DNA of 64,000 nt, taken from Streptomyces sp. NBC_01294. Its GTDB lineage: Bacteria > Actinomycetota > Actinomycetes > Streptomycetales > Streptomycetaceae. Below the pieces are notes generated by a model. The model did not search any database. It worked only from the letters and a program-made list of their open reading frames with translations, and was not told the DNA's origin. The stretch is taken from NCBI RefSeq assembly GCF_035917235.1, contig NZ_CP108423.1:682001-746000 (forward strand), in the 5' to 3' direction. Positions 1 to 64,000 of this stretch are shown here, in pieces (the stretch's first letter is position 1; each line of letters opens with the position of its first letter). Made by a program: the position numbers and the translations under genes.

Positions 1-184
1 TCCCGTCCACCAGTTCCCGGTACTCCCGCTCGGTGTCGAAGGGCGGCTGAGCTGCGTGGCCGGGGACGGCCGCCCATGTGTCGAGGCAGCCGTCGAAGGC
101 GGACTTCCACGCAGCTGCATGGAGCGCGGTGGAGTCGAGGAGGACCCCGTCGGTATCCAGGACGACGGCTCGAAGCGGGCTCAC
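1..184 (-). CDS. HAD-superfamily hydrolase, N-terminal part
   Basis: The first 61 codons of a minus-strand gene that runs off the left edge of the window. The N-terminus reads [12 protein letters not shown], the DxDGxL nucleophile loop of HAD hydrolases of the beta-phosphoglucomutase/phosphatase group, with the two aspartates near residues 10 and 12. The GTG start overlaps the TGA of the upstream XRE/flavin-barrel gene by four bases (GTGA), so the two are translationally coupled. Members of this family dephosphorylate or isomerise small phosphosugars; the substrate cannot be told from this fragment. Confidence 0.8.
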
Positions 185-870
185 TGCCGGATCACCCGGC
201 GCCCGGTGATCCGGATCGCAGTGACCTTCATCCAGTGGGTCCGCGGACCGCCGGCCCAGGGCAGCGAGTACGAGACGGCATCGAGCCGGCCGAGTTCCTC
301 CGCATCGGTGACGCCTTCTGCCTCACCCACGGCCATGACGCTCCAACCCAGGCGCGTGACGTCGTCGATGCGGTCGACCTCGAAGGCCATTTCCGTCCCG
401 GCGGCCCGCGCGAGCACCGCGTCACCCGAGGTCCTGAAGGCGATGTCGCGGCCCGCCACTACGTAATTGACCGGGAAGATCGCCGGACCGTCCGGGGTGA
501 AGACGGCGATCCTGCCGACGCCGTGCGTGGAAAGCAGCCGCCGACACTCGCCGTCGGACAACTCGACCAGCTCGGCGTCCCGCACGGCCGTTCCTCTGCC
601 GGGCGGGTATTCCGTCGTCGCGCCGGAGAGTTCCGCCGCGGTCGTCCCCAGCGCGTCGGCGAGACGCAGGAGGGAGCCGATCGCCGGCGCTGCCGCGTGT
701 TCCTCCAGGTAGGTGATGTACGCGCCGTCAGCCCCGCAGCGCTCACCCAGTTGGTCCCGGGTGAGGCCGAGCTCCTCACGGCGCATGGCGATCCGCCGTC
801 CGAGGTCCGTGCGTCCGGCCGGCGCCTCCGCGGCGCCCGGCCTGTGTTGGGTTCTGCTCATCGTCTTCAC
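181..870 (-). CDS. XRE-family HTH / pyridoxamine-5'-phosphate-oxidase-like split-barrel protein
   Basis: A 229-residue two-domain protein. Residues about 22-80 form an XRE helix-turn-helix ([17 protein letters not shown], then a recognition helix around ITYLEEH). Residues about 95-205 form a flavin-reductase/PNPOx-like split barrel of the type that begins [25 protein letters not shown] and ends near [14 protein letters not shown]. This combination is common in streptomycete stress clusters beside universal stress and CBS proteins and probably binds FMN, F420 or haem. The listed start is GTG; an ATG three codons in (position 861) is an equally good start. Its stop overlaps the HAD gene start. 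Confidence 0.85.
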
Positions 871-882
871 GTCCTCTCGGTG

Positions 883-1328
883 TCACGGCCGGGTGGCCGG
901 GACGGTGACGGCGTCGTGCCGGGCCCCACCGAGCGCGACCTTGAGGGCACCGGTGTCGCCCGCACGGGCTGTGCCGGCGATCGTGTGGCCCAGCACCCGC
1001 CCGCTGCTCCCGCAGCACTGGCCGTAGTGGCTCTCTCGGCAGAAGCGGCAGCGGCCGCAGGCCGAGATGCAGGAGACGAGCACCCGGTCCCCCCGGGCCG
1101 CACCGTAGGGACGTCGCCGCCGGTCTCGACGGCGGTGCCGACCGCCTCATGGCCGAGGATCCTGCCCGGGGTCCCCTCGGGCACGTCGCCCTTGACGACG
1201 TGCAGGTCGATACCGCAGATGGTGACGTCGTCGACACGAACGATCGCGTCGGCGGCGTCATTGATGCCCGGGTCCGGTAGGCCCTGCCATGCGGTCTGTC
1301 CGGCGCCGTGGAAGACGAGTGCCTCCAT
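883..1328 (-). pseudogene. zinc-dependent alcohol dehydrogenase, frameshifted and internally deleted
   Basis: The ATG at 1328 follows a GAAAGGGACG ribosome-binding site and opens a typical MDR/zinc alcohol dehydrogenase N-terminus ([10 protein letters not shown]..., GILGHE-type catalytic zinc region). At a run of six C on the plus strand (1089-1094) the frame is lost; the next frame continues with the structural-zinc segment [15 protein letters not shown]. That segment then joins directly to an ordinary ADH C-terminus ([14 protein letters not shown]) after only a few residues, so about 200 residues of the Rossmann domain are missing. The gene therefore has both an indel and a large internal deletion and cannot make a working enzyme. 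Confidence 0.8.
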
Positions 1329-1402
1329 GACGTCCCTTTCTTCCATTTCCCACCGCTTGAGGTGTCACCGCCAGGCTGGACCGGACTCGACCGGCCGCGC
1401 AT

Positions 1403-1438
1403 GGGCCGATCGGTCCCCTGCCGGGGCCTGTCGGCCCC
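1403..1438. promoter_or_regulatory. two GGGCC-type palindromic boxes in a divergent promoter region
   Basis: The intergenic region between the broken dehydrogenase (leftward) and the beta-CASP hydrolase (rightward) holds GGGCCGATCGGTCCC (1403-1417) and GGGGCCTGTCGGCCCC (1423-1438). Related palindromes occur at 2935-2949 and 19995-20010 upstream of other stress genes. The form resembles operators of DevR/OsdR-type dormancy regulators of actinobacteria; that assignment is inference. Confidence 0.45.
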
Positions 1439-1503
1439 CTGCCGGCCCATGCACGCGGTGCAATGGTGAGAACCGGATCCCCTTACCGAAGGGAGGGCGG
1501 GTC

Positions 1504-2931
1504 ATGTCCGAGACAGCCCCGCGCCCCGCTGCCACCTCGCCCAGACCCGCACTTCTGCGGTTGCTCGGTGCCGTACGCACGGTCACCGGCAGCAAGTTCC
1601 TCGTCGAGAGCGACCACGCCCGCATCCTGGTCGACTGCGGGCTCTTCCAGGGTTTCGCGGACCTGCGCCGTCGCAACTGGGAGAAGCCCGGCTTCGATGC
1701 CTCCGACCTCCACGCCGTGGTCGTCACCCATGCTCACCTGGACCACTGCGGCTATCTGCCGCGCCTGGTCCGGCACGGCTTCCGTGGTCCGATTCTGAGC
1801 ACCGCCCCTACCGCCCGGCTCGCCGAGATCGTGCTCCGTGACAGCGCCCGCCTCCAGATGGAGGCAGCCGAGCACGCCAACAGCAACGGCTGGTCCAAGC
1901 ACCGCCCCGCCAAGCCGCTCTACGACGACGCGGACGTCGAGAACACGCTGAAGTTCTTCGACCCGGTCGAGATCGGCAGCGAAATCGAGATCATGGCCGG
2001 AACGAAGCTGAGGCTGCACCACGGCGGGCACATCCTCGGCTCCGCCTGGGCCCACCTCACGCTGGAGGACGGCCACACCCTGGCCGTCAGCGGCGACCTG
2101 GGCCGTCCCGGGCACCCCCTGCTGCTGCCCCCGGAGCCGTTCTCCGGCGCCGACGTGCTACTGATGGAGTCCACCTACGGCGACCGCCGCCACGACCACG
2201 AGACGGCGCGGCGCGAGTTCGCTGCCGCGGTCACCAGAACGCTGTCGCGTGGCGGAACCGTGGTCATCCCGTCGTTCGCGATCGATCGGACCGAGGTCGT
2301 CCTGCACGAGCTGGCCGAGCTGCGCCGCGACGGCACCTTGCCCCGGAGCGTACCCGTCTACGTCGACAGCCCCATGGCCTTGGCCGCCCTGGACGTCTAC
2401 CGGGACGCCCTGCGCTCCCACTCCCCCGAGCTGCGGCCCGAGATCCTGGCCCAGGGCGAGGCGGCGTTCAGCCCGGAGCCGTTCCTAGCCGCTCGTACCG
2501 TCCAGGAGTCGATCGACATCAACAGCACCACCGGGCCGGCAGTCATCGTCGCCTCCGCCGGCATGGCCACCGGTGGTCGGGTCCTGCACCACCTCCACCG
2601 GCTCTTGCCCGACCCCCGCAACGCCGTCGTCATCGTCGGCTTCGCCGCCGCCGGAACGCGGGCGCGTGACCTCGTCGACGGCGCCCGCACCCTGAAGATG
2701 TTCGGCGAGTACATCCCCGTACGTGCCGAGGTGGCCGACGTACCCCACTTCTCCGCCCACGCCGACGCCGACCAGATCATCGACTGGCTGCGTGCCGCCC
2801 CCGCCCCGCACACCACCTACCTGGTCCACGGCGAAGAAGCAGCGGCCGGGACCCTCCGGGAGCGCATCGACCGCGAGCTGGGCTGGACGGCCGTCGTACC
2901 CAAGCCCGGGGAGGCCGTCCTGGTCCGCTGA
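1504..2931 (+). CDS. MBL-fold / beta-CASP RNA hydrolase-like protein
   Basis: A 475-residue protein of the metallo-beta-lactamase/beta-CASP family (CPSF73/RNase-like). The zinc signature HxHxDH is THAHLDH at residues 75-81, followed by [10 protein letters not shown] (about 176-185), SGDLGRP and the beta-CASP motifs [12 protein letters not shown] and a C-terminal VPHFSAHAD and VHGE. Its length is normal for the family. The ATG at 1504 is chosen because GAAGGGAGGG lies just upstream; the frame is open far upstream of this but the extra sequence is not protein-like. In streptomycetes these proteins sit among universal stress and CBS proteins, as here, and probably process RNA under stress; the substrate is unknown. 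Confidence 0.85.
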
Positions 2932-2934
2932 CCC

Positions 2935-2949
2935 GGGCCGTATGGGCCC
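2935..2949. promoter_or_regulatory. GGGCC-GTATG-GGCCC palindrome
   Basis: A perfect 5-bp inverted repeat with a 5-bp spacer (GGGCCGTATGGGCCC), 77 bp upstream of the start of the cyclic-nucleotide-binding pseudogene. A near copy is at 19995-20010. It is a candidate operator shared by the stress genes of this window. Confidence 0.45.
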
Positions 2950-3025
2950 TGCGATATGCACCGCGAGGCCCTCCCGCACTCCGAGGACCGGCGCGAGCCT
3001 GGAGGGGAAGGACTGGAGGCACACC

Positions 3026-3495
3026 ATGACCACCGTGAACACTCTCCTGGGCGAGATGGAACCCGAAGCGCGTGAGGCCCTGCTCGCCCACGCTCACCGC
3101 GTGGACGTGCCCGCCGGAACCCGCATCTTCAACGAACGGCAGCGGGCGGACCGCTTCTGGATCATCGAGAACGGCACCGTCGACCTCGACCTGCACATCC
3201 CGGGGCACAAGGCCGCCCTCGTCGACACCCTCGGTTCGGGAGAGCTCCTCGGCTGGTCCTGGATGGTCCGTCCTGAGCCTGGCACCTGGGCGCCGTCACC
3301 ACCCACCCTGTCCGCGCACTCGAATTCGACGCGGTGGCCGTACGGAAGCGCTGCGACGAGAACCCGCCCGTGGGCGGTTGCATATCCACCGCTGTTGCCG
3401 CGGTCGTCGCCCGTCGGCTCGACTCGTCCCGCACCCGGATCCTCGATCTGTTCGCACCCCACCACAGCGACATGCCCCTCGCCTACGCCCGCTGA
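3026..3495 (+). pseudogene. cyclic-nucleotide-binding (Crp-type) protein, frameshifted
   Basis: The ATG at 3026 follows a GACTGGAGG ribosome-binding site. The first 80 or so residues are a clear Crp/cNMP-binding beta-roll (RIFNERQRADRFWIIENGTV, then GSGELLGWSW). At 3272-3282 the frame is lost: the original frame gives low-complexity sequence, while the neighbouring frame resumes as WHLGAVTTHPVRALEFDAVA and runs to a natural end at 3495. One missing base (or two extra) explains it. The repaired protein would be about 155 residues, a stand-alone cNMP-binding domain without an HTH, as is common next to CBS proteins. It may be real decay or a sequencing error. Confidence 0.7.
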
Positions 3496-3504
3496 GGACC
3501 AGCC

Positions 3505-4158
3505 ATGACCTCCACCCCGTACACCGTCAACGACGTCATGACGAAGACCGTCGTCACCGTCACGCCCGCCGCCGAATTCAAGGAGATCGCCACCGCGATG
3601 GAGCGCTGGAAGGTCACCGCGGTCCCCGTCATCGAGGGCGAAGGCCGTGTCGTCGGCGTAGTCTCCGAGGCCGACCTGCTCACCAAGGAGGAGTTCCACG
3701 AACACGGACCGAGCCTGATCGAGCAGATGCGCCGCCTCGGCGACACCGCGAAGGCCGGATCGGTCCGCGCGGAGCAGCTGATGACGAGCCCGGCCGTCAC
3801 CATCCGCCCCGACGCCACGCTCCCGCGGGCCGCCCGGCTGATGGCCGACCGCCGCATCAAGCGCCTTCCGGTCGTGGATGCCGACGGCACTCTCCTCGGC
3901 ATCGTCAGCCGCGCCGACCTCCTGAAGGTCTTCCTCCGCGCCGACGACGACCTGGCCGCCGAAGTCCGCCGCGAGGTCGTCGAGCGCCTGTTCCCGCTCT
4001 CTCGCCGTGACATCACGGTTGAGGTGACGCACGGCGTCGTCACCCTGAGGGGACAGACCCGCGACCCCCACCTCATCCCCGTGGCCACTCGCCTCGCCCG
4101 GGCTGTCGAAGGCGTGGTCGGCGTGCACTCCCGACTCGAAGGCCCCGCATCCCCCTGA
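3505..4158 (+). CDS. CBS-domain pair with C-terminal BON domain
   Basis: A 217-residue protein. Two CBS motifs are visible: residues about 8-60 (VNDVMTKTVVTVTP, VVGVVSEADLL) and about 90-150 (AEQLMTSPAVTIRP, LLGIVSRADLL). Residues about 155-212 form a BON domain (VERLFPLSRRDITVEVTHG, then VTLRGQ). CBS pairs bind adenine nucleotides and BON domains bind lipid or protein surfaces; this architecture is typical of actinobacterial stress/dormancy regulons. It starts 9 bp after the repaired end of the cNMP-binding gene and is probably in the same operon. Confidence 0.9.
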   Translation: MTSTPYTVNDVMTKTVVTVTPAAEFKEIATAMERWKVTAVPVIEGEGRVVGVVSEADLLTKEEFHEHGPSLIEQMRRLGDTAKAGSVRAEQLMTSPAVTIRPDATLPRAARLMADRRIKRLPVVDADGTLLGIVSRADLLKVFLRADDDLAAEVRREVVERLFPLSRRDITVEVTHGVVTLRGQTRDPHLIPVATRLARAVEGVVGVHSRLEGPASP

Positions 4159-4172
4159 CCGCTGTCCCTGCG

Positions 4173-4994
4173 CTACGGGGCCAGGTCCCGCTTCATCAGC
4201 AACGCGTGGCCCAGGACGAGCCCCACTGCTCCGACGCCGACCAGAACGCCCAACTGCGGCCACAGCACGTGGCCCTGCGCAAGTGCGTCGCCCGGTGTGT
4301 AGTAGTGGAAGGGACTGATGAACCGCAGGGGCGCCGCCTTCGACCAGGCCAGCGCGATGAAGTTCAGAGCAAAGCCGACCGCCCCGATCGCGATCGTCGC
4401 ACCGATCACCTGGGCGCGTCTGCTCCCCCAGGCCGACACGGCCAGAGCCGGTCCGGCCAGGCACAGGGCGAAGCCGCACCCCATCAGCCCGGCGGCGAAG
4501 ACACCGCTGAGCGGCACGTCCCGGTGGATGTCCGGCGACAGCCAGACGCCCGCCGCCACCGTCAGCGTCGCCGCGGCGTTCAGAGCGAGGGCGGCGATCA
4601 CCACGGCGGCCGTCCGCTCGGCGAGCAGCCGGTTGCGGCTCACGGGGCGCACCATGATCAGCTCGATCGTCCCGGATTCCACGTCGGCCGCCACCGCCGC
4701 CGCGGCCAGGGCACCGATCGCGGTCAGCTGCATGGCGATCCAGAACGGATGCACCAGTCCGGCCCCGAGCAGCCCCGGATAGCTCGCGATCGAGACGTCT
4801 CCGCCTGACCCGCTGAACGCCCGGTACGCCGACGGGGGTCCCTTCCCGCCCGCCGAGAACAGCTGCCCGGGCGCGATCGTGTTCGCCACCACCACGATCA
4901 GCGCCTCGAAGACGACCATCCCCACCACCAGGGCCATCAGCATCCGCCGACGCCGGTGCAGTGCCAGCCACAGCAGGGGCCACCGCGCCTTCAC
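4173..4994 (-). CDS. ABC transporter permease (ABC-2 type)
   Basis: About 273 residues starting at a GTG that overlaps the stop of the ATPase gene by four bases (GTGA). Six hydrophobic segments are visible: about 15-36 (LVVGMVVFEALIVVVANTI), 85-110, 130-152, 165-190, 198-215 and 243-262. Segment order and the cytoplasmic VESGTIELIMVRPVSRNRLL loop match ABC-2 family exporter permeases. It forms a two-gene exporter with the upstream ATPase; the substrate is unknown. The frame is open upstream of the GTG but that part is Gly/Arg-rich and overlaps the ATPase. Confidence 0.85.
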   Translation of the reverse strand: MKARWPLLWLALHRRRRMLMALVVGMVVFEALIVVVANTIAPGQLFSAGGKGPPSAYRAFSGSGGDVSIASYPGLLGAGLVHPFWIAMQLTAIGALAAAAVAADVESGTIELIMVRPVSRNRLLAERTAAVVIAALALNAAATLTVAAGVWLSPDIHRDVPLSGVFAAGLMGCGFALCLAGPALAVSAWGSRRAQVIGATIAIGAVGFALNFIALAWSKAAPLRFISPFHYYTPGDALAQGHVLWPQLGVLVGVGAVGLVLGHALLMKRDLAP

Positions 4995-5902
4995 GGCGCC
5001 GCCCCCTCCGCCTTGCCGTTGCGGTACAGGTCCAGGAACGCCTCGTCCAGACCCGCCTCCTCCACCATGACGTCGGCCACCCCCAGGGCCAGCAGCTCGC
5101 GCAGCGCCCCCACCACCTCGCTCGGGGGTACGAGCAGCTCCACCCAATCGCCTTCCCAGCGGGGCGCCCACTGCTCCGCGCGCCCCAGAGGGCGCGCCCC
5201 CTTCCCGTCACCGAAGGTCAGGCGGATCCGCCGCGCACGCGCCTCCCGCAGGGCGGCCACGCTCTCCACCGTCACCAGGCGCCCGTCCCGGACGATCGCC
5301 ACGCGTCCGCAGGCCCGCTGCACCTCCGGGAGCACATGGCTGGACAACAGCACGGTGCGGCCGTCGGCCGCAGCCTGCTCCATCAGCTCGAAGAACGTCT
5401 CCTGCACCAGAGGGTCCAGCCCCTCGGTCGGCTCGTCCAGTACCACCAACCGGGGATCGTGCTGCAGCGCCTGCACCAGGCCCAGCTTCTGCTTCATGCC
5501 CCGCGAGTACCCGCCGACCGTGCGCCGCAGGACCGCGGGCGTCAGTCCCAGCCGATCGCACAGCTCGGCTCGCCGTGTGCAGGGCCGGCCCTGGAGGGAA
5601 CACAGCAGGTCGAGGGTTTGCGCCCCGGTGAGCTCCGGGTACAGCCGCAACTCACCTGGGAGATAGCCGAGTTCCCGAGCCACCCGGCGGTGATCGGCGA
5701 GCGGGTCCATCCCCAGCACCCGCACATGCCCGGCCGTCGGACGCAGCAAGCCGGTCAGGCATCTGAGGGTGGTGGTCTTGCCGGCCCCGTTCGGTCCGAG
5801 GAAGCCGAACACCTCGCCCGGACCGATGCCGAGTGTGAGTTCCTCCACCCCGACCACTGCCCCGTACCGCTTGGTCAGTCCTCTGAGCTCGATCGCGTCC
5901 AT
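4991..5902 (-). CDS. ABC transporter ATP-binding protein
   Basis: A 303-residue ATPase of the DrrA/CcmA-like export family. Walker A is GPNGAGKT (residues 36-43), the signature region is GYSRGMKQKL (the usual divergent form of LSGGQ in this subfamily), Walker B is LVVLDEPTEGLD, and the switch histidine lies in LLSSHVL. A C-terminal extension of about 90 residues is normal for exporters with a dedicated permease. The ATG at 5902 begins MDAIELRGLTKRYG. The gene lies head to head with the sulfur-stress operon, whose first operator is 82 bp upstream. Confidence 0.9.
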   Translation of the reverse strand: MDAIELRGLTKRYGAVVGVEELTLGIGPGEVFGFLGPNGAGKTTTLRCLTGLLRPTAGHVRVLGMDPLADHRRVARELGYLPGELRLYPELTGAQTLDLLCSLQGRPCTRRAELCDRLGLTPAVLRRTVGGYSRGMKQKLGLVQALQHDPRLVVLDEPTEGLDPLVQETFFELMEQAAADGRTVLLSSHVLPEVQRACGRVAIVRDGRLVTVESVAALREARARRIRLTFGDGKGARPLGRAEQWAPRWEGDWVELLVPPSEVVGALRELLALGVADVMVEEAGLDEAFLDLYRNGKAEGAAP

Positions 5903-5983
5903 GGCGCCCACCCCACCAGTCTGTGCCCTGGCCCGGACCGACGCGCAGTGAGCCGAGAACGGGCCCCACGGCACCACCGAAAA

Positions 5984-6031
5984 TACCCCCGGGGGTACTA
6001 GTGCTACGCTCGAGATATACCCCCGGGGGTA
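5984..6031 (+). promoter_or_regulatory. paired CsoR/CstR-type operators of the sulfur-stress operon
   Basis: Two identical perfect palindromes TACCCCCGGGGGTA lie at 5984-5997 and 6018-6031, centres 34 bp apart, bracketing a possible -10 element (TACGCT) just upstream of the first gene at 6056. A third, slightly shorter copy (9251-9264) precedes the regulator gene. G/C-tract palindromes flanked by TA are the known operator type of CsoR-family repressors. Confidence 0.8.
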
Positions 6032-6055
6032 ATTCTCGCGAGAAGGAGCGACAGC

Positions 6056-7432
6056 GTGTTCTTCATCGACACCCTTGAACTGGAAGGGCTCGGCAACCGC
6101 AGCTACCTGGCGGGCGGTGCCCACACGGCCGTGGCAGTGGATCCGCCGCGCGACGTCGACCAGGTGCTCGCCGTGGCGGCACGGCGCGGGGTGCGGATCT
6201 CCCACGTCGTGGAGACGCACGTCCACAACGACTACGTCTCCGGCGGCCTGGACCTGGCCCGCCTCACCGGCGCGGCCTACCTGGTGCCCGCCGCGGCCCG
6301 GGTGTCCTTCGACCGCACCCCCGTCCATGACGGCGACACCTTCGCCGTGGACGACGGCATCACGCTGCGGGCCCTGGCCACCCCCGGCCACACCCCGCAC
6401 CACACCTCCTATGTCCTGGAGGAACAGGGTGCGGCCGTCGCCGTGTTCACCGGAGGTTCCCTGCTGATCGGGACGGTCGGACGGCCCGACCTGGTCGAGC
6501 CGCGGCTGACCGAGGAGCTGGCCCGCGCCCAGCACGCCTCCGCACGCCGGCTGGCCGCTGAACTGCCGGACGAAACCCAGGTGCTGCCCACCCACGGGTT
6601 CGGAAGCTTCTGCTCCTCCGCCCAGGCCGACGGGGACGCCACCACCATCGGCAAGGAAAAGGCGGGCAACGACGCCTTGGTCCAGGACGTCGACGCCTTT
6701 GTCTCCGCCCTGCTGGCGGGGCTCGACGACGTGCCCGCGTACTACGCCTACATGGGGCCGGCCAATGCCGCAGGCCCGGCTCCGGTCGACCTCACCGCAC
6801 CTCCCGTGGCGGACGCCGCCGACATCGCTGCCCGCCTGGCCGCCGGGGAGTGGGTGGTCGACCTGCGCAACCGCATCGCGTTCGCCCAGGGGCACGTAGC
6901 GGGGTCGTTCAATTTCGAGGCCGACGGGAAGATCGCGACCTACCTCGCGTGGTTGATCCCCTGGGGCAAGCCCGTCACGCTCCTCGCGGAATCTCCCGGG
7001 CAGCTGGCGAAGGCGCAGCGGGAACTGGCCCGGGTCGGGATCGACCGCCCGGCCGCAGCCGCCACCGGAGAGCCTGCCGAGTGGATCTCCGCGAACGAAG
7101 AACTGCGGAGCTTCCCGCGGGCCACCTTCGCCGACCTCGCCACCCTGGACCCCTACGAGTACCGGATCGTGCTGGACGTACGGCGGGACTCCGAACGCGC
7201 GGACGGCTGGATCAAGGACTCGGTGCACATCCCGATCCACCAGCTCCACCGACGCCAGCACGAGTTGCCGGCCGGAGTGGTGTGGGTCCACTGCGCGGGC
7301 GGAATGCGCGCGGGGATCGCCGCCTCCCTGCTCGACGCCGCCGGACGCGATGTCGTGGCCGTCGACGATTCCTTCGACGCCGCCCGAAGCGCGGGCCTCC
7401 CGATGGTCACCGGGCCCCGTTCCGGCAGCTGA
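6056..7432 (+). CDS. MBL-fold persulfide-dioxygenase-like protein with two rhodanese domains
   Basis: 458 residues, GTG start preceded by GAGAAGGAGCGACA. Residues 1-250 are an ETHE1/CstB-like metallo-hydrolase with ETHVHNDYVSGG (the usual HxHxDH written here as HxHxDY, as in many actinobacterial members) and GHTPHHTSY. Residues about 265-345 are a rhodanese domain whose active loop (LLAESPGQ) has no cysteine. Residues about 360-450 are a second rhodanese domain with an intact loop VHCAGGMRAG. The family oxidises glutathione- or thiol-bound persulfide to sulfite or thiosulfate in the cytoplasm. It heads a five-gene sulfane-sulfur operon under the paired operators. Confidence 0.85.
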   Translation: MFFIDTLELEGLGNRSYLAGGAHTAVAVDPPRDVDQVLAVAARRGVRISHVVETHVHNDYVSGGLDLARLTGAAYLVPAAARVSFDRTPVHDGDTFAVDDGITLRALATPGHTPHHTSYVLEEQGAAVAVFTGGSLLIGTVGRPDLVEPRLTEELARAQHASARRLAAELPDETQVLPTHGFGSFCSSAQADGDATTIGKEKAGNDALVQDVDAFVSALLAGLDDVPAYYAYMGPANAAGPAPVDLTAPPVADAADIAARLAAGEWVVDLRNRIAFAQGHVAGSFNFEADGKIATYLAWLIPWGKPVTLLAESPGQLAKAQRELARVGIDRPAAAATGEPAEWISANEELRSFPRATFADLATLDPYEYRIVLDVRRDSERADGWIKDSVHIPIHQLHRRQHELPAGVVWVHCAGGMRAGIAASLLDAAGRDVVAVDDSFDAARSAGLPMVTGPRSGS

Positions 7433-7470
7433 CTGCTCACCCTCCCCGTTCCCCACGAGAGAAGGACCCG

Positions 7471-7833
7471 ATGATGTTCCTCTTCCGGCGCGGCCCTGCC
7501 CGCGTGACTCCAGCCGATGCCCATCAGCGCGCCCGAGACGAGGGTGCCGTCCTGCTCGACGTGCGCGAGCGGGCGGAATGGACGGCTGGGCACGCACCCG
7601 GCGCCGTGCACGCCCCGTTTTCCGCCCTGCTGGCAGGCGCCGCCCTGCCTCGGGACGCCGAGGGACGGTCGCTGATGGTGATCTGCCGCTCCGGGCACCG
7701 GTCCCGGCAGGCCGCGAGACTCCTGACCGAACGGGGAGCCGAGGCCGTCGACGTCACGGGCGGCATGAACGCCTGGGCCGCAGCGGGACTTCCGGTCGTC
7801 GACGGCCACGGAAACCGCGGCTCGATAGCGTGA
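7471..7833 (+). CDS. single-domain rhodanese
   Basis: 120 residues; ATG at 7471 after GAGAGAAGGACCCG. A complete rhodanese domain with VLLDVRERAEW and the active-site loop ICRSGHRSRQA carrying the catalytic cysteine. It moves sulfane sulfur between carriers, probably feeding or relieving the persulfide dioxygenase upstream. Its TGA overlaps the GTG of the exporter gene by four bases. Confidence 0.9.
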   Translation: MMFLFRRGPARVTPADAHQRARDEGAVLLDVRERAEWTAGHAPGAVHAPFSALLAGAALPRDAEGRSLMVICRSGHRSRQAARLLTERGAEAVDVTGGMNAWAAAGLPVVDGHGNRGSIA

Positions 7834-8576
7834 GCACGCTCGTCCTCGCCCTGATCGCAGGAGCCTTTGTCGGCTTGGCACTCGGCGCCCTGGGCGGCGG
7901 AGGCAGCGTGCTCGCGGTCCCGGCACTGATCTACCTGCTCGGATTCACGCCGGCCACCGCCACCACGGCGTCGCTGATCATCGTCACCGCCACGTCCGCC
8001 ACCTCCCTCTACACCCACGCCACCTCCGGCAACGTCCGCTGGAGAACCGGTGCCCTCTTCGCAGCCGCCGGCATCCCTCCCGCCATGGCGGCAGCCGCCC
8101 TCGCCGCACGACTGCCCGGACAGCTGCTCACGGCCGCGTTCGCAGCCGTCGCGGGCCTCGCGGCCCTGCGCATGCTCAAGTCCCCCGCGCCCGAGAACGA
8201 GGTCCACCCGGTCCGCCCCGTACGGGCCGCCGGAGCCGGCGCGGGCCTGGGTGCGGTCACCGGATTCCTGGGTGTCGGCGGCGGATTCCTCGCCGTCCCC
8301 GCCCTCGTAGGGGTGCTGGGCCTGAGGATGCGGGTGGCCATCGGGACCAGCCTTCTCGTCATCACGGTCAACTCGCTCGCCGCGCTCACCGTCCGTACCG
8401 GCAGCGCCGCACCTCTGGACTGGGCGGTCGTCGCGCCCTTCACAGGGGCGGCGATCCTCGCCGCCTGGGACGGAAAGCGCCTGGCCGCCGCGATCAAGGG
8501 CCCGACCCTGCAACGGATCTTCGCTGTCGTGCTGCTGTCCGTCGCGGCCTTCATGCTCACCGACGCGGTCCGCTGA
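7830..8576 (+). CDS. TauE/SafE-family sulfite/anion exporter
   Basis: 248 residues with seven or eight predicted membrane segments and the paired family motifs GALGGGGSVLAVPAL (about 18-32) and FLGVGGGFLAVPAL (about 148-161). The GTG start overlaps the rhodanese stop (GTGA). In sulfur-stress operons this exporter removes sulfite or thiosulfate made by persulfide oxidation; the substrate here is inferred from context. Confidence 0.9.
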   Translation: MSTLVLALIAGAFVGLALGALGGGGSVLAVPALIYLLGFTPATATTASLIIVTATSATSLYTHATSGNVRWRTGALFAAAGIPPAMAAAALAARLPGQLLTAAFAAVAGLAALRMLKSPAPENEVHPVRPVRAAGAGAGLGAVTGFLGVGGGFLAVPALVGVLGLRMRVAIGTSLLVITVNSLAALTVRTGSAAPLDWAVVAPFTGAAILAAWDGKRLAAAIKGPTLQRIFAVVLLSVAAFMLTDAVR

Positions 8577-9569
<993 letters not shown>

Positions 9570-9570
9570 C

Positions 9571-9646
9571 AACCATCCGGTACTCCGCGAGCCCACTCAA
9601 CGGGTCGGCCACGCGCCCCCATCCGATGGTCGCCAACCGGATGGTT
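9571..9646. repeat. long-loop inverted repeat after the regulator gene
   Basis: AACCATCCGGT (9571-9581) and ACCGGATGGTT (9636-9646) are perfect 11-bp inverted repeats separated by 54 bp, starting one base after the regulator stop. The loop is long for a terminator; it could be a terminator, a protein site or a remnant. The rest of the gap to 9793 shows no gene. Confidence 0.35.
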
Positions 9647-9792
9647 GGTCGCGTACCAGCGGGCACATCATCCGGCCATCCGCGGGCAGCGCGGTGAACG
9701 GATCTACAACGGATCCGACACTGCAGGTACACAAGCACACCGCGATCGTCCCTGGCTTCCCTCTCGGCGGCAGCCACTATGAGGAACCCGCC

Positions 9793-10515
9793 TCACCCGG
9801 ACCGCAGCCGGTGAATCCGGGTGCCGAACACGCGCCAGCGCCGCTCGTTGTCGCGCACGAGTGTTGCCGATTCCGCGAGGAGGTCCGCCGCTCGGTCGAG
9901 CAGCTCGGACGCCGAGTAGAGGTAGGCGGGGGCGTTCCGCTCGGACCGGAGGTCGGACCGCAGCGCCGCGGGAGAGAACGTGACCCGGTCCAACAGGTCA
10001 AGGGAGCGGCGCAGCAGCCTGGCCACCAGCGCCAGCAACCCCGCCGACTGCCAGTCGTTGGCGATGATGCGATGGCGCTCCCCGAGCAGATCGGCAAGCG
10101 CCGGATAGGCTGCCAGCAGGCCTACGGCCTCCCACGCCTGCCCCATGGCGTGCGCGAGCCAGATTCCGGTCTGGTCGCTGTCCTCCGCAAGCTCCCTGAC
10201 ATCCCGCTTCAGCCGCTGGAGCTCGACGGGCTCGTCCTCCCCTTCCATGAAGAGGATCCCCGACTCCGCGACGAGCCCGGGGGCATTCAGATCCTCCGCA
10301 CCGGCGAACGGATTCCCTGTCGGCTCACCGACGTCGGTCACGCTCCACCGGCCTGCCAGCGACTTCAGTGCCCGGGACCGCGCCTGAAGCTCGTCCGCCT
10401 GCCGCAACGGAGCCTGCGAGTAGAACTGCTCGTGTTCTCGATGGAACCGTGCGAGGTTGGCGATCACTTGCAACAGCGGTTCGGGAGGGATGGTCTGCGC
10501 CTCGTCCTCGGGCAT
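9793..10515 (-). CDS. hypothetical helical protein
   Basis: 240 residues from the ATG at 10515 (MPEDEAQTIPPEPLL); the frame also opens at a GTG at 10560. No domain is recognised. The sequence is acidic in the first half and strongly helical in the second, with many Arg/Leu heptads (LLALVARLLRRSLDLLDRV). Codon bias is normal for the genome, so it is a real gene. It converges on the sulfur operon and is divergent from the metal ATPase 210 bp away. Confidence 0.7.
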   Translation of the reverse strand: MPEDEAQTIPPEPLLQVIANLARFHREHEQFYSQAPLRQADELQARSRALKSLAGRWSVTDVGEPTGNPFAGAEDLNAPGLVAESGILFMEGEDEPVELQRLKRDVRELAEDSDQTGIWLAHAMGQAWEAVGLLAAYPALADLLGERHRIIANDWQSAGLLALVARLLRRSLDLLDRVTFSPAALRSDLRSERNAPAYLYSASELLDRAADLLAESATLVRDNERRWRVFGTRIHRLRSG

Positions 10516-10724
10516 GCGAGAAGTGTGCGCCCAGGACCCCGCCCACCCGAATGACAACACGCCGCCCGGTCAGGAGCAGGACCAGCGTCTCCCGCTGCTG
10601 GTGCAGAGCAGGTCACGGAAGCGCCACCGGCTCCTGGCGCGGCAGCAGCCGTTGCGGCGCTCTCACCAGGAGCGCAGGCTTCTGTACAGGCGGAGCCGAG
10701 CCCATCCGGGAGGCGAACGAGAGT

Positions 10725-13148
10725 ATGGCGCACCCCGCAGACCACCGCACTACGGGCAAGGAGCGCAGCACGGCGGTGCTGGATGTGCGGGGCATGGTGC
10801 GCGCGAGCCAGCAGAGCACCGTCGCGACCGTACTGGGCCGTCGGCCCGGCGTGCTCGACGTCGAGGTCAACCCGGTGGCGCAGTCGGCCACGGTCGTCTT
10901 CGACCCCCGGCGGACCTCGCTCGCCGAGCTGCGCGCATGGGTGACCGAATGCGGATATCACTGCGCCGGCCAGTCGGTTCCCTCGCACATCTGCGATCCG
11001 ATGCAGGAACCGGACCCGCCCGGCTTGACGGCTGCGCCGCAGCGCCCGCAGACGACGCCCGTCACTACAGCAGGCACGCGCTCGCCCGACGAGGCGAAGG
11101 GGCACGGCGGCCACGGGGGCCACGGCGAGATGTCGATGGCCGCGATGGTCGCCGACATGCGCCACCGCTTCCTGGTCGCGGTGGCGTTCTCCGTCCCGAT
11201 CGTGGTCTGGTCGCCGATCGGCGAGGAGGTCTTCGGCTGGCACGCACCCGTTCCGTTCGGCTTGCGCCAGGACGTGTGGGCACTGTTGCTGAGCCTGCCG
11301 GTGATCTTCTACTCGTGCTCGATCTTCTTCGTCGGCGCAGTCCGGGCCCTGCGTGCCCGTACGTTGGACATGATGGTGCTCGTGGCGGTCGCCGTCGGTG
11401 CCGGCTGGCTGTACTCGCTGATTGTCACCCTCACCGGGGGCGGGGACGTCTTCTACGAGGCGGCCACCGTGCTGGCCTCCTTCGTCCTGCTGGGCCACTG
11501 GTTCGAGATGCGTGCCCGCGGCGGTGCCAACGATGCCATTCGTACTCTCCTGGACCTCGCCCCGCCGAAAGCCGTGATTCTGCGGGATGGTGTGCCCGTG
11601 GAGGTCGCCACCGCCGAGGTGGTCGTCGGGGATCTGCTGCTCGTACGCCCCGGGACGAAGATCGCCGCGGACGGGGTCGTGGAGGAGGGTGAGAGCGAGG
11701 TCGACGAGTCGACCGTGACCGGGGAGAGCATGCCCGTGCACAAGGGCCCCGGCTCCCCGGTGGTCGGCGCCACCCTCAACGCCAACGGCACGCTGCGGGT
11801 GCGGGCGACCGAGGTCGGTGCGGACACGGCACTGGCCCAGATCGTCAAGCTCGTCCAGGAGGCCCAGAACTCCAAGGCCCCCGGTCAGCGGCTCGCCGAC
11901 CGGGCCGCCTTCTGGCTCGTCCTCGTCGCCCTCGTCGGCGGCGCCCTCACCCTGGCCGTGTGGCTGCTCGCCACCGACCGGCCCTTCGGCGAGGCCATGC
12001 TCTTCGCCATCACCGTGGTCGTCATCACCTGCCCGGACGCACTTGGCCTGGCCACCCCCACCGCGATCATGGTCGGGACCGGGCTGGGCGCCCAGCGGGG
12101 CGTGCTGTTCAAGAACGCCATGGCCCTGGAGGCGTCCGCAGGCATCCGCACCGTGGTCATGGACAAGACCGGCACCCTCACCAAAGGCGAACCCGAAGTC
12201 ACCGACGTGATCAGCGTTCGCGGCGGCGACGAGGACGAGATGCTGCGGCTGATCGCGGCCGTCGAGCAGGAATCCGAGCATCCGCTGGCCGCTGCGGTCG
12301 TACGGTACGCCGCCACGCGCGGCGTCGCCGCCGCACAGGCCCGCCACTTCGAGAACGTACCGGGCCACGGCGCGACGGCCGTGATCGACGGCCACCGGGT
12401 CGCGGTCGGCAACCGCCGCCTGATCGAACGTGAAGGCGTCGACCTCGGGCCCCTGAGCGGCCGGCGCGAGGAACTGGACGCCACCGGCCGCACCGTCGTC
12501 ATCGCCGCTGTCGACGGCCGGGTGGCGGCCCTCCTCGGGATCGCCGACGCGCTGCGGGAGACTTCCCCGGCAGCGGTGGCCGACCTCCACAGCCTTGGCA
12601 TCGAGGTCGTCATGCTCACGGGCGACAACCGGGCGACCGCCGAACGGATCGCGCAGCGCCTGGGCATCACCACCGTCATCGCCGACGTCCTCCCCGGCGA
12701 CAAGGCCGCCAAGATCGGCGAACTTCAGCAGGGCGGCCGCACAGTCGCCATGGTCGGTGACGGTGTCAACGACGCGCCCGCCCTCGCCCAGGCCGACCTG
12801 GGCATCGCAATCGGCGCCGGCACCGACGTGGCCATCGAGACCGCCGACCTCGTTCTGATGCGCTCCGACCCCCTGGACGTCCCCACCGCCCTGCGTATCG
12901 GCCGGGGCACCCTGCGCAAAATGCGCCAGAACCTCGGCTGGGCCATCGGCTACAACGCCATCGCCCTGCCCATCGCCGCTGGGGTCTTCGAACCCACTAC
13001 AGGCCTGATCCTCCGCCCCGAGATCGCCGCCCTGTCCATGTCCGGGTCCAGCATCATCGTCGCTGTCAACGCCCTCGCGCTCAAGCGCCTCCACCTGCCC
13101 CGCCCTCAGCGAACGGATCCGGCGGGCGGAGACGGCGAGCGGGGCTAA
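10725..13148 (+). CDS. P1B-type metal-transporting ATPase (CopB-like) with a CPD membrane motif
   Basis: 807 residues; ATG at 10725 after GGGAGG. Order: an N-terminal HMA-like fold (about 15-75) that has lost the CxxC metal site (MVRASQQST), a His/Gly/Met-rich stretch (HGGHGGHGEMSMAAM, about 125-140), membrane helices, TGES actuator motif (VTGESMPVHKG), TCPDALGLATP with Cys436-Pro437-Asp438, the phosphorylation motif MDKTGTLTKG (Asp480), the SEHPLA nucleotide motif and GDGVNDAPAL. The histidine-rich N-terminus and the 'MSMAAMVADMRHRF' entry to TM1 resemble CopB-type Cu/Ag exporters, in which the third motif residue is usually His; Asp is unusual. It precedes DUF6153-like and DUF305 genes that often accompany copper export. 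Confidence 0.85.
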   Translation: MAHPADHRTTGKERSTAVLDVRGMVRASQQSTVATVLGRRPGVLDVEVNPVAQSATVVFDPRRTSLAELRAWVTECGYHCAGQSVPSHICDPMQEPDPPGLTAAPQRPQTTPVTTAGTRSPDEAKGHGGHGGHGEMSMAAMVADMRHRFLVAVAFSVPIVVWSPIGEEVFGWHAPVPFGLRQDVWALLLSLPVIFYSCSIFFVGAVRALRARTLDMMVLVAVAVGAGWLYSLIVTLTGGGDVFYEAATVLASFVLLGHWFEMRARGGANDAIRTLLDLAPPKAVILRDGVPVEVATAEVVVGDLLLVRPGTKIAADGVVEEGESEVDESTVTGESMPVHKGPGSPVVGATLNANGTLRVRATEVGADTALAQIVKLVQEAQNSKAPGQRLADRAAFWLVLVALVGGALTLAVWLLATDRPFGEAMLFAITVVVITCPDALGLATPTAIMVGTGLGAQRGVLFKNAMALEASAGIRTVVMDKTGTLTKGEPEVTDVISVRGGDEDEMLRLIAAVEQESEHPLAAAVVRYAATRGVAAAQARHFENVPGHGATAVIDGHRVAVGNRRLIEREGVDLGPLSGRREELDATGRTVVIAAVDGRVAALLGIADALRETSPAAVADLHSLGIEVVMLTGDNRATAERIAQRLGITTVIADVLPGDKAAKIGELQQGGRTVAMVGDGVNDAPALAQADLGIAIGAGTDVAIETADLVLMRSDPLDVPTALRIGRGTLRKMRQNLGWAIGYNAIALPIAAGVFEPTTGLILRPEIAALSMSGSSIIVAVNALALKRLHLPRPQRTDPAGGDGERG

Positions 13149-13195
13149 GGGCTGTCCCGGGGCGCCATTCGCGGGCGCGCCCTACGCTGGGAGAT

Positions 13196-13621
13196 ATGAC
13201 CGGCCGCGAGCCCCGCACGGCACCACGGGTGCTGATGCGGCTCACCAAGATGCTCGTCCTGGCCCTCACCGTCGGGCTGCTCGGTATGCACGCCCTGGGC
13301 CCTGCGGCCGCTCTGCCGTCGCCGGTCACCGTCGAGCACACGTCCCACCACCCGCCCACTGCACATGCCGGTCCGCACTACCTGTGCCCCGACGACGACC
13401 ACAACACGGGCCGCCACATCAGCCACGCGGACACGATGTGCGCCTCCGCGTCCCTGCCCAGCGCCCCCGACATCACCGCACCGGACAAAGTACCCATCAC
13501 CGGCGCGGAGCACGAAGCCGATGCCGTTGCCCCGGTGCCGAACCTGCTCTCGGCGGCCTACAAAGCCGTCGGAAAGCGGGCGCCGCCGTCGCTCGCCGAA
13601 CTCCAGCTCCTGCGGATATAG
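13196..13621 (+). CDS. DUF6153-like small secreted/membrane protein
   Basis: 141 residues with one hydrophobic segment at about 18-38 (MLVLALTVGLLGMHALGP), then a His-rich region (EHTSHHPPTAHAGPHYLCP) with two cysteines. The pattern matches streptomycete DUF6153-type proteins, which are regularly found next to DUF305 and metal-transport genes. The His/Cys content suggests periplasm-facing metal binding. The ATG at 13196 is 48 bp after the ATPase stop. Confidence 0.7.
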   Translation: MTGREPRTAPRVLMRLTKMLVLALTVGLLGMHALGPAAALPSPVTVEHTSHHPPTAHAGPHYLCPDDDHNTGRHISHADTMCASASLPSAPDITAPDKVPITGAEHEADAVAPVPNLLSAAYKAVGKRAPPSLAELQLLRI

Positions 13622-13697
13622 GGACTCCTCCTGCGGTGCGCCTCCCGCGACCGCACAGTGCCCGTTCCCTCCGCACTCGATCACTGGAGTCAGCGAA

Positions 13698-14339
13698 ATG
13701 AACACGAACCGATCCGTACCGCGTCGTGCGGCCCTGGCAGCCACCGCGGCCGCCGTCGGCCTGGTCCTCACGGCCTGCGGCACCGACGACAGTACAAACA
13801 CTGCCGGCACCGCTGCTGGTACTTCCACGACCGCCCCGGCTCCGTCCGAGGCCGAACAGCACAACAAGGCGGACGTCGCCTTCGCGCAAGGGATGATCCC
13901 CCACCACCGCCAAGCCATCGTCATGTCCGACATGGCCCAGTCGCACGGCGCGTCCAATGCGGTCAAGGCCCTCGCCGAGAGGATCAAGAAGGCGCAGCAG
14001 CCGGAAATCGACGCCATGGCCGGCTGGCTGAGGGCATGGGGCGAGAGAGTGCCCTCCGGCATGGAAGGCATGGATGGCATGGGACACGGCGATGACGACT
14101 CCACCCTGCCCGGCATGATGGATGACGAGGACCTCAACCGCATCGGGAGCGCGCGGGGCAACGCCTTCGACACCATGTTCCTGATCCATATGATCGAGCA
14201 CCACGAAGGCGCGATCGACATGGCGGAAACCGAGAAGCGGCAAGGCCTCTACGGCCCGGCCAAGACCCTTGCCGACGACATCATCACCTCCCAGACCGCC
14301 GAGATCACCCAGATGCGCGAGATGCTCAAGAACGGCTGA
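13698..14339 (+). CDS. DUF305-family lipoprotein
   Basis: 213 residues. Signal peptide with lipobox VLTACG (cysteine near residue 29), a Thr/Ala-rich linker, then two copies of the DUF305 ferritin-like motif: FAQGMIPHHRQAIVMSDMA (about 60-78) and FLIHMIEHHEGAIDMA (about 160-175). A Met/Asp/Gly-rich segment (GMEGMDGMGHGDDD) lies between. DUF305 proteins are extracellular, often Met/His metal-binding, and occur with copper export; here the gene ends the metal operon and is followed by a strong terminator. Confidence 0.9.
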   Translation: MNTNRSVPRRAALAATAAAVGLVLTACGTDDSTNTAGTAAGTSTTAPAPSEAEQHNKADVAFAQGMIPHHRQAIVMSDMAQSHGASNAVKALAERIKKAQQPEIDAMAGWLRAWGERVPSGMEGMDGMGHGDDDSTLPGMMDDEDLNRIGSARGNAFDTMFLIHMIEHHEGAIDMAETEKRQGLYGPAKTLADDIITSQTAEITQMREMLKNG

Positions 14340-14453
14340 CCATGCGGTGTGGATGGCCTGAGTGCGCCTTGCCGGCCGACACCGTCACGGGCAATACGCA
14401 CGGCGTGTGAGTGACCCGGGCACCGGCCCGAAGGTCCCCCGTGTCTTCTGGTG

Positions 14454-14497
14454 GTGCGGAGACACCAGACCGCCTTCGGCGTCCGGTGTCTCCGCAC
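14454..14497. terminator. bidirectional terminator hairpin
   Basis: GTGCGGAGACACCAGAC (14454-14470) pairs with GTCCGGTGTCTCCGCAC (14481-14497): 16 of 17 bases complementary, 10-base loop. It sits between the 3' ends of the convergent DUF305 gene and the secreted-protein gene and can serve both. Confidence 0.8.
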
Positions 14498-14504
14498 GGT
14501 CCGG

Positions 14505-14930
14505 TTAGAGCTTTGCGATGTCCTTGTGGATCACTTCGATCCCTCCGTCGTGGTAGGCGACCAGGCGGATCTTGAGCTGATATCCCTTGGGCGCCTTGAT
14601 GATCTGGTTGATCGTCTCCCCGAGGCTGCCGCCGTGACATGGAGGCTCTGAATTGAGGGCGGTCCAGCCGTCCTCCACGTCCTTCGGGTCGTTCCACTCC
14701 ACCCAGACGCAGTCGGGCTCGCCGGAGAAGGCCTGCAGCGAGATGATCTTGACCGAGTTCACCGCGCCGTCGACGCGCTCATAGGTCACAGTCGCGGAAT
14801 TGCGGTGGAGGCCGGCGCCGGCCTCCAGGTTGACCGTACTGACCAACGTGTCAGCAGCGGCCGGGACTGCTCCTCCCGCTATCGTCGCGGCCATTGCCGC
14901 AGCGGTGACAGACAGGGCTGATATGCGCAT
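14505..14930 (-). CDS. secreted protein of unknown function
   Basis: 141 residues. A Sec signal peptide ends near AVPAAADT (cleavage after about residue 26). The mature part of about 115 residues has two cysteines (EPDCVWVE and SEPPCHGG) that may form a disulfide, and a beta-rich pattern (SATVTYERVDGAVNSVKIIS). No family is recognised. The ATG at 14930 follows AAGGAAC on the minus strand. Confidence 0.75.
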   Translation of the reverse strand: MRISALSVTAAAMAATIAGGAVPAAADTLVSTVNLEAGAGLHRNSATVTYERVDGAVNSVKIISLQAFSGEPDCVWVEWNDPKDVEDGWTALNSEPPCHGGSLGETINQIIKAPKGYQLKIRLVAYHDGGIEVIHKDIAKL

Positions 14931-15316
14931 GTTCCTTCTCCAAAGAAGCTAGTTGAGGGAAATTCACCCTAGCCATGCATGCGGGCTCACGGTCCGACAA
15001 CATCCGCCAATCGGCCGGAATCGAACCTCACCTCGCGTACACGGCGGGTCCGGTCCCCGACATCGCAAGGCGGAGGTGCTCCTGCGCACTGTACGGACTC
15101 GGGAACCTCCGACAAGGCGATCAGGTGCGGTGCCGGGCGGCCATGGACCACGAATTCCGGCTGCTCAACGACGTGACGTCAGGAAGTGACTGCGACCGCC
15201 ACGTCTGACCGGCGGGCACCGCGTGACCACAAGCGGCACGGACAGCCCACAGTGCGAAGCCGGCCCCCTGCCGAGCGTCAGCTCTCACTTCGCCGGCGTC
15301 AGCCGGTCCCTGGTGG
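14931..15316. other. gap without a recognisable gene
   Basis: About 385 bp between the secreted-protein promoter and a gene remnant. Short open frames exist (for example 14975-15208) but none has a convincing start or protein-like sequence. A short stretch near 15010 resembles a tRNA T-loop but does not fold as one. Confidence 0.4.
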
Positions 15317-15640
15317 TCACGCTTGCAGCAGCGAGACTTGAGCGAAGGCGAAGAGCGAGTCGACGGCAATGCCCTCGCCGTCCTTCAGCAGGATGCCGAA
15401 GACCACGCGGAGCGTGCCGAAGTCTTGGATGAGACGGTGGTTTGGGATTTGGGCAGCCACCTGCTTGAGGAGCTTGGCCCGTACCTCCGAATCGCTCAGC
15501 AAGGTCTCCACTGCGACCACGCCTTGGGCGAAGAGGTGGTTGAGGGGGCGGTACTGGAGGTGGCCTTCTTGACGCAGATCAGCTGACCGTCAGGGCCCAA
15601 GACATCGCAGATCTCCAGCCCTCCACCCTTGAATTTGCTG
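15317..15640 (-). pseudogene. C-terminal remnant of a DUF6119 / TIGR04141-like protein
   Basis: Two neighbouring minus-strand frames join to give a sequence like the C-terminus of the sporadically distributed DUF6119 family: LEICDVLGPDGQLICVKKA, then HLFAQGVVAVETLLSDSEVR, VFGILL and a final SLFAFAQVSLLQA. The frame changes at about 15545-15555 where one base appears to be missing. The N-terminal several hundred residues are absent. Members are often found in defence or mobile islands, so this is probably the scar of a lost insert. Confidence 0.55.
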
Positions 15641-15680
15641 GTGTGGCCGACGGCCGGGGCCGGTCGCGGCGGAAGCTGGC

Positions 15681-15956
15681 TCAGGTGTGGAGGCGGCTGT
15701 TGGGGCCGTCCTGGTCCCGGGCGCTCTCGTCGTTGAACCAGTAGTCCCCGGCGGCCAGGTACCGGAAGGAATGGGTGCCCTCGCTGGGCAGCTCGACCGT
15801 GACGGCGCGCTTGCCGTCCTTGCGGGCCTTGAGCGTGTGCACGCCGGGCTGCCAGCCGTTGAAGTCGCCCACCACGCTGACCGGCCCCGACGGGTTGTCG
15901 GCGGGAAGGATGAAGGTGACCTCGGTGCGGTCCTTGCGCAGCGTGCGCTCCAGCAT
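15681..15956 (-). CDS. isoamylase early-set / CBM48-like domain protein
   Basis: 91 residues from the ATG at 15956 (MLERTLRKDRTEVTF) with AGGAGC upstream. The whole protein is one early-set immunoglobulin-like fold: TFILPADNPSGPVSVVGDFN, GWQPGVHTLK, then a FRYLAAGDYWFNDESA end. This carbohydrate-binding module is normally fused to glycogen enzymes or AMPK-beta; free copies of this size are frequent in streptomycetes and have no assigned role. It is monocistronic here. Confidence 0.85.
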   Translation of the reverse strand: MLERTLRKDRTEVTFILPADNPSGPVSVVGDFNGWQPGVHTLKARKDGKRAVTVELPSEGTHSFRYLAAGDYWFNDESARDQDGPNSRLHT

Positions 15957-16185
15957 GGGTGCTCCTGACGGGCGGTAGTGGATGGGTGCGTCGCCCATCG
16001 TGGGTAGTGCGCGCACGGCCCGCACGCCGACCCGGCCACCCGCGTCCCGGTGTCACTCGCCCACCGCGCCAGGTGACACCAATGGCGCGAAACATCACGC
16101 AAAGTGTCATCCTGGCGGGTAGGAGTCCTGTTCCGCAGTAGCGCCAGGAGCCGATAATCGATGCCCAGCAGGCTGTGCCGGGGGG

Positions 16186-16401
16186 GTGCGTTGTCGCGCA
16201 ACGACGCAGGCTCTGATTCAGGAGTCGCGGATTGTGCTGGAGTGCGCGGACAAACACTCGATCATGGAGGTGCCGCGTCGGCGCATGGCCGGCAAGACCG
16301 TCATCGACTGCACGCACGGCGGAATGCGGCAACTGGTCACAACCGGTTGCTCGTGCGGTAGCAGCTCGCGCACTTGTGGCCAGAAGCGCCCAGGGCTCTG
16401 A
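16186..16401 (+). pseudogene. possible N-terminal remnant of an IS630-type transposase
   Basis: One plus-strand frame contains QESRIVLECADKHSIMEV followed by RRRMAGKTVID, which resembles the N-terminal HTH of IS630-family transposases (RxRIVLxxAxGxS...AxxLxxSxKTV). The frame then becomes unrelated and ends at 16401. There is no catalytic part and no inverted repeats were found. The match is short, so the call is weak. Confidence 0.3.
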
Positions 16402-16431
16402 GAATGTCGACGTGCGCTGGCCAAGACCGCG

Positions 16432-16457
16432 ACCGCGTACCGCGTACCGCGTACCGC
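16432..16457. repeat. short tandem repeat (CCGCGTA)
   Basis: Three exact copies of the 7-mer CCGCGTA plus a partial fourth, 22 bp upstream of the cupin gene start, in the position of its promoter or 5' leader. Confidence 0.6.
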
Positions 16458-16478
16458 CTTCGTTGACCGGGAGAGAAG

Positions 16479-16955
16479 ATGACCATCAAGGACATCGGGC
16501 CGGAACCTCAAAGCTTCGACCTTGAGAAGGCGACGCTTGAAAACACGGACTATCGCGCCGTCGCCTGGTCTGGGAAGTATCTTCAGTTGACCCTCATGTC
16601 GATCCCGGTGGGTGAGGACATCGGCTTGGAAGCACACCCGGAGACTGACCAATTCCTACGACTCGACGCAGGCCGGGGCCGCGTCCAGATGGGCCGCGCG
16701 AAGGATCGACTCGACTTCGACCAGGAGGTCGAGGATGGTTGGGCAATCTTCGTACCCGCCGGCACTTGGCACAACGTCACCAACATCGGTGACGAGACCC
16801 TGCAGCTCTACGCCGTATACGCACCGGTCCACCACGCGTCGGGCAAGATCCACGCGACAGCCGCCGACGCGGAGCGCGACGAGGACTCAGGCGACGACGA
16901 GCCGGCAAGCTGGTCGGCCCAGCCTGACCAACAGCCATCGGACGAGCACGCCTGA
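16479..16955 (+). CDS. cupin-domain protein
   Basis: 158 residues; ATG at 16479 after GGGAGAGAAG. A single small cupin barrel covers residues about 30-115: IGLEAHPETDQFLRLDAGRG carries the first metal-binding motif (one His, then Glu-free spacing) and VPAGTWHNVTN the second. The C-terminal 35 residues are acidic and probably disordered. Such cupins are annotated as mannose-6-phosphate-isomerase-like or quercetinase-like; the activity is unknown. The gene stands alone. Confidence 0.85.
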   Translation: MTIKDIGPEPQSFDLEKATLENTDYRAVAWSGKYLQLTLMSIPVGEDIGLEAHPETDQFLRLDAGRGRVQMGRAKDRLDFDQEVEDGWAIFVPAGTWHNVTNIGDETLQLYAVYAPVHHASGKIHATAADAERDEDSGDDEPASWSAQPDQQPSDEHA

Positions 16956-16984
16956 CCACCGAGGGCTTATCGCGACAGTAGTTC

Positions 16985-17000
16985 CTCGCCCAGAGGCGAG
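16985..17000. terminator. small hairpin after the cupin gene
   Basis: CTCGCC-caga-GGCGAG, a 6-bp GC stem with a 4-base loop, 30 bp after the cupin stop. Nothing else is recognised between 17001 and the kinase start at 17220. Confidence 0.4.
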
Positions 17001-17219
17001 CCGGGAGAATCACGCTCCTCCCCTCCGCCCGTACACCCATCTGGCCCCACGGCACGCGACGTTCCGCTCGACCTCTGTCCTGGCAGCGGCCGGGATCGGG
17101 AACGGGATCGACCGCAGCGCGTGGGAACAGGCCCCGATCTCCTCGAGCTGCAGTGAGCGGGGCCATGCCCAGCGGACGGTGCGCCGGGCAACGGTCGGCG
17201 CGACCACCTGGGTACCGCA

Positions 17220-18263
17220 ATGAGGACGGCCGCGACGCCGGAACCCACCACAGCCAGGAGTACCGACGGCGCAGGAGGATCGGAGAGTGCGGCCAAGCCG
17301 TCGATCCTCACCCTGACGATGAATCCTGCGGTCGATCTCTGCTGGGAGGTCGGGCACCTGGAGGACATCGGCAAGAACCGTGCCCGGGTCAGGTCGGTGG
17401 CCGCCGGGGGTGGAGGGATCAACGTCGCCCGTCATGTCGTGCGGCTCGGAGGACGAGCCACCGCCTTCCACACCGCCGGAGGCGAAGTCGGCCTGCGCCT
17501 GAACCGGCTGCTGGACGAAGAGGGCATCGACCACGTCGCCGTCGACATCGACGACGACACCCGCGAAGCACTCGTGCTGTTCGAGGCCGAATCGCGCCGC
17601 GGCTACCACATCGTGCCACCCGGGCCGCACCTGCACGACCACGAGGGGCGGCGATCCCTGGATGCTCTGGTGCAAGCCGTTGACGGTTGCCCGTACGTCG
17701 TGGCCAGCGGCAGCCTGCCCGGCGGCTTGCCCGACGACTTCTACGCGGCCGTCGCCCGCCGCATCAGGGAAGCCGGATCCCGACTGGTCCTGGACACCTC
17801 CGGGCCGGCGCTCCGCGGAGCACTCGCCGAGGGCGTGTTCCTGCTCAGGTGCAACCGGACCGAGGCCGAGAGCCTGACCGGCCGGCCCGTCCGCGACTTC
17901 GACGACGCCCGGGCCCTCAACGAGCACCTGCTCACGACAGGAGCCGCCGAGATCGCCGTCACCACCCTCGGAGAGCTGGGCGCACTGTGCTCGACCGGCC
18001 ACGGCCACACCGAGCTCTACGCGCCGCCGCTGCCCGGCGAGCCCCTGAGCGACGCCGGGGCGGGAGACAGCATGGTCGCCGCCCTCATCACACAGCTGGC
18101 CGCCGGAGAGGAACCCGTCAGCGCCTGCGCGCTGGGGGTGGCCGCAGCCGCCGCAGCGATGCTCACCCCCAGCACCGAGCCCTTCGACCTGGACGTGGCC
18201 CGATCCCTCCGCTCCCAGGTGAGGACCAGGTCCCAGACCGATGCACGACGCCAGGGCGTTTGA
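17220..18263 (+). CDS. PfkB-family sugar kinase (1-phosphofructokinase type)
   Basis: 347 residues. The ribokinase/PfkB fold starts at SILTLTMNPAVDLCWEV (about residue 28); substrate motif AGGGGINVARHVVRLGG (about 62-78); VASGSLPGGLPDDFY (about 158-172); anion-hole and catalytic Asp in DAGAGDSMVAAL (about 277-288). This is the 1-phosphofructokinase/tagatose-6-phosphate kinase branch often placed in streptomycete stress clusters. The first 27 residues are low-complexity and no ribosome-binding site precedes the ATG at 17220, so the true start may be further in. Confidence 0.85.
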   Translation: MRTAATPEPTTARSTDGAGGSESAAKPSILTLTMNPAVDLCWEVGHLEDIGKNRARVRSVAAGGGGINVARHVVRLGGRATAFHTAGGEVGLRLNRLLDEEGIDHVAVDIDDDTREALVLFEAESRRGYHIVPPGPHLHDHEGRRSLDALVQAVDGCPYVVASGSLPGGLPDDFYAAVARRIREAGSRLVLDTSGPALRGALAEGVFLLRCNRTEAESLTGRPVRDFDDARALNEHLLTTGAAEIAVTTLGELGALCSTGHGHTELYAPPLPGEPLSDAGAGDSMVAALITQLAAGEEPVSACALGVAAAAAAMLTPSTEPFDLDVARSLRSQVRTRSQTDARRQGV

Positions 18264-18434
18264 CCCTGCCCACCCCCTGCCGTTCGGTCGGCCCCCCACC
18301 ACATTGCGTACCCCGTGCCCACAAACCGACCCTGCCCCGTCACCGCGTCGGGGCGGGGCGCTGCCGGTGGTGCTGAGCCACGCCAGTGTCGACCTCGTGA
18401 TGCGAGCGGGCCCGCGGTTGGGAAGACTGGAAGC

Positions 18435-18635
18435 ATGGCGACCAAGGCAGTGCTTGAGGGCGGCCCGGACGATCTGCCCGAGCGGATCGTTCCGATCTCC
18501 GACCCCGGACAAGACCTGAAGATTCCACACCGCGGCGGGTACGAGCATTTCAAGAACACGTCGCGGCACCAGGACAGCCCGGAAGGACAACTGGCGGTCT
18601 ACGAGTGGTGGGAACGAACAGAGATCGCCGAATGA
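18435..18635 (+). CDS. DUF5988-like small protein
   Basis: 66 residues starting [19 protein letters not shown]. The whole sequence (including [11 protein letters not shown] and [14 protein letters not shown]) matches the small streptomycete family DUF5988, which often lies near regulatory or antibiotic genes; the function is unknown. The gene is followed at 69 bp by a strong hairpin. Confidence 0.75.
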
Positions 18636-18703
18636 AACGGACGGCCAAGGACGCTCGCCTGTACCTCACCACGGCGGCCGGGATGCGCGGGCCGACACCG
18701 CAC

Positions 18704-18738
18704 GGTGGACTGGATCGCCGGCCTCGATCCAGTCCACC
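18704..18738. terminator. strong hairpin
   Basis: GGTGGACTGGATCG and CGATCCAGTCCACC form a perfect 14-bp stem with a 7-base loop, 68 bp after the DUF5988-like gene and 90 bp before the CTCTTG array. Confidence 0.7.
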
Positions 18739-18828
18739 CGTTCCCCAACGGCTACCGTCCTCCTGGTACTTCGCGACCGGCTTCCAGCCGCTACCGCTCA
18801 AACGAATGGCGCGAAGGCAACGCCGCCG

Positions 18829-18906
18829 CTCTTGCTCTTGCTCTTGCTCTTGCTCTTGCTCTTGCTCTTGCTCTTGCTCTTGCTCTTGCTCTTGCTCTTG
18901 CTCTTG
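18829..18906. repeat. hexanucleotide tandem array (CTCTTG)13
   Basis: Thirteen uninterrupted copies of CTCTTG (78 bp). All six reading frames through it stay open and encode dipeptide repeats (Ala-Leu, Leu-Leu or Cys-Ser on the plus strand). One plus-strand frame, in which TTG and CTC both encode Leu, runs without a stop into the YnfA-like gene that starts at 19003. Such pure hexamer arrays are rare in streptomycetes and can slip during replication without frame change. Confidence 0.95.
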
Positions 18907-19002
18907 CGGAGCGAAGAGCGCAGGCGAGGGCGGGTGCGGTTGCCGGGAGGGCGCCGTCCCGCTGGAGATCACGGGCAGCGGCCGCCAGTAGGGTCAGCCG
19001 GT

Positions 19003-19338
19003 ATGACCGTCGCTCGTTCCGTTGCCCTGTTCGCCGTGGCCGCCCTCTTCGAGATCGGCGGAGCCTGGCTGGTGTGGCAGGGCATCCGCGAGCACAAGGG
19101 CTGGGTCTGGATCGGTGCCGGCGTCATCGCACTGGGCCTGTACGGGGTGGTGGCCACCTTCCAGTCCGACGACAATTTCGGCCGGATCCTCGCCGCCTAC
19201 GGCGGGATCTTCGTCGCCGGGTCCATCGCCTGGGGCGTAGTCGCCGACGGGTATCGCCCCGATCGATACGACGTCATCGGCGCCCTGGTCTGCCTCGCCG
19301 GCATGGCTGTGATCATGTACGCACCCCGCGGGAACTGA
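19003..19338 (+). CDS. YnfA/UPF0060-family membrane protein
   Basis: 111 residues with four membrane helices (about 4-24, 30-50, 60-80, 88-106). Family motifs: [42 protein letters not shown] and [19 protein letters not shown]. It is a small-multidrug-resistance-like fold of unknown substrate. The ATG at 19003 gives the normal family length; the same frame is open 57 codons upstream through the CTCTTG array, which would add a poly-Leu tract. Confidence 0.9.
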
Positions 19339-19344
19339 TCTGCC

Positions 19345-19828
19345 GGAACCACGTTGCAGTTGCGTCGGTGCGCCGCGTCGAGCTCGTTCTGCAGGGGCGA
19401 GGGCGGCACGACGAGTACGGGGCAGGCGGTGCGCGCCAGGCAGTAGCGGGCCACCGAGGGCCGCAGGGGCGGCGCAACGGGGTACGTGAGCCGGTGCCGA
19501 CGACCAAGAGGTCCTCCATGCCACGGGCGGTGTCCACCAGAGCGGCGCCGGGCGTGCCCCGTACGGTGAGGCCCGTGAGGGCGGCTCCGGGCTTCGCCGC
19601 ACGGAACGCCGTGTCGAGTATCTCGCGGAGTCTTTCGACGGCAGCGGTACGGCATTCCGCCAGGGCGGAGGGGCTGAGGCCGTTCCGGCTGCCGAGTTCA
19701 CCGCCCGGCGATTGCCACGCCAGGACGACTCGCAGCTCCGCATCCCGTGCGCGGGCCTCTGCGGCCGCCCTGTGCAGGGCGGCCGGACTCCCCAGGGTGC
19801 CGGTCACGCCGACCACGACTCTTCGCAC
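19345..19828 (-). pseudogene. universal stress protein, frameshifted
   Basis: Starts MRRVVVGVTGTLGSPAALHRA, a standard USP beta1-loop, and continues normally to LLVVGTGSRTPLRRP (about residue 120). At about 19468-19478, in a short C run, the frame slips; the next frame gives LRPSVARYCLARTACPVLVVPPSPLQNEL, the expected USP C-terminus. One missing base explains it. The gene is tail to tail with YnfA. It may be a true pseudogene or an assembly error. Confidence 0.7.
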
Positions 19829-19950
19829 GACCTGTTCCCTCTCCTCGCCGTCCAGTCACCGGTCCCGAGGGAAAGGCCATGAGGCACGGCGGAGCCATGT
19901 CCTTCACGGACTTCTGGCGGAGAGGTCCACAACCCTGACGCCCTGCTGAT

Positions 19951-20010
19951 GGACTCCAGGTCCTGCCGTCAGTGATGCGTATGGAATGGCCCGGGGGCCG
20001 TATGGGTCCC
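19951..20010. promoter_or_regulatory. palindromic boxes in the USP / SAV_915-like divergent region
   Basis: The 296-bp gap between the leftward USP pseudogene and the rightward SAV_915-like gene holds GGACTCCAGGTCC (19951-19963) and GGGCCGTATGGGTCCC (19995-20010). The second nearly equals the box at 2935. No gene is recognised in the gap. Confidence 0.4.
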
Positions 20011-20124
20011 GTTACGGGGTGGCCGCCGGGGCGCTGGGGCGGGGATAGCTTCGGTTGCACGTCCCGGACCGCCTCCCCGCGCCGGGGCGTGACCTGTCAC
20101 TCGTGGTTCCCCAAGGAGGGCCCC

Positions 20125-20487
20125 ATGTGCTTGTTCCAGTACGACGATTCCGACTCCGAGCCTGAGGAACAGAGCCCGGCCGGGCCTCTGTACGTGCCCG
20201 CCCGGCCGGGAGGAGCGCACGTCGTCGTGCGGCTGTTCCGCACTCCACTGGGAGCCCGTACCGCCGTTGGTTTCACCAGCCCGGAACGGCTGGCCGCCAC
20301 GCTCGGTACGGCCCAGCCCTGGATCCGGCTCTCCGAGGCCGCACTCCGCGCGATGGCCCGGCCGCTCGGCGCGTCCCTGCTGACCGTGGACCCGGCCCTC
20401 ACCGCGCCCCCGGTCACTGCGGCGGATGCCGGACCCACCGGAGCACCGCTCACATGGGTATCCGAGACCACGGCCCGCACGGTCTGA
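20125..20487 (+). CDS. SAV_915-family protein
   Basis: 120 residues; ATG at 20125 after AAGGAGGG. The sequence (LYVPARPGGAHVVVRLFRTP, then ARTAVGFTSPERLAATLG and IRLSEAALRAMARPLG) fits the streptomycete SAV_915 family, an uncharacterised SseB-like small alpha/beta protein. It ends 13 bp before the decarboxylase gene and is probably co-transcribed with it. Confidence 0.75.
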   Translation: MCLFQYDDSDSEPEEQSPAGPLYVPARPGGAHVVVRLFRTPLGARTAVGFTSPERLAATLGTAQPWIRLSEAALRAMARPLGASLLTVDPALTAPPVTAADAGPTGAPLTWVSETTARTV

Positions 20488-20500
20488 AGGGGAGCGGAAC

Positions 20501-21835
20501 ATGACCATCGCCGTTCTCCCTGAGATGCCCGCCGCTGCCGGTGAGCTATCCGTATGGCCCGCGTCCACGAGGCCGCTCCCGCACGGTGGCCTGGCCGTCG
20601 GCGGAGTTCCCCTGACCGAGATTGCCGAGCGGTTCGGCACCCCCGTCTACGTGCTGGATGAGGGCGAGGTGCGCGGGCGCTGCCGGACGTATCGCGACGC
20701 CTTCCCCGACGCGGACGTGCTGTACGCGGCCAAGGCGTTCCTGTCCCGCGCGATGGTGCGCTGGGTGGAGGAGGAGGGGCTGGGCCTGGGCGTGTGCTCG
20801 GCCGGGGAGTTGGAGCTCGCCGTCACCACCGGTTTCCCGCCCGAGCGCATCGTGCTGCACGGAAACGCCAAGTCCCTGCACGACCTGGAGGCCGCCCTGC
20901 GCCTCGGTGTGGGACGGATCGTCATCGACAGCCCGTCCGAGATCGCCAGGATCGCAGCTGCCGTCGGGCCAGGCGGCCGCCAGAAGGTGATGGTGCGGGT
21001 GGTCCCGGGCGTCTCGGCCGGCGGCCACGACAAGATCCGAACCGGAAGGGAGGACCAGAAGTTCGGCCTGTCCCTCACCGACGGCGGCGCACAGCACGCC
21101 GTCACCCGGATCCTGGGCCAGCCGCGGCTCGAACTGACCGGGCTGCACTGCCACATCGGATCCCAGATATCCGAGGTGAAGCCCTACCTGGTCGCCCTGC
21201 GCCGCATGATCGGGCTCATGGCCCGCATCCGTGACACCCACGGCGTGGTCCTGCCCGAGCTCGACATGGGCGGCGGCCACGGCATCGCCTACCAGCCCGG
21301 CGAACCCGCCCTCGACCTCACCGCGTTCGCCCGGCGGATGCGTACCGAACTCGTCGACGGCTGCGCCGCCGCGGGACTTCCCGTGCCCCGGCTCGCCGTC
21401 GAACCCGGACGGGCCGTCGTGGGCCCCGCCGGAGTCGCCCTCTACCGGGTGCTCGCCGTCAAGCACACCGGCGAGAACGTGTTCGTCGCCGTGGACGGCG
21501 GCATGAGCGACAATCCCCGCCCCGCCCTGTACGGGGTGCGGTACGCGCCCCGGCTCGTCGGCCGCCACTCGCCGGCCGCACCCCGTACGGCCACGGTCGT
21601 CGGCCGGCACTGCGAGGCGGGCGACATCCTCGCCTCCGACGTCCAGCTGCCGGGCGACATCCACCCCGGCGACCTGCTCGCCGTACCGGTGGCCGGTGCC
21701 TACCTGCTGTCCATGGCCTCCGGCTACAACCTCGTCGGCCGCCCCGCCGTCGTAGCGGTCCACGAGGGCACGGCCCGGCTCCTCGTCCGGCGCGAAACCC
21801 TGGAGGACCACCGGCGCCGGGACATCGGCGTCTAA
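20501..21835 (+). CDS. lysA: diaminopimelate-decarboxylase-type PLP enzyme
   Basis: 444 residues, normal for fold-type III decarboxylases. YAAKAFLSRAMVRW (about 70-83) carries the PLP lysine; later motifs are GLHCHIGSQI (about 216-225), DMGGGHGIAY, the phosphate-binding EPGRAVV and, near the C-terminus, CEAGDILASDVQLP (catalytic cysteine), followed by SGYNLVGRPAVV. It converts meso-diaminopimelate to L-lysine in housekeeping copies; this copy sits beside stress genes, lacks lysine-pathway neighbours and may act on a related amino acid. A decayed second copy of its tail lies at 25445-25507. ATG at 20501 follows AAGGGGAGCGG. Confidence 0.85.
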   Translation: MTIAVLPEMPAAAGELSVWPASTRPLPHGGLAVGGVPLTEIAERFGTPVYVLDEGEVRGRCRTYRDAFPDADVLYAAKAFLSRAMVRWVEEEGLGLGVCSAGELELAVTTGFPPERIVLHGNAKSLHDLEAALRLGVGRIVIDSPSEIARIAAAVGPGGRQKVMVRVVPGVSAGGHDKIRTGREDQKFGLSLTDGGAQHAVTRILGQPRLELTGLHCHIGSQISEVKPYLVALRRMIGLMARIRDTHGVVLPELDMGGGHGIAYQPGEPALDLTAFARRMRTELVDGCAAAGLPVPRLAVEPGRAVVGPAGVALYRVLAVKHTGENVFVAVDGGMSDNPRPALYGVRYAPRLVGRHSPAAPRTATVVGRHCEAGDILASDVQLPGDIHPGDLLAVPVAGAYLLSMASGYNLVGRPAVVAVHEGTARLLVRRETLEDHRRRDIGV

Positions 21836-21929
21836 GCCCACGTCAGGGCACGTTCGCCGCCGCCTGGGCTTCTCCATATCGTCACGGTGAGATGCAGGAT
21901 CGCGGCAGGTGCGGCGGCCGGGCGGATCG

Positions 21930-22214
21930 TCAGTCCTGACGACCGCCCGGTGCCCGCAGCAGCCGCTCCTGCTCCGTTCCGGCCTCTTCGTATCCGGCGT
22001 CGGAGATCCGTTGCAGCTCGCGCAGGTCACCGGCCGCGGCCGCGCGTCGCGTGAGCAGCATTCCGGCGTGTCGGGATCCCTCGTCCAACAGATCGCTCAA
22101 CTCCTCGACGTCGCCGGCCGCGTCCGCGAGATCGGCCAGCCGGTCCAGCGCGGTCTCGTTGCCCGCGTCGGCCAGGTCGCGAAGGGTCTCCCGATCGGGG
22201 TTCGTGTTCTCCAT
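21930..22214 (-). CDS. small helical hypothetical protein divergent from a MerR regulator
   Basis: 94 residues, almost entirely alpha-helical and Ala/Asp/Glu/Leu-rich with a TPR- or ankyrin-like pulse (NETALDRLADLADAAGDVEE, RAAAAGDLRELQRISDAG). No family name is recalled. There is no ribosome-binding site before the ATG at 22214, and the MerR-type dyad lies only 14-46 bp upstream, so translation is probably leaderless. Confidence 0.65.
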   Translation of the reverse strand: MENTNPDRETLRDLADAGNETALDRLADLADAAGDVEELSDLLDEGSRHAGMLLTRRAAAAGDLRELQRISDAGYEEAGTEQERLLRAPGGRQD

Positions 22215-22227
22215 GACGCCATGCTGC

Positions 22228-22260
22228 AACCCTGCCCCTGGGGCAAGGTCAAGTGGGACG
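22228..22260 (-). promoter_or_regulatory. MerR-type promoter dyad
   Basis: Read on the minus strand the region has TTGACC as a -35 hexamer followed by a near-perfect dyad CCTTGCCCC/GGGGCAGGG filling a spacer of about 19 bp. The long spacer with a central dyad is the hallmark of MerR-activated promoters, and it drives the small gene at 22214. Confidence 0.6.
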
Positions 22261-22268
22261 ATGACGAG

Positions 22269-23000
22269 GTGATCACCATCGGACAGCTGGCCGGCTACAT
22301 CGGAGTGTCGATCAAGACCGTCCGCGTCTACCACGACAAGGGGTTGCTCCCCGAGCCCGACCGCGACGCGTCCGGCTACCGGCGGTACGGCGCGAACGAC
22401 GCTGTCGACCTGATCAAGATCCGGACACTGGCAGAAGCCGGTGTCCCCCTCGCTCGTATCCGGTATCTGAGAGCGGCGGGCGAGGAGGAATTCCGGCAGG
22501 CGCTGGGCGAGATCGACGTCGAACTCGACGCCCGCATCCGCAGCCTGCAGGACACTCAGGAGCGCCTGCGCCGGCTCGCCGCCGGGCGTCTGGTGCCACT
22601 GCCCGGCGAGGCCTTCGCCCATCTGGAGGATCTGGCCCGATGGGGATTCACGCCTCGATGGGTGGACCTGCAACGCGACTTGTGGATCCTCGTGTTCGCC
22701 ACCCACCCGGACCGTGCGACCACCCTGTTTCACGAGCAGGCCGAGATCTTGGCCGACCCGACTCTACGGCGGCTCTTCCTCGGCTACGACCACGCGCACG
22801 ACCTCGACGCCGACGACCCGCGGCTCGAGGACCTCGCCCGCAGGATCGCCGAGGCGAATCGGGAGCGCTACGGGTCCGGCGAACGGCCCGGGCTGGATAC
22901 GGGCTCCGAGATCCCCGCCCTCATCCAGAGCCGGGTCAACGCTTCGTCCCCGGCATGGGAGCGGCTCGACTCCCTCATTCGCGCCCGACTGGACGCATGA
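22269..23000 (+). CDS. MerR-family transcriptional regulator
   Basis: 243 residues from a GTG at 22269. N-terminal winged helix: ITIGQLAGYIGVSIKTVRVYHDKGLLPEPDRDASGYRRY (quoted in part: GVSIKTVRVYHDKGLLPEP), then a coiled coil around residues 75-105. The C-terminal 130 residues (ARWGFTPRWVDLQRDLWILV, HEQAEILADPTLRRLFLGYD) resemble the TipAS-like ligand domain of larger MerR proteins. It starts 55 bp from the divergent small gene and probably activates it. Confidence 0.85.
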   Translation: MITIGQLAGYIGVSIKTVRVYHDKGLLPEPDRDASGYRRYGANDAVDLIKIRTLAEAGVPLARIRYLRAAGEEEFRQALGEIDVELDARIRSLQDTQERLRRLAAGRLVPLPGEAFAHLEDLARWGFTPRWVDLQRDLWILVFATHPDRATTLFHEQAEILADPTLRRLFLGYDHAHDLDADDPRLEDLARRIAEANRERYGSGERPGLDTGSEIPALIQSRVNASSPAWERLDSLIRARLDA

Positions 23001-23206
23001 CGTGAGCGCCCCCGGAGCGGCCTGCGAGGTGTGTCCCTCCTCGGACCCGTCGCGATTCCCGACGCGCACGTGAGCCCCTGCCAGATCGAGCGCGGCCAGG
23101 ACCTTGCTCACTGTCCAGCCGGCGCCGCGGACGCGATCCGCGCAGGCCGGCAACCACAGCTCGGCCGCGGCGGCCGTACGCGACCTCTCCCGTCACCGGC
23201 CGGTGG

Positions 23207-24403
23207 TCACACCTCCCAGGTGACCGGGAGGCTCTTCACCCCGTAGATGTCCGCGGTCTCCGGGCGCAGGGCGACGTCTTCGGCCGGTACGGCCAGGCGC
23301 AGCGTGGGAAAGCGCTTGAGCAGCGCGGAGAACGCGACCCGCATCTCGATGCGGGCCAGCTGCGCGCCCAGGCACAGGTGGATGCCGTGTCCGAAGGCCA
23401 GGTGCCCGCCGGACTCCCTCCCGAGGTCGAGCGTGTGGGGATCCGGGTACCGCTCGGGGTCGCGGTTGGCGGTGTTGTACGACAGGACGACCGTCGTGCC
23501 GGCCTCGATGGTCTGACCACCCACCTCGACGTCCTCCAGCGCCGTCCGCATGAACGACTTGGCGACGCTCAGATACCGGAGCAGCTCCTCGACGGCCTGG
23601 TCGATGAGCGCGGGATCGGCGCGCAGCGCCGCCAGTTGCTCCGGGTTCTGCAGCAGCGCGAAGGTCCCGAGGGACAGCATGTTGGCAGTGGTGTCGAAGC
23701 CGGCCGCCAGCAGGATCAGGCTGATCCCCTGCAGCTCCTCATCGGTCAGGTCGCTGTCGGTGAGTTCGCTGAGCACGTCGTCGGTGGGGTTCGCGCGCTT
23801 GGCGGCCACCAGTTCCGCGAGGTAGGTCTGGGTCGCGGTGTAGGCCGCCATCAGCTCCTCGTCGCCCGTCTCCCCGTTCATGAATTTGTCGATCTGTTCC
23901 TGGAAGGAGGCCCGGTCCTCGTACGGCACCCCCAGCAGCTCACAGATGATGATGGTGGGGATGGGCTTGGCGAACGCGGTCACCAGGTCCGCCGACGGCC
24001 CCGCCTTGTCCATGGCGTCCAGGCAGTCGGTGGTGATCTGCTCGATGCGCTCGGTGAGCAGTCGCATCCGCCGCGCGGTGAACTTGCCGACCAGCGGCTT
24101 CCGGTAGCGGCTGTGCTGGGGGTCGTCCATGAGGAGGAACTCGCCGGGCGGCGCCGGAGGGATCTCGAAGTCGACCACGTTCAGGAGGTCCTTGCGCGAG
24201 CTGAACCGCGGGTCGGCCAGGACCGACCTGACCAGGTCGTATCCGGTGATCATCCAGCCGGGTTTCCCGCCGGGGTGGGTGTGGCGGCTGATGGGGCCGT
24301 GCCGGCGGGCGTCGATCAGCTCTGCCGGAGGGTCGAAGGGACAGCCGGACGGACGCTCCGTCGGCAGCGTCGTAACAGTGTGGACCGATTCATCCATGAC
24401 CAT
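23207..24403 (-). CDS. cytochrome P450 (CYP105-like class I)
   Basis: 398 residues, normal length for bacterial P450s. I-helix LLAAGFDTTANML (oxygen-binding AGxDTT), ExxR in EELLRYL, and haem loop FGHGIHLCLGAQLAR with the Cys ligand. The N-terminus CPFDPPAELIDARRHGPISR and the overall pattern suggest CYP105 or a near family, which hydroxylate small drugs or natural products. No ferredoxin gene lies downstream, so it must use a distant redox partner. It is transcribed divergently from a GbsR/MarR-type regulator through an A/T-richer operator region, which suggests that regulator controls it. Confidence 0.9.
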   Translation of the reverse strand: MVMDESVHTVTTLPTERPSGCPFDPPAELIDARRHGPISRHTHPGGKPGWMITGYDLVRSVLADPRFSSRKDLLNVVDFEIPPAPPGEFLLMDDPQHSRYRKPLVGKFTARRMRLLTERIEQITTDCLDAMDKAGPSADLVTAFAKPIPTIIICELLGVPYEDRASFQEQIDKFMNGETGDEELMAAYTATQTYLAELVAAKRANPTDDVLSELTDSDLTDEELQGISLILLAAGFDTTANMLSLGTFALLQNPEQLAALRADPALIDQAVEELLRYLSVAKSFMRTALEDVEVGGQTIEAGTTVVLSYNTANRDPERYPDPHTLDLGRESGGHLAFGHGIHLCLGAQLARIEMRVAFSALLKRFPTLRLAVPAEDVALRPETADIYGVKSLPVTWEV

Positions 24404-24448
24404 TCCTCACCTCGCGATAGTGCGTGTTTGATACAACTCGAAAGCTAC

Positions 24449-24551
24449 GTTGCATTCAGGATTGCTGCAATCCACTGGAACGCATAAGTGCAGGTGAAGA
24501 GTGCCAAATTGATGCAATGACGCTGCGCTCGAATGCAATGGCGCGTTGCAC
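24449..24551. promoter_or_regulatory. cluster of TTGCA/TGCAA half-sites between P450 and regulator
   Basis: The 177-bp divergent region holds TTGCATTC (24450-24457), the palindrome ATTGCTGCAAT (24461-24471), ATTGATGCAAT (24508-24518), GAATGCAA (24531-24538) and GTTGCAC (24545-24551). The first and fourth are exact inverted copies. Such repeated half-sites are expected for a dimeric MarR-type repressor covering both promoters. Confidence 0.6.
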
Positions 24552-24580
24552 TGAGTGGCGGCGAAGGCAATACTGGCGGC

Positions 24581-25255
24581 ATGCCTGGAGGACGGTTGAC
24601 CCAGCAGGAACGCCAGCGCATCGCGGCCGGACTCACCGGCAAGCTCTCCTACGCCGAGATCGCCAGGCGGCTCGACCGGCCGACCTCGACGATCAGCCGG
24701 GAGATCGCACGCAACGGCGGTCCCGGCGGCTACCGGCCCCAGCAGGCGCAGCTGGCTACGGTCCAGCGGGCGCAGCGCGGCACACCAGCACCCCCACGCG
24801 CGGCCGAAGCGCCCGGCGGAACGATGGAAGAGGAGATCATCGAGCTGGCGGTCAGATCGGGACTGCCGAGGATGACAGCACGCGTGCACGTCGACCTGTT
24901 GCTGTCCGAGGACGGCAGGCGCACAGCAGCCGAGCTGACCCGCAGACTGAAGGTCAGTCCGGCCTCCGTCTCCGTAGCCGTGAACTTCCTGGTCGAGCAT
25001 GGGTATGTCCGGCGCGAGCGCGATCCGCAGCGGCGTCGCGACATCTACGTGGTCGACGACGACGCCTGGTACCACTCGATCGTGATCAGCTCGCGGCAGA
25101 CGCTCGAGGCAGCGCGGGCCTCGACGGCCGCGGCGCAGACGTACAGGCCCGAGAGCCCCGTGGGTCAGCGGCTGGCCAAGGTGGGCGCGTTCCTGGAACA
25201 GGTCAGCCTGGACATGCTGGAGTCGGCCGACCGATGCCGCCGCCTCCTGGCGTGA
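24581..25255 (+). CDS. GbsR/MarR-type regulator with an N-terminal IS30-like HTH
   Basis: 224 residues from ATG 24581. Residues 1-50 are a helix-turn-helix of the IS30/HTH_38 type (LTQQERQRIAAGLTGKLSYA, then ARRLDRPTSTISREI); residues about 80-210 are a winged-helix GbsR/MarR domain (GLPRMTARVHVDLLLSEDGR, TAAELTRRLKVSPASVSVAV). The two-domain form is common in streptomycetes, usually beside a P450 or transporter. It most likely represses the divergent P450 gene and itself. Confidence 0.85.
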   Translation: MPGGRLTQQERQRIAAGLTGKLSYAEIARRLDRPTSTISREIARNGGPGGYRPQQAQLATVQRAQRGTPAPPRAAEAPGGTMEEEIIELAVRSGLPRMTARVHVDLLLSEDGRRTAAELTRRLKVSPASVSVAVNFLVEHGYVRRERDPQRRRDIYVVDDDAWYHSIVISSRQTLEAARASTAAAQTYRPESPVGQRLAKVGAFLEQVSLDMLESADRCRRLLA

Positions 25256-25444
25256 CGGGTCTCAGCGGGACCGTCTGGTCCGCCGGCGGACCAGTTCCTG
25301 CCGAACGTCACCGACCCATGCCATCTGACCGGCCGGCACCGCAGCGGCACGGCGGGTACCTCTGGTTCCCCGCTGGCGTCGACAACATGACCCCTGAGAC
25401 GCTCGTCCGCCCTCCCGCGGTTGGCAACGGTCCACTAGGGCGCG

Positions 25445-25507
25445 GCCCGGATCCTTGTACGGCGCGAAACGCCGGAGGGCTACCGCAACCGGGACATCGG
25501 CGGCTAG
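25445..25507 (+). pseudogene. tail of a second lysA-like gene
   Basis: The reading frame ARILVRRETPEGYRNRDIGG followed by a stop matches the last 20 residues of the decarboxylase at 20501-21835 (RLLVRRETLEDHRRRDIGV plus stop). Nothing upstream of 25445 resembles the rest of the gene. It marks a duplication or recombination event. The remaining sequence from 25256 to 25444 has no recognisable gene. Confidence 0.6.
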
Positions 25508-25689
25508 GGCCGGTAGACGAGCTCGATCACCATCGCTGCGATGACCGCCCAGACCCCGATGCCGAGCAGCCACAGGGCATCGAGGATCGCGCCGGTGGCG
25601 ATGACGGTCAGGCCTGCCGCCCCGAGGACGAGTACGGTCCGGCGGACGGCGCGATCGGGGCGCCAGGAGATGGTCACGACAGCGAGCAT
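25504..25689 (-). CDS. small two-helix membrane protein
   Basis: 61 residues starting MLAVVTISWRPDRAVRR. Two hydrophobic helices (about 18-36 and 38-58) with a short turn, then ELVYRP. Third codon positions are almost all G or C, which supports coding. No family is recognised. It is convergent with the lysA tail and 64 bp from the APC permease 3' end. Confidence 0.55.
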   Translation of the reverse strand: MLAVVTISWRPDRAVRRTVLVLGAAGLTVIATGAILDALWLLGIGVWAVIAAMVIELVYRP

Positions 25690-25752
25690 CCCTCCGGATC
25701 CGCGTGGGGGCGAGTATCCGGAGGGTTTCCTGTCGGCATCTTGGCACTGATG

Positions 25753-27690
25753 TCAGCCCGCGTGGACGTGGGGACGGCGGGCGCGGTCCGGTTCGGCCTC
25801 GCGGATGACCTCGCGGGTGACGGGGGCGACCTCGCCCTGGCCGAAGAGGAAGAAGCGGAAGAAGTTGGCGAAGGGGTTGCCCTCGGTCCACTCGAAGTAG
25901 ATGTGGGGGCGTTGGCCGGTCTCGTCCCGGACGTGGAGGAGGAGGGCGGCCAGAGCGTTGGGGATGCTGGAGCTCTCCAGGGTCAGGACGCGGTAGCGGT
26001 CGTGCAGCACTTCGCCGCGTACGCGCATGCCGGATTCGAACTCGGACGCGTCCAGGACGGTGACCTCGACGAACATGACGTCGTCCCCGGCGGGGATGTC
26101 GTTGTCCGCGCGGATCTGTTCCTTCTTCTGCCGGTACTCGGCGAGGTCCCGGTTGTCGGGCTCGTTCGCGATGAAGCGGATCGTGCGGTTGGCGGTGTCA
26201 CGGATGAACCGCTGTGCCATGTCGTCGAACTCGATGTGTGTGACACGCAGCTCGAAGACCCGCGCCAGGCGGGACAGCAGGGACAGGGCCATGATGCCGG
26301 CGATGAAGCAGGCGCCGATCTTCACGCCGTCAGGGCGCTCGACGATGTTGACGCCGGTCGTGTAGATGAAGACGGCCGAGATGACGCCGAAGCCGATGGT
26401 CCAGCCGCGCTCCCCCGCCCGGCGGGCGGCGATGGTCACGGCGACCGCGGCCGAGGTGATCAGGACGAGGACACCGGTGGCGTACGCGCCACCCTGCGCG
26501 TCGACATCGGCGTCGAAGATCCAGGTCACCAGGAACGCGACAAGGGTGAAGACAATGACCATGGGGCGCAGCGCTCGCGCCCAGTGGGGCGCCATGCCGT
26601 ACCGGGGCAAGTAGCGCGGCATCAGGTTCAGCAGACCGGCCATCGCCGACGACCCGGCGAACCACAGGATCAGGATCGTGGAGATGTCGTAGACCGTGCC
26701 GAAGGCAGAGCCCAGGTACTCGTGGGCCAGGTACGCCAGGGCCCGTCCGTTGGCCTCACCACCTGGCTGGAATTGTGCTGGCGGAATCAGCAGCGTCGTG
26801 ATGAAGCTGCTGGTGATCAGGAAGACGCTCATGATGATGGCCGCGGTCGTCAGCAGCTTCTTCGCACCGCGGATCCGGCCTGCCGGCTTGTCCTCGGTGT
26901 CATCCGGGTCGCCCTTGACGTGCGGCATTACCGCCACGCCGGTCTCGAAGCCGGACAGGCCGAGCGCGAGCTTCGGGAACACGATGAGGGCGATGGCGAC
27001 CATCATGAGCGGGTTGCCGTGCTCGGTGGTGAGCGCCTCGGTCCAGTCGGTGACGACATGCGGTTCGGCGGCCACCTCCCACAGGCCGCGCGCCACCACG
27101 ACAACGTTCAGGCTGAGGTACGTGGCCACGAGGACGACTGCGACGCCGATGGCCTCGCTGAACCCCTTGAGGAACACCGCCCCGAGGAGCGCGATCATGA
27201 TGAGGGTGATCAGCACCTCGTGACCGTGCAGAGTGCTCGTGAGGTGAGGGTTCTCCACCAAGTGGGCGGTCGCGTCCGCCGCCGACAGGGTGATGGTGAT
27301 CAGGAAGTCCGTCGCCGCGAACCCGAGCAGGGTCAGGACGAACAGCTTGCCCTTCCAGAACGTCAGCAGCCGCTCCAGCATGGCGATCGAGCCCTCGCCG
27401 TGCGGGCTCTCCTCGGCCACTCGCCGGTAGACCGGTAGCGCGCCGAAGAGAGTGAGCAGGACCAGCACGATGGTCGCGAGCGGCGACAGCAGCCCGGCCG
27501 CCAGCGCCGCGATGCCAGGCTGGTATCCGAGGGTGGAGAAGTAGTCCAGACCCGTCAGGCACATCACCCGCCACCAGGGCCGCCCGTGGGGCCGGGCCGC
27601 CGCCTCCTTGGCGGCGGGCGAACTGTTCTCGGCGGTCAAGCCTTCCAGCATCCACGCGCGCAGGCGCGAGGAGCGGGCCGGGGTGGCCAT
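25753..27690 (-). CDS. APC-superfamily permease, probable potassium or amino-acid transporter
   Basis: 645 residues with about 12 membrane helices from residue 40 to about 470, then a soluble C-terminal domain of about 150 residues ([19 protein letters not shown], then [20 protein letters not shown]). The entry motif [17 protein letters not shown] and [19 protein letters not shown] are characteristic of a distinct APC branch found next to kdp genes. Direct repeats of the K+-locus operator type lie about 100 bp upstream in the same orientation. I infer K+ uptake, but an amino-acid substrate cannot be excluded. Confidence 0.8.
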
Positions 27691-27787
27691 CGTGGGGAGC
27701 TCCTGTCGTACGGCAAAGAATCAGCCATCGACACCGACGGCGGAGCAAGCGTACGCAGATTGATCTCATATGCCCGCGGCTGAGGCA

Positions 27788-27808
27788 ATCCTGACGCGTC
27801 CTTAACGC
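27788..27808 (-). promoter_or_regulatory. tandem KdpE-type boxes
   Basis: On the minus strand: GCGTTAAGGAC followed directly by GCGTCAGGATT, an 11-bp direct repeat, about 100 bp upstream of the APC permease start. It matches boxes at the other K+ genes. Confidence 0.6.
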
Positions 27809-27848
27809 GAACAGAGCCACCTGTGGCGTAGCCGCAGTGTTCCCGAGG

Positions 27849-29999
27849 TCAGCCGAGGCCGGGAATGGTGGACACCACCAGGTCGATGAGCTTGATGCCC
27901 ACGAAGGGCAGGATCAGCCCGCCGAGGCCGTAGACACCGAGGTTGCGGCGCAGCAGGTCGTGCGCGGAGGCGGGCCGGTAGCGGACACCGCGCAGGGCGA
28001 GCGGGATGAGGGCCACGATGATCAGCGCGTTGAAGATGATCGCCGAGGTGATCGCAGAGGTCGGACTGCTCAGGCCCATGATGTTGAGGGCTTCGAGCCC
28101 CGGGTAGGCCGCGGTGAACATCGCCGGGATGATCGCGAAGTACTTCGCGACATCGTTCGTGATGGAGAAGGTGGTGAGCGCACCGCGGGTGATGAGGAGC
28201 TGCTTGCCGATCTCGACGATCTCGATGAGCTTGGTCGGGTTGGAGTCCAGGTCCACCATGTTCCCGGCCTCCTTGGCGGCCGAGGTACCCGTGTTCATCG
28301 CCACGCCGACGTCCGCCTGCGCGAGCGCCGGGGCGTCGTTCGTACCGTCACCGGTCATCGCGACCAGCTTGCCGCCCGCCTGCTCCCGCTTGATCAGCGC
28401 GAGCTTGTCCTCGGGCGTCGCCTGGGCGAGGTACTCGTCCACCCCCGCCTCCGCGGCGATGGCGCGGGCCGTCAGCTCGTTGTCGCCGGTCACCATGACC
28501 GTACGGATCCCCATGCTCCGCAGCTCCGCGAACCGCTCCCGGATGCCTTCCTTGACCACGTCCTTGAGGTGGATGATGCCGAGGACCCGCGGCCCGTCCC
28601 AGTCGTGGACCGCCACCAGCAGAGGGGTCCCGCCGGATTGGGAGACCTGGGCGGACCATGCGGCGGCCTCCGCCTGTACGGTCCCGCCGCGCATCACCAC
28701 CCAGTCCATGACCTCCACCACCGCGCCCTTGCGGATGGCGCATCCCGCGCCGTTGTCCCAGCTCAGGTTGACGCCGCTCATCCGGGTGCGGGCGCTGAAC
28801 TCGGTGAAGCGGGGGTTGCTGAGGTCCTCGGCGGCGGCCGGCTGGAGCCCGTACCGCTGGGCCAGGGCCACGACGGACCGGCCTTCGGGGGTCTCGTCGG
28901 CGAGGGAGGACAGCTGGGCGGCGTCGGCGAGCTTGGTGTGGTCGATGCCCGGGAGCGGGATGAAGGCGGCGGCCTCGCGGTTGCCGTGGGTGATGGTGCC
29001 GGTCTTGTCGAGGAGCAGGGTGTTGATGTCACCCGCGGCCTCGACGGCGCGGCCGCTCAGCGCGATGACGTTGCGCTGCACGAGGCGGTCCATGCCGGCG
29101 ATGCCGATCGCGGAGAGCAGGGCGCCGATCGTGGTGGGGATGAGGGTCACCAGGAGCGCGACCAGTACGGTCGTGGACTGGGCGGCGCCCGCGTACGCGG
29201 CCATCGGCTGGATGCTGACCACGATCAGGATGAAGATGACGGTCAGGGCGGCCAGCAGGATGTTCAGCGCGATCTCGTTCGGGGTCTTCTGCCTGGACGC
29301 ACCCTCGACCAGCGCGATCATCCGGTCGATGAAGCTGTTCCCGGAGCGCGAGGTGACCCGTACGACGATCGAGTCCGACAGTACGGTCGTGCCGCCGGTG
29401 ACTCCGGACCGGTCGCCGCCCGACTCCCGGAGCACGGGGGCTGATTCACCGGTCACCGCCGATTCGTCCACCATCGCCGCGCCGTCGACCACGTCCCCGT
29501 CGGCCGGTACCGGCTCACCCGCTTCGACGAGGACGAAGTCGAAGGGCTGGAGCTCGGCCGGGGTCACCACCTCGGTCTCGGCGTGGCGCAGGTTCGTCCC
29601 GTACGTCCAGCGCTTCAGCCGGAGAGCGACGGTGTCGGTACGCGCCTTGCGCAGCGACTCGGCCTGGGCTCGGCCACGGCCCTCGGCGACGGCCTCGGCG
29701 AGGTTGGCGAACAGAACCGTCAGCCAGAGCCAGACGCTGATCACCCAGGTGAAGACGGACGGGTGGATGAGCGCCGAGAGCGTCGTCAGGACGGAGCCCA
29801 CGGCCACGACGAACAGCACCGGCTTCTTCACCAGTTCGCGCGGGTGGAGCTTGGCGACGGCCTCCCGGGCGGAGGTGGCGAGGAGCTCGGGCTCCAGCAC
29901 GTTCACCTGGCCGGAGCGTTTCCGGGACGGCCGGTTGAGCGGGGTCCGCGGAGGGGTCCCTAGACCCGGGGGCACGTGCTGCGCGGCGGCGGGAGGCAT
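27849..29999 (-). CDS. second KdpB-like P-type ATPase, without its own KdpA or KdpC
   Basis: 716 residues. All KdpB catalytic motifs are present: [16 protein letters not shown] (actuator), [13 protein letters not shown] with phosphorylation Asp331, [26 protein letters not shown], and the membrane helices typical of KdpB. It differs from the operon copy in a longer N-terminus and in the nucleotide domain ([16 protein letters not shown]), so it is an old paralogue, not a recent copy. KdpB needs KdpA as the channel subunit; no partner is beside it, only APC permeases. It could share the KdpA/C of the main operon. The ATG at 29999 is preceded by GAAGGTCTCC-like sequence; K+-type boxes lie 215-265 bp upstream. 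Confidence 0.9.
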
Positions 30000-30212
30000 G
30001 GGGAGGAGACCTTCTGGTGAGTTCGGCGGGGCACCCCTGCCGGGCCGGTCGGCACGCGGCGGGTGCGGGTGAGAGGTGTCGCCGCCGGGGACTGTCTCGC
30101 ATGGACCCCCTCGGCCGTCATGTGAGTGGTCGAGGTCCCCGGCGGCGCAACAGGCAGGAAACTACTGCCCGTGCCAGCGGAAATCCCCCTGTGGGCAGGG
30201 GATTTGGCACCT

Positions 30213-30263
30213 TCTTGACGGCGGCGCACAAGACGCATCAAGCCGCCGTCAAGGGCACGTCAA
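30213..30263. promoter_or_regulatory. three phased KdpE-type boxes
   Basis: TCAA cores at 30238, 30249 and 30260 are exactly 11 bp apart (GCATCAAGCCG, CCGTCAAGGGC, ACGTCAACGCG); an opposite-strand GCCGTCAAG is at 30213-30221. They lie between the KimA-like gene's 3' end and kdpB2. The remainder of the 260-bp gap shows no gene. Confidence 0.6.
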
Positions 30264-32146
30264 CGCGCGTCGGCCGTGATGCGGAAGCGAAGTCGGCAGA
30301 TGACGGCGTCGGTGTCGCGGCGTACCGCGTGGGCGACCACGGAGCCACGCTGGTTCTGCAGCATCCGCTGCCACAGGTGAGTGGGTTCCGTTTCCGGGAT
30401 GAGGACGGTCACCTGGGCATCCGGGTGTTTCTGCATGAGCTCGCGCACGTACGCCGACACCGGCCGGCCGAGCGAGCGGGTATCGGAGGCGACCTCGATC
30501 AGCTCGATGCCGGGCTTCCACAACTCCCAGTCCCGGCGCAGCGCTTCGGCCGCTTGCCGGTCCTCAGGACCGGTGTGGGTGACGGTCACGGCGAGGACCT
30601 CGTCGCCGAGCGAGCGGGCCGCGGTCAGCGCCTGACAGGTCAGTCGGGACAGCCCCGACACGGGCACGACGATCAGAGAGCGGGAGCGCTGGGGCGGCTG
30701 CGGGATGCGGCCGAGCTCCAGGCGTGCGCCGATCTGGGCGTAGGCCCGGTTGACCTTCTCGAAGCCGAGGACGATCAGCGGCAGGGCGAGCACGATCAGC
30801 CAGGAGCCCTCGGTGAACTTGGTGGCGGTCACGACGACCGCCGAGACTCCGGTGAGCAGGGCGCCGAAGCCGTTGAGGCCGGCCTTGGCCTGCCAGCCCT
30901 TGGGGCGTTCGCCGTACCAGTGTCGGACCATGCCGACCTGGCAGATGGTGAAGCCGACGAAGACGCCGATCGCGAAGAGCGGAACGAGGGTGTTGGTGTC
31001 GCCGCCTGAGAACACCAGCAGGGCGGCGGACACGAGGGCCAGCCACACCACCCCGTGCCGGTGTACCTGGCGGTCCGCCTTGAGGGCGAAGACGTGCGGC
31101 AGGTAGTTGTCCCGGGCCAGCAGGCTCATCAGCACGGGAAGCCCGCCGAAGGAGGTGTTCGCGGCCAGCGCGAGCAGCACCATCGTCGCGAACTGGACCA
31201 CGTAGAAGGCGAGGTTGTGGCCGAAGGAGGCGTCCGCGAGCTGGGCCAGCACGGTCACCCCCTCGACCGGCTGGAGGTGGAAGCGGCCGATCAGGACCGA
31301 GAGGCCGATCAGCATCACGCCGAGCAGGGCGCCGAGGGCCACCTCGGTCCGCTGGGCGCGTCGCGCGGCCGGGGCACGGAAGGCCGGCACCGCATTGGCG
31401 ACGGCCTCGACGCCGGTCAGGGCGGAACAGCCGGCCGCGAAGGCCTTCAGCAGCAGGAGCGCGCCGACCCCGGTGGCCCCTTCGCCGAGCGCGGAGGCGT
31501 GGCCGGCGGCCGAGGCGGTGCTGACCGGGCCGTCGCGGAAGAGACCGACCGCCACCATGGTGAGGATCGACCCGACGAACACCGCGGTCGGTACGAGGAA
31601 CGCCTTGGCGGAGTCCACGACCCCGCGCAGGTTCACCGCCGTGACCAGAACCAGGACCCCGAGGCAGATCCACACCCGTTCCCCGTACAGCTCGGGGAAC
31701 GCCGAGGTCAGCGCCGCGACGCCGGCGGTGACGGAGACGGCGACGTTCAGGACGTAGTCGAGGATCAGCGAGGCCGCGGCGACCAGGCTCGTGCGCCGGC
31801 CGAGATGCTTCTTGGCGACGGCGTACGAACCGCCACCGTCCGGGAACGCGGCGATGACCTGCCGGTACGAGGCCACCAGCACGGCGAGCAGAGCTGCGAT
31901 CGCGAGGGTGACGGGGAGGGTGAACCCGAGGCCGTAGGCACCGGCTGCCGCCAGGACCAGCACGATCGACTCGGGCCCGTACGCCACGGAGGCCATCGCG
32001 TCGAGCGACAGCGCGGCCAGGCCCTGGAGGGCGGTCAGCCGGTGCCGGTCCCCCGCCTCGTGAGGCGTCCGCACGCCGGTATCAGGAGGTTCCTCCGTGC
32101 CCGGTGCCTGCCCGGCCGCGGTCGTCTTTCCCATGTCTATGGCCAT
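30260..32146 (-). CDS. KimA-like APC potassium importer
   Basis: 628 residues from the ATG at 32146 (MAIDMGKTT), with GGAGGAACAG upstream. Twelve membrane helices from about residue 35 to 455; the KimA-type signature SLDAMASVAYGPESIVLVLA, SYRQVIAAFPDGGGSYAVAKK and LILDYVLNVAVSVTAGV is clear. The C-terminal 150 residues form a USP-like cytosolic domain (SLIVVPVSGLSRLTCQALTA). KimA proteins are proton-coupled high-affinity K+ importers often inhibited by cyclic-di-AMP. An operator-like GGCGTCAGGAGC lies 118 bp upstream, shared with divergent kdpF1. Confidence 0.85.
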   Translation of the reverse strand: MAIDMGKTTAAGQAPGTEEPPDTGVRTPHEAGDRHRLTALQGLAALSLDAMASVAYGPESIVLVLAAAGAYGLGFTLPVTLAIAALLAVLVASYRQVIAAFPDGGGSYAVAKKHLGRRTSLVAAASLILDYVLNVAVSVTAGVAALTSAFPELYGERVWICLGVLVLVTAVNLRGVVDSAKAFLVPTAVFVGSILTMVAVGLFRDGPVSTASAAGHASALGEGATGVGALLLLKAFAAGCSALTGVEAVANAVPAFRAPAARRAQRTEVALGALLGVMLIGLSVLIGRFHLQPVEGVTVLAQLADASFGHNLAFYVVQFATMVLLALAANTSFGGLPVLMSLLARDNYLPHVFALKADRQVHRHGVVWLALVSAALLVFSGGDTNTLVPLFAIGVFVGFTICQVGMVRHWYGERPKGWQAKAGLNGFGALLTGVSAVVVTATKFTEGSWLIVLALPLIVLGFEKVNRAYAQIGARLELGRIPQPPQRSRSLIVVPVSGLSRLTCQALTAARSLGDEVLAVTVTHTGPEDRQAAEALRRDWELWKPGIELIEVASDTRSLGRPVSAYVRELMQKHPDAQVTVLIPETEPTHLWQRMLQNQRGSVVAHAVRRDTDAVICRLRFRITADAR

Positions 32147-32263
32147 CTTCGCTGTTCCTCCGATTGGGCAAAGTGAGGACAGCGTCCGGATGGCGTGGCC
32201 GCATGACCAGTGCTCTTGGCGAATTCCATATGACCGCCGCGCCACTCTTCACGTGCTCCTGAC

Positions 32264-32304
32264 GCCGGGGCCGCAAAGTCGTACGAGGTGCGTCAAGATC
32301 TCAA
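32264..32304. promoter_or_regulatory. divergent KdpE-type boxes between kimA-like gene and kdpF1
   Basis: The minus strand has GGCGTCAGGAGC (32264-32275), and the plus strand GCGTCAAGATCTCAAC (32290-32304, two TCAA cores 8 bp apart). One box faces each divergent gene. Confidence 0.55.
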
Positions 32305-32387
32305 CAGGGCACGTGGCTCCTTCATCGGCCGGGGGCACGCTTGAAAGGCGCGACACACGTCCGCCGAAGTCAAGGGAGTACACGCTG

Positions 32388-32477
32388 ATGAACGCGGAAA
32401 ACGTGGTCGGGCTCATCGTCGCCGTCGCTCTGCTCGGCTACCTCGTGGCCGCCCTGATCAGGCCCGAGAGGTTCTGA
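32388..32477 (+). CDS. kdpF: KdpF-like microprotein, copy 1
   Basis: 29 residues, one transmembrane helix: MNAENVVGLIVAVALLGYLV and a final RPERF. It is a perfect KdpF, the small subunit that stabilises KdpFABC. ATG at 32388 follows AAGGGAG. Unlike a normal kdpF it is followed by the DUF4118 protein (34 bp later) and not by kdpA. Confidence 0.9.
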   Translation: MNAENVVGLIVAVALLGYLVAALIRPERF

Positions 32478-32511
32478 TTCAAGACCGCCCCGTCCGGACG
32501 GGAGGCATCAC

Positions 32512-33270
32512 ATGTCCGGATCCTCGCACCGCCTGCACGACCGTGCCGTTCTGCTCGCCGCCCTCGTGGTGCCGTTCCTCGTGGCGCTCGCCCTCGTGCC
32601 GTTCCGCACGGGCATTTCAGCGACGAACGAAGCTCTGATCATGGTCGTCGCGGTGGTCGCCGTCGCCGCGCTCGGGACCCGGGCGGCCGGGGCGCTGGCC
32701 GCACTCTCTGCGGCTGCCTGGTTCGATTTCTTCCTGACCAGGCCCTACCAGCAGTTCGCCATCGCCGACCGTGATGAGATCCAGACGGCTGTCCTCCTGC
32801 TCGTCGTCGGCCTGATCGTCTCGCAGCTGGCCGTTCGGGTACAGCGGCTCCGGACGGTCGTGGTCACTGACGCCTCGCATCTGTCGAGCCTCCAGGGAAC
32901 CGCCCGTCTGGTCGAGGACGGCGCCTCACCGGAAGCGGTGGTCGAGTACGTGCGTCGGGAGCTCGTGAGCCTGCTGGGGCTGCGCGGCTGCCGCTTCGAA
33001 TACGGCAGGCTGCTCGGGCACCGGCCGCGCCTGGAGCACGACGGTGGCTTGTGGTTGCGCAGCCGCAGCCGGATCGTCGAGTACGCCGATTGGCCGGACG
33101 GAGAGACCGAGCTGCGCGTCGTCGGCGGCGGGCACTACTACGGCCGCTTCCTCCTCGATCCGCTCCCGGACCGTCCCCTGCCTCCCGAGGAGGCCCGCCT
33201 GGTCGCGGTCGCGCCGGCCGCTCAGGCCGGTGCCGCGCTGGACACGGCCGGCCTCTCCCACCAGGGCTGA
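32512..33270 (+). CDS. stand-alone DUF4118/GAF module resembling the sensor core of KdpD
   Basis: 252 residues. Residues about 8-100 hold four membrane helices of the DUF4118 type that form the central sensor of KdpD (WFDFFLTRPYQQFAIADRDE, then LLLVVGLIVSQLA). Residues about 115-250 resemble the GAF-like region. There is no KdpD ATPase domain, histidine-kinase dimerisation domain or ATPase domain. It starts 34 bp after kdpF1. It may modulate KdpD1/KdpD2 or sense turgor alone. Confidence 0.8.
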   Translation: MSGSSHRLHDRAVLLAALVVPFLVALALVPFRTGISATNEALIMVVAVVAVAALGTRAAGALAALSAAAWFDFFLTRPYQQFAIADRDEIQTAVLLLVVGLIVSQLAVRVQRLRTVVVTDASHLSSLQGTARLVEDGASPEAVVEYVRRELVSLLGLRGCRFEYGRLLGHRPRLEHDGGLWLRSRSRIVEYADWPDGETELRVVGGGHYYGRFLLDPLPDRPLPPEEARLVAVAPAAQAGAALDTAGLSHQG

Positions 33271-33301
33271 CCGGCGGTTCGCGACCACTCGCGTATGCGC
33301 C

Positions 33302-33354
33302 GCGTTAAGAGTTCCCCTGCTTCCGTATGGACCCCATCAAGGTGTCTTAACGCC
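33302..33354. promoter_or_regulatory. KdpE-type boxes before the kdp operon
   Basis: GCGTTAAGAGTT (33302-33313), CATCAAGGTG (33336-33345) and opposite-strand GGCGTTAAGAC (33344-33354). The TTAA and TCAA cores are 32 bp apart, about three helical turns. Confidence 0.55.
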
Positions 33355-33430
33355 GGGATGAAGACACGGTTATCTCGACATCGGCCATCTGGCCGATTCA
33401 ATTCCTTCCTCATTCATCCAGGAGCTCACG

Positions 33431-33514
33431 GTGGCCGATCTGGCCTTCGTCGTCACCACGGTCGCGGTCTTCGCGCTGGTGGCTCTCATCGCCCGGGGGG
33501 TGACCAAGCTGTGA
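33431..33514 (+). CDS. 27-residue membrane microprotein upstream of kdpF
   Basis: GTG at 33431 with AGGAGCTCACG upstream opens MADLAFVVTTVAVFALVALI then ARGVTKL and a stop. It is one hydrophobic helix with a basic C-terminal end. Third positions are GC-biased throughout. Its TGA overlaps the GTG of kdpF by four bases, so the two are translated together. It is too short for normal gene calling. It may be an extra small subunit of KdpFABC. Confidence 0.75.
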   Translation: MADLAFVVTTVAVFALVALIARGVTKL

Positions 33515-33600
33515 ACGCCGAAAACATCATCGGCCTCGTCGTGGCCGTCTCCCTGCTCGGATACCTCGTCCTCGCGCTTGTGTACCCGGAGAGGTTCTAG
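33511..33600 (+). CDS. kdpF: KdpF microprotein, copy 2 (operon copy)
   Basis: 29 residues: MNAENIIGLVVAVSLLGYLV and an end YPERF. A single transmembrane helix, typical KdpF. GTG start overlaps the upstream microprotein; its stop is 6 bp before kdpA. Confidence 0.95.
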   Translation: MNAENIIGLVVAVSLLGYLVLALVYPERF

Positions 33601-33606
33601 CCACCG

Positions 33607-35271
33607 ATGAGTCCCGTTCTCGCTGGTGTGCTCCAGCTCCTCGCACTGATCGCCGCGCTCGCGCTGGCCTACCGCCCGCTGGGCGACTACATGGCCCGCG
33701 TCTACTCCTCCGACAAGCACTACAAGCCGGAGAAGTGGATCTACAAAGCCATCGGCGCCAATCCGAACGCCGAGATGCGCTGGCCCGCCTACCTGCGCGC
33801 CGTCCTCGCCTTCTCCGCGGTCTCGGTCCTGTTCCTCTACGGCCTCCAGCGGGCCCAGGGCATCCTGCCCGGCTCGCTCGGCTTCTCCGCGATCGACCCT
33901 GACCAGGCCTTCAACACCGCCGCCTCCTTCGTGGCCAACACGAACTGGCAGTCGTACTACGGCGAGCAGGCCATGGGCCACGTCGTGCAGACCGGCGGCC
34001 TCGCGGTCCAGAACTTCGTCTCCGCCGCGGTCGGCATGGCCGTCGCCGTGGCCCTCGTACGGGGCTTCGCGCGCTCCCGCACCGGTGAGCTGGGCAACTT
34101 CTGGTCCGACCTGGTCCGCGGTGTCTTCCGCATCCTGCTGCCCATCTCCGTGATCGGTGCGGTCATCCTCGTCGCGTGCGGCGCCATCCAGAACTTCGCC
34201 GGCATCCACGAGGTCGGCCAGTTCCTCGGCGGCACCCAGCAGTGGAACGGCGGCGCCGTCGCCTCGCAGGAGGTCATCAAGGAGCTGGGCACCAACGGCG
34301 GCGGTTACTTCAACGCCAACTCGGCCCACCCCTTCGAGAACCCCAACCCGTTCTCGAACCTGTTCGAGATCTTCCTGATCCTCGTCATCCCGTTCTCCCT
34401 GACCCGCACCTTCGGCCGGATGGTCGGGAACCTGCGCCAGGGCTACGCGATCCTCGCCACGATGGCCACCATCTGGATCGGCTTCACCGCGCTGATGATG
34501 TGGACCGAGTTCGCCCACCACGGCCCGGCCTTCGACGTCTCGGGCGGGGCGATGGAGGGCAAGGAGACCCGCTTCGGCGTCGGCGCCTCCGCGATCTTCT
34601 CCGTGGCGACGACCTTGACGTCCACCGGCGCGGTCAACTCCTTCCACTCCTCGTACACGGGCCTGGGCGGCGGCATCCAGCTCCTGGGCATGCAGCTCGG
34701 CGAGATCGCCCCTGGTGGTGTCGGCTCCGGCCTCTACGGCATGCTGATCATGGCGATCATCGCGGTGTTCATCGCCGGCCTGATGGTCGGCCGCACCCCG
34801 GAGTACCTGGGCAAGAAGATCGGCACCCGTGAGATCAAGTTCGCGGCCTGCTACATCCTCATCACGCCCGCCCTGGTGCTGGGCTTCACCGCGGCGGCGA
34901 TGGCGCTGGACACGCCGGCCAACTCGATGACCAACACCGGGGCGCACGGCTTCTCGGAGATCCTGTACGCCTACACCTCGGGCGCCAACAACAACGGCTC
35001 CGCCTTCGCGGGCCTGAACGCCGACACCCAGTGGTTCAACAGCACCATCGGCATCGCCATGCTGCTCGGCCGCTTCCTCCCGATGGTGTTCGTCCTGGCG
35101 CTGGCCGGCTCGCTCGCCGAGCAGAAGCCCGTACCGGAGACGGCAGGCACGCTCCGCACCGACAAGCCCCTCTACACGGGGCTGCTCGTCGGCACCATCC
35201 TCATCGTCACCGGTCTGACCTACTTCCCGGCCCTCGCGCTGGGCCCGCTTGCCGAAGGGCTCGCCTCATGA
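33607..35271 (+). CDS. kdpA: potassium-transporting ATPase, channel subunit KdpA
   Basis: 554 residues with about ten membrane helices. The four selectivity-filter loops are visible: [13 protein letters not shown] (about 103-115), [18 protein letters not shown] (about 232-249), [15 protein letters not shown] (about 337-351) and [13 protein letters not shown] (about 457-469). KdpA binds K+ and passes it to KdpB. ATG at 33607; its TGA overlaps the kdpB ATG (ATGA). Confidence 0.97.
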
Positions 35272-37370
35272 GCACCATCACCCCCACCCGCGCACCACAC
35301 GAAGACATCCCGACAGGCCACAAGCCGGCCGGGCGGGTCGGCGGCGGTCTCTTCGACCCCAAACAGCTCCTGAAGTCCTTCCCCGACGCGATCCGCAAGC
35401 TCGACCCCAGGATCATGATCAAGTCGCCGGTCATGTTCGTCGTTCTGATCGGCTCGGTGGTCACCACCGTGCTCGCGATCAAGGACCCGACGGACTGGTT
35501 CGGCTGGGCGATCACCGCCTGGCTGTGGCTGACCACGATCTTCGCCAACCTCGCCGAGGCCGTCGCCGAGGGCCGTGGCAAGGCCCAGGCAGACACGCTG
35601 CGCAAGGCCAAGACCGACTCCGTCGCCCGCCGCCTGACCAAGGACGGCAAGGGCGAGGAGCAGGTGCCCGGCGCTGAGCTCCGTATCGGTGACCTGGTGG
35701 TCTGCGAGGCCGGCGACATCATCCCCGGCGACGGTGACGTCGTCGAAGGCGTCGCCTCGGTGGACGAGTCCGCCATCACGGGCGAGTCCGCCCCGGTCAT
35801 CCGGGAGTCCGGCGGCGACCGCAGTGCGGTCACCGGCGGCACCAAGGTCCTCTCCGACCGGATCGTCATCAAGATCACGACGAAGCCCGGCGAGACCTTC
35901 ATCGACCGCATGATCGCCCTCGTCGAGGGCGCCGCCCGGCAGAAGACACCCAACGAGATCGCGCTCAACATTCTGCTCGCCTCGCTGACCATCGTCTTCC
36001 TGCTCGCCGTGGTGACCCTGCAGCCGTTCGCGATCTACGCGGGCGCCGAGCAGTCGATGATCGTGCTCACCGCCCTGCTGGTCTGCCTCATCCCCACCAC
36101 CATCGGCGCCCTGCTGTCCGCCATCGGCATCGCGGGCATGGACCGCCTGGTCCAGCGCAACGTCCTCGCGATGAGCGGTCGTGCGGTGGAAGCCGCCGGC
36201 GACGTCTCCACGCTGCTGCTCGACAAGACCGGCACCATCACCCTCGGCAACCGCCAGGCCTCCGAGTTCGTCCCGGTCAAGGGCACCACGGCGGCGGAGC
36301 TGGCCGACGCCGCCCAGCTGTCCTCCCTCGCGGACGAGACCCCCGAGGGCCGCTCCATCGTGGTCCTGGCGAAGGGGAAGTACGGCCTGCGGGAACGCCA
36401 CCAGGGCGAACTGTCCCAGGCCGAGTGGATCGCCTTCACCGCGCAGACCCGTATGTCGGGCGTGGATGTGGACGGCAAGCAGACCCGCAAGGGTGCGGCC
36501 GGATCCGTCATCACCTGGGTCCGGGAGCAGGGTGGCCAGGTCTCCGACGACGCCGACACCCTCGCCAACAAGATCTCGGAGGCCGGCGGTACGCCGCTGC
36601 TCGTCGCCGTCAGGGACGACAAGGGCGCCCGCGTCCTCGGTGTCATCCACCTCAAGGACGTCGTCAAGGAGGGCATGCGCGAGCGGTTCGACGAGCTGCG
36701 CCGCATGGGCATCAAGACCGTCATGATCACGGGTGACAACCCGCTGACGGCCAAGGCGATCGCGGAGGAGGCGGGCGTGGACGACTTCCTCGCGGAGGCC
36801 ACTCCCGAGGACAAGATGGCCCTCATCAAGCGGGAGCAGGCCGGCGGCAAGCTGGTCGCGATGACCGGCGACGGCACGAACGACGCCCCGGCGCTCGCGC
36901 AGGCGGATGTCGGCGTGGCGATGAACACGGGTACCTCGGCCGCCAAGGAGGCCGGGAACATGGTGGACCTGGACTCCAACCCCACCAAGCTCATCGAGAT
37001 CGTCGAGATCGGCAAGCAGCTCCTCATCACCCGCGGGGCTCTGACCACCTTCTCCATCGCCAACGACGTCGCGAAGTACTTCGCGATCATTCCGGCCATG
37101 TTCGCGGTGGTGTACCCGGGCCTGGACAAGCTCAACATCATGGGCCTTGCCTCGCCCGAGTCGGCGATCCTCTCCGCGGTCATCTTCAACGCGCTGATCA
37201 TCATCGCGCTGGTGCCGCTCGCCCTGAAGGGCGTCCAGTACAGGCCGACCAGCGCCGACAAGATGCTCCGCCGCAACATCGGGCTGTACGGCGTGGGTGG
37301 TCTGATCGCCCCGTTCATCGGCATCAAGCTCATCGACCTGCTCATCTCCCTCATCCCCGGAATCGGCTGA
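35268..37370 (+). CDS. kdpB: potassium-transporting ATPase, catalytic subunit KdpB
   Basis: 700 residues. Motifs: [16 protein letters not shown] with the regulatory serine of [17 protein letters not shown] (phosphorylation Asp near 319), [16 protein letters not shown] and [20 protein letters not shown]. Seven membrane helices. It drives K+ uptake with KdpF, A and C. Overlaps kdpA by four bases; kdpC follows 7 bp later. Confidence 0.97.
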
Positions 37371-37377
37371 GACGACA

Positions 37378-38094
37378 ATGAACAACTCAGTAGGCAACAC
37401 CGTCCGGCTGATCGGCGCGGGCCTGCGAGCCCTGCTCGTCCTGACCGTGATCTGCGGGGTCCTCTACCCGCTCGCCGTCACCGGCGTCGCCCAGGCCCTC
37501 TTCAACGACAAGGCCAACGGCTCCGAGATCAAGGACCAGAGCGGCCAGGTCGTCGGCTCCTCCCTCATCGGGCAGAGCTACAACCTGCCGAAGAACGACC
37601 CGAACGACGCCGAAGAAGCCGCCAGGCCGGACCTCAAGTGGTTCCAGCCGCGCCCCTCCAACGGCCTCGGCTCCAACAGCGTCAACACCCAGTACTCGCT
37701 GATCCTCTCCGGAGCCACCAACCGGTCCGCCGACAACGGTGCCGTGGGCGGCCGGTGCACCAAGGACGCCGAGGAAGGCACCCTCTGCGCGCAGGTCGTC
37801 GCCGCCAAGGAAGCCGTCATCGCCGACAACTCCACGACGGGCCACCAGGTCGAGCCCGAGGACGTCCCGGCCGATGCCGTCACCTCCTCCGGCTCCGGCC
37901 TCGACCCGAACATCTCCCCGGAATACGCCAAGCTCCAGGTCCACCGCGTCGCCGAGCAGAACAAACTCGACGTCAAGCAGGTCGAGAAGCTGGTCGAGGA
38001 CCACACAGAGGGCCGCACGCTCGGCTTCATGGGTGAGCCCCGCGTCAATGTCCTGGAGCTGAACATCGCCCTGAAGGCGCTCTCCAAGAGCTGA
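37378..38094 (+). CDS. kdpC: potassium-transporting ATPase subunit KdpC
   Basis: 238 residues. One N-terminal membrane helix (about 11-35, LRALLVLTVICGVLYPLAVT), then the extracytoplasmic domain with SSLIGQSYNLPK, WFQPRPSN, GSGLDPNISPEYA, HRVAEQNKL and FMGEPRVNVLELN motifs. Longer than enterobacterial KdpC by an insert of about 40 residues (about 110-150, DNGAVGGRCTKDAEEGTLC), as usual in actinobacteria. Confidence 0.95.
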   Translation: MNNSVGNTVRLIGAGLRALLVLTVICGVLYPLAVTGVAQALFNDKANGSEIKDQSGQVVGSSLIGQSYNLPKNDPNDAEEAARPDLKWFQPRPSNGLGSNSVNTQYSLILSGATNRSADNGAVGGRCTKDAEEGTLCAQVVAAKEAVIADNSTTGHQVEPEDVPADAVTSSGSGLDPNISPEYAKLQVHRVAEQNKLDVKQVEKLVEDHTEGRTLGFMGEPRVNVLELNIALKALSKS

Positions 38095-38115
38095 GCTCCA
38101 CATCGCACGGACCGG

Positions 38116-38178
38116 GAGCCGGCAGGGCGCGGAGTCTCCCCCAGCTGCCGCTGGGCAGGGCCCCGCCCCCGCCGGCTC
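38116..38178. repeat. streptomycete palindromic intergenic element in a hairpin
   Basis: The core CTCCCCCAGCTGCCGCTGGG with a G/C-rich tail (38136-38170) is enclosed by GAGCCGGC (38116-38123) and GCCGGCTC (38171-38178). A near copy, CTCCCCCAGCTACCGCTGGG with the same tail type, lies inside the GNAT gene at 45328-45358. It separates kdpC from kdpE and may weaken transcription between them. Confidence 0.75.
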
Positions 38179-38214
38179 TCACCGTGCCCGTTACGAAGGA
38201 AAGGCTGCACACCG

Positions 38215-38904
38215 ATGACCCGGGTGCTGGTGGTGGAGGACGACCCTCAGCTCGTCCGCGCGCTGAAGATCAACCTCCAGGCGCGCAGGTTCGAGGTCGA
38301 AGAGGCCTCCGACGGCGGCTCGGCCCTGCGGCTCGCGGCCGCACGCAAGCCGGACGTCATAGTGCTGGACCTCGGCCTCCCGGACATGGACGGCATCGAC
38401 GTCATCAAGGCCGTCCGCGGCTGGAGCAAGGTCCCCATCCTGGTCCTCTCCGCCCGCCACACCTCCGAGGACAAGATCCGGGCCCTGGACGCCGGCGCCG
38501 ACGACTACGTGACGAAACCGTTCAGCATGGACGAACTCCTGGCACGGCTGCGGGCGGCGGCGCGGAGACATGAAGCGCCCACGGCTTCGCAGGCCGACGA
38601 AGTCACCGTGGTCACGACCGACGGGTTCACCGTCGATCTGGTCGCGAAGAAGGTTCGCCGTGGCGAGCGCACCGTACGGCTCACCCCGACCGAGTGGCAC
38701 CTGCTGGAAATCCTCATCACCCACCCGGGCCGGCTGATCACCCAAAGTCGGCTTCTGCTGGAGGTCTGGGGCCCGACCTACGGCGAGAACACCAATTACC
38801 TGCGCGTCTACATGGCCCAGCTACGGCGCAAACTGGAAGCGGATCCTTCGCATCCGCGGTACCTGATCACCGAACCCGGCATGGGCTACCGCTTCGAACC
38901 TTGA
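38215..38904 (+). CDS. kdpE: KdpE response regulator
   Basis: 229 residues. Receiver domain 1-115 with acidic pair EDD (8-10), phosphoacceptor Asp52 (VLDLGLPDMDG) and Lys in YVTKPFSMDEL; OmpR-type winged helix about 132-228 (VRLTPTEWHLLEILITHPGR, YLITEPGMGYRF). ATG at 38215 after AAGGAAAGG. It precedes kdpD by 58 bp, the reverse of the usual kdpDE order. It is the only complete KdpE here and the likely reader of the TCAA boxes. Confidence 0.95.
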   Translation: MTRVLVVEDDPQLVRALKINLQARRFEVEEASDGGSALRLAAARKPDVIVLDLGLPDMDGIDVIKAVRGWSKVPILVLSARHTSEDKIRALDAGADDYVTKPFSMDELLARLRAAARRHEAPTASQADEVTVVTTDGFTVDLVAKKVRRGERTVRLTPTEWHLLEILITHPGRLITQSRLLLEVWGPTYGENTNYLRVYMAQLRRKLEADPSHPRYLITEPGMGYRFEP

Positions 38905-38962
38905 TCACCCGCCCGATCCACGGCACGAACCCCCGTCGTCAGCAGAGAAGAAGAGTCGGAAC

Positions 38963-41506
38963 ATGGGACGCGGCAAGCTCCGCATCTACCTCGGCGCGGC
39001 ACCGGGCGTCGGCAAGACGTACGCGATGCTCTCCGAGGCGCACCGCCGGATCGAGCGGGGCACCGACTGCGTCGTCGGCTTCGTCGAACACCACAACCGG
39101 CCGCGGACCGAGGTGATGCTGCACGGCCTGGAACTCATCGAGCGACGCGAGATCGAGTACCGGGGCAGCACCTTCACCGAGATGGACGTGGACGCGATCC
39201 TCGCCCGCCGCCCCGCCGTGGCGCTGGTCGACGAGCTCGCCCACACCAACGTCCCCGGCTCGCGCAATGCCAAACGGTGGCAGGACGTCGGGGAACTGCT
39301 CCAGGCTGGCATCGACGTCGTCTCGACCGTCAACATCCAGCACCTCGAATCCCTGGGTGATGTGGTCGAGACGATCACCGGGGTGCGGCAGCGCGAGACC
39401 GTCCCGGACGAGGTGGCCCGGCGCGCCGACCAGATCGAGCTCGTCGACATGTCCCCGCAGGCGCTGCGCCGCCGCATGGCACACGGCAACGTCTACAAGC
39501 CGGACAAGGTCGACGCGGCGCTTTCGAACTACTTCCGTCCCGGGAACCTGACCGCCCTGCGTGAGCTCGCGCTGCTGTGGGTCGCCGACCGCGTGGACGA
39601 GTACCTGCAGGAGTACCGCGGCGAGCACAACATCCGCTCCACCTGGCAGGCCCGCGAACGCATCGTCGTCGGTCTGACCGGCGGCCCCGAGGGGCGTCAG
39701 CTCATCCGACGCGCCGCGCGCCTCGCCGAGAAGGGAGCGGGTGGCGAGGTCCTCGCCGTCTACATCGCCGCGAGCGACGGACTGACCTCGGCCTCGCCCA
39801 AGGAGCTGGCCGTCCAGCGCACCCTGGTCGAGGACCTGGGCGGCACGTTCCACCACGTGATAGGCGAGAGCGTCCCCGACGCGCTGCTGGAGTTCGCCCG
39901 CGGCTGCAACGCCACCCAGATCGTCCTCGGCGTCAGCCGCCGCCGCTCCTGGCAGTACGTGTTCGGACCGGGCGTGAGTGCCACGGTCGCCCGCGAATCC
40001 GGACCCGACCTCGACGTCCACATCGTCACCCACGACGAGGCCGCCAAGGGCCGCGGCCTGCCGATCGCCCGCGGTGCCCGTCTCGGCCGGTCCCGCATCA
40101 TCTGGGGCTGGCTGACCGGTATCGCCGGACCCGCGCTCCTCACCGTCCTGCTGAACCAGGTCGTTCCCGACCTCGGGCTCGCCAACGACATGCTGCTGTT
40201 CCTCACCTTCACGGTGGCGGCGGCCCTCCTGGGAGGCCTGCTGCCCGCCCTCGCCTCGGCGGCCTTCGGATCCCTGCTCCTGAACTACTTCTTCACCCCG
40301 CCGCTGCACGAGTTCACCATCTCCGACCCGAAGAACATCGTCGCCATCGCGATCTTCGTCGGCGTCGCGGTGTCGGTGGCCTCCGTGGTCGACCTGGCCG
40401 CCCGCCGGACCCACCAGGCCGCCCGGCTGCGCGCCGAGTCCGAGATCCTCTCCTTCCTCGCCGGCAGCGTCCTGCGCGGCGAGGACTCCCTCGAAGCCCT
40501 CCTGGAGCGACTGCGCGAGACCTTCGCCATGCAGTCGGTCGTCCTCCTCGAACGGAGCAGTGAGGTCGATCCCTGGAACACCGCCTCGTCCGTCGGCACC
40601 AGCCCTGTCAGCCGGCCCGAAGACGCGGACGTGGACCTGCCCATGGGCGACAACATGGCGCTCGCCCTCACCGGCCGGGTACTGCCCGCCGAGGACCGGC
40701 GCGTGCTCGGCGCCTTCGCCGCCCAGGCCGCAGTCGTACTCGATCGCCAGCGCCTCGTCGACGAGGCGGGCAAGGCCAAGGAACTCGCCGAGGGCAACCG
40801 CATCCGCACCGCCCTGCTCGCCGCCGTCAGCCACGACTTGCGCACCCCGCTCGCCGGGATCAAGGCCTCCGTCACCTCCTTGCGCTCCGACGACGTCGAC
40901 TGGTCCGAGGAGGACAAGGCCGAACTCCTCGAAGGCATCGAGGACGGCGCCGACCGTCTCGCCGCACTGATCGGGAACCTCCTCGACATGTCCCGCCTCA
41001 ACACCGGCACCGTCGTCCCCCTCATCCGGGAGACCGACCTCGACGAGGTCGTCCCGATGGCGCTGCGCGGCGTACCGGAGGACAGTGTCGACCTCAATAT
41101 CCCGGAAACGCTCCCGATGGTCGCCGTCGACCGGGGCCTGCTGGAGCGGGCGGTCGCCAACATCGTCGAGAACGCCGTCAAGTACAGCCCCGACGGACAG
41201 CCGGTCAAGGTCACGGCGAGTGCCCTGCACGAGCGGGTGGAACTGCGCGTCGTCGACCGTGGCCCTGGCGTCCCTGACGAGGCCAAGAGCCGGATCTTCG
41301 AACCCTTCCAGCGCCACGGCGACGCCCCACGGGGCGCCGGAGTCGGCCTCGGCCTCGCCGTCGCCCGCGGCTTCACCGAGGCCATCGGCGGCACCCTGAC
41401 GGCCGAGGACACCCCCGGCGGCGGCCTCACCATGGTCATCACCCTCCCCATAGCGGGCGGCACACCGCCGGTCACCGCGGATCTCCCGACCTCGGCGGTC
41501 ACCTGA
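38963..41506 (+). CDS. kdpD: KdpD sensor histidine kinase, copy 1
   Basis: 847 residues. KdpD ATPase domain about 1-210 with Walker A GAAPGVGKT; USP-like domain about 230-360; four membrane helices in the DUF4118 region (about 375-480); GAF about 500-600; HisKA with SHDLRTPLAGIK (His624); HATPase with NIVENAVKYS, VDRGPGVP and GVGLGLAVARG. It senses K+/osmotic conditions and phosphorylates KdpE. Confidence 0.95.
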   Translation: MGRGKLRIYLGAAPGVGKTYAMLSEAHRRIERGTDCVVGFVEHHNRPRTEVMLHGLELIERREIEYRGSTFTEMDVDAILARRPAVALVDELAHTNVPGSRNAKRWQDVGELLQAGIDVVSTVNIQHLESLGDVVETITGVRQRETVPDEVARRADQIELVDMSPQALRRRMAHGNVYKPDKVDAALSNYFRPGNLTALRELALLWVADRVDEYLQEYRGEHNIRSTWQARERIVVGLTGGPEGRQLIRRAARLAEKGAGGEVLAVYIAASDGLTSASPKELAVQRTLVEDLGGTFHHVIGESVPDALLEFARGCNATQIVLGVSRRRSWQYVFGPGVSATVARESGPDLDVHIVTHDEAAKGRGLPIARGARLGRSRIIWGWLTGIAGPALLTVLLNQVVPDLGLANDMLLFLTFTVAAALLGGLLPALASAAFGSLLLNYFFTPPLHEFTISDPKNIVAIAIFVGVAVSVASVVDLAARRTHQAARLRAESEILSFLAGSVLRGEDSLEALLERLRETFAMQSVVLLERSSEVDPWNTASSVGTSPVSRPEDADVDLPMGDNMALALTGRVLPAEDRRVLGAFAAQAAVVLDRQRLVDEAGKAKELAEGNRIRTALLAAVSHDLRTPLAGIKASVTSLRSDDVDWSEEDKAELLEGIEDGADRLAALIGNLLDMSRLNTGTVVPLIRETDLDEVVPMALRGVPEDSVDLNIPETLPMVAVDRGLLERAVANIVENAVKYSPDGQPVKVTASALHERVELRVVDRGPGVPDEAKSRIFEPFQRHGDAPRGAGVGLGLAVARGFTEAIGGTLTAEDTPGGGLTMVITLPIAGGTPPVTADLPTSAVT

Positions 41507-41845
41507 ATCGGCCCGCGGGCGGGCCCGAAAATCGAGAGCCACGACGACCGACAGACGCACAACCGGCGCGGGAAGGGCCGCGAGTCCACTTCGCCCGGTG
41601 CACACGTCGACGACCGAAACACGCGAGCCGCCCAGCTCCGGTATCCCCACACCGAGAGCTGGACGGCTCATGTGTTGTGCGACGGTTGACCAGCACGCGG
41701 TCGCACCGGCCCGTACCCCCACGGCCGGACCGTGCGCGTCTTGGTCGGTGTTCAGGTCACCGGCCTCCAGCCGCGTGCCACCGGACCGTCACCGGCTCCG
41801 TCGCTCCGCCAGTCTGCTCCCGGCCGACCTCCGTGACAACGCTCC

Positions 41846-41950
41846 TTGACGCGTTCCTTCCACCCGGCTGCCGATCTTTGACGCGCCCCTGATGACCTGC
41901 GCGAAAGCCGGATTCGCACCGTCACCCGACATACATCAGAAGGCCGTCAA
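41846..41950. promoter_or_regulatory. KdpE-type boxes in the gap after kdpD1
   Basis: The 495-bp gap 41507-42001 contains no gene. It does hold minus-strand boxes with cores at 41846, 41878 and 41889 (32 and 11 bp apart) and a plus-strand pair ATCAGAAGGCCGTCAAGG with cores TCAG 41936 and TCAA 41947 (11 bp). The plus-strand pair lies 55 bp before a leader peptide; the same arrangement is repeated at 44392-44403. Confidence 0.6.
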
Positions 41951-42001
41951 GGTCCCGTTCGGGATCTTGCCCCGGCATCCCTGATGCGCTGGGATGGGCT
42001 C

Positions 42002-42082
42002 ATGAACAGCGGTCCGCGCTACGACGATCGGCCACCGAATCAGGTGCAGCCGACAGCGCCCGCTGTCCGCCCGGCCCTCTGA
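42002..42082 (+). CDS. putative leader peptide, copy 1
   Basis: A 26-codon frame beginning MNSGPRYDDRPPNQVQPTAP. It is supported mainly by its paralogue at 44459 (MNSALRHDDRPPHTVRPA): both begin at the same distance (55-56 bp) from a KdpE-type pair, have a GGATG-G-GC ribosome-binding-like stretch, and lie 160-200 bp ahead of a gene. It may act as a regulatory leader for the SDR gene. Confidence 0.45.
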   Translation: MNSGPRYDDRPPNQVQPTAPAVRPAL

Positions 42083-42245
42083 CTTCGGCCGCGCGTCCTG
42101 CGCGTACCACCCGCCGCCGGCGTCCCGAAGGACTCCGGCCGGGGCTCCGTACGCGTCCTCCCCTTCACCGCATGACCTGATCCCTCGCCCCTGCCGACGC
42201 CGGGGCGCCGGGCGCGTCAGCCATGCCTGCTTCCAGGAATCCGAC

Positions 42246-43052
42246 ATGTCTTCTTCCCTGTCCGGACGTACCGTCCTCGTCACCGGCGCCACCGCCGGCA
42301 TCGGCTACGAGACCGCCCGCCAGCTCGCCGAGCGGGGCGCCACCGTCCTCCTCCACGGCCGCACACCCGAGGAGGCCCAGGCCGCCGCCGACCGGCTCGT
42401 TGCCACCGCCGGTGTGGACGGCGCCCGTCTCCGACCGCTCGCCGCCGACTTCGCCCGCCTGGAGGAAGTCGAGAACCTGGCCCACGCCGTCGTACGGGAG
42501 CACCCGCGCCTGGACGTACTCGTCAACAACGCGGCCATCGCAGCCCCCGAGCGTCACACGCTCACCGTCGACGGCAACGAGGTCGCCTTCCAGGTCAACT
42601 TCCTCGCCCACTACCTCCTCACCAACCTCCTGGAATCCGCCCTCACCACCGACCCCGGCGGGCGCGTCGTCAACGTCTCCTCCTCCCTCCACCGCACCGC
42701 GGCCATCCAGTGGAGCGACCCGAACCGGGAGCGCCGCTACTCACGGCTCGCCGCCTACGCGCAGTCGCAGCTGGCCCTGACCGTCTTCGCCTCCGACCCG
42801 CGCGTCACCGCCGTCTCCGTCCACCCCGGTGTCTGCGCGACCGGTCTCCTGCCGCTGTACGGGAACGAGGGCGAATCCGCCGCCGAGGGCGCCCAGCACG
42901 TCGTTCGTCTCTGCGACCCGGCCACCGAGATCGTCAACGGCGCCTACTACGACCGCTCCGAGCGCGTCGCCCCGGCCGCCGCCGCCACCGAGGACCGCAC
43001 GATCAAGCGCCTCAACAAGCTCGCCGACCTCCTCGTCGGCCACACCGCCTGA
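42246..43052 (+). CDS. short-chain dehydrogenase/reductase with altered catalytic lysine
   Basis: 268 residues. Cofactor motif VTGATAGIGYETARQL (about 12-27), LVNNAAIA (about 92-99), catalytic Ser in VNVSSSLHRT and Tyr in YAQSQLAL. The family motif is YxxSK, but the lysine codon is CAG (Gln) here, which should weaken or abolish normal oxidoreductase activity. It resembles the retinol dehydrogenase-like SDRs. It is expressed behind the K+-type promoter/leader module and followed 14 bp later by a bL37-like gene. Confidence 0.85.
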   Translation: MSSSLSGRTVLVTGATAGIGYETARQLAERGATVLLHGRTPEEAQAAADRLVATAGVDGARLRPLAADFARLEEVENLAHAVVREHPRLDVLVNNAAIAAPERHTLTVDGNEVAFQVNFLAHYLLTNLLESALTTDPGGRVVNVSSSLHRTAAIQWSDPNRERRYSRLAAYAQSQLALTVFASDPRVTAVSVHPGVCATGLLPLYGNEGESAAEGAQHVVRLCDPATEIVNGAYYDRSERVAPAAAATEDRTIKRLNKLADLLVGHTA

Positions 43053-43066
43053 AGGGATACCCGCAC

Positions 43067-43141
43067 ATGTCGAAGCGCGCACGCAAGAAGAGGGCCCGCC
43101 GCAAGAAGGGCTCCAACCACGGCAGCAAGCCCTCCTGCTAG
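43067..43141 (+). CDS. bL37-like ribosomal microprotein
   Basis: 24 residues: MSKRARKKRARRKKGSNHGS then KPSC. It matches the pattern of actinobacterial ribosomal protein bL37 (M-x-KR-x-RKKR-x-R, then NHG-x-x-P, 24 residues). ATG at 43067 follows GAAGGGATACC. It lies 14 bp after the SDR gene in the same transcription unit, away from ribosomal operons, so it is probably an alternative copy. Confidence 0.7.
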   Translation: MSKRARKKRARRKKGSNHGSKPSC

Positions 43142-43212
43142 CCATAGGCCCCATCCGCGGGGCGGCCCTCCGAACCGGGCCGCCCCGCCTCCATGTCCCG
43201 ACAGGAACCCTC

Positions 43213-43737
43213 GTGATCAACTTGCCGTCCCACCGAACTCCCGGCGCTCGTCCGCTGGTTCCCCACCGGGGCCCCGGGCTCGGCCGCCCTGACCGAGCAC
43301 GTACTGACCACCGAGGCCGGCCGCTGGTGGGTGGACCGCGTCATCCAGCCGCGCGTGATCGCCGCCGAGTGCGGGGACCACGTACTCCTGCGCGGAGACC
43401 CGCAGGCCCTGACGCCGACGGATCTCAGGGTCTTCGCGGACCGCTCCATCGAGGCACCGGGCCGCTTCCTTCCGCTGATCGGGGCCGCGTTCGACAGGGT
43501 CGCGCCCTGGCAGCGCGTGGTGTACGTCAAGCGCTCCCCCGTGCCCGCCACCCGGCCGCCCAGGGGGGTGACCGTACGCAGGCCGACCGCCCGGGACACG
43601 CGCGCTCTCAGCCCAGCTGGACCTGCTCGGCGGGCAACCGCCCCGGCCGCCTGCTCGCCTGGACCGCCGGCTTCCGCCCCGAGCTGGAGTACGCCCACTA
43701 CGCCGTCGGCAGACCGGCGGCGACCGGGAAAGCGGCG
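43213..43737 (+). pseudogene. GNAT acetyltransferase, decayed paralogue of the gene at 44746
   Basis: GTG at 43213 with AGGAACC upstream, as in the intact paralogue. The translated pieces match it closely: WFPTGAPGSAALTEHVLTT, CGDHVLLRGDPQALTP, PPRGVTVRR, then after a deletion of about 100 residues NRPGRLLAWTAGFRPELEYA. There is an early frameshift and the acetyl-CoA-binding core is missing. Its 3' end runs into the truncated KdpE gene on the other strand. Confidence 0.75.
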
Positions 43738-44165
43738 GCAGGCCGGTCGACGGTGAACTCGTCGGTCTCGACGACCGCTTCCTCCGCGGCGGCCGGCTCC
43801 TGACGCGGCGTGCGGCGGATGACGGCTCCCAGGCGGGCCAGCAGTTCGTCCATGCTGAAAGGCTTGGTGACGTAGTCGTCGGCGCCCGCGTCCAGGGCCC
43901 GGATCTTCTCCTCGGAGCCGTGGCGGGCGGAGACCACCAGGACCGGCACCTGCGACGACCTACGCAGGTTCTTGATCACATCGATGCCGTCCATGTCCGG
44001 CAGCCCGAGGTCGAGCAGGACCACGTCCGGGCGGCACGCCGCCACGGCGTCCAGGGCCGCGCCCCCGTCCTGGGCGGAGTCCACTTCGTACTTCCGCGCC
44101 TTCAGATTGATGACCAGCAACCGAGCCAGCTGCGGTTCGTCATCCACCACCAGCACCCGGGTCAT
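43698..44165 (-). CDS. truncated KdpE-like receiver protein
   Basis: 155 residues from ATG 44165. An intact receiver domain (VLVVDDEPQL, phosphoacceptor Asp52 in LLDLGLPDMDG, YVTKPFSMDEL), close to KdpE1. After the linker ETDEFTVD the winged-helix domain is missing; the last 15 residues (RPAAAFPVAAGLPTA) are antisense to the tail of the GNAT remnant. A deletion therefore joined the two genes. The product could still accept phosphate from KdpD1 or KdpD2 but cannot bind DNA alone. Confidence 0.85.
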   Translation of the reverse strand: MTRVLVVDDEPQLARLLVINLKARKYEVDSAQDGGAALDAVAACRPDVVLLDLGLPDMDGIDVIKNLRRSSQVPVLVVSARHGSEEKIRALDAGADDYVTKPFSMDELLARLGAVIRRTPRQEPAAAEEAVVETDEFTVDRPAAAFPVAAGLPTA

Positions 44166-44284
44166 CGGCGTGCCGCCTTCCTGTCGTACGTCCCCTGGAG
44201 ATCCGGCCGTCGTGAGCTGCTGACGAGCTTCGGACAGGGCAGTCAACCAGAGGAAACAGCGGCTATCGGCCGCCTCGGCAGGCG

Positions 44285-44406
44285 TTGACGACGTCCATAC
44301 GACCGTGGGCGCTACTTTGACGCCCTTGTTACGCCACGACTCGCCCGGCGGGCGGGGCGTGAGCCGCGTACGACCAGGTCAACGTTCCTCATCAGAGCTG
44401 CGTCAA
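44285..44406. promoter_or_regulatory. KdpE-type boxes between kdpE2 and leader peptide 2
   Basis: Minus-strand TTGACG cores at 44285 and 44317 (32 bp apart, as at 41846/41878) and plus-strand ATCAGAGCTGCGTCAAGG with TCAG 44392 and TCAA 44403 (11 bp); a further TCAA at 44379. Confidence 0.6.
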
Positions 44407-44458
44407 GGACTCGCATACCTCCTTGAGCCCCGCCTCGCGAACCAGTTGGATGAGCGGT

Positions 44459-44542
44459 GTGAACAGCGCTCTGCGCCATGACGACCGGCCGCCGCATACG
44501 GTGCGCCCGGCCTCGCACGCTGCTCACCTGCCGGTGCGCTGA
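44459..44542 (+). CDS. putative leader peptide, copy 2
   Basis: A 27-codon frame from GTG 44459 beginning MNSALRHDDRPPHTVRPASH. It shares MNS..R.DDRPP with the frame at 42002 and the same distance from a KdpE-type box pair. It lies 203 bp ahead of the GNAT gene. Conservation at protein level in two places argues that it is translated. Confidence 0.45.
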   Translation: MNSALRHDDRPPHTVRPASHAAHLPVR

Positions 44543-44745
44543 CGCACCGCCCCATCCGCGGCCGCCCGCCCCCGCCCGTTGCGCGGGCGGCCGCTCCACC
44601 CCGTGCCTGCCCCCGCTCCGGGGCGGCGCGGGGCCTCACCCTTCGCCTCCTCCCGTTCGCCCGCCCCGGTCGGCGATCGGACCCGCGTGCCCGCATGGGC
44701 CCCCGCCTCCCCGCTCTCGTAGCCGAGCACCATTTGGAGAACGTC

Positions 44746-45558
44746 GTGATCGAAATCGCACCGCGGCAACTTCCGGCCCTGAGCCGCTGGTTCCCCACGG
44801 GCTCGCCCGGTCCCGGCGCCCTCGCCGAGCACGTGCTGACCACGGGCGTCGGCCACTGGTGGGCCGACCGCCCGGATCAGCCCCGTGTCCTCGCCGTCAG
44901 CTGCGCGGACCACGTGCTGCTGCGCGGCGACCCGGGCGTCCTCGCACCGGACTCGTTGAAGCGGTTCGCCGGCCAGTACGTCGAAACTCCCGCGCGCTTC
45001 TGGCCCACGCTCGGCCCTGCCTTCGAGCGCGTCGTCCCCTGGGAACGGATGCTGTACGTCCACCAGGCCCCTGCGACCCTCACCCGCCCGCCGCGCGGCG
45101 TCACGGTGAGACGCTTGACGTCCGGGGACGCTGCGGCGTTGGCCGAACTGCACTCCGGGAACGCCTGGATCCACGCCAGTTGGGGCGGACCCGGCGGCCT
45201 CGCCGCCTCCGGCCACGGCTGGGCCGCATTCGCCAAGGACCGGATCCTGTCCGTCGCCTGCACCTACTTCCTCGGCAGCGCCTACGAGGACATCGCGGTC
45301 GTCACCGTGCCGGATCGCCGCCGCGAACTCCCCCAGCTACCGCTGGGAGGGGCCCCCACCGCACTGGCCTGTGTCGCCGGCCTGACGGCCGACATCCAGG
45401 CCCGTGGACACACGGCGAGCTGGTGCTGCTCGCGCGACAACCGGCCGAGCCGGCTGCTGGCCTGGACGGCCAGCTTCCGGCTGACCCTCGAATACGTCCA
45501 CCACGCCACCGGACGCGCCGTGGCATCCGAGGCCCGGGCAACGCCAGTACCCGCGTAG
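44746..45558 (+). CDS. GNAT-family N-acetyltransferase with an inserted repeat element
   Basis: 270 residues from GTG 44746 (TTGGAGAACGTC upstream); the start is confirmed by the paralogue at 43213. N-terminal half: WFPTGSPGPGALAEHVLTT, HVLLRGDPG, PRGVTVRRLTSGDAAALAEL. The acetyl-CoA core is VVTVPDRRRE...ALACVAGLTADIQARGH and SWCCSRDNRPSRLLA. Between RRRE and ALACV about 11 residues (LPQLPLGGAPT) are encoded by the palindromic element at 45328, exactly where the pyrophosphate loop (Q/RxxGxG/A) should be. The frame is kept but cofactor binding may be impaired. Confidence 0.8.
   Translation: MIEIAPRQLPALSRWFPTGSPGPGALAEHVLTTGVGHWWADRPDQPRVLAVSCADHVLLRGDPGVLAPDSLKRFAGQYVETPARFWPTLGPAFERVVPWERMLYVHQAPATLTRPPRGVTVRRLTSGDAAALAELHSGNAWIHASWGGPGGLAASGHGWAAFAKDRILSVACTYFLGSAYEDIAVVTVPDRRRELPQLPLGGAPTALACVAGLTADIQARGHTASWCCSRDNRPSRLLAWTASFRLTLEYVHHATGRAVASEARATPVPA
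45328..45358. repeat. palindromic element inserted in the GNAT coding sequence
   Basis: CTCCCCCAGCTACCGCTGGG followed by AGGGGCCCCCA; the near copy is at 38136-38170 between kdpC and kdpE. Here it lies in the reading frame and adds about 33 bp without a stop. Confidence 0.75.
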
Positions 45559-45613
45559 CCGGGCTCGCCGTGCCCGCTCCGCAACGCACGGCGTCGGCGC
45601 TGGGGAGCACGGC

Positions 45614-47176
45614 TCAGGTCACCAGGTCCAGCCGCGCCTCCTCCAGGTCCAGTGAGCGCTGCAGCCGTTGGCGGGTGGTGTCGCTGATGTGGCGTTCGTC
45701 GTACAGCCGCTGTAGTTCGACGGCCTCCACCCGGATCAGGTCGCGGCGCAGCAGCCGGTAGACATGGTCTGCGGACTCCGCCAGGTCGGCTTCATCCAAG
45801 CGGTCGCGGGCATGGTCGAGGCGGGCCTGCAGGCTGCGTCGCAAACGGTCCGCCACGACGTCCGGTACGGCTTCGATGTCGGACATCTCGTCCAGGCGCC
45901 GGATCCCGGCGGCGGCAAGGCCGCACCGGGCGGATGCCTCCTCGCGTTCGGTGTGGTCCGGTTCGAGGGCGATGCCGGAGCGGCGGACCACATCGGCCAG
46001 GGTGAAGCCCTGGGCGACCAGGGTGACGACCACCACCGATGTGGTCAGTACGAGGACGAGCGGGCGCTGGCCCAGCAGGCTGCCGTCGTCCGCCGCGGCA
46101 GGGATGGAGAGAGCCGCGGCCAGCGGGACGACGCCGCGCGTGCCCGCCCAGGTCAGCACGGCCGGCACCCGCCAAGAGGGCCGCGTACCCGCACCGCGCT
46201 GGACGATGACCGAGAGCGGCAGTACCCACAGCAGGCGCACGGCGATCAGGGTCGCGGCGACGACGAGGGCGTACAGGGGCCAGAGTCGGTCGGCATCGGT
46301 CAGCGCCGCGACCTGTCCGGGCAGGGTGAGGCCGATGAGACTGAAGACGACGCTCTCCAACAGGAAGACAACGGTGCCGTTGACGGCGTGCAGCTGGATC
46401 CGGATGCGGGCGTTGGTGAACCGGCCCGCCTGACCGCCGAGCACGACGCCCGCCACCACGACCGAGGTCACGCCGGACGCGTGCACCTCCTCGGCCAGCA
46501 CGTAGGCGGCGTACGGGGTCACCAGGGCTATGACGGTCTCCAGTACCGGGTCCTCGGTCCTGCGGCGGATCAGAGCCACCACACCCGCAACCACTCCCCC
46601 GGCCAGGACGCCGCCGCCGGCGAGCAGCGCGAACTCGGTGCCCGCGGCCTGCCAGGACACCCCGGCGGAGGCCACGGCTACGACGACCGCGACTCGGAAG
46701 AGCACGAGCGACGTCGCGTCGTTGAAGAGGCTCTCCGCCTGTACCAGGACCTGGACGCGGGGTGGCAGGGCGAGGCGGCGGCCGAGGGCAGTGACGGCGA
46801 CCGGGTCCGTGCTCGCGAGGACGGCACCCAGGACCAGCGCCATCTGCCAGGTCAGCGGAGTGAGCAGCGACGCCACGGCCCCGACCGCGGCTGCCGAGGC
46901 CAGCACCAGACCGACCGCGAGCACACTGACCGGCTTCCACACCAGGCGCAGCTCGCGCCAGGACAGTTCCTCCGCGCTCGCGTACAGCAGGGGCGGGAGG
47001 ACGACCAGACCGATCACTTCGGGGCTGACCCGTATCTCCGGAGTACCTGGTGTCAGCGCGACGACGAGGCCCGCCACAACGAGCAGTGAGGGCGCGGGAA
47101 TCCGCCAGCGCCGGGCCCCTGTGGCCACGACCGTGGCCAGCACCACGAGGAACAAGACCGTACCGACACTGCGCAT
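45614..47176 (-). CDS. CPA1-type Na+(K+)/H+ antiporter
   Basis: 520 residues. About 12 membrane helices over residues 1-400, with GAVLASTDPVAVTALGRRL (ND/TDP region), AESLFNDATSLVLFRVAV (the ND motif with the ion-binding acidic pair) and WAGTRGVVPLAAALSIP. A soluble helical tail of about 110 residues follows. This is the NhaP-like branch, which exchanges Na+ or K+ for H+. It is divergent from kdpF3-kdpD2 over a box-rich promoter region, so uptake and efflux genes may share control. Confidence 0.9.
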   Translation of the reverse strand: MRSVGTVLFLVVLATVVATGARRWRIPAPSLLVVAGLVVALTPGTPEIRVSPEVIGLVVLPPLLYASAEELSWRELRLVWKPVSVLAVGLVLASAAAVGAVASLLTPLTWQMALVLGAVLASTDPVAVTALGRRLALPPRVQVLVQAESLFNDATSLVLFRVAVVVAVASAGVSWQAAGTEFALLAGGGVLAGGVVAGVVALIRRRTEDPVLETVIALVTPYAAYVLAEEVHASGVTSVVVAGVVLGGQAGRFTNARIRIQLHAVNGTVVFLLESVVFSLIGLTLPGQVAALTDADRLWPLYALVVAATLIAVRLLWVLPLSVIVQRGAGTRPSWRVPAVLTWAGTRGVVPLAAALSIPAAADDGSLLGQRPLVLVLTTSVVVVTLVAQGFTLADVVRRSGIALEPDHTEREEASARCGLAAAGIRRLDEMSDIEAVPDVVADRLRRSLQARLDHARDRLDEADLAESADHVYRLLRRDLIRVEAVELQRLYDERHISDTTRQRLQRSLDLEEARLDLVT

Positions 47177-47268
47177 GACGCCCCCACCGAGTCGACGCAG
47201 GCCACGCGGCCCGCGACGCCGACCAGGCTTCCCGGCACACCGCCTTCACCCTATCGGCCTCCTGGCCG

Positions 47269-47316
47269 TCAATGCACCGTCAAAGTCCCGGCGGAGGGGC
47301 GTCAGGAGTGCGTCAG
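47269..47316 (+). promoter_or_regulatory. four phased KdpE-type boxes upstream of kdpF3
   Basis: Cores TCAA 47269, TCAA 47280, TCAG 47302 and TCAG 47313: spacings 11, 22 and 11 bp. Context CGTCAATGCAC, CGTCAAAGTCC, CGTCAGGAGTG, CGTCAGGGGCG. This is the clearest array in the window, 74 bp before kdpF3. Confidence 0.7.
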
Positions 47317-47386
47317 GGGCGTTCTCCTCATTGCGTCACTGGTGTTCGCTGGTGAGGTCGAGGGCGCACGGAGGAGTCGGGTACGG

Positions 47387-47476
47387 GTGAGCACGGAAAC
47401 TGTCGTAGGCGTCATCGTCGCGGTGTGTCTGGTCGGCTATCTGGTCCTGGCGTTGTTCTTCCCGGAGAAGTTCTGA
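47387..47476 (+). CDS. kdpF: KdpF-like microprotein, copy 3
   Basis: 29 residues: MSTETVVGVIVAVCLVGYLV and an end FFPEKF. Same length, helix and C-terminal P-E-(R/K)-F as the other two copies. GTG start with GGAGGAG upstream; it ends 2 bp before kdpD2, with no kdpA beside it. Confidence 0.85.
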   Translation: MSTETVVGVIVAVCLVGYLVLALFFPEKF

Positions 47477-47478
47477 CG

Positions 47479-50055
47479 ATGGCGTTCACGCACGAGGCCG
47501 CCCCGGAGGCGAAGGCGGGGCGGTCCGTCGTTCCCCCCGGCAGGCTCAAGGTGTTTCTGGGCGCGGCCCCCGGAGTCGGCAAGACGTACCGGATGCTCGA
47601 CGAGGCCCACCGCCGGGCTGCCCGTGGCGCGGATGTGGTGGCCGGCTTCGTGGAGTGCCACCGGCGCCGGCACACCGAAGCGAAACTCGACGGGCTCGAG
47701 ACCCTGCCCCTGGCCGCCCGCGAGTACCGCGGTGGCCGGTACGCCGAACTGGACGGGGAGGCGCTGCTGGCCAGGCGGCCGCAGGTGGTGCTGATCGATG
47801 AACTCGCCCACACCAACGTCCCCGGGGGCGGGCGGCACCCGAAGCGCTGGCAGGACGTCGAGGACATCCTCGCCGTCGGGATCGACGTCGTCACCACGCT
47901 CAACATCCAGCACCTGGAATCACTCAGCGACGTCGTCGAGAAGATCACCGGGGTGCCGCAGCGGGAGACCGTACCCGACGAGTTCGTGCGCCGCGCCCAC
48001 GAGATCGAGCTGGTCGACATACCGCCCGAGGGGCTGCGGCGCCGGATGGCGCACGGCAACATCTATCCGCCGGAGCGGATCGATGCCTCGCTGGCGAACT
48101 ACTTCCGTCCCGGCAACCTCATCGCACTGCGGGAGCTGGCGCTCCTGTGGCTGGCGGGACGTGTGGACGAAGCCCTCCACAAGTACCGCACCGAGCACGG
48201 CATCGGGGACGTCTGGGAGACCCGGGAGAGGGTCGTGGTGGCTCTCACCGGTGGCCCGGAGGGTGAGACCCTCATCCGCCGCGCGGCACGCATCGCGAGC
48301 CGGTCCGCCGGCGGCGAACTGCTCGCCGTACACGTCGCCCGGAGCGACGGGCTCGCCGTCGGCGTCTCGCATGCGGCGCTGGCCGGACAGAGGGCCCTCG
48401 TCGAAGGCCTCGGCGGCAGCTACCACTCCGTCGTCGGCGACGAAGTACCCACCGCCCTGGTGGACTTCGCCATGGCGGAGAACGCCACCCAACTGGTCCT
48501 CGGTACTAGCCGCCGCCGTCGGCTGGAACGATTCCTCACCGGCCGGGGCATCGGCGACACGGTCGTGGCGCTGTCGGAGGACATCGACGTCCACATGGTC
48601 ACGCACGAGCGGGCCGGCCACGGCCGGCTGCTCCCCTCCCGCCGCCGTACGCTCCCCACGTCCCGCCTCATCGCCGGACCGGTGGCCGCCCTGCTGCTTC
48701 CCTTACTGCTCACCCTCACGCTCGACCGCGTGCGCGGCACGCTGAACCTCACCAGCGAGGCGCTGTTGTTCCTGGTGGCCGTCGTGGGCGTGGCCTGCAT
48801 CGGCGGGGTGGTCTCCGCTCTGATCGCGGCGCTCACCGCTGCCCTGCTCCTGAACTACTGGTTCATGGCGCCAGTGGGCGAGTTCACCATGAGCGACCCG
48901 GACAGTGTGCTGGCGCTGGTGGTCTTCGCCGTCGTCGCCGCCACCGTGGCCGCAGCGGCGGACCGGTCCCTGCGCCTCTCCCGCCGTGCCGCACGGGCCA
49001 CGGCAGAAGCGGAAACGATGTCGTCGCTCGCGGGCAGCATCATCCGAGGCGACCAGACGATTCCGGCCCTGCTGGAACGTACACGGGAGACGTTCGGCAT
49101 GGACACCGTCGAACTGACTCCCGAACCGCCCGACATGGGTCCGGGAACGGAGATCGGACGTCCCGCCCGTCGCGAGGCGGGCCCCGCCCTTGCGGTGGCG
49201 GCCGGGCACGAAGCCTTCCTCGTCCTGCGCGGTCGTACGCTGCCGTCCTCCGAGCGACGCGTGCTGGCCGCCTTCGCCGCGCATGTCGGCGCGGCGGTCG
49301 AGCGGGCCCGGCTGGCCGAGGCCGCCGCCGAGGTCGAACCCATCAAGGCCGCCGACCGCCTGCGCACCGCCCTGCTCCGAGCCGTGAGCCACGACCTGCG
49401 AACCCCCTTGGCAGGGGCGCTGGCCTCGGTCAGCTCGCTGCGCAACCAGGAGGTCGAGTTCTCCGCCGAGGACCGCGCGGAACTCCTGGAGTCCGCCGAG
49501 CTGTCCTTGAACCGGCTCAACCGCCTGGTGGAGAACCTGCTCGATCTCAGCCGCCTGCAAGCCGGCGCGCTCACGCTCGACCTGCGGGCCACCACGCTGG
49601 AGGAGGTCCTGCCGGCCGCACTGGAGTCGCTGGACCTGACGCCCGGGAGCGGGCCCGCCATCGATGTGCAGAACCTCGAATCGGTACCGGCGCTTCAGGC
49701 CGATCCGCCCCTGCTCGAACGGGTACTGGCCAACCTCGTCGGCAACGCGGTCCGCCACGCACCCGCGGACCGCCCGGTGCTGGTGACCGCCAGCGCCCTG
49801 GCCGGGCGGGTCGACATAAGGATTGCCGACCGCGGCCCCGGGATCGCTACCGACGACCGCGAGCGCGCGTTCGAGCCTTTCCAGCGCCTCGGCGACCGCG
49901 ACAACACCGCCGGACTCGGGCTCGGGCTCGCCCTGGCCAGGGGACTCACCGAGGCGATGGACGGCACGCTCACCCCCGAGGACACCCCGGGAGGAGGACT
50001 GACCATGGTCCTGTCCCTGCCCGTTGCCACCGTTGTGACAGCAGGGCGGTCCTGA
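47479..50055 (+). CDS. kdpD: KdpD sensor histidine kinase, copy 2
   Basis: 858 residues with the full KdpD architecture: Walker A GAAPGVGKT in the first 60 residues, DELAHTNVPG, USP-like domain, DUF4118 helices (about 395-500), GAF, HisKA SHDLRTPLAGAL (His638) and HATPase NLVGNAVRHA with GLGLGLALARG. It is a diverged paralogue of KdpD1. It has only kdpF3 and a truncated KdpE near it, so it probably signals to KdpE1. Confidence 0.93.
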   Translation: MAFTHEAAPEAKAGRSVVPPGRLKVFLGAAPGVGKTYRMLDEAHRRAARGADVVAGFVECHRRRHTEAKLDGLETLPLAAREYRGGRYAELDGEALLARRPQVVLIDELAHTNVPGGGRHPKRWQDVEDILAVGIDVVTTLNIQHLESLSDVVEKITGVPQRETVPDEFVRRAHEIELVDIPPEGLRRRMAHGNIYPPERIDASLANYFRPGNLIALRELALLWLAGRVDEALHKYRTEHGIGDVWETRERVVVALTGGPEGETLIRRAARIASRSAGGELLAVHVARSDGLAVGVSHAALAGQRALVEGLGGSYHSVVGDEVPTALVDFAMAENATQLVLGTSRRRRLERFLTGRGIGDTVVALSEDIDVHMVTHERAGHGRLLPSRRRTLPTSRLIAGPVAALLLPLLLTLTLDRVRGTLNLTSEALLFLVAVVGVACIGGVVSALIAALTAALLLNYWFMAPVGEFTMSDPDSVLALVVFAVVAATVAAAADRSLRLSRRAARATAEAETMSSLAGSIIRGDQTIPALLERTRETFGMDTVELTPEPPDMGPGTEIGRPARREAGPALAVAAGHEAFLVLRGRTLPSSERRVLAAFAAHVGAAVERARLAEAAAEVEPIKAADRLRTALLRAVSHDLRTPLAGALASVSSLRNQEVEFSAEDRAELLESAELSLNRLNRLVENLLDLSRLQAGALTLDLRATTLEEVLPAALESLDLTPGSGPAIDVQNLESVPALQADPPLLERVLANLVGNAVRHAPADRPVLVTASALAGRVDIRIADRGPGIATDDRERAFEPFQRLGDRDNTAGLGLGLALARGLTEAMDGTLTPEDTPGGGLTMVLSLPVATVVTAGRS

Positions 50056-50059
50056 TCGC

Positions 50060-50257
50060 ATGTCCTCATCCTTCCGCACTCTCCACCTGCGAGCTGGACT
50101 CGGCTATCACGCCCATCACGTGGTCGTTTGCGGGGACGACGGCTTCGCGCACCGCGCGGCACAGGGCCTCGACGCCGTGTGCGGCGAGACCATCACGGTC
50201 GTCCTGCCGTCGCAACGAGAGAGCCTCCGGGCACTTCCAGCCATCGATCTCACCTGA
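50060..50257 (+). pseudogene. possible TrkA-N / ion-channel NAD-binding protein, N-terminal fragment
   Basis: 65 residues: a short leader FRTLHLRAGLGYHAHH, then a Rossmann start VVVCGDDGFAHRAAQGLDAV and ITVVLPS, as in the TrkA-N domains of actinobacterial large ion-channel proteins. It stops abruptly after PAIDLT, far short of the usual several hundred residues. ATG at 50060, 4 bp after the kdpD2 stop. Probably the surviving head of a lost K+ channel gene. Confidence 0.5.
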
Positions 50258-50334
50258 ACCGGAATCGCGGCGCCGGTCACCTTGAACCCTGGTCCGGTCC
50301 GGTCCGGTTACGTCATTTTCACCATGGGGGTCTT

Positions 50335-50778
50335 ATGTCATTCGATGAGGAATGGGCGGAGCTCAGGTCAGCGGCTGCCCGGAACCAGACTGCGATGCGG
50401 CTCAATCACCTGGATCCCGGAGGAGGCGGCGGACCGGGGCCACAGGGGGATCTGGTGGTCGCCCAGAAGGACCTGGCTGCGGTCGGCGACGCGGCATTCA
50501 CACTGCGGCAGAGGCTCGGCACCGACGGGGACCACGCCAAGACGAGCACGCACGAGGCGGCAGGCACGCTGAAGAAGGACTTCGCCCTGGGCGCCGCCCT
50601 CTCGACGGTCGCGGAGAAGTGGCACGACCAGGTGGGCACCTTGCTGGACGCCTGCGCCCACATCTCCAACCACCTGGACTACACGCAGAAGGCTCATGCC
50701 GGCGACGAGTACCGGATCGCGACGCAGTTCAAGTTCGCCCAGCTGGACAAGGGCTTCGAGGAAAGGGCGCAGCACTGA
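50335..50778 (+). CDS. WXG100/ESAT-6-like helical protein
   Basis: 147 residues, entirely helical: MSFDEEWAELRSAAARNQTA, a Gly/Pro loop, then two long helices (VAQKDLAAVGDAAFTLRQRL; DFALGAALSTVAEKWHDQV). The size, helical pairing and partner order resemble small proteins of type VII-related loci; no exact family is recalled. Its TGA overlaps the ATG of the large gene downstream by one base. Confidence 0.7.
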   Translation: MSFDEEWAELRSAAARNQTAMRLNHLDPGGGGGPGPQGDLVVAQKDLAAVGDAAFTLRQRLGTDGDHAKTSTHEAAGTLKKDFALGAALSTVAEKWHDQVGTLLDACAHISNHLDYTQKAHAGDEYRIATQFKFAQLDKGFEERAQH

Positions 50779-52838
50779 TGGATCTGGACGCACTGCGTTT
50801 CGCGGACTTCTCGAAGCTGTCCACCGCGGTGGCCGACTGGACGGCCATGGCCACGAAGCTGTGGGAGCTGGAGTCGGATGCCCGAGGCGACCTCGGCGGG
50901 AAGGCGGCCAAGGCCGACTGGGCGGGCGTGAACGCGACCGTGACCCGGGAGTTCATCGGCAAGACCGCCAAGGAGTTCAGCGACGCCGCCACCGAGGCCA
51001 CCAGCATCGGAAACATCCTGCGGGACACCCACAGCGAGCTCGTCGACTACAAGAAGCGGCTGAACGAGGCCATCTCACGCGGCCTCGAAAAGAACCTGAC
51101 CGTGGTGCCGACGGGCGGCGGCTTCACCGTCACGATGAACATCCACCCCGACCGTGCGGCCAAGGGCGCCACTGTGCCCGAGCACACCGAGGCCGACGCC
51201 ACCGCCCTGCGCGACGAAGTACAGCGGATCCTGGAAGGGGCGACCGAGAGCGATACGACTGCGGCACAGGCTCTGACGATGCTGGTCGGCCAGACCCCGT
51301 ACGGGTTCCCCGACGCCGCGTACTACGACCGTGACCGCGCCGCGGACGCCATGAAGGACGCCGACCGGATCGCCAAACTCATGGGGGCCAAGGGGGACGA
51401 CATGTCCCCGGAGGAGTTCGACAGACTCAACCGCGATCTCGCCAAGTACAGGGACGATTGCCTCTTCCAGGAGAAGCTCGCCACCACGATCGGCCCGCGC
51501 GGCCTTCTCGACTTCTGGGCCGACCTCGCCGACCCCTCCGACGGCGGCACCTTGCAGCGCTCCCGCCACGACCAGCTCGGCGACTTCCAGCGCAACCTCT
51601 CCCTCACCCTGGCCGGCGCCACCCAGTCCGACAGCCCGGCCATGCGCAGCTGGGAGAACGACATGGTCAAGCTCGGCGAGGAGCGCGTCCAGACCCGCGG
51701 CAGCCAGGTCTACGGCTACCAGGTGATGAGCAACCTCATGCGCAGCGGCGACTGGGACAACCGCTTCCTGAACGAATACGGCAACGCCCTCGTCGCCACC
51801 GAGAAGAAGATGAAGCTCCCCGCCAACTACTGGAACGGCGGCGTCCCCCCTGTCCCCAAGATGAACTTCATCGGCGAGGACTTCGGCCGCGACCCCCTGA
51901 CCGGCTTCATGACGGCTCTGGCCGCCAGCCCGAACGCGGCGACGGAGTTCTTCAACACCACCCAGCCCACCGACAACGCCCAGTACGTCCTCGGCGACCG
52001 GCAGACCTTCGACGACACGCCCCTCAACACCAAGGACGGCAACGCCGCACGGGAGGCCACGGGCGCCGCCCTGGTCTCTGCAGCCACGGGAGTCGACCCC
52101 AACAACATGACAACGCGTCCCGACGACCTCACGCCTGAACACCGCCAGGTTCTGGACCGCTCCCTGAAGTACCTCTCCGAGCGCGGCGACGAGTTCCCCT
52201 CCGAGATGCGCGACGACATGGCCAAGGTCCTTTCCGCCCACAGCGATGTCGTACACCACTCGGCCAGCGCCATGTCGGACACGCCGGACGACCCCCGCCA
52301 GCTCGACCGCCACCACCTCCTGGAGGTGAGCAAGCAGGTCTCCCGCGACCAGAATTCCTACGGCATGCTCAACGAGGCCATGAACCGAGAAATGATCAAA
52401 GACGTCCACGCAGAACACCCGCGTGACCCCAACGAGACGCTGCAAAATGCGGGCCGTACGGTCGGCTTCCTCGAAGAGGCCCGCTACCAGGCCCTCAAGA
52501 CCGACAAGGATGACCCCACGTGGGAAGCCAAGTGGCGTTACCACGGCTTCGGCGGAGCAGCCAACTTCATCCCCGTGGTCGGCGACATAGCACAACGGGG
52601 TGTCGACGCCCTCGCCTACCAGTGGCAGCTCGACGAACAGGCGCGGATCGACGCGGGAGTCCAGGACCAGAACGCGAAGACGTTCACGCACCGGGAGAAC
52701 CAGCTGAGGGCGCTCTCCGAGGAATGGGCCAAGGCGAACCCCGGGCACTCCTACACTCCGCGCACGCTGGAGCAGGAGATCAACACGTCCGCGGTGACGG
52801 GAAACGTCTCGGCCAAGGGTTTGGCAGGCACCCAGTGA
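50778..52838 (+). CDS. large helical protein of a type VII-like / polymorphic-toxin-type locus
   Basis: 686 residues with no signal peptide. The first 100 residues resemble a WXG-type helical hairpin (FSKLSTAVADWTAMATKLWE, WAGVNATVTREFI); the middle is helical and Asp/Arg-rich; a short hydrophobic stretch is at FGGAANFIPVVGDIAQRG (about 600). It resembles streptomycete DUF6571-type proteins, whose role is unknown; a toxin or surface function is only inference. The ATG overlaps the upstream stop and its TGA overlaps the lipoprotein start. Confidence 0.7.
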   Translation: MDLDALRFADFSKLSTAVADWTAMATKLWELESDARGDLGGKAAKADWAGVNATVTREFIGKTAKEFSDAATEATSIGNILRDTHSELVDYKKRLNEAISRGLEKNLTVVPTGGGFTVTMNIHPDRAAKGATVPEHTEADATALRDEVQRILEGATESDTTAAQALTMLVGQTPYGFPDAAYYDRDRAADAMKDADRIAKLMGAKGDDMSPEEFDRLNRDLAKYRDDCLFQEKLATTIGPRGLLDFWADLADPSDGGTLQRSRHDQLGDFQRNLSLTLAGATQSDSPAMRSWENDMVKLGEERVQTRGSQVYGYQVMSNLMRSGDWDNRFLNEYGNALVATEKKMKLPANYWNGGVPPVPKMNFIGEDFGRDPLTGFMTALAASPNAATEFFNTTQPTDNAQYVLGDRQTFDDTPLNTKDGNAAREATGAALVSAATGVDPNNMTTRPDDLTPEHRQVLDRSLKYLSERGDEFPSEMRDDMAKVLSAHSDVVHHSASAMSDTPDDPRQLDRHHLLEVSKQVSRDQNSYGMLNEAMNREMIKDVHAEHPRDPNETLQNAGRTVGFLEEARYQALKTDKDDPTWEAKWRYHGFGGAANFIPVVGDIAQRGVDALAYQWQLDEQARIDAGVQDQNAKTFTHRENQLRALSEEWAKANPGHSYTPRTLEQEINTSAVTGNVSAKGLAGTQ

Positions 52839-53365
52839 GGCGCCTGCGCACGGCCATGATGGCCGCTGCGGGGGCCGCGGCACTGATCGCAGTGACCGGG
52901 TGCAGCGAGGGCAGGGAGTACGCGCTGCCAGGCGACATATGCGGCGTGGTCGTCGATTCGGCCCTCATCGCACCGCTGCTTCCGCCTGGCGCCAAGCTGG
53001 AGCAGTCGACGTACTCAGCCAGGCCGCACGCTCCGCGGTGCGAACTGACCGTGGACAAGAACACCGTCCTGACCGTAAAAGGCGACGTGACCACGCCGGA
53101 CGAAGACGTCATGGGTGGCATCGGACAGCGCTTGGCGAGCTCCGGCGATCCCGCACAGATCGACGTGGGCGACGCCGCCCGCGTTGCCGACTCCATGGCC
53201 GTCGCGGTCGCACGGTGCACTTACGAGGGCAAACCCGGCCAGTTCGTCGTCGAGATCTACCCGCCCATCATGGCCTCCGACGTACCCGCACGCCGTGAGG
53301 CCCTCACCCGTCTCATGACCGTGTACTTCCCCGCGGCCCAGAAGGCAGTGGGCTGCGCGTCCTGA
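52835..53365 (+). CDS. lipoprotein of unknown function
   Basis: 176 residues. Signal peptide with lipobox LIAVTGCS (Cys about 23). The mature part has four further cysteines (DICGVV, RCELTV, RCTYEG, VGCAS) in a DUF3558-like spacing, which suggests two disulfides outside the cell. GTG start overlaps the upstream TGA. It is the third gene of a four-gene operon. Confidence 0.8.
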   Translation: MRRLRTAMMAAAGAAALIAVTGCSEGREYALPGDICGVVVDSALIAPLLPPGAKLEQSTYSARPHAPRCELTVDKNTVLTVKGDVTTPDEDVMGGIGQRLASSGDPAQIDVGDAARVADSMAVAVARCTYEGKPGQFVVEIYPPIMASDVPARREALTRLMTVYFPAAQKAVGCAS

Positions 53366-53424
53366 CCGGAACGGCCGCTGGGGAATCCGCGCCGCCCCAT
53401 ACCCTTCGACGTAGGACGCAGCCT

Positions 53425-53649
53425 GTGCATCACGACCACGAACCGGTCTTCAAGCGGAGCAAGTGGGGAACGAACCGCTATTACTACAACCCTCGCAACC
53501 CCGTCGGGCTCGCCCTCATCGTCCTCACGGTGCTCGTCGTCGGGACGATGCTGATCCTCATGGCCAACCGGGCCGGACCGTTCGAGCCATCGCCTGCCCC
53601 CGCACCGTGGAAGCCCGCGCCGGTCACCACCGGCCCGCCAGGCCACTGA
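53425..53649 (+). CDS. small single-pass membrane protein
   Basis: 74 residues from GTG 53425. A basic/aromatic N-terminus (VFKRSKWGTNRYYYNPRNP), one membrane helix (LALIVLTVLVVGTMLILMA, about 29-47) and a Pro-rich extracellular tail. It closes the operon. Its TGA is part of the CTGAG target repeat of the IS element that follows. Confidence 0.75.
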   Translation: MHHDHEPVFKRSKWGTNRYYYNPRNPVGLALIVLTVLVVGTMLILMANRAGPFEPSPAPAPWKPAPVTTGPPGH

Positions 53650-53656
53650 GTGGACG

Positions 53657-54055
53657 TTAAGTCCGTTTCTGGTAGCGGCCTCGTCCGGGTTGGGTGAGGA
53701 AGCCTTGGCGGGTGAGTCGTCCGAGGCGGCTGCGGGTGATGTTGACGGATGCTTCGTCGGTGGGCATGTCGAGGAGTTCGTGCAGGTCGCGGGCCCGGAA
53801 CGCCTGGTCGGGGTGCTGGTTGAAGGCGTCGACGATGGTCTGGTAGGCGGTGCTCGACTCGGGCGGATCGGGTTCGGTGCCGGTAGGTGCGAGTTCGGTG
53901 ATGACCTTGCGGGTGGTGGCGAGGTCCGCGAGGCGAGCTTCGGTCTCGGTGAGGGCGGCGGTGAAGTGCGCGATCTGATGGCGGAGTTCGTCTGCCCGGG
54001 CCGTGGCCTCGTTCTCCCGGAGGTGAAGGTCCACCAGGAGTTCGGTGATGTTCAC
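53657..54055 (-). CDS. IS-encoded accessory protein with coiled coil and winged helix
   Basis: 132 residues from GTG 54055, overlapping the transposase stop by four bases. Residues about 5-50 form a coiled coil (LRENEATARADELRHQIAHF); residues about 75-130 look like a winged helix (DQAFRARDLHELLDMPTDEA, LGRLTRQGFLTQPGRGRYQ). It may regulate transposition or be cargo; the function is unknown. Confidence 0.75.
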   Translation of the reverse strand: MNITELLVDLHLRENEATARADELRHQIAHFTAALTETEARLADLATTRKVITELAPTGTEPDPPESSTAYQTIVDAFNQHPDQAFRARDLHELLDMPTDEASVNITRSRLGRLTRQGFLTQPGRGRYQKRT

Positions 54056-54903
54056 GCGGCCAGCCCGATGGTGTCGCGCCAGGTCGGCGTGGGTGTGGTG
54101 AGGCGGCGGGCCATGTTGGCGGTGGAGGCCCAGTAGACGCGTGAGGCGGAGGTGTCGGGCCGGTGGTCGTACTCACGGGTCAGGCGCCGGTGGAGCATCA
54201 GCGTGCCGTTCGTCTGCTCGACCACCCACCGCTTGGGCTGCGGGACGAACCCTTTGCCCTGGTCAGCGGGGTTGCGGCGGACGACCTCGACGCCGATGTC
54301 CAGCAGTGCGCCGTGAACGATGACCGCTTCCTTGAAGCCCTGGTCGACCAGGGCTTTCTCCAGGCGCATTCCGCACCGCTCGGCGGCCTGGTCGAGCAGG
54401 GCGATGCCGGCGGCGTTGTCGTGCGCCGAGGCGGCCATGACGACGACGCCGATGATCAGCCCCAGCACGTCGACGGCCAGTCCCCGCTTGCGTCCCGAGA
54501 CCTTCTTGTTCGCGTCCAGCCCGGTCGTGGTCCGGGGGACACCCGCCGCAGCGCGGACGGACTGGGTGTCGATGATCACGAGGGACGGGTCCTCTAATCG
54601 GCGGGCTTTCTCCCTGACCTGGCAGCGAAGGAGTTCCTGAATCCGCTGGTCGAGCCCGTCCTCGCGCCACAACCTGAAGTAGTAGAACACCGCCGACCAG
54701 GCCGGCAGGTCATGCGGCAGCATGCGCCACTGACAGCCCGTCCGGTTCTGGTAGAAGATCGCGTTCACGACCTCCCTCAGGTCACAGGACCCGGGATCCC
54801 CGGTCGCCGACCGCGCCACCCGGCCCTGTTTCCAGGCCGTGATCATCGGCTCGATCAACGCCCACTGCCCATCCGACAAATCGCTGAGATACGGCTCTCT
54901 CAT
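54052..54903 (-). CDS. IS5-family transposase
   Basis: 283 residues from ATG 54903 (MREPYLSDLSDGQWALIEPM). The N-terminal domain has the IS5 motif FYQNRTGCQWRMLPHDLPAW. DDE residues: Asp in IIDTQSVRAAAG, Asp in LVDQGFKEAV, Glu in WVVEQTNGTLMLHRRL. The gene is complete and in frame. Confidence 0.93.
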   Translation of the reverse strand: MREPYLSDLSDGQWALIEPMITAWKQGRVARSATGDPGSCDLREVVNAIFYQNRTGCQWRMLPHDLPAWSAVFYYFRLWREDGLDQRIQELLRCQVREKARRLEDPSLVIIDTQSVRAAAGVPRTTTGLDANKKVSGRKRGLAVDVLGLIIGVVVMAASAHDNAAGIALLDQAAERCGMRLEKALVDQGFKEAVIVHGALLDIGVEVVRRNPADQGKGFVPQPKRWVVEQTNGTLMLHRRLTREYDHRPDTSASRVYWASTANMARRLTTPTPTWRDTIGLAA

Positions 54904-55009
54904 CACGCCCCGCATCTCAACATGGACATGCCCATCGAGCAGCCCGGACCGCGATCAGTACCACGATCGAGCGATCACGAACGAAGAGAAGTCGGACTTA
55001 ACGACCACT

Positions 55010-55172
55010 GAGATCCCTGGCCAACGCCCGCCGTCTGGCCCGTACCACCCCACTGCGTCCGTCCCAACCCGAGCAGCTCACAGCAACCAACAGCCGCCGC
55101 ACTCCGTAGGCGCCGTCAGGCCCGATGCACTTCGGCGTCGGTCCCCGACGGCAAGTCCACACAACCGGACGG
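55010..55172. other. gap between the IS and the NUDIX gene
   Basis: 163 bp that would have been contiguous with the small membrane-protein gene before IS insertion. No gene or hairpin is recognised. Confidence 0.4.
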
Positions 55173-56300
55173 CTACTTCGCAGCCCCTGCCCGAACGGTG
55201 CCGGAGCCGATAGCACCCCGGAGGACATGGGCGATCTCCTCGGGTTTGAGGTCGATGCCGTCGATCCCCTCCACGGTCAGCGGGATCTCCTCCAGCGCAT
55301 ACTCACCACGGCCTTCTGCACTGAACTCGGGCCCGGTGCGATCCTCGAAGGACCAGGTGGCGATGCGGGCGAGGTAGAAGAGCTGACGTTCGTCGTCGGA
55401 CTCCATCGTGTGGAGGAGCCGGACGATGTCGGCCTTCCCCGCGATCTCCTCGTGGATCTCCCGGTGGAGAGCGGCCTCCCGCGACTCATCGCTGGGTTCG
55501 ACGCCGCCGCCGGGCAGTACCCAGTACACGGGGATGTCGGGCTTGGTTCGGCGGATGACCAGCATCGTGTCGTCAGCGGTGACGAGGACGGCTCGGACTC
55601 GTTCGATCATGTCGGTCTGTCTCCTTGCTTGTTGACGGTCCCAGTGCAGCAGCCGGCCACCGTCGACGTGGACGGATTGCCCAGTGATGAACGATGCGGA
55701 GGGGCCCACGAGGAACGCCACCAGGGCTGCAACATCTTCGGGTCGACCGCGGCGAGGGACGCACTGGCGCTTGATCTGGTCCTCCGGGCGCGCGAGGTGC
55801 TGGGCGGGGATGGCGTTCTCGGCCTCAACCTGGATGGCGCCGGGCATGACCGTGTTGACGCAGACCCCGTACGGGCCCAGTTCGCGGGCGAGGGAGCGGG
55901 TCAGTCCCAGTAGCCCGGCCTTCGCGGTGCTGTACGCGACCAGGTTCGTCCGGCCGACGCGGGCGTTGACGCTGCCGATGTTCACGATCCGCCCCCAGCG
56001 GCGTTCGATCATGCCGGGGGTCACCGCGTGGCAGGTGCGGTACTGGGCGGTGAGGTTCACGTCGAGGGAGTAGCTCCAGGCTGCCTCGTCGGTGTCCTTC
56101 CAGGGGACGCGGGGGTAGGAGCCGGCGTTGTTCACGAGGATGTCGATGGGGCCGATCTCGGCGCGGACGAGCTCGACCATGGTCTGGACGGCGCCGGGGT
56201 CGGTGAGGTCGGCGTTCGCCGCGATCCCGGGGCTGCCGTCTGGCTCGAAGGCGGCGAGGAGGGCATGGGCATATGTTGAGATCCCTTGGCCAAGGCCCAC
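55173..56300 (-). CDS. truncated SDR fused in frame to a NUDIX hydrolase
   Basis: 375 residues from GTG 56300 in one open frame. Residues about 25-218 are the central and C-terminal SDR fold ([22 protein letters not shown], Ser/Tyr/Lys catalytic set in [22 protein letters not shown]). The Rossmann GxxxGxG part at the N-terminus is missing or degenerate; a stop lies in frame at 56331. After a short basic linker a complete NUDIX domain begins at [20 protein letters not shown], with the NUDIX box from [10 protein letters not shown] to REIHEEI. The SDR half is probably inactive; the NUDIX half can work alone from an internal start near 55610. Confidence 0.7.
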
Positions 56301-56358
56301 CTTCTGGAGCGCCCCAGCGGTACCTTCGCGTCAGAAGAAGCGGTCGCAGATCGGGGTG

Positions 56359-57600
56359 ATGGGTGTGAGCGGGTACATCGAGGAGCAAGAGCGGATCGGA
56401 CAACGGGTCCGGCGTCAGCGGCTCTCGGTTGGGATGACTCAGGCCGACCTTGCCGCCGCACTGGGGCGGACGCAGGGGTGGGTATCGAAGCTGGAGAAGG
56501 GGCGGATCGAGCTGGACCGGGCCGGTCTGATCAACGCCGTGGCCGCCGCGCTCCACTGCCATCCGAACACCTTGATCGAGCGCCCGTACTCGGGCGGCGG
56601 CGCCGAAACCAAGTGGCAGGTCTCAGCGGCCTCCATCATCCGGGAACTGCGCCGGTACGACCTGGCTCCCGTCTTTGACGGCACCCCTCGGCCGTCCGAG
56701 GTGCTGTGGCACGACATGAAGCGCCTGCTCCGCCTGCGCGACGCCGCGGCGAACGCCGCCGTACTGAAGGAGCTGCCGGACATGCTGCGCGAGGCCCGGG
56801 CCCTCGCTGAGGCGTCCACTGGCCACGAACGTGAAGAGGCGTTCGCGATCTATGCGGTGGCCTGCAAGTTCGCCCACACAGCGGCCCATGCCCTCGGACA
56901 TCCCGAGCTGGTCGCCATGGCCTGCGAACGGGCCACCTGGTCCGCGCAGCTCTCAGGTGACCCGGTGATGCCGGCGATGGCGCTGTGGATGCGCATGTGG
57001 GACACGTGGGCGTCGGCCGACTGGGATGACGCCCTCGCCCTCGGGGACAAGGCCCTCGCCAGCATCGAAGCCGAGTACGAGGCCGGCGACCCTCTCGCCC
57101 TGCGTATGTGGGGCGCCCTGCACCTGCGGGCCGCGATCTCGTCCGCGCGCGGCGGGAACGCTGCTGGGTCGGATGAGCGGCTCGCGCTTGCCCGTACGGC
57201 GGGCGAGCGGGTCAACTCATACGTCGGGCCCGAGATCCACGACCGGCACTCGGTCACGTTCAGCCTCGGCAACGTCGTCATCCACGGCGTCAGCGCCGCC
57301 TTGGAGATGAGTGACCAGACGAAGGCGCTCCGGCTCAACCGCGAGGCGGACCCCGCGCACATCGCGGTTCTGCCGAACTCCCGGCTCGGTCACCACCACA
57401 TGGACCTTGCCCGCGCGTGGCTGTGGGACGGTAACCGCGACCAGGCCCTGACCGAACTGGAGACCGCCGAACGTATCGCTCCCCAACTGGTGCGCAATCA
57501 CCCTGTCGCTCGCGCTACTCTGCGGAAGATCATCTACGCGGAGCGGGCTGCTACGCGCCAGCGGCTGCGCGGCATGACCGGACGTTTTTCGCTGGACTGA
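56359..57600 (+). CDS. XRE-family regulator with TPR-like C-terminus
   Basis: 413 residues; ATG at 56359 (a GTG lies one codon before). HTH at about 10-65 (RQRLSVGMTQADLAAALGRT, then WVSKLEKGRIELDR). The rest is helical repeats of the streptomycete SARP/XRE-TPR kind (AIYAVACKFAHTAAHALGH, MDLARAWLWDGNRDQALTEL). Members sit next to small secondary-metabolite or RiPP genes and probably respond to a peptide or small molecule. It is likely the regulator of the RiPP cluster downstream. Confidence 0.85.
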   Translation: MGVSGYIEEQERIGQRVRRQRLSVGMTQADLAAALGRTQGWVSKLEKGRIELDRAGLINAVAAALHCHPNTLIERPYSGGGAETKWQVSAASIIRELRRYDLAPVFDGTPRPSEVLWHDMKRLLRLRDAAANAAVLKELPDMLREARALAEASTGHEREEAFAIYAVACKFAHTAAHALGHPELVAMACERATWSAQLSGDPVMPAMALWMRMWDTWASADWDDALALGDKALASIEAEYEAGDPLALRMWGALHLRAAISSARGGNAAGSDERLALARTAGERVNSYVGPEIHDRHSVTFSLGNVVIHGVSAALEMSDQTKALRLNREADPAHIAVLPNSRLGHHHMDLARAWLWDGNRDQALTELETAERIAPQLVRNHPVARATLRKIIYAERAATRQRLRGMTGRFSLD

Positions 57601-57658
57601 CCTGGGGACATTCCCCGGATTCATATTGCCCCGTAGCGGAGCGCATACGTTCCGCTAC

Positions 57659-58063
57659 ATGACCTCGACGCGTCGCACTGACCATGACCGCGTACGACAG
57701 CAGGCGGACGACCCTGATCCCCGCTGGCCGCTGCGCGGCGACCTTGCGCACGACACCGCAACCTCCCGCACGGGTGTGGTCATAGACGTCCCCGGGGACA
57801 CCGGCACCACGGTCTACCGCCTGTGTCCCGAGGGCGGCGGCGAGGACGGCTGGAACGCCTCGCTCAACACCCTCGTGCCCGCGGAGGACGCCCCCGTTCC
57901 GCTCCCCCGCAGGGCCCCCGGCGGCAGGATGCAGCACGAGCCCGAATACGCCCCGTGGGACGACCCGTTCGGCAGTCCGGACCCCAGTCCCTCCCTGAGG
58001 GTCCGCGCCGAGCGCGGCATGGAGCGATTCAGGAAGTCGGCGGGCACGGACGGTGCGGCATGA
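57659..58063 (+). CDS. hypothetical protein
   Basis: 134 residues from ATG 57659, 58 bp after the XRE gene. The first half is a small beta-rich domain (HDTATSRTGVVIDVPGDTGT, TVYRLCPEGGGEDGW); the second half is Pro-rich and disordered. No family is recognised. Its TGA overlaps the next start (ATGA). Confidence 0.65.
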   Translation: MTSTRRTDHDRVRQQADDPDPRWPLRGDLAHDTATSRTGVVIDVPGDTGTTVYRLCPEGGGEDGWNASLNTLVPAEDAPVPLPRRAPGGRMQHEPEYAPWDDPFGSPDPSPSLRVRAERGMERFRKSAGTDGAA

Positions 58064-58269
58064 GCGGGCGGCCCTCCTGGCTCTACGAGGGCGCCCGCGT
58101 ACTGGACCCCGCCGAAGACCGCGAGGGGATCGTCCAGTTCATCGGCGACTGGGAAGACCCCAAGACCCGCCGCTTCATCCCCGAAGCCGTCTTCCTGCGC
58201 CCCGAGGGCGGCGGCGTCGAATGGGTCGTCGCCGACCACCAGGCCCTGCGCCAGGCCGACCCCCGCTGA
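58060..58269 (+). CDS. small hypothetical protein
   Basis: 69 residues: MSGRPSWLYEGARVLDPAED, REGIVQFIGDWEDP, VFLRPEGGGVEWVVADHQAL. A compact beta-barrel-like protein of a type frequent beside XRE-TPR genes in streptomycetes. The role is unknown. It lies 85 bp before the radical SAM gene and is probably in the same operon. Confidence 0.7.
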   Translation: MSGRPSWLYEGARVLDPAEDREGIVQFIGDWEDPKTRRFIPEAVFLRPEGGGVEWVVADHQALRQADPR

Positions 58270-58354
58270 CCCCACCCACGCTCCGCCCGGTGCCTCCAAC
58301 AGCACCACTAGCCGAGGCGGGACACCCCGCCCGGACCCAATCGAGAGGAGCACG

Positions 58355-59473
58355 ATGCAGAGTGCATTACGGCTCGCGGCCAGGCCTCGGTCTGTGATCA
58401 TGCAGCCCACCACGAAGTGCCTGCCCATGGACTGCACCTACTGCTACTTGCCGTTCCGCAAGATGAACCACTTGATGCCGGTGACGGTTGCCGAGGCTGT
58501 GGCCGCGTCCGTCAACCCGTGGGCAGCTCACGATCCGGCGTTCGAAGTCGTGTGGCACGGTGGAGAGCCGCTGGCCACGGGCCGTGAGCACTTGGCCGCG
58601 CTCATGTCCCCTTTCGAGGGCGTGAAGCACAGCATCCAGACGAACGCGGCTCTGGTGGATGACGCCTGGTGCGAGTTCCTGCTGGAGCACGAGGTCCACG
58701 TCGGCGTCAGCATCGACGGCCCCGAGGACATGAACACCCACCGCGTCACCCTCGCCGGCCACCCCGGATTCCGCGTCACCATGCGAGGCATCGAGCGCCT
58801 GCGCCGCCACGGCATCCCGTTCTCCGCCATCGCGGTCGTCTCCGACCCGGCCCCCGAGAACGCGGCCCGCTTCTACGACTTCTTCGCCGAGCTGGGCGTC
58901 ACCACCCTCGGCGTCAACGTCGAAGAGGAAGAAGGGGTCAACCGCGGAGCCAAGGAGTCCGACCCCGTGCGCACGACCGAGTTCTGGGCCGCCCTCGCGG
59001 ACGCCTGGCGGGCCAATCCGGTGATCCGGCTGAGGGAGATCCAGCGGGTGCTCAACTTCGCCGGTGCCGTTCTCGGCAGCCACGACACCGCCCCCACGCC
59101 CACCTCTGCACCTTGGGATCCGATGCCCACCGTCGCCTACGACGGCGGGGTGATCATGCTCTCCCCAGAGCTGGCGGGGTTCACCGACGCCCGGTTCGGC
59201 GACTTCACCACCGGCAACGTACTCAAGGACGGCCTGGACGTCCTCGTGGCCGAGGCCGAGGAACGCACCCCCTGGATCACCGAGTTCTGGCAGGGCGTCG
59301 ACGCGTGCCGCGACACCTGCCCCGCCTTCGCCTTCTGCGGGGGTGCCCACGCCGCGAACCGGTACTTCGAGCACGCCGGCCGGTTCGACGGGACCAGGAC
59401 CCGGTACTGCACCACCGCCAAAATCGCCCTACTCGAAGGAGTCACGCGACATGTCCATTCACACGCCCACTGA
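58355..59473 (+). CDS. radical SAM/SPASM peptide maturase (cyclophane-type)
   Basis: 372 residues; ATG at 58355 with GAGAGGAGCACG. The [4Fe-4S] motif is TKCLPMDCTYCYLP with Cys22, Cys27 and Cys30, a CX4CX2C spacing in place of the usual CX3CX2C. Then VVWHGGEPLATG, SIQTNAALV, VGVSIDGPEDMN (SAM-fold motifs) and a SPASM-like C-terminus with Cys residues in DACRDTCPAFAFCGG and RTRYC. Such enzymes join aromatic side chains to nearby residues in a precursor peptide. The precursor gene overlaps its 3' end, and its sequence fits cyclophane formation. The family is likely the multiple-cyclophane actinobacterial type. Confidence 0.85.
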   Translation: MQSALRLAARPRSVIMQPTTKCLPMDCTYCYLPFRKMNHLMPVTVAEAVAASVNPWAAHDPAFEVVWHGGEPLATGREHLAALMSPFEGVKHSIQTNAALVDDAWCEFLLEHEVHVGVSIDGPEDMNTHRVTLAGHPGFRVTMRGIERLRRHGIPFSAIAVVSDPAPENAARFYDFFAELGVTTLGVNVEEEEGVNRGAKESDPVRTTEFWAALADAWRANPVIRLREIQRVLNFAGAVLGSHDTAPTPTSAPWDPMPTVAYDGGVIMLSPELAGFTDARFGDFTTGNVLKDGLDVLVAEAEERTPWITEFWQGVDACRDTCPAFAFCGGAHAANRYFEHAGRFDGTRTRYCTTAKIALLEGVTRHVHSHAH

Positions 59474-59711
59474 CGCCGCCACCCTCGTGATGGACTCGGC
59501 GGAGGGATTCGAGTCCCTCCTGGAGGCCGCTGGCACCGGCGCCGTCGCCCGCTGGGAGAACTCCTGGACCAACGCCACCTGGAGCAACCAGCCCACCTCC
59601 GAAGCCGCGCACGCCAAGCCCCTCGCCGCGTTCGACAACCGCCCGACCTGGGACAACCCCACGGCCACCTTCGACAACCGGCCCACCTGGGACAACTGGA
59701 AGAACAAGTAG
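59451..59711 (+). CDS. RiPP precursor peptide with aromatic-X-Asn repeats
   Basis: 86 residues; ATG at 59451 with CGAAGGAG upstream, overlapping the maturase gene by 23 bases. Leader about 1-32 (TLVMDSAEGFESLLEAAGTG). The core has eight aromatic-X-Asn units: WEN 35, WTN 39, WSN 44, FDN 61, WDN 67, FDN 74, WDN 80 and WKN 83. Residues 61-73 and 74-86 are near-identical 13-mers (FDNRPTWDNPTAT and FDNRPTWDNWKNK). The aromatic-X-Asn pattern is the substrate of three-residue cyclophane-forming radical SAM enzymes. Confidence 0.85.
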   Translation: MSIHTPTDAATLVMDSAEGFESLLEAAGTGAVARWENSWTNATWSNQPTSEAAHAKPLAAFDNRPTWDNPTATFDNRPTWDNWKNK

Positions 59712-59775
59712 CAGCCGCCGACATCGGGACGGTCCCGCCGCGCGGGGCCGCCCCGCCCCAACGACAAGGAGCACC

Positions 59776-60450
59776 ATGGCCATCCGAACCTTCGGCCACG
59801 CCACGATCACCCTGCCTGAGCTGGACGAGCCCGGCCTCTACCTGAGCAACGTCGACAGCCTCGACAGCTCCCGTGGCACAGTCCAGGACTTCGTGTACGG
59901 GGATGCCGATCTCCGATCGCTCGACCTCACGGACACCCAACTCGTCACCGGCCGGCTCTCGGGCATCCGCGCGAAGCGTCTCGAGTTCGAGGCGGTCAAC
60001 CTCCACGGCGTCGAGATCAGCGACAGCGACCTCGGCACCGCGCGCTGGACCGAGAGCAAGCTGACCCGAGTCCACTTCCGAGACTGCAAGCTGATGGGCG
60101 CCGCTCTGGACGGCCTGGTGCTCGACGACGTGCTGTTCGAAAGCTGCAAGCTCGACTTCGCCACGTTCGAGAAGGTCCGCGCCACCGGCCCCGTGGCCTT
60201 CATCGGCTGCGTCCTCACAGAGGCCACATTCGCGGACTGCGACCTGTCCGACACCGTGTTCACCGACTGCACGCTCCGGCGCGCCGAATTCGGCACGGGC
60301 CGCTATCGCAACACCGACCTGCGCGAGAACGATCTGTCGGCCATCCGAGGGGTCGCGAACCTCGCCAAGGTCCGCATCGACCCCGGCCAGCAGTCCGACC
60401 TCGCCGAAGCCCTCGTGAACGAACTCAACATCACCATCGGGGACGACTGA
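59776..60450 (+). CDS. pentapeptide-repeat protein
   Basis: 224 residues, ATG at 59776 after AAGGAGCACC. From about residue 40 to 185 the sequence follows the five-residue pulse with central Leu/Phe (LDLTD, VHFRD, CKLMG, VLFES, CKLDF, ATFAD, CDLSD, TVFTD, CTLRR). The fold is a right-handed beta-helix; some members imitate DNA and protect gyrase. In this operon it could be an immunity or scaffold protein for the RiPP; that is inference. Confidence 0.8.
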   Translation: MAIRTFGHATITLPELDEPGLYLSNVDSLDSSRGTVQDFVYGDADLRSLDLTDTQLVTGRLSGIRAKRLEFEAVNLHGVEISDSDLGTARWTESKLTRVHFRDCKLMGAALDGLVLDDVLFESCKLDFATFEKVRATGPVAFIGCVLTEATFADCDLSDTVFTDCTLRRAEFGTGRYRNTDLRENDLSAIRGVANLAKVRIDPGQQSDLAEALVNELNITIGDD

Positions 60451-60467
60451 CCCTGAAGGGAGGCCCC

Positions 60468-61187
60468 GTGCCCCTGCACATCGCCTACGGCGACCCATCC
60501 GCCCTCCGCGCCCGCTGCGAAATCGCCACCGTCCGGACCACTCGCCCCGAGGAGACCGCCTACGAGCCCGGCGCGATCATCCCCGCCGGGCAGTGGCGCC
60601 CCATGACCAAGGTGGACGTCAAGGCCGTCTCAGCCCCTCGCCGGCCCCTGGACAGCACACTCGTGGAGATCGTCCGACCCACGTATCAAGTAGGACTCCT
60701 CCTCGAAGACCTCACCGGCCCGCTGGGCGATCCGGACGCGGTGTACCTCGGTCAAGCCCTGGCCAAGCCCGGCATGACCACGACCACCGACAACTACGAG
60801 GACGGCCGGCTGATCGGGCTGCACCTCGACAACTGGGACAAGCTCCAGTACACCGACAAGCACACCGGACGCCGCAGACTCTGCCTCAACCTCGGCCCCG
60901 GAACCCGGTACATCATCTTCGGCACCATCGACGCCCAAGCGGTCTGCCGAGCCGTCCATCCCAACGACCACGCCCATCGCTTCCCGCACACCCAGGACTA
61001 CCGCGACTACGTCGCCAGCGGCCGCCCCATCCGCATCATCCGCACACGCCTGGCCCCCGGCGAGGGCTACGTGGCTCCCACCGAATACTTGCTGCACGAC
61101 GGCTCCACCGAGGCCCAAGACCGGCCCTCGGCAGCCGCGTTTTGGCTCGGGCAGTGGCCCCGCGGCATCCTGCCGTCCCTCACCTGA
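60468..61187 (+). CDS. putative Fe(II)/2-oxoglutarate-dependent oxygenase
   Basis: 239 residues from GTG 60468 (GAAGGGAGG upstream). The double-stranded beta-helix pattern is visible: His119-x-Asp121 in LIGLHLDNWD, a distal His210 in YLLHDGS, and Arg220-Pro-Ser222 ten residues later, matching the HxD...H...RxS iron and co-substrate signature. No closer family name is recalled. It ends the RiPP operon and may hydroxylate the cyclised peptide. Confidence 0.65.
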   Translation: MPLHIAYGDPSALRARCEIATVRTTRPEETAYEPGAIIPAGQWRPMTKVDVKAVSAPRRPLDSTLVEIVRPTYQVGLLLEDLTGPLGDPDAVYLGQALAKPGMTTTTDNYEDGRLIGLHLDNWDKLQYTDKHTGRRRLCLNLGPGTRYIIFGTIDAQAVCRAVHPNDHAHRFPHTQDYRDYVASGRPIRIIRTRLAPGEGYVAPTEYLLHDGSTEAQDRPSAAAFWLGQWPRGILPSLT

Positions 61188-61195
61188 CCCGTCGA

Positions 61196-61232
61196 CGATG
61201 CCTCGTCTCCCCCGCCAGGAGTGGGGGCATCG
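61196..61232. terminator. terminator after the RiPP operon
   Basis: CGATGC (61196-61201) pairs with GCATCG (61227-61232), with an inner CCCCC/GGGGG stem, 9 bp after the oxygenase stop. Confidence 0.65.
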
Positions 61233-61293
61233 CGGCCTGCACTCCCGCAGGTGTGGCCAACCGCTCGCCAGGGGTCAGCATCTCGCGCCCGGG

Positions 61294-61566
61294 TCAGAAC
61301 AGCCCTTGCTCCTCGAACTCCGGCCTCAATATCTCGTCCGGGGGACCAGGCACCTCCAGCTGAAGCGGACCTGCCTGCGACACATCAACACGCTGCGCGG
61401 ACCCAGGGCAAAGCACGAGGTCCCCGTGCGCCCTCTTGTGGTCGGCCACCCGGCCCCAACCCACCGCTCCCCCGATGGGTATCGCCGCCACCGTCCGGCC
61501 GCACGGCCCCGGCCTGTCCCCGGTGCCCAGCACGCTCGGGCACACTACCCGCGGATACGTCGCCAT
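61294..61566 (-). CDS. small putative zinc-binding protein
   Basis: 90 residues from ATG 61566. Three cysteines and a histidine are placed like a zinc ribbon (VVCPSVLGTGDRPGPCG, then DHKRAHGDLVLCPGS). Third positions are GC-rich, supporting coding. A similar short family is common in streptomycetes, but no function is known. It converges on the oxygenase gene. Confidence 0.6.
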   Translation of the reverse strand: MATYPRVVCPSVLGTGDRPGPCGRTVAAIPIGGAVGWGRVADHKRAHGDLVLCPGSAQRVDVSQAGPLQLEVPGPPDEILRPEFEEQGLF

Positions 61567-61829
61567 ATTGATGATGATCGGCCAACATGGATAGAATCGC
61601 TACCTGTTATGAAGGTTTATACGCTCCTTCGCGTTCACTCGATCATTGAGAAATGGCACATACCTACAACTGGGCATGATCCAGGCCTCGCCGGGGGCAT
61701 AGAGGGTTGACCCGTCTCCACCGAGGTCTACGACTACTCTGTCCGCGCGGCCCAGCAGGGGGCCAGAGGTACGGGGTGACGCCAGCATGCCCGCATGACG
61801 CGGCCACCTGCCAGCGGCTCTGACTCAAT
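61567..61829. other. lower-GC gap at the edge of the defence segment
   Basis: About 260 bp with visibly more A/T than its surroundings and no convincing gene. It marks the boundary between the RiPP operon and the helicase gene. Confidence 0.45.
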
Positions 61830-63734
61830 TCAAAGGGTCGCACTTGCATCGTGCACTGACCAACCTCGCGCCACCAGCGCCTCGGCATATGGCTCGGCGC
61901 GCTGCCGAGGGGTAGCGAAGGCCAGCAGATGCGTTGGACGTGTAGCTCCAACGAAGATCAGCTGAGCGGCTCTCTTAACGGTGCTTGTCGCTCGATCCAG
62001 GTCTCTTCCACTTGCAAGAAGATTCAGCACCTCGTTCACATCAAACTTCTTGCCCGTCTTGTCCAAGCAGTCAAGAAGCAGAGTGGCACTGTGCGTCTCA
62101 CCCTTAGCGCTTTGAATCGTGCTCGCAATAGATGGCACCAGATCGGTCTCATCGGAGGTTGGCAGCAAAGTGCGGGGCGACTGACCTCTGGGCACGTACA
62201 GAAACACCTCTCCCATACGGTTGAGGTCTGCCTCGGTTACGCTCGTCAACTCGGACAAGACACGCATGAGCTGATCCGTCAGCGACTCCCACAGACCCTC
62301 ATCGTCCAACTGCGCGGTGAGCATGCTCAGTAGTACGGCACGCGCCTTCCCGCCAGCGGTGACTGCCTCTCGCTCCAGCCGCCCGATTGCTGGGAGATAG
62401 CCCTCCGTCATAGGTCGAACCAACCCTCGAACGGCATTCCAGACGTGACTTACGGCACCGTGGCTGTCATCCGATTGCCACTGCGTCTGAGCCGAGCGGG
62501 TAGTTCGGATGAGACTGCCCCGAACAGCATCCGCTTGGGCAAGAAGTTCAGGTACGTAGCAAGCAAGGGACTGGGGAAAGTTCGGAGAACTTCCTCGGTG
62601 TCGACGCGCGCCAAGCACGCGCGGAGGGCTCTGTTGAAGGAGAGGTGGTGGGACGAGAGTCGCCGCCAGCCTTTCGAAGGCCGGCACGACTTGGGCAACC
62701 GTACTTTCGTCATAGGTGAGGAGCACGATGGCCCCCTCAGGCCCTGCCCCGTGGATGCGCTGCCGACGATGCACCGTCAACTCGCTCGCCAGACCTGCTA
62801 TCCGACTGCCGAACCGTCGGCTGACCGGTAGTTCAGCGGCCATGGGCAGCGGGAACGTACCGGCTTCGGTGCGCCCGGGCTGCCCGTCGTTGAAGATGCG
62901 CTGATTCACGTCACCGACGCGCTGCACGACGGTTCCCGTCGACCCGAATACCTTGTCCAGTAGTCGCTCCTGCACCAGGCTGGTGTCCTGCATCTCGTCC
63001 AGGAGAACGAACGGAAAGCGCCGCGACGTGGCCTCCGCCAAGTCAGGGTTCCGCGCCAGGTGCTGCTCGGCGATCGCGAACATGTCCTCGTAGCGGAAGA
63101 TTCCTCTGCGAGACAGGTCCCGTTTGAGGAGGATGAACTGCTTCCCGCTGGAGGTCTCCTTCGAGAACGGCAGACTACGCGTGGCTACCACGGCGAGGTC
63201 GCGGGCTTCACAGACGAAACGGGCGGTGGCTGCGAGCTGCCTGCCGTCCCTCTGGCGATCGAGGGTTCCGAGCAGAGTTCGGAAGCGGGGGTCCCGCTCA
63301 AGGAGACGGAGCGCGGCTGCTGCATACGCCTCGTCATCGACTGCCTGGATCTCAACACCCAGGGCCCGCACAGCGGGTAGAGCAAGGAAGGTGTTGGCGA
63401 ACGATTGGATCGTCCCAATGAAGTGTGGATAAGCCAGAAGTCTTCGGCCGGCGGGGGTTGCGGCAAGTCGTGCAGTGATTTCAGTCTTGGCTGTGTTGGT
63501 GTGCGAGAGAACGCATATGCCTCTCGTCCGTGAGCTCCAACCTGCGGCAAGCAGTGCAAGCTTCAGGCCTATGAGGCTGGTTTTCCCCGACCCAGGTGCC
63601 GCTTGTAGATCAAGAGAGATCATGCTCTGCAGAAAGTCCCACTGTTCCTCGTGGGGAAGGGTGAGGCCCATCGCGGAAGCCAGCGCCTCAATCCTATCCT
63701 TGGCGAAGGCGGCCTGCTCGTAGGGGATCGTCAT
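61830..63734 (-). CDS. UvrD-like helicase, probable GajB-type defence protein
   Basis: 634 residues. Walker A LQAAPGSGKTSLIGLKLALL (about residues 43-62), motif Ia GICVLSHTNTAKTEI, Walker B FVLLDEMQDTSL (DExxQD), motif IV-like QRVGDVNQRIF, and a C-terminal SAKGETHSATLLL and VGATRPTHLLAFA helicase ending. The ATG overlaps the stop of an upstream gene by four bases. UvrD-like helicases coupled to OLD-family nucleases form the Gabija anti-phage system. Codon use is less G/C-biased than neighbours, as expected for acquired DNA. Confidence 0.8.
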   Translation of the reverse strand: MTIPYEQAAFAKDRIEALASAMGLTLPHEEQWDFLQSMISLDLQAAPGSGKTSLIGLKLALLAAGWSSRTRGICVLSHTNTAKTEITARLAATPAGRRLLAYPHFIGTIQSFANTFLALPAVRALGVEIQAVDDEAYAAAALRLLERDPRFRTLLGTLDRQRDGRQLAATARFVCEARDLAVVATRSLPFSKETSSGKQFILLKRDLSRRGIFRYEDMFAIAEQHLARNPDLAEATSRRFPFVLLDEMQDTSLVQERLLDKVFGSTGTVVQRVGDVNQRIFNDGQPGRTEAGTFPLPMAAELPVSRRFGSRIAGLASELTVHRRQRIHGAGPEGAIVLLTYDESTVAQVVPAFERLAATLVPPPLLQQSPPRVLGARRHRGSSPNFPQSLACYVPELLAQADAVRGSLIRTTRSAQTQWQSDDSHGAVSHVWNAVRGLVRPMTEGYLPAIGRLEREAVTAGGKARAVLLSMLTAQLDDEGLWESLTDQLMRVLSELTSVTEADLNRMGEVFLYVPRGQSPRTLLPTSDETDLVPSIASTIQSAKGETHSATLLLDCLDKTGKKFDVNEVLNLLASGRDLDRATSTVKRAAQLIFVGATRPTHLLAFATPRQRAEPYAEALVARGWSVHDASATL

Positions 63735-64000
63735 GGCTCACCGCAAAGGTGGGCAAAGGCGCGACGGAGGTACGCCGGGATGTGTGCCTCTGTGAGTGGC
63801 GTGGACTTGAGCAGCCTGGCCGCATGCTGGGCTGCGATGGCCTTGCTCGCATTGCCTTTCTTCAGTGGTCGGTAGATTCGCAGGGCCGCCTCAGGACGAT
63901 TGACGCCCGCGGCCCGCCATTCTTCGACCTCCTGTGCCGCCTCACCATCGAGCTCTGCAAGCCTTTCAGCATCAGGCCACGACCGCTCCGAAGCTCGGGC
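63731..64000 (-). CDS. C-terminus of a probable OLD-family ATP-dependent nuclease
   Basis: The last 89 residues of a gene that continues beyond the right edge. The end reads EWRAAGVNRPEAALRIYRPL, KKGNASKAIAAQHAARLL and AHIPAYLRRAFAHLCGEP. This charged helical end (KxxxSKxxAAQ...AxxL...IPxYLxxAF) resembles the C-termini of OLD-family nucleases (GajA-like). Its TGA overlaps the helicase ATG. Only the C-terminus is seen, so the assignment is by context. Confidence 0.55.
   Translation of the reverse strand, partial: ARASERSWPDAERLAELDGEAAQEVEEWRAAGVNRPEAALRIYRPLKKGNASKAIAAQHAARLLKSTPLTEAHIPAYLRRAFAHLCGEP

Follow-up and report, generated by a model that had tools for sequence, protein, structure and literature searches.

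Gene organization of the locus

The locus lies on the forward strand of the window (the whole stretch of DNA analyzed, 64,000 nucleotides long), and every part named in the original prediction, namely a regulator, a maturase, a precursor, a pentapeptide-repeat gene, and an oxygenase, was found there on that strand. The regulator, of the XRE/TPR type with a match to PF13560, is encoded at 56359-57600 (+) and is followed by two small open reading frames of unknown function at 57659-58063 (+) and 58060-58269 (+), neither of which matched a Pfam or NCBIfam model; the original prediction made no mention of this pair. The operon itself spans 58355-61187 (+). It begins with the gene for a radical SAM/SPASM maturase of the AmcB family, predicted to form cyclophanes (58355-59473, +), which overlaps by 23 bases the gene for an 86-residue precursor peptide of the AmcA family (59451-59711, +), with an AAGGAG upstream of the precursor ATG. 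These are followed by the gene for a 224-residue pentapeptide-repeat protein (PRP), a probable self-protection protein (59776-60450, +), and the gene for a stand-alone, MicC-like protein of 239 residues that lacks annotation and is probably an Fe(II)/2-oxoglutarate (2OG) oxygenase (60468-61187, +).

Among the 31 PRP-bearing loci compared, a homologous regulator group was present upstream in 9, and homologues of the two small genes were present in 6 and 7. All three genes were therefore rejected as parts of the system and excluded from the conserved core; the XRE regulator is upstream in the window, as had been predicted, but is not a conserved component. No exporter or protease was recognized among the conserved neighbor groups (at least 4 of the 31 loci, within 6-7 kb), where recognition relied on the sequence start and the position of each group rather than on a family search, and such functions may be encoded elsewhere in the genome.

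Maturase and precursor peptide

The maturase scored 446.3 bits against the NCBIfam model NF041718 (AmcB; cut-off, 425) and 53.3 bits against PF04055, and its score of 230.3 bits against the GrrM/OscB model TIGR04261 was below the cut-off of 310. The precursor scored 73.6 bits against NF041721 (AmcA; cut-off, 40). A homology search with the precursor yielded 87 homologues; by hand count, 59 of them are named AmcA at NCBI, and a further 4 have that name at UniRef. Aromatic-X-residue units adjoin a SPASM-type radical SAM gene here, the arrangement by which triceptides are recognized.

The precursor contains eight aromatic-X-Asn units: WEN (residues 35-37), WTN (39-41), WSN (44-46), FDN (61-63), WDN (67-69), FDN (74-76), WDN (80-82), and WKN (83-85). 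Together they take up all eight of its Asn residues and 8 of its 9 Trp, Phe, and Tyr residues. Shuffled precursors had a mean of 1.02 motifs, and none of 100,000 shuffles had eight. The three N-terminal motifs (59553-59588, +) are variable among homologues. They are followed by a first 13-residue unit made up of FDNRPTWDN and a four-residue linker (59631-59669, +) and by a second in which FDNRPTWDN is joined to a terminal WKNK (59670-59708, +). At least one exact copy of the nonapeptide was present in all 88 precursors, which came from one homology search; two fetched loci, L014 and L113, depart from it. The former, a Saccharothrix relative, has an FDN-type precursor but, on the opposite strand, only a distant PRP (28%).

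It is quite possible, although we lean against it, that fewer than eight rings are formed, with only the FDNRPTWDN region and the terminal Trp being modified and the WEN, WTN, and WSN motifs representing a variable extension or a decaying leader. The number of motifs per precursor ranged from three to eight, and 13 of the 88 precursors had three motifs only, and the universal presence of FDNRPTWDN would fit a smaller modified region; N-terminal places are also mutated in some homologues, for example to GENTGTN in P0123. Against this reading, eight motifs, the maximum among the 88 and the number found in the window, were kept in 17 precursors, and the W-x-N spacing is constant while x varies. 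In our main reading, AmcB would abstract a hydrogen at the C-beta of the Asn that ends each aromatic-X-Asn unit, and this carbon would then be bonded to the aromatic ring, giving a row of three-residue cyclophanes. We infer such ring closure with the greatest certainty for the conserved FDNRPTWDN units.

In 392 Streptomyces genomes, 29 maturase places were over the cut-off. Both an FDN-type precursor and a PRP accompanied the maturase at 19 of these, 17 of which also had the oxygenase, and the remaining 10 had none of the three. The co-occurrence of precursor and PRP (19 with both, 10 with neither) gave a Fisher value of 5e-8, uncorrected for kinship. Judged from its sequence, the locus is almost certainly an operon for a multi-cyclophane RiPP, the rings themselves being predicted. 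The suggestion that the full set may be undescribed was only partly right, since AmcA and AmcB models exist and operons of this makeup are found repeatedly in Streptomyces. The precursor and maturase that form the operon core are not new, and nothing in that core differs from AmcA/AmcB.

The stand-alone oxygenase

A phmmer comparison of the oxygenase with MicC (PDB 9vkm) gave 1.2e-9, and the match spans residues 99-223, including all of the metal ligands as well as N141 and R147. The H-x-D...H metal triad, consisting of H119, D121, and H210, was invariant in 74 oxygenase sequences and was kept by all seven distant relatives and by MicC. The structure model (pLDDT, 92.1) gave weak fold matches, nearly all to Fe/2OG enzymes; 9vkm was absent among the matches listed, which has no bearing on relatedness. 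No HExxH motif was present in the 239 residues. The protein is very probably, to judge by the invariant triad, an Fe/2OG enzyme; it is related to MicC, whose structure is solved, and differs from ChlH, an HExxH enzyme. The curated models, the similarity to MicC, and the conservation of the operon together support the original prediction of a multi-cyclophane RiPP with an Fe/2OG oxygenase.

We consider it likely from the gene context that this enzyme acts on the peptide of the operon. In 6 of the 7 loci compared, the distant oxygenase relative adjoins a maturase that is from the same superfamily as AmcB but scores below the AmcB cut-off (within about 0.3 kb in 5); an eighth place, in G101, was left out. 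For these distant pairs of oxygenase and maturase (L115, L116, L119, L121-L123, and L126), a motif scan gave no convincing precursor candidate, and one Trp-rich open reading frame was noticed in L119. In a scan across the phylum, with at most seven candidates scored per genome, a match at 1e-10 was found in 2 of 396 genomes, both from one genus and one of them the genome of the window itself. Matches at the protein level include Kitasatospora. In-frame TGA codons in the oxygenase genes of G131 and G353 were considered as recoding, and this was rejected; they are normal C-terminal stop codons.

After cyclization, the oxygenase would hydroxylate the peptide. Four loci (L006, L007, L095, and L098) lack an intact oxygenase and have an unchanged precursor core; because the core is identical with and without the enzyme, covariation reveals no hydroxylation site. 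By analogy with ChlH, we guess that the hydroxyl group may be placed on the C-beta of the middle residue, Asp, of F-D-N and W-D-N units. A reaction other than hydroxylation, such as a further cross-link or a desaturation, seems rather unlikely: a 2OG enzyme that forms a Cys-Tyr cross-link in a RiPP is cited in PMC12636437, but the same source describes the characterized RiPP 2OG enzymes as largely confined to hydroxylation. Since Cys occurs in only 8 of the 88 precursors and Tyr in 18, a Cys-Tyr cross-link is unlikely here.

The pentapeptide-repeat protein

The original prediction assigned no role to the PRP. It scored 71.6 bits against PF13599, and its AlphaFold model (pLDDT, 92.9) is a right-handed quadrilateral solenoid with a C-terminal helix, a description that also holds for HetL and hence is not specific. 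The nearest folds were a Clostridium botulinum PRP, EfsQnr, AlbG, MfpA, and QnrB1. Among natural proteins of known function, EfsQnr and AlbG ranked highest by a small margin, followed by MfpA and QnrB1, and HetL and designed solenoids fit almost as well as the last two. Scores against the Qnr model NF033086 (38.5 bits; cut-off, 240) and the MfpA model NF000349 (25.7 bits; cut-off, 360) were far below threshold. The protein is acidic, with a calculated pI of 4.56 and a charge of -15. The likeness to EfsQnr, AlbG, MfpA, and QnrB1 makes gyrase or topoisomerase a plausible target; with HetL and designed solenoids matching nearly as well, the fold leaves this unproven, and we propose a topoisomerase as the target of the product only tentatively on the strength of the model.

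Uninterrupted PRP genes encoding 214 to 224 residues were found at ten loci without an intact maturase (L125, L127, L131-L135, and L138-L140), and an intact oxygenase alone was found at one such locus (L124; sign test, 0.012). Wrecked precursor and oxygenase remnants lie beside the PRP at L127 and L138, and a broken oxygenase does so at L125. L139 and L140 are extra PRP copies in G121, which itself has a full cluster, and L135 is distant (53%), on a short contig that begins 1.3 kb away. These orphan PRPs are scattered over the PRP tree, with nine label changes, at least six of them on well-supported branches. Values of dN/dS between an orphan and its nearest cluster-borne PRP (0.17-0.60) were about the same as those for cluster-borne pairs (0.16-0.60); for pairs with pN below 0.1, the orphan values (0.17-0.35) were slightly above the cluster-borne ones (0.16-0.30), so that selection on the orphans may be somewhat relaxed. 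Protein methyltransferase (PCMT) genes beside the orphans at L132 and L138, which have homologues at some of the other loci compared, were provisionally taken as chance or regional neighbors.

Traces of a PRP were present at 18 loci that lacked an intact maturase, and at 7 of these the PRP match was itself incomplete. Intact fractions were 11 of 18 for the PRP and 2 of 11 for the oxygenase (Fisher, 0.052), by hand counts with unequal search thresholds of 1e-20 and 1e-3, respectively; at 1e-20 for both, they were 11 of 18 and 2 of 7 (Fisher, 0.20; hand counts). The orphans fit a self-protection gene, and the contrast between PRP and oxygenase fades at equal thresholds. The persistence of the PRP without its cluster is the most informative feature of the system.

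The PRP might instead be a biosynthetic scaffold or a chaperone of the maturase or oxygenase. In favor of such a role, its gene lies between those of the precursor and the oxygenase, and it accompanied the FDN-type precursor in 19 of 19 Streptomyces places over the cut-off. We regard this role as improbable, however, given the ten loci at which the PRP outlasts the maturase, its retention at the four loci that lost the oxygenase, and its absence from the remaining 10 places that have a maturase of this family. We moderately favor self-protection of the producer as its role. Judged by the fold, the likeliest means would be the shielding of DNA gyrase or topoisomerase IV, comparable to what McbG does against microcin B17; the product would then be a topoisomerase-directed RiPP. 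An unlikely variant, in which self-protection is retained, is that the PRP shields a different target in the manner of HetL, or binds the peptide, so that the product has a target other than topoisomerase. Against this variant are the topoisomerase protectors heading the fold matches among natural proteins of known function, if by a small margin, and McbG, a precedent for a toxin-immunity PRP in a RiPP cluster (PMC9886550).

Overall interpretation and comparison with known systems

Family membership, operon conservation, the oxygenase ligands, the modeled PRP fold, and the survival of the PRP without a maturase are all in evidence. The overall explanation that we prefer, with some confidence, is an AmcA/AmcB-type triceptide operon with oxygenase tailoring and PRP protection. 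Its most specific form is more speculative: a topoisomerase-directed RiPP of tandem, cyclized FDNRPTWDN units, beta-hydroxylated by a MicC-type 2OG enzyme, with a McbG-like immunity PRP that persists in one-time producers after the rest of the cluster is lost. Should the PRP indeed confer immunity, it would suggest, directly and in a testable way, what this widespread family of Streptomyces RiPPs acts on, and PRPs in gene clusters have already served as markers for finding topoisomerase inhibitors (PMC9231227). Among RiPPs with three-residue rings, activity is described as well understood only for dynobactin and darobactin (PMC12026744). A topoisomerase target, if correct, would mean that these peptides are gyrase/topoisomerase inhibitors of a new chemical class, and would give the Amc family a function. 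On this reading, 2OG enzymes of two unrelated kinds (HExxH and HxD...H) would also perform an identical late step in the making of cyclophane peptides.

The closest known system is AmcA/AmcB, annotated as a multiple cyclophane-containing RiPP and its maturase, with both window proteins above the curated cut-offs. This group is probably that of Phan and Morinaka 2022, reportedly the principal publication on triceptide maturases of actinobacteria. Our search of the open-licence literature recognized no paper on this operon, on MicC or its pathway, or on a cyclophane RiPP cluster that includes a PRP; one candidate combining AMCB and cyclophane (PMC10311463) was rejected because AMCB there denotes a chemical group. 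The other triceptide enzymes XncB, OscB/GrrM, and MscB are likewise radical SAM enzymes of the SPASM type whose substrates contain aromatic-X-residue units, and OscB and XncB join Trp or Phe to the C-beta of Asn (PMC11002830). Unlike those systems, the Amc-type operon has up to eight units per precursor and a PRP. In its predicted tailoring it resembles ChlB/ChlH, in which a multiple cyclophane synthase (ChlB) acts before 2OG-dependent hydroxylation of Asp and His by ChlH, an alphaKG-HExxH beta-hydroxylase with a zincin-like fold (PMC12636437). The window oxygenase differs in being a separate protein with H-x-D...H and no HExxH; its relative MicC is an alpha-ketoglutarate-dependent non-heme iron oxygenase with which only about 125 residues align. 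Finally, the window PRP resembles the topoisomerase-protecting PRPs McbG, AlbG, MfpA, and Qnr in its modeled fold type, with scores far below the cut-offs of the curated Qnr and MfpA models.

RESULTS

Organization and family membership of the operon

On the forward strand of the window, a radical SAM/SPASM maturase gene (58355-59473, +) overlaps an 86-codon precursor gene (59451-59711, +), which is followed downstream by a gene for a pentapeptide-repeat protein (PRP; 59776-60450, +) and then by a 239-codon gene for a probable oxygenase (60468-61187, +), for which no Pfam or NCBIfam match was obtained. The original prediction of a maturase, an overlapping precursor with eight motifs, a PRP, and an oxygenase was thus right, and each gene was located. 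The precursor contains eight aromatic-X-Asn units, a count reached by none of 100,000 shuffles (shuffle mean, 1.02), and two 13-residue units that start at bases 59631 and 59670. Approximately 3.4 kb upstream of the operon lies an IS5-family transposase gene (54052-54915, -), and an open frame at 55173-56300 (-) fuses an N-terminally truncated short-chain dehydrogenase with a NUDIX domain.

The maturase scored 446.3 bits against the NCBIfam model AmcB (NF041718; cutoff, 425) and the precursor 73.6 bits against AmcA (NF041721; cutoff, 40), the models for the maturase and precursor of a "multiple cyclophane-containing RiPP." Judged by these sequence scores, both proteins are members of the named Amc family. 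A database search yielded 87 precursor homologues, and precursors named AmcA numbered 59 at NCBI (counted by hand), with 4 more at UniRef. The exact nonapeptide FDNRPTWDN was present in 88 of 88 precursors (the homologues and that of the window), a count to be read with the search in mind, since candidates were gathered via short shared words and sequences of this type are therefore favored. Deviating units were found at two loci outside this search, FDNRPTWVN and FDNKPTWDN at L113 and FNNDPTWDN and FDNRPTWDD at the Saccharothrix locus L014. At the Micromonosporaceae loci L010 to L013 and L015, the conserved core is another one, CAWNHFENIPTFYNWNNRPR or near it.

Among the 88, the count of aromatic-X-Asn motifs per precursor had a minimum of 3, seen in 13 precursors, and a maximum of 8, seen in 17, and the linker joining two nonapeptide units was 4 residues long in 81 of 84 cases and 5 residues long in the other 3. 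The last two units changed in a coupled manner (homologues P0121 to P0207 and window positions 59451-59711), W-D-D occurring with W-x-K and W-D-N mostly with W-x-N. When the last W-D-N was changed to W-D-D (25 precursors), the terminal unit was W-x-K in all 25, and when it was kept (63 precursors), the terminal unit ended in N in 52, in K in 8, and in Q in 1 and was absent in 2.

Conservation and loss of the operon

Maturases above the AmcB cutoff were found in at least 27 of 392 Streptomyces genomes, at 29 or more places; the best five candidates per genome were scored, and a few maturases may have escaped. The 29 places comprise 28 that were fetched, one of which (in genome G054) is near-identical to the window, and the window itself. 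Because the genomes are related, the following counts are not independent: an FDN-type precursor, a PRP, and an oxygenase accompanied the maturase at 17 places (16 and the window), a precursor and a PRP without an intact oxygenase were found at 2 (L095 and L098), and all three were absent by tblastn at 10, where other small open reading frames adjoin the maturase. The loci from named genomes agreed with this pattern. All four genes were present at L001 to L005, L008, L009, and L016, and the oxygenase was missing from L006 and L007. Neither a PRP nor an oxygenase was detected by tblastn at L010 to L013 and L015, from Micromonosporaceae relatives. At L014, an FDN-type precursor occurs without an oxygenase, and the sole PRP there is a distant one (28%) encoded on the opposite strand. 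Taken together, these results demonstrate that the operon is conserved and that the presence of the PRP tracks the type of precursor.

Maturase remnants were found in three other actinomycete genomes, in which the first 89, 33, and approximately 43 codons are followed by unrelated DNA (L021:8001-8267, L023:8001-8099, and L024:8001-8126, respectively); the sequence of L021, starting at the XRE gene and running up to the break, is near-identical to that of the window. Amc-type clusters seem to be lost often. In one genome, G121 (loci L094, L139, and L140), a full cluster is accompanied by two additional PRP copies, which have diverged and lie elsewhere. A protein-isoaspartate methyltransferase-like gene lies immediately upstream of two orphan PRPs (L132:7184-8332 and L138:7875-9164), which are uninterrupted PRP genes at loci without an intact maturase.

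DISCUSSION

The original prediction had also suggested that the full set of genes may be undescribed. This was only partly right: the core falls within an already named family and operons of this type are not uncommon, which makes the operon of the window ordinary in kind. The pattern of orphan PRPs and the MicC-like oxygenase together provide a testable idea of what Amc peptides do, which was not found in the open-licence literature searched. Our observations comprise only the family of the precursor and maturase, the ligands and kinship of the oxygenase, the conservation of the operon, and the orphan pattern, and the roles and steps below are proposals.

Those PRPs from antibiotic clusters whose role is understood are topoisomerase protectors, namely those of albicidin (AlbG) and cystobactamid (CysO), and McbG confers immunity to microcin B17, a RiPP that inhibits gyrase (PMC9886550). 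New topoisomerase inhibitors have been discovered by way of PRPs (PMC9231227), and HetL, also a PRP, can protect a target of quite another kind against a peptide (PMC7476756). Given these precedents, self-protection is a reasonably likely role for the PRP, through which the producer would probably survive, and the product's target might, more tentatively, be a topoisomerase. Finishing and release of the peptide would probably be carried out by an unlinked protease and exporter.

OscB and XncB form three-residue rings that link Trp or Phe to the C-beta of Asn (PMC11002830), and ring closure proceeds by hydrogen abstraction followed by radical addition to the aromatic ring (PMC12026744). AmcB probably closes rings of the same kind, from Trp or Phe to Asn C-beta, and probably by the same chemistry. 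The oxygenase of the window resembles MicC (PDB 9vkm), a solved Fe/2-oxoglutarate oxygenase, and would probably place hydroxyl groups on the peptide. The likeliest site would be the Asp in the middle of the units, on the model of ChlH, the alphaKG-HExxH beta-hydroxylase of the ChlB/ChlH system.
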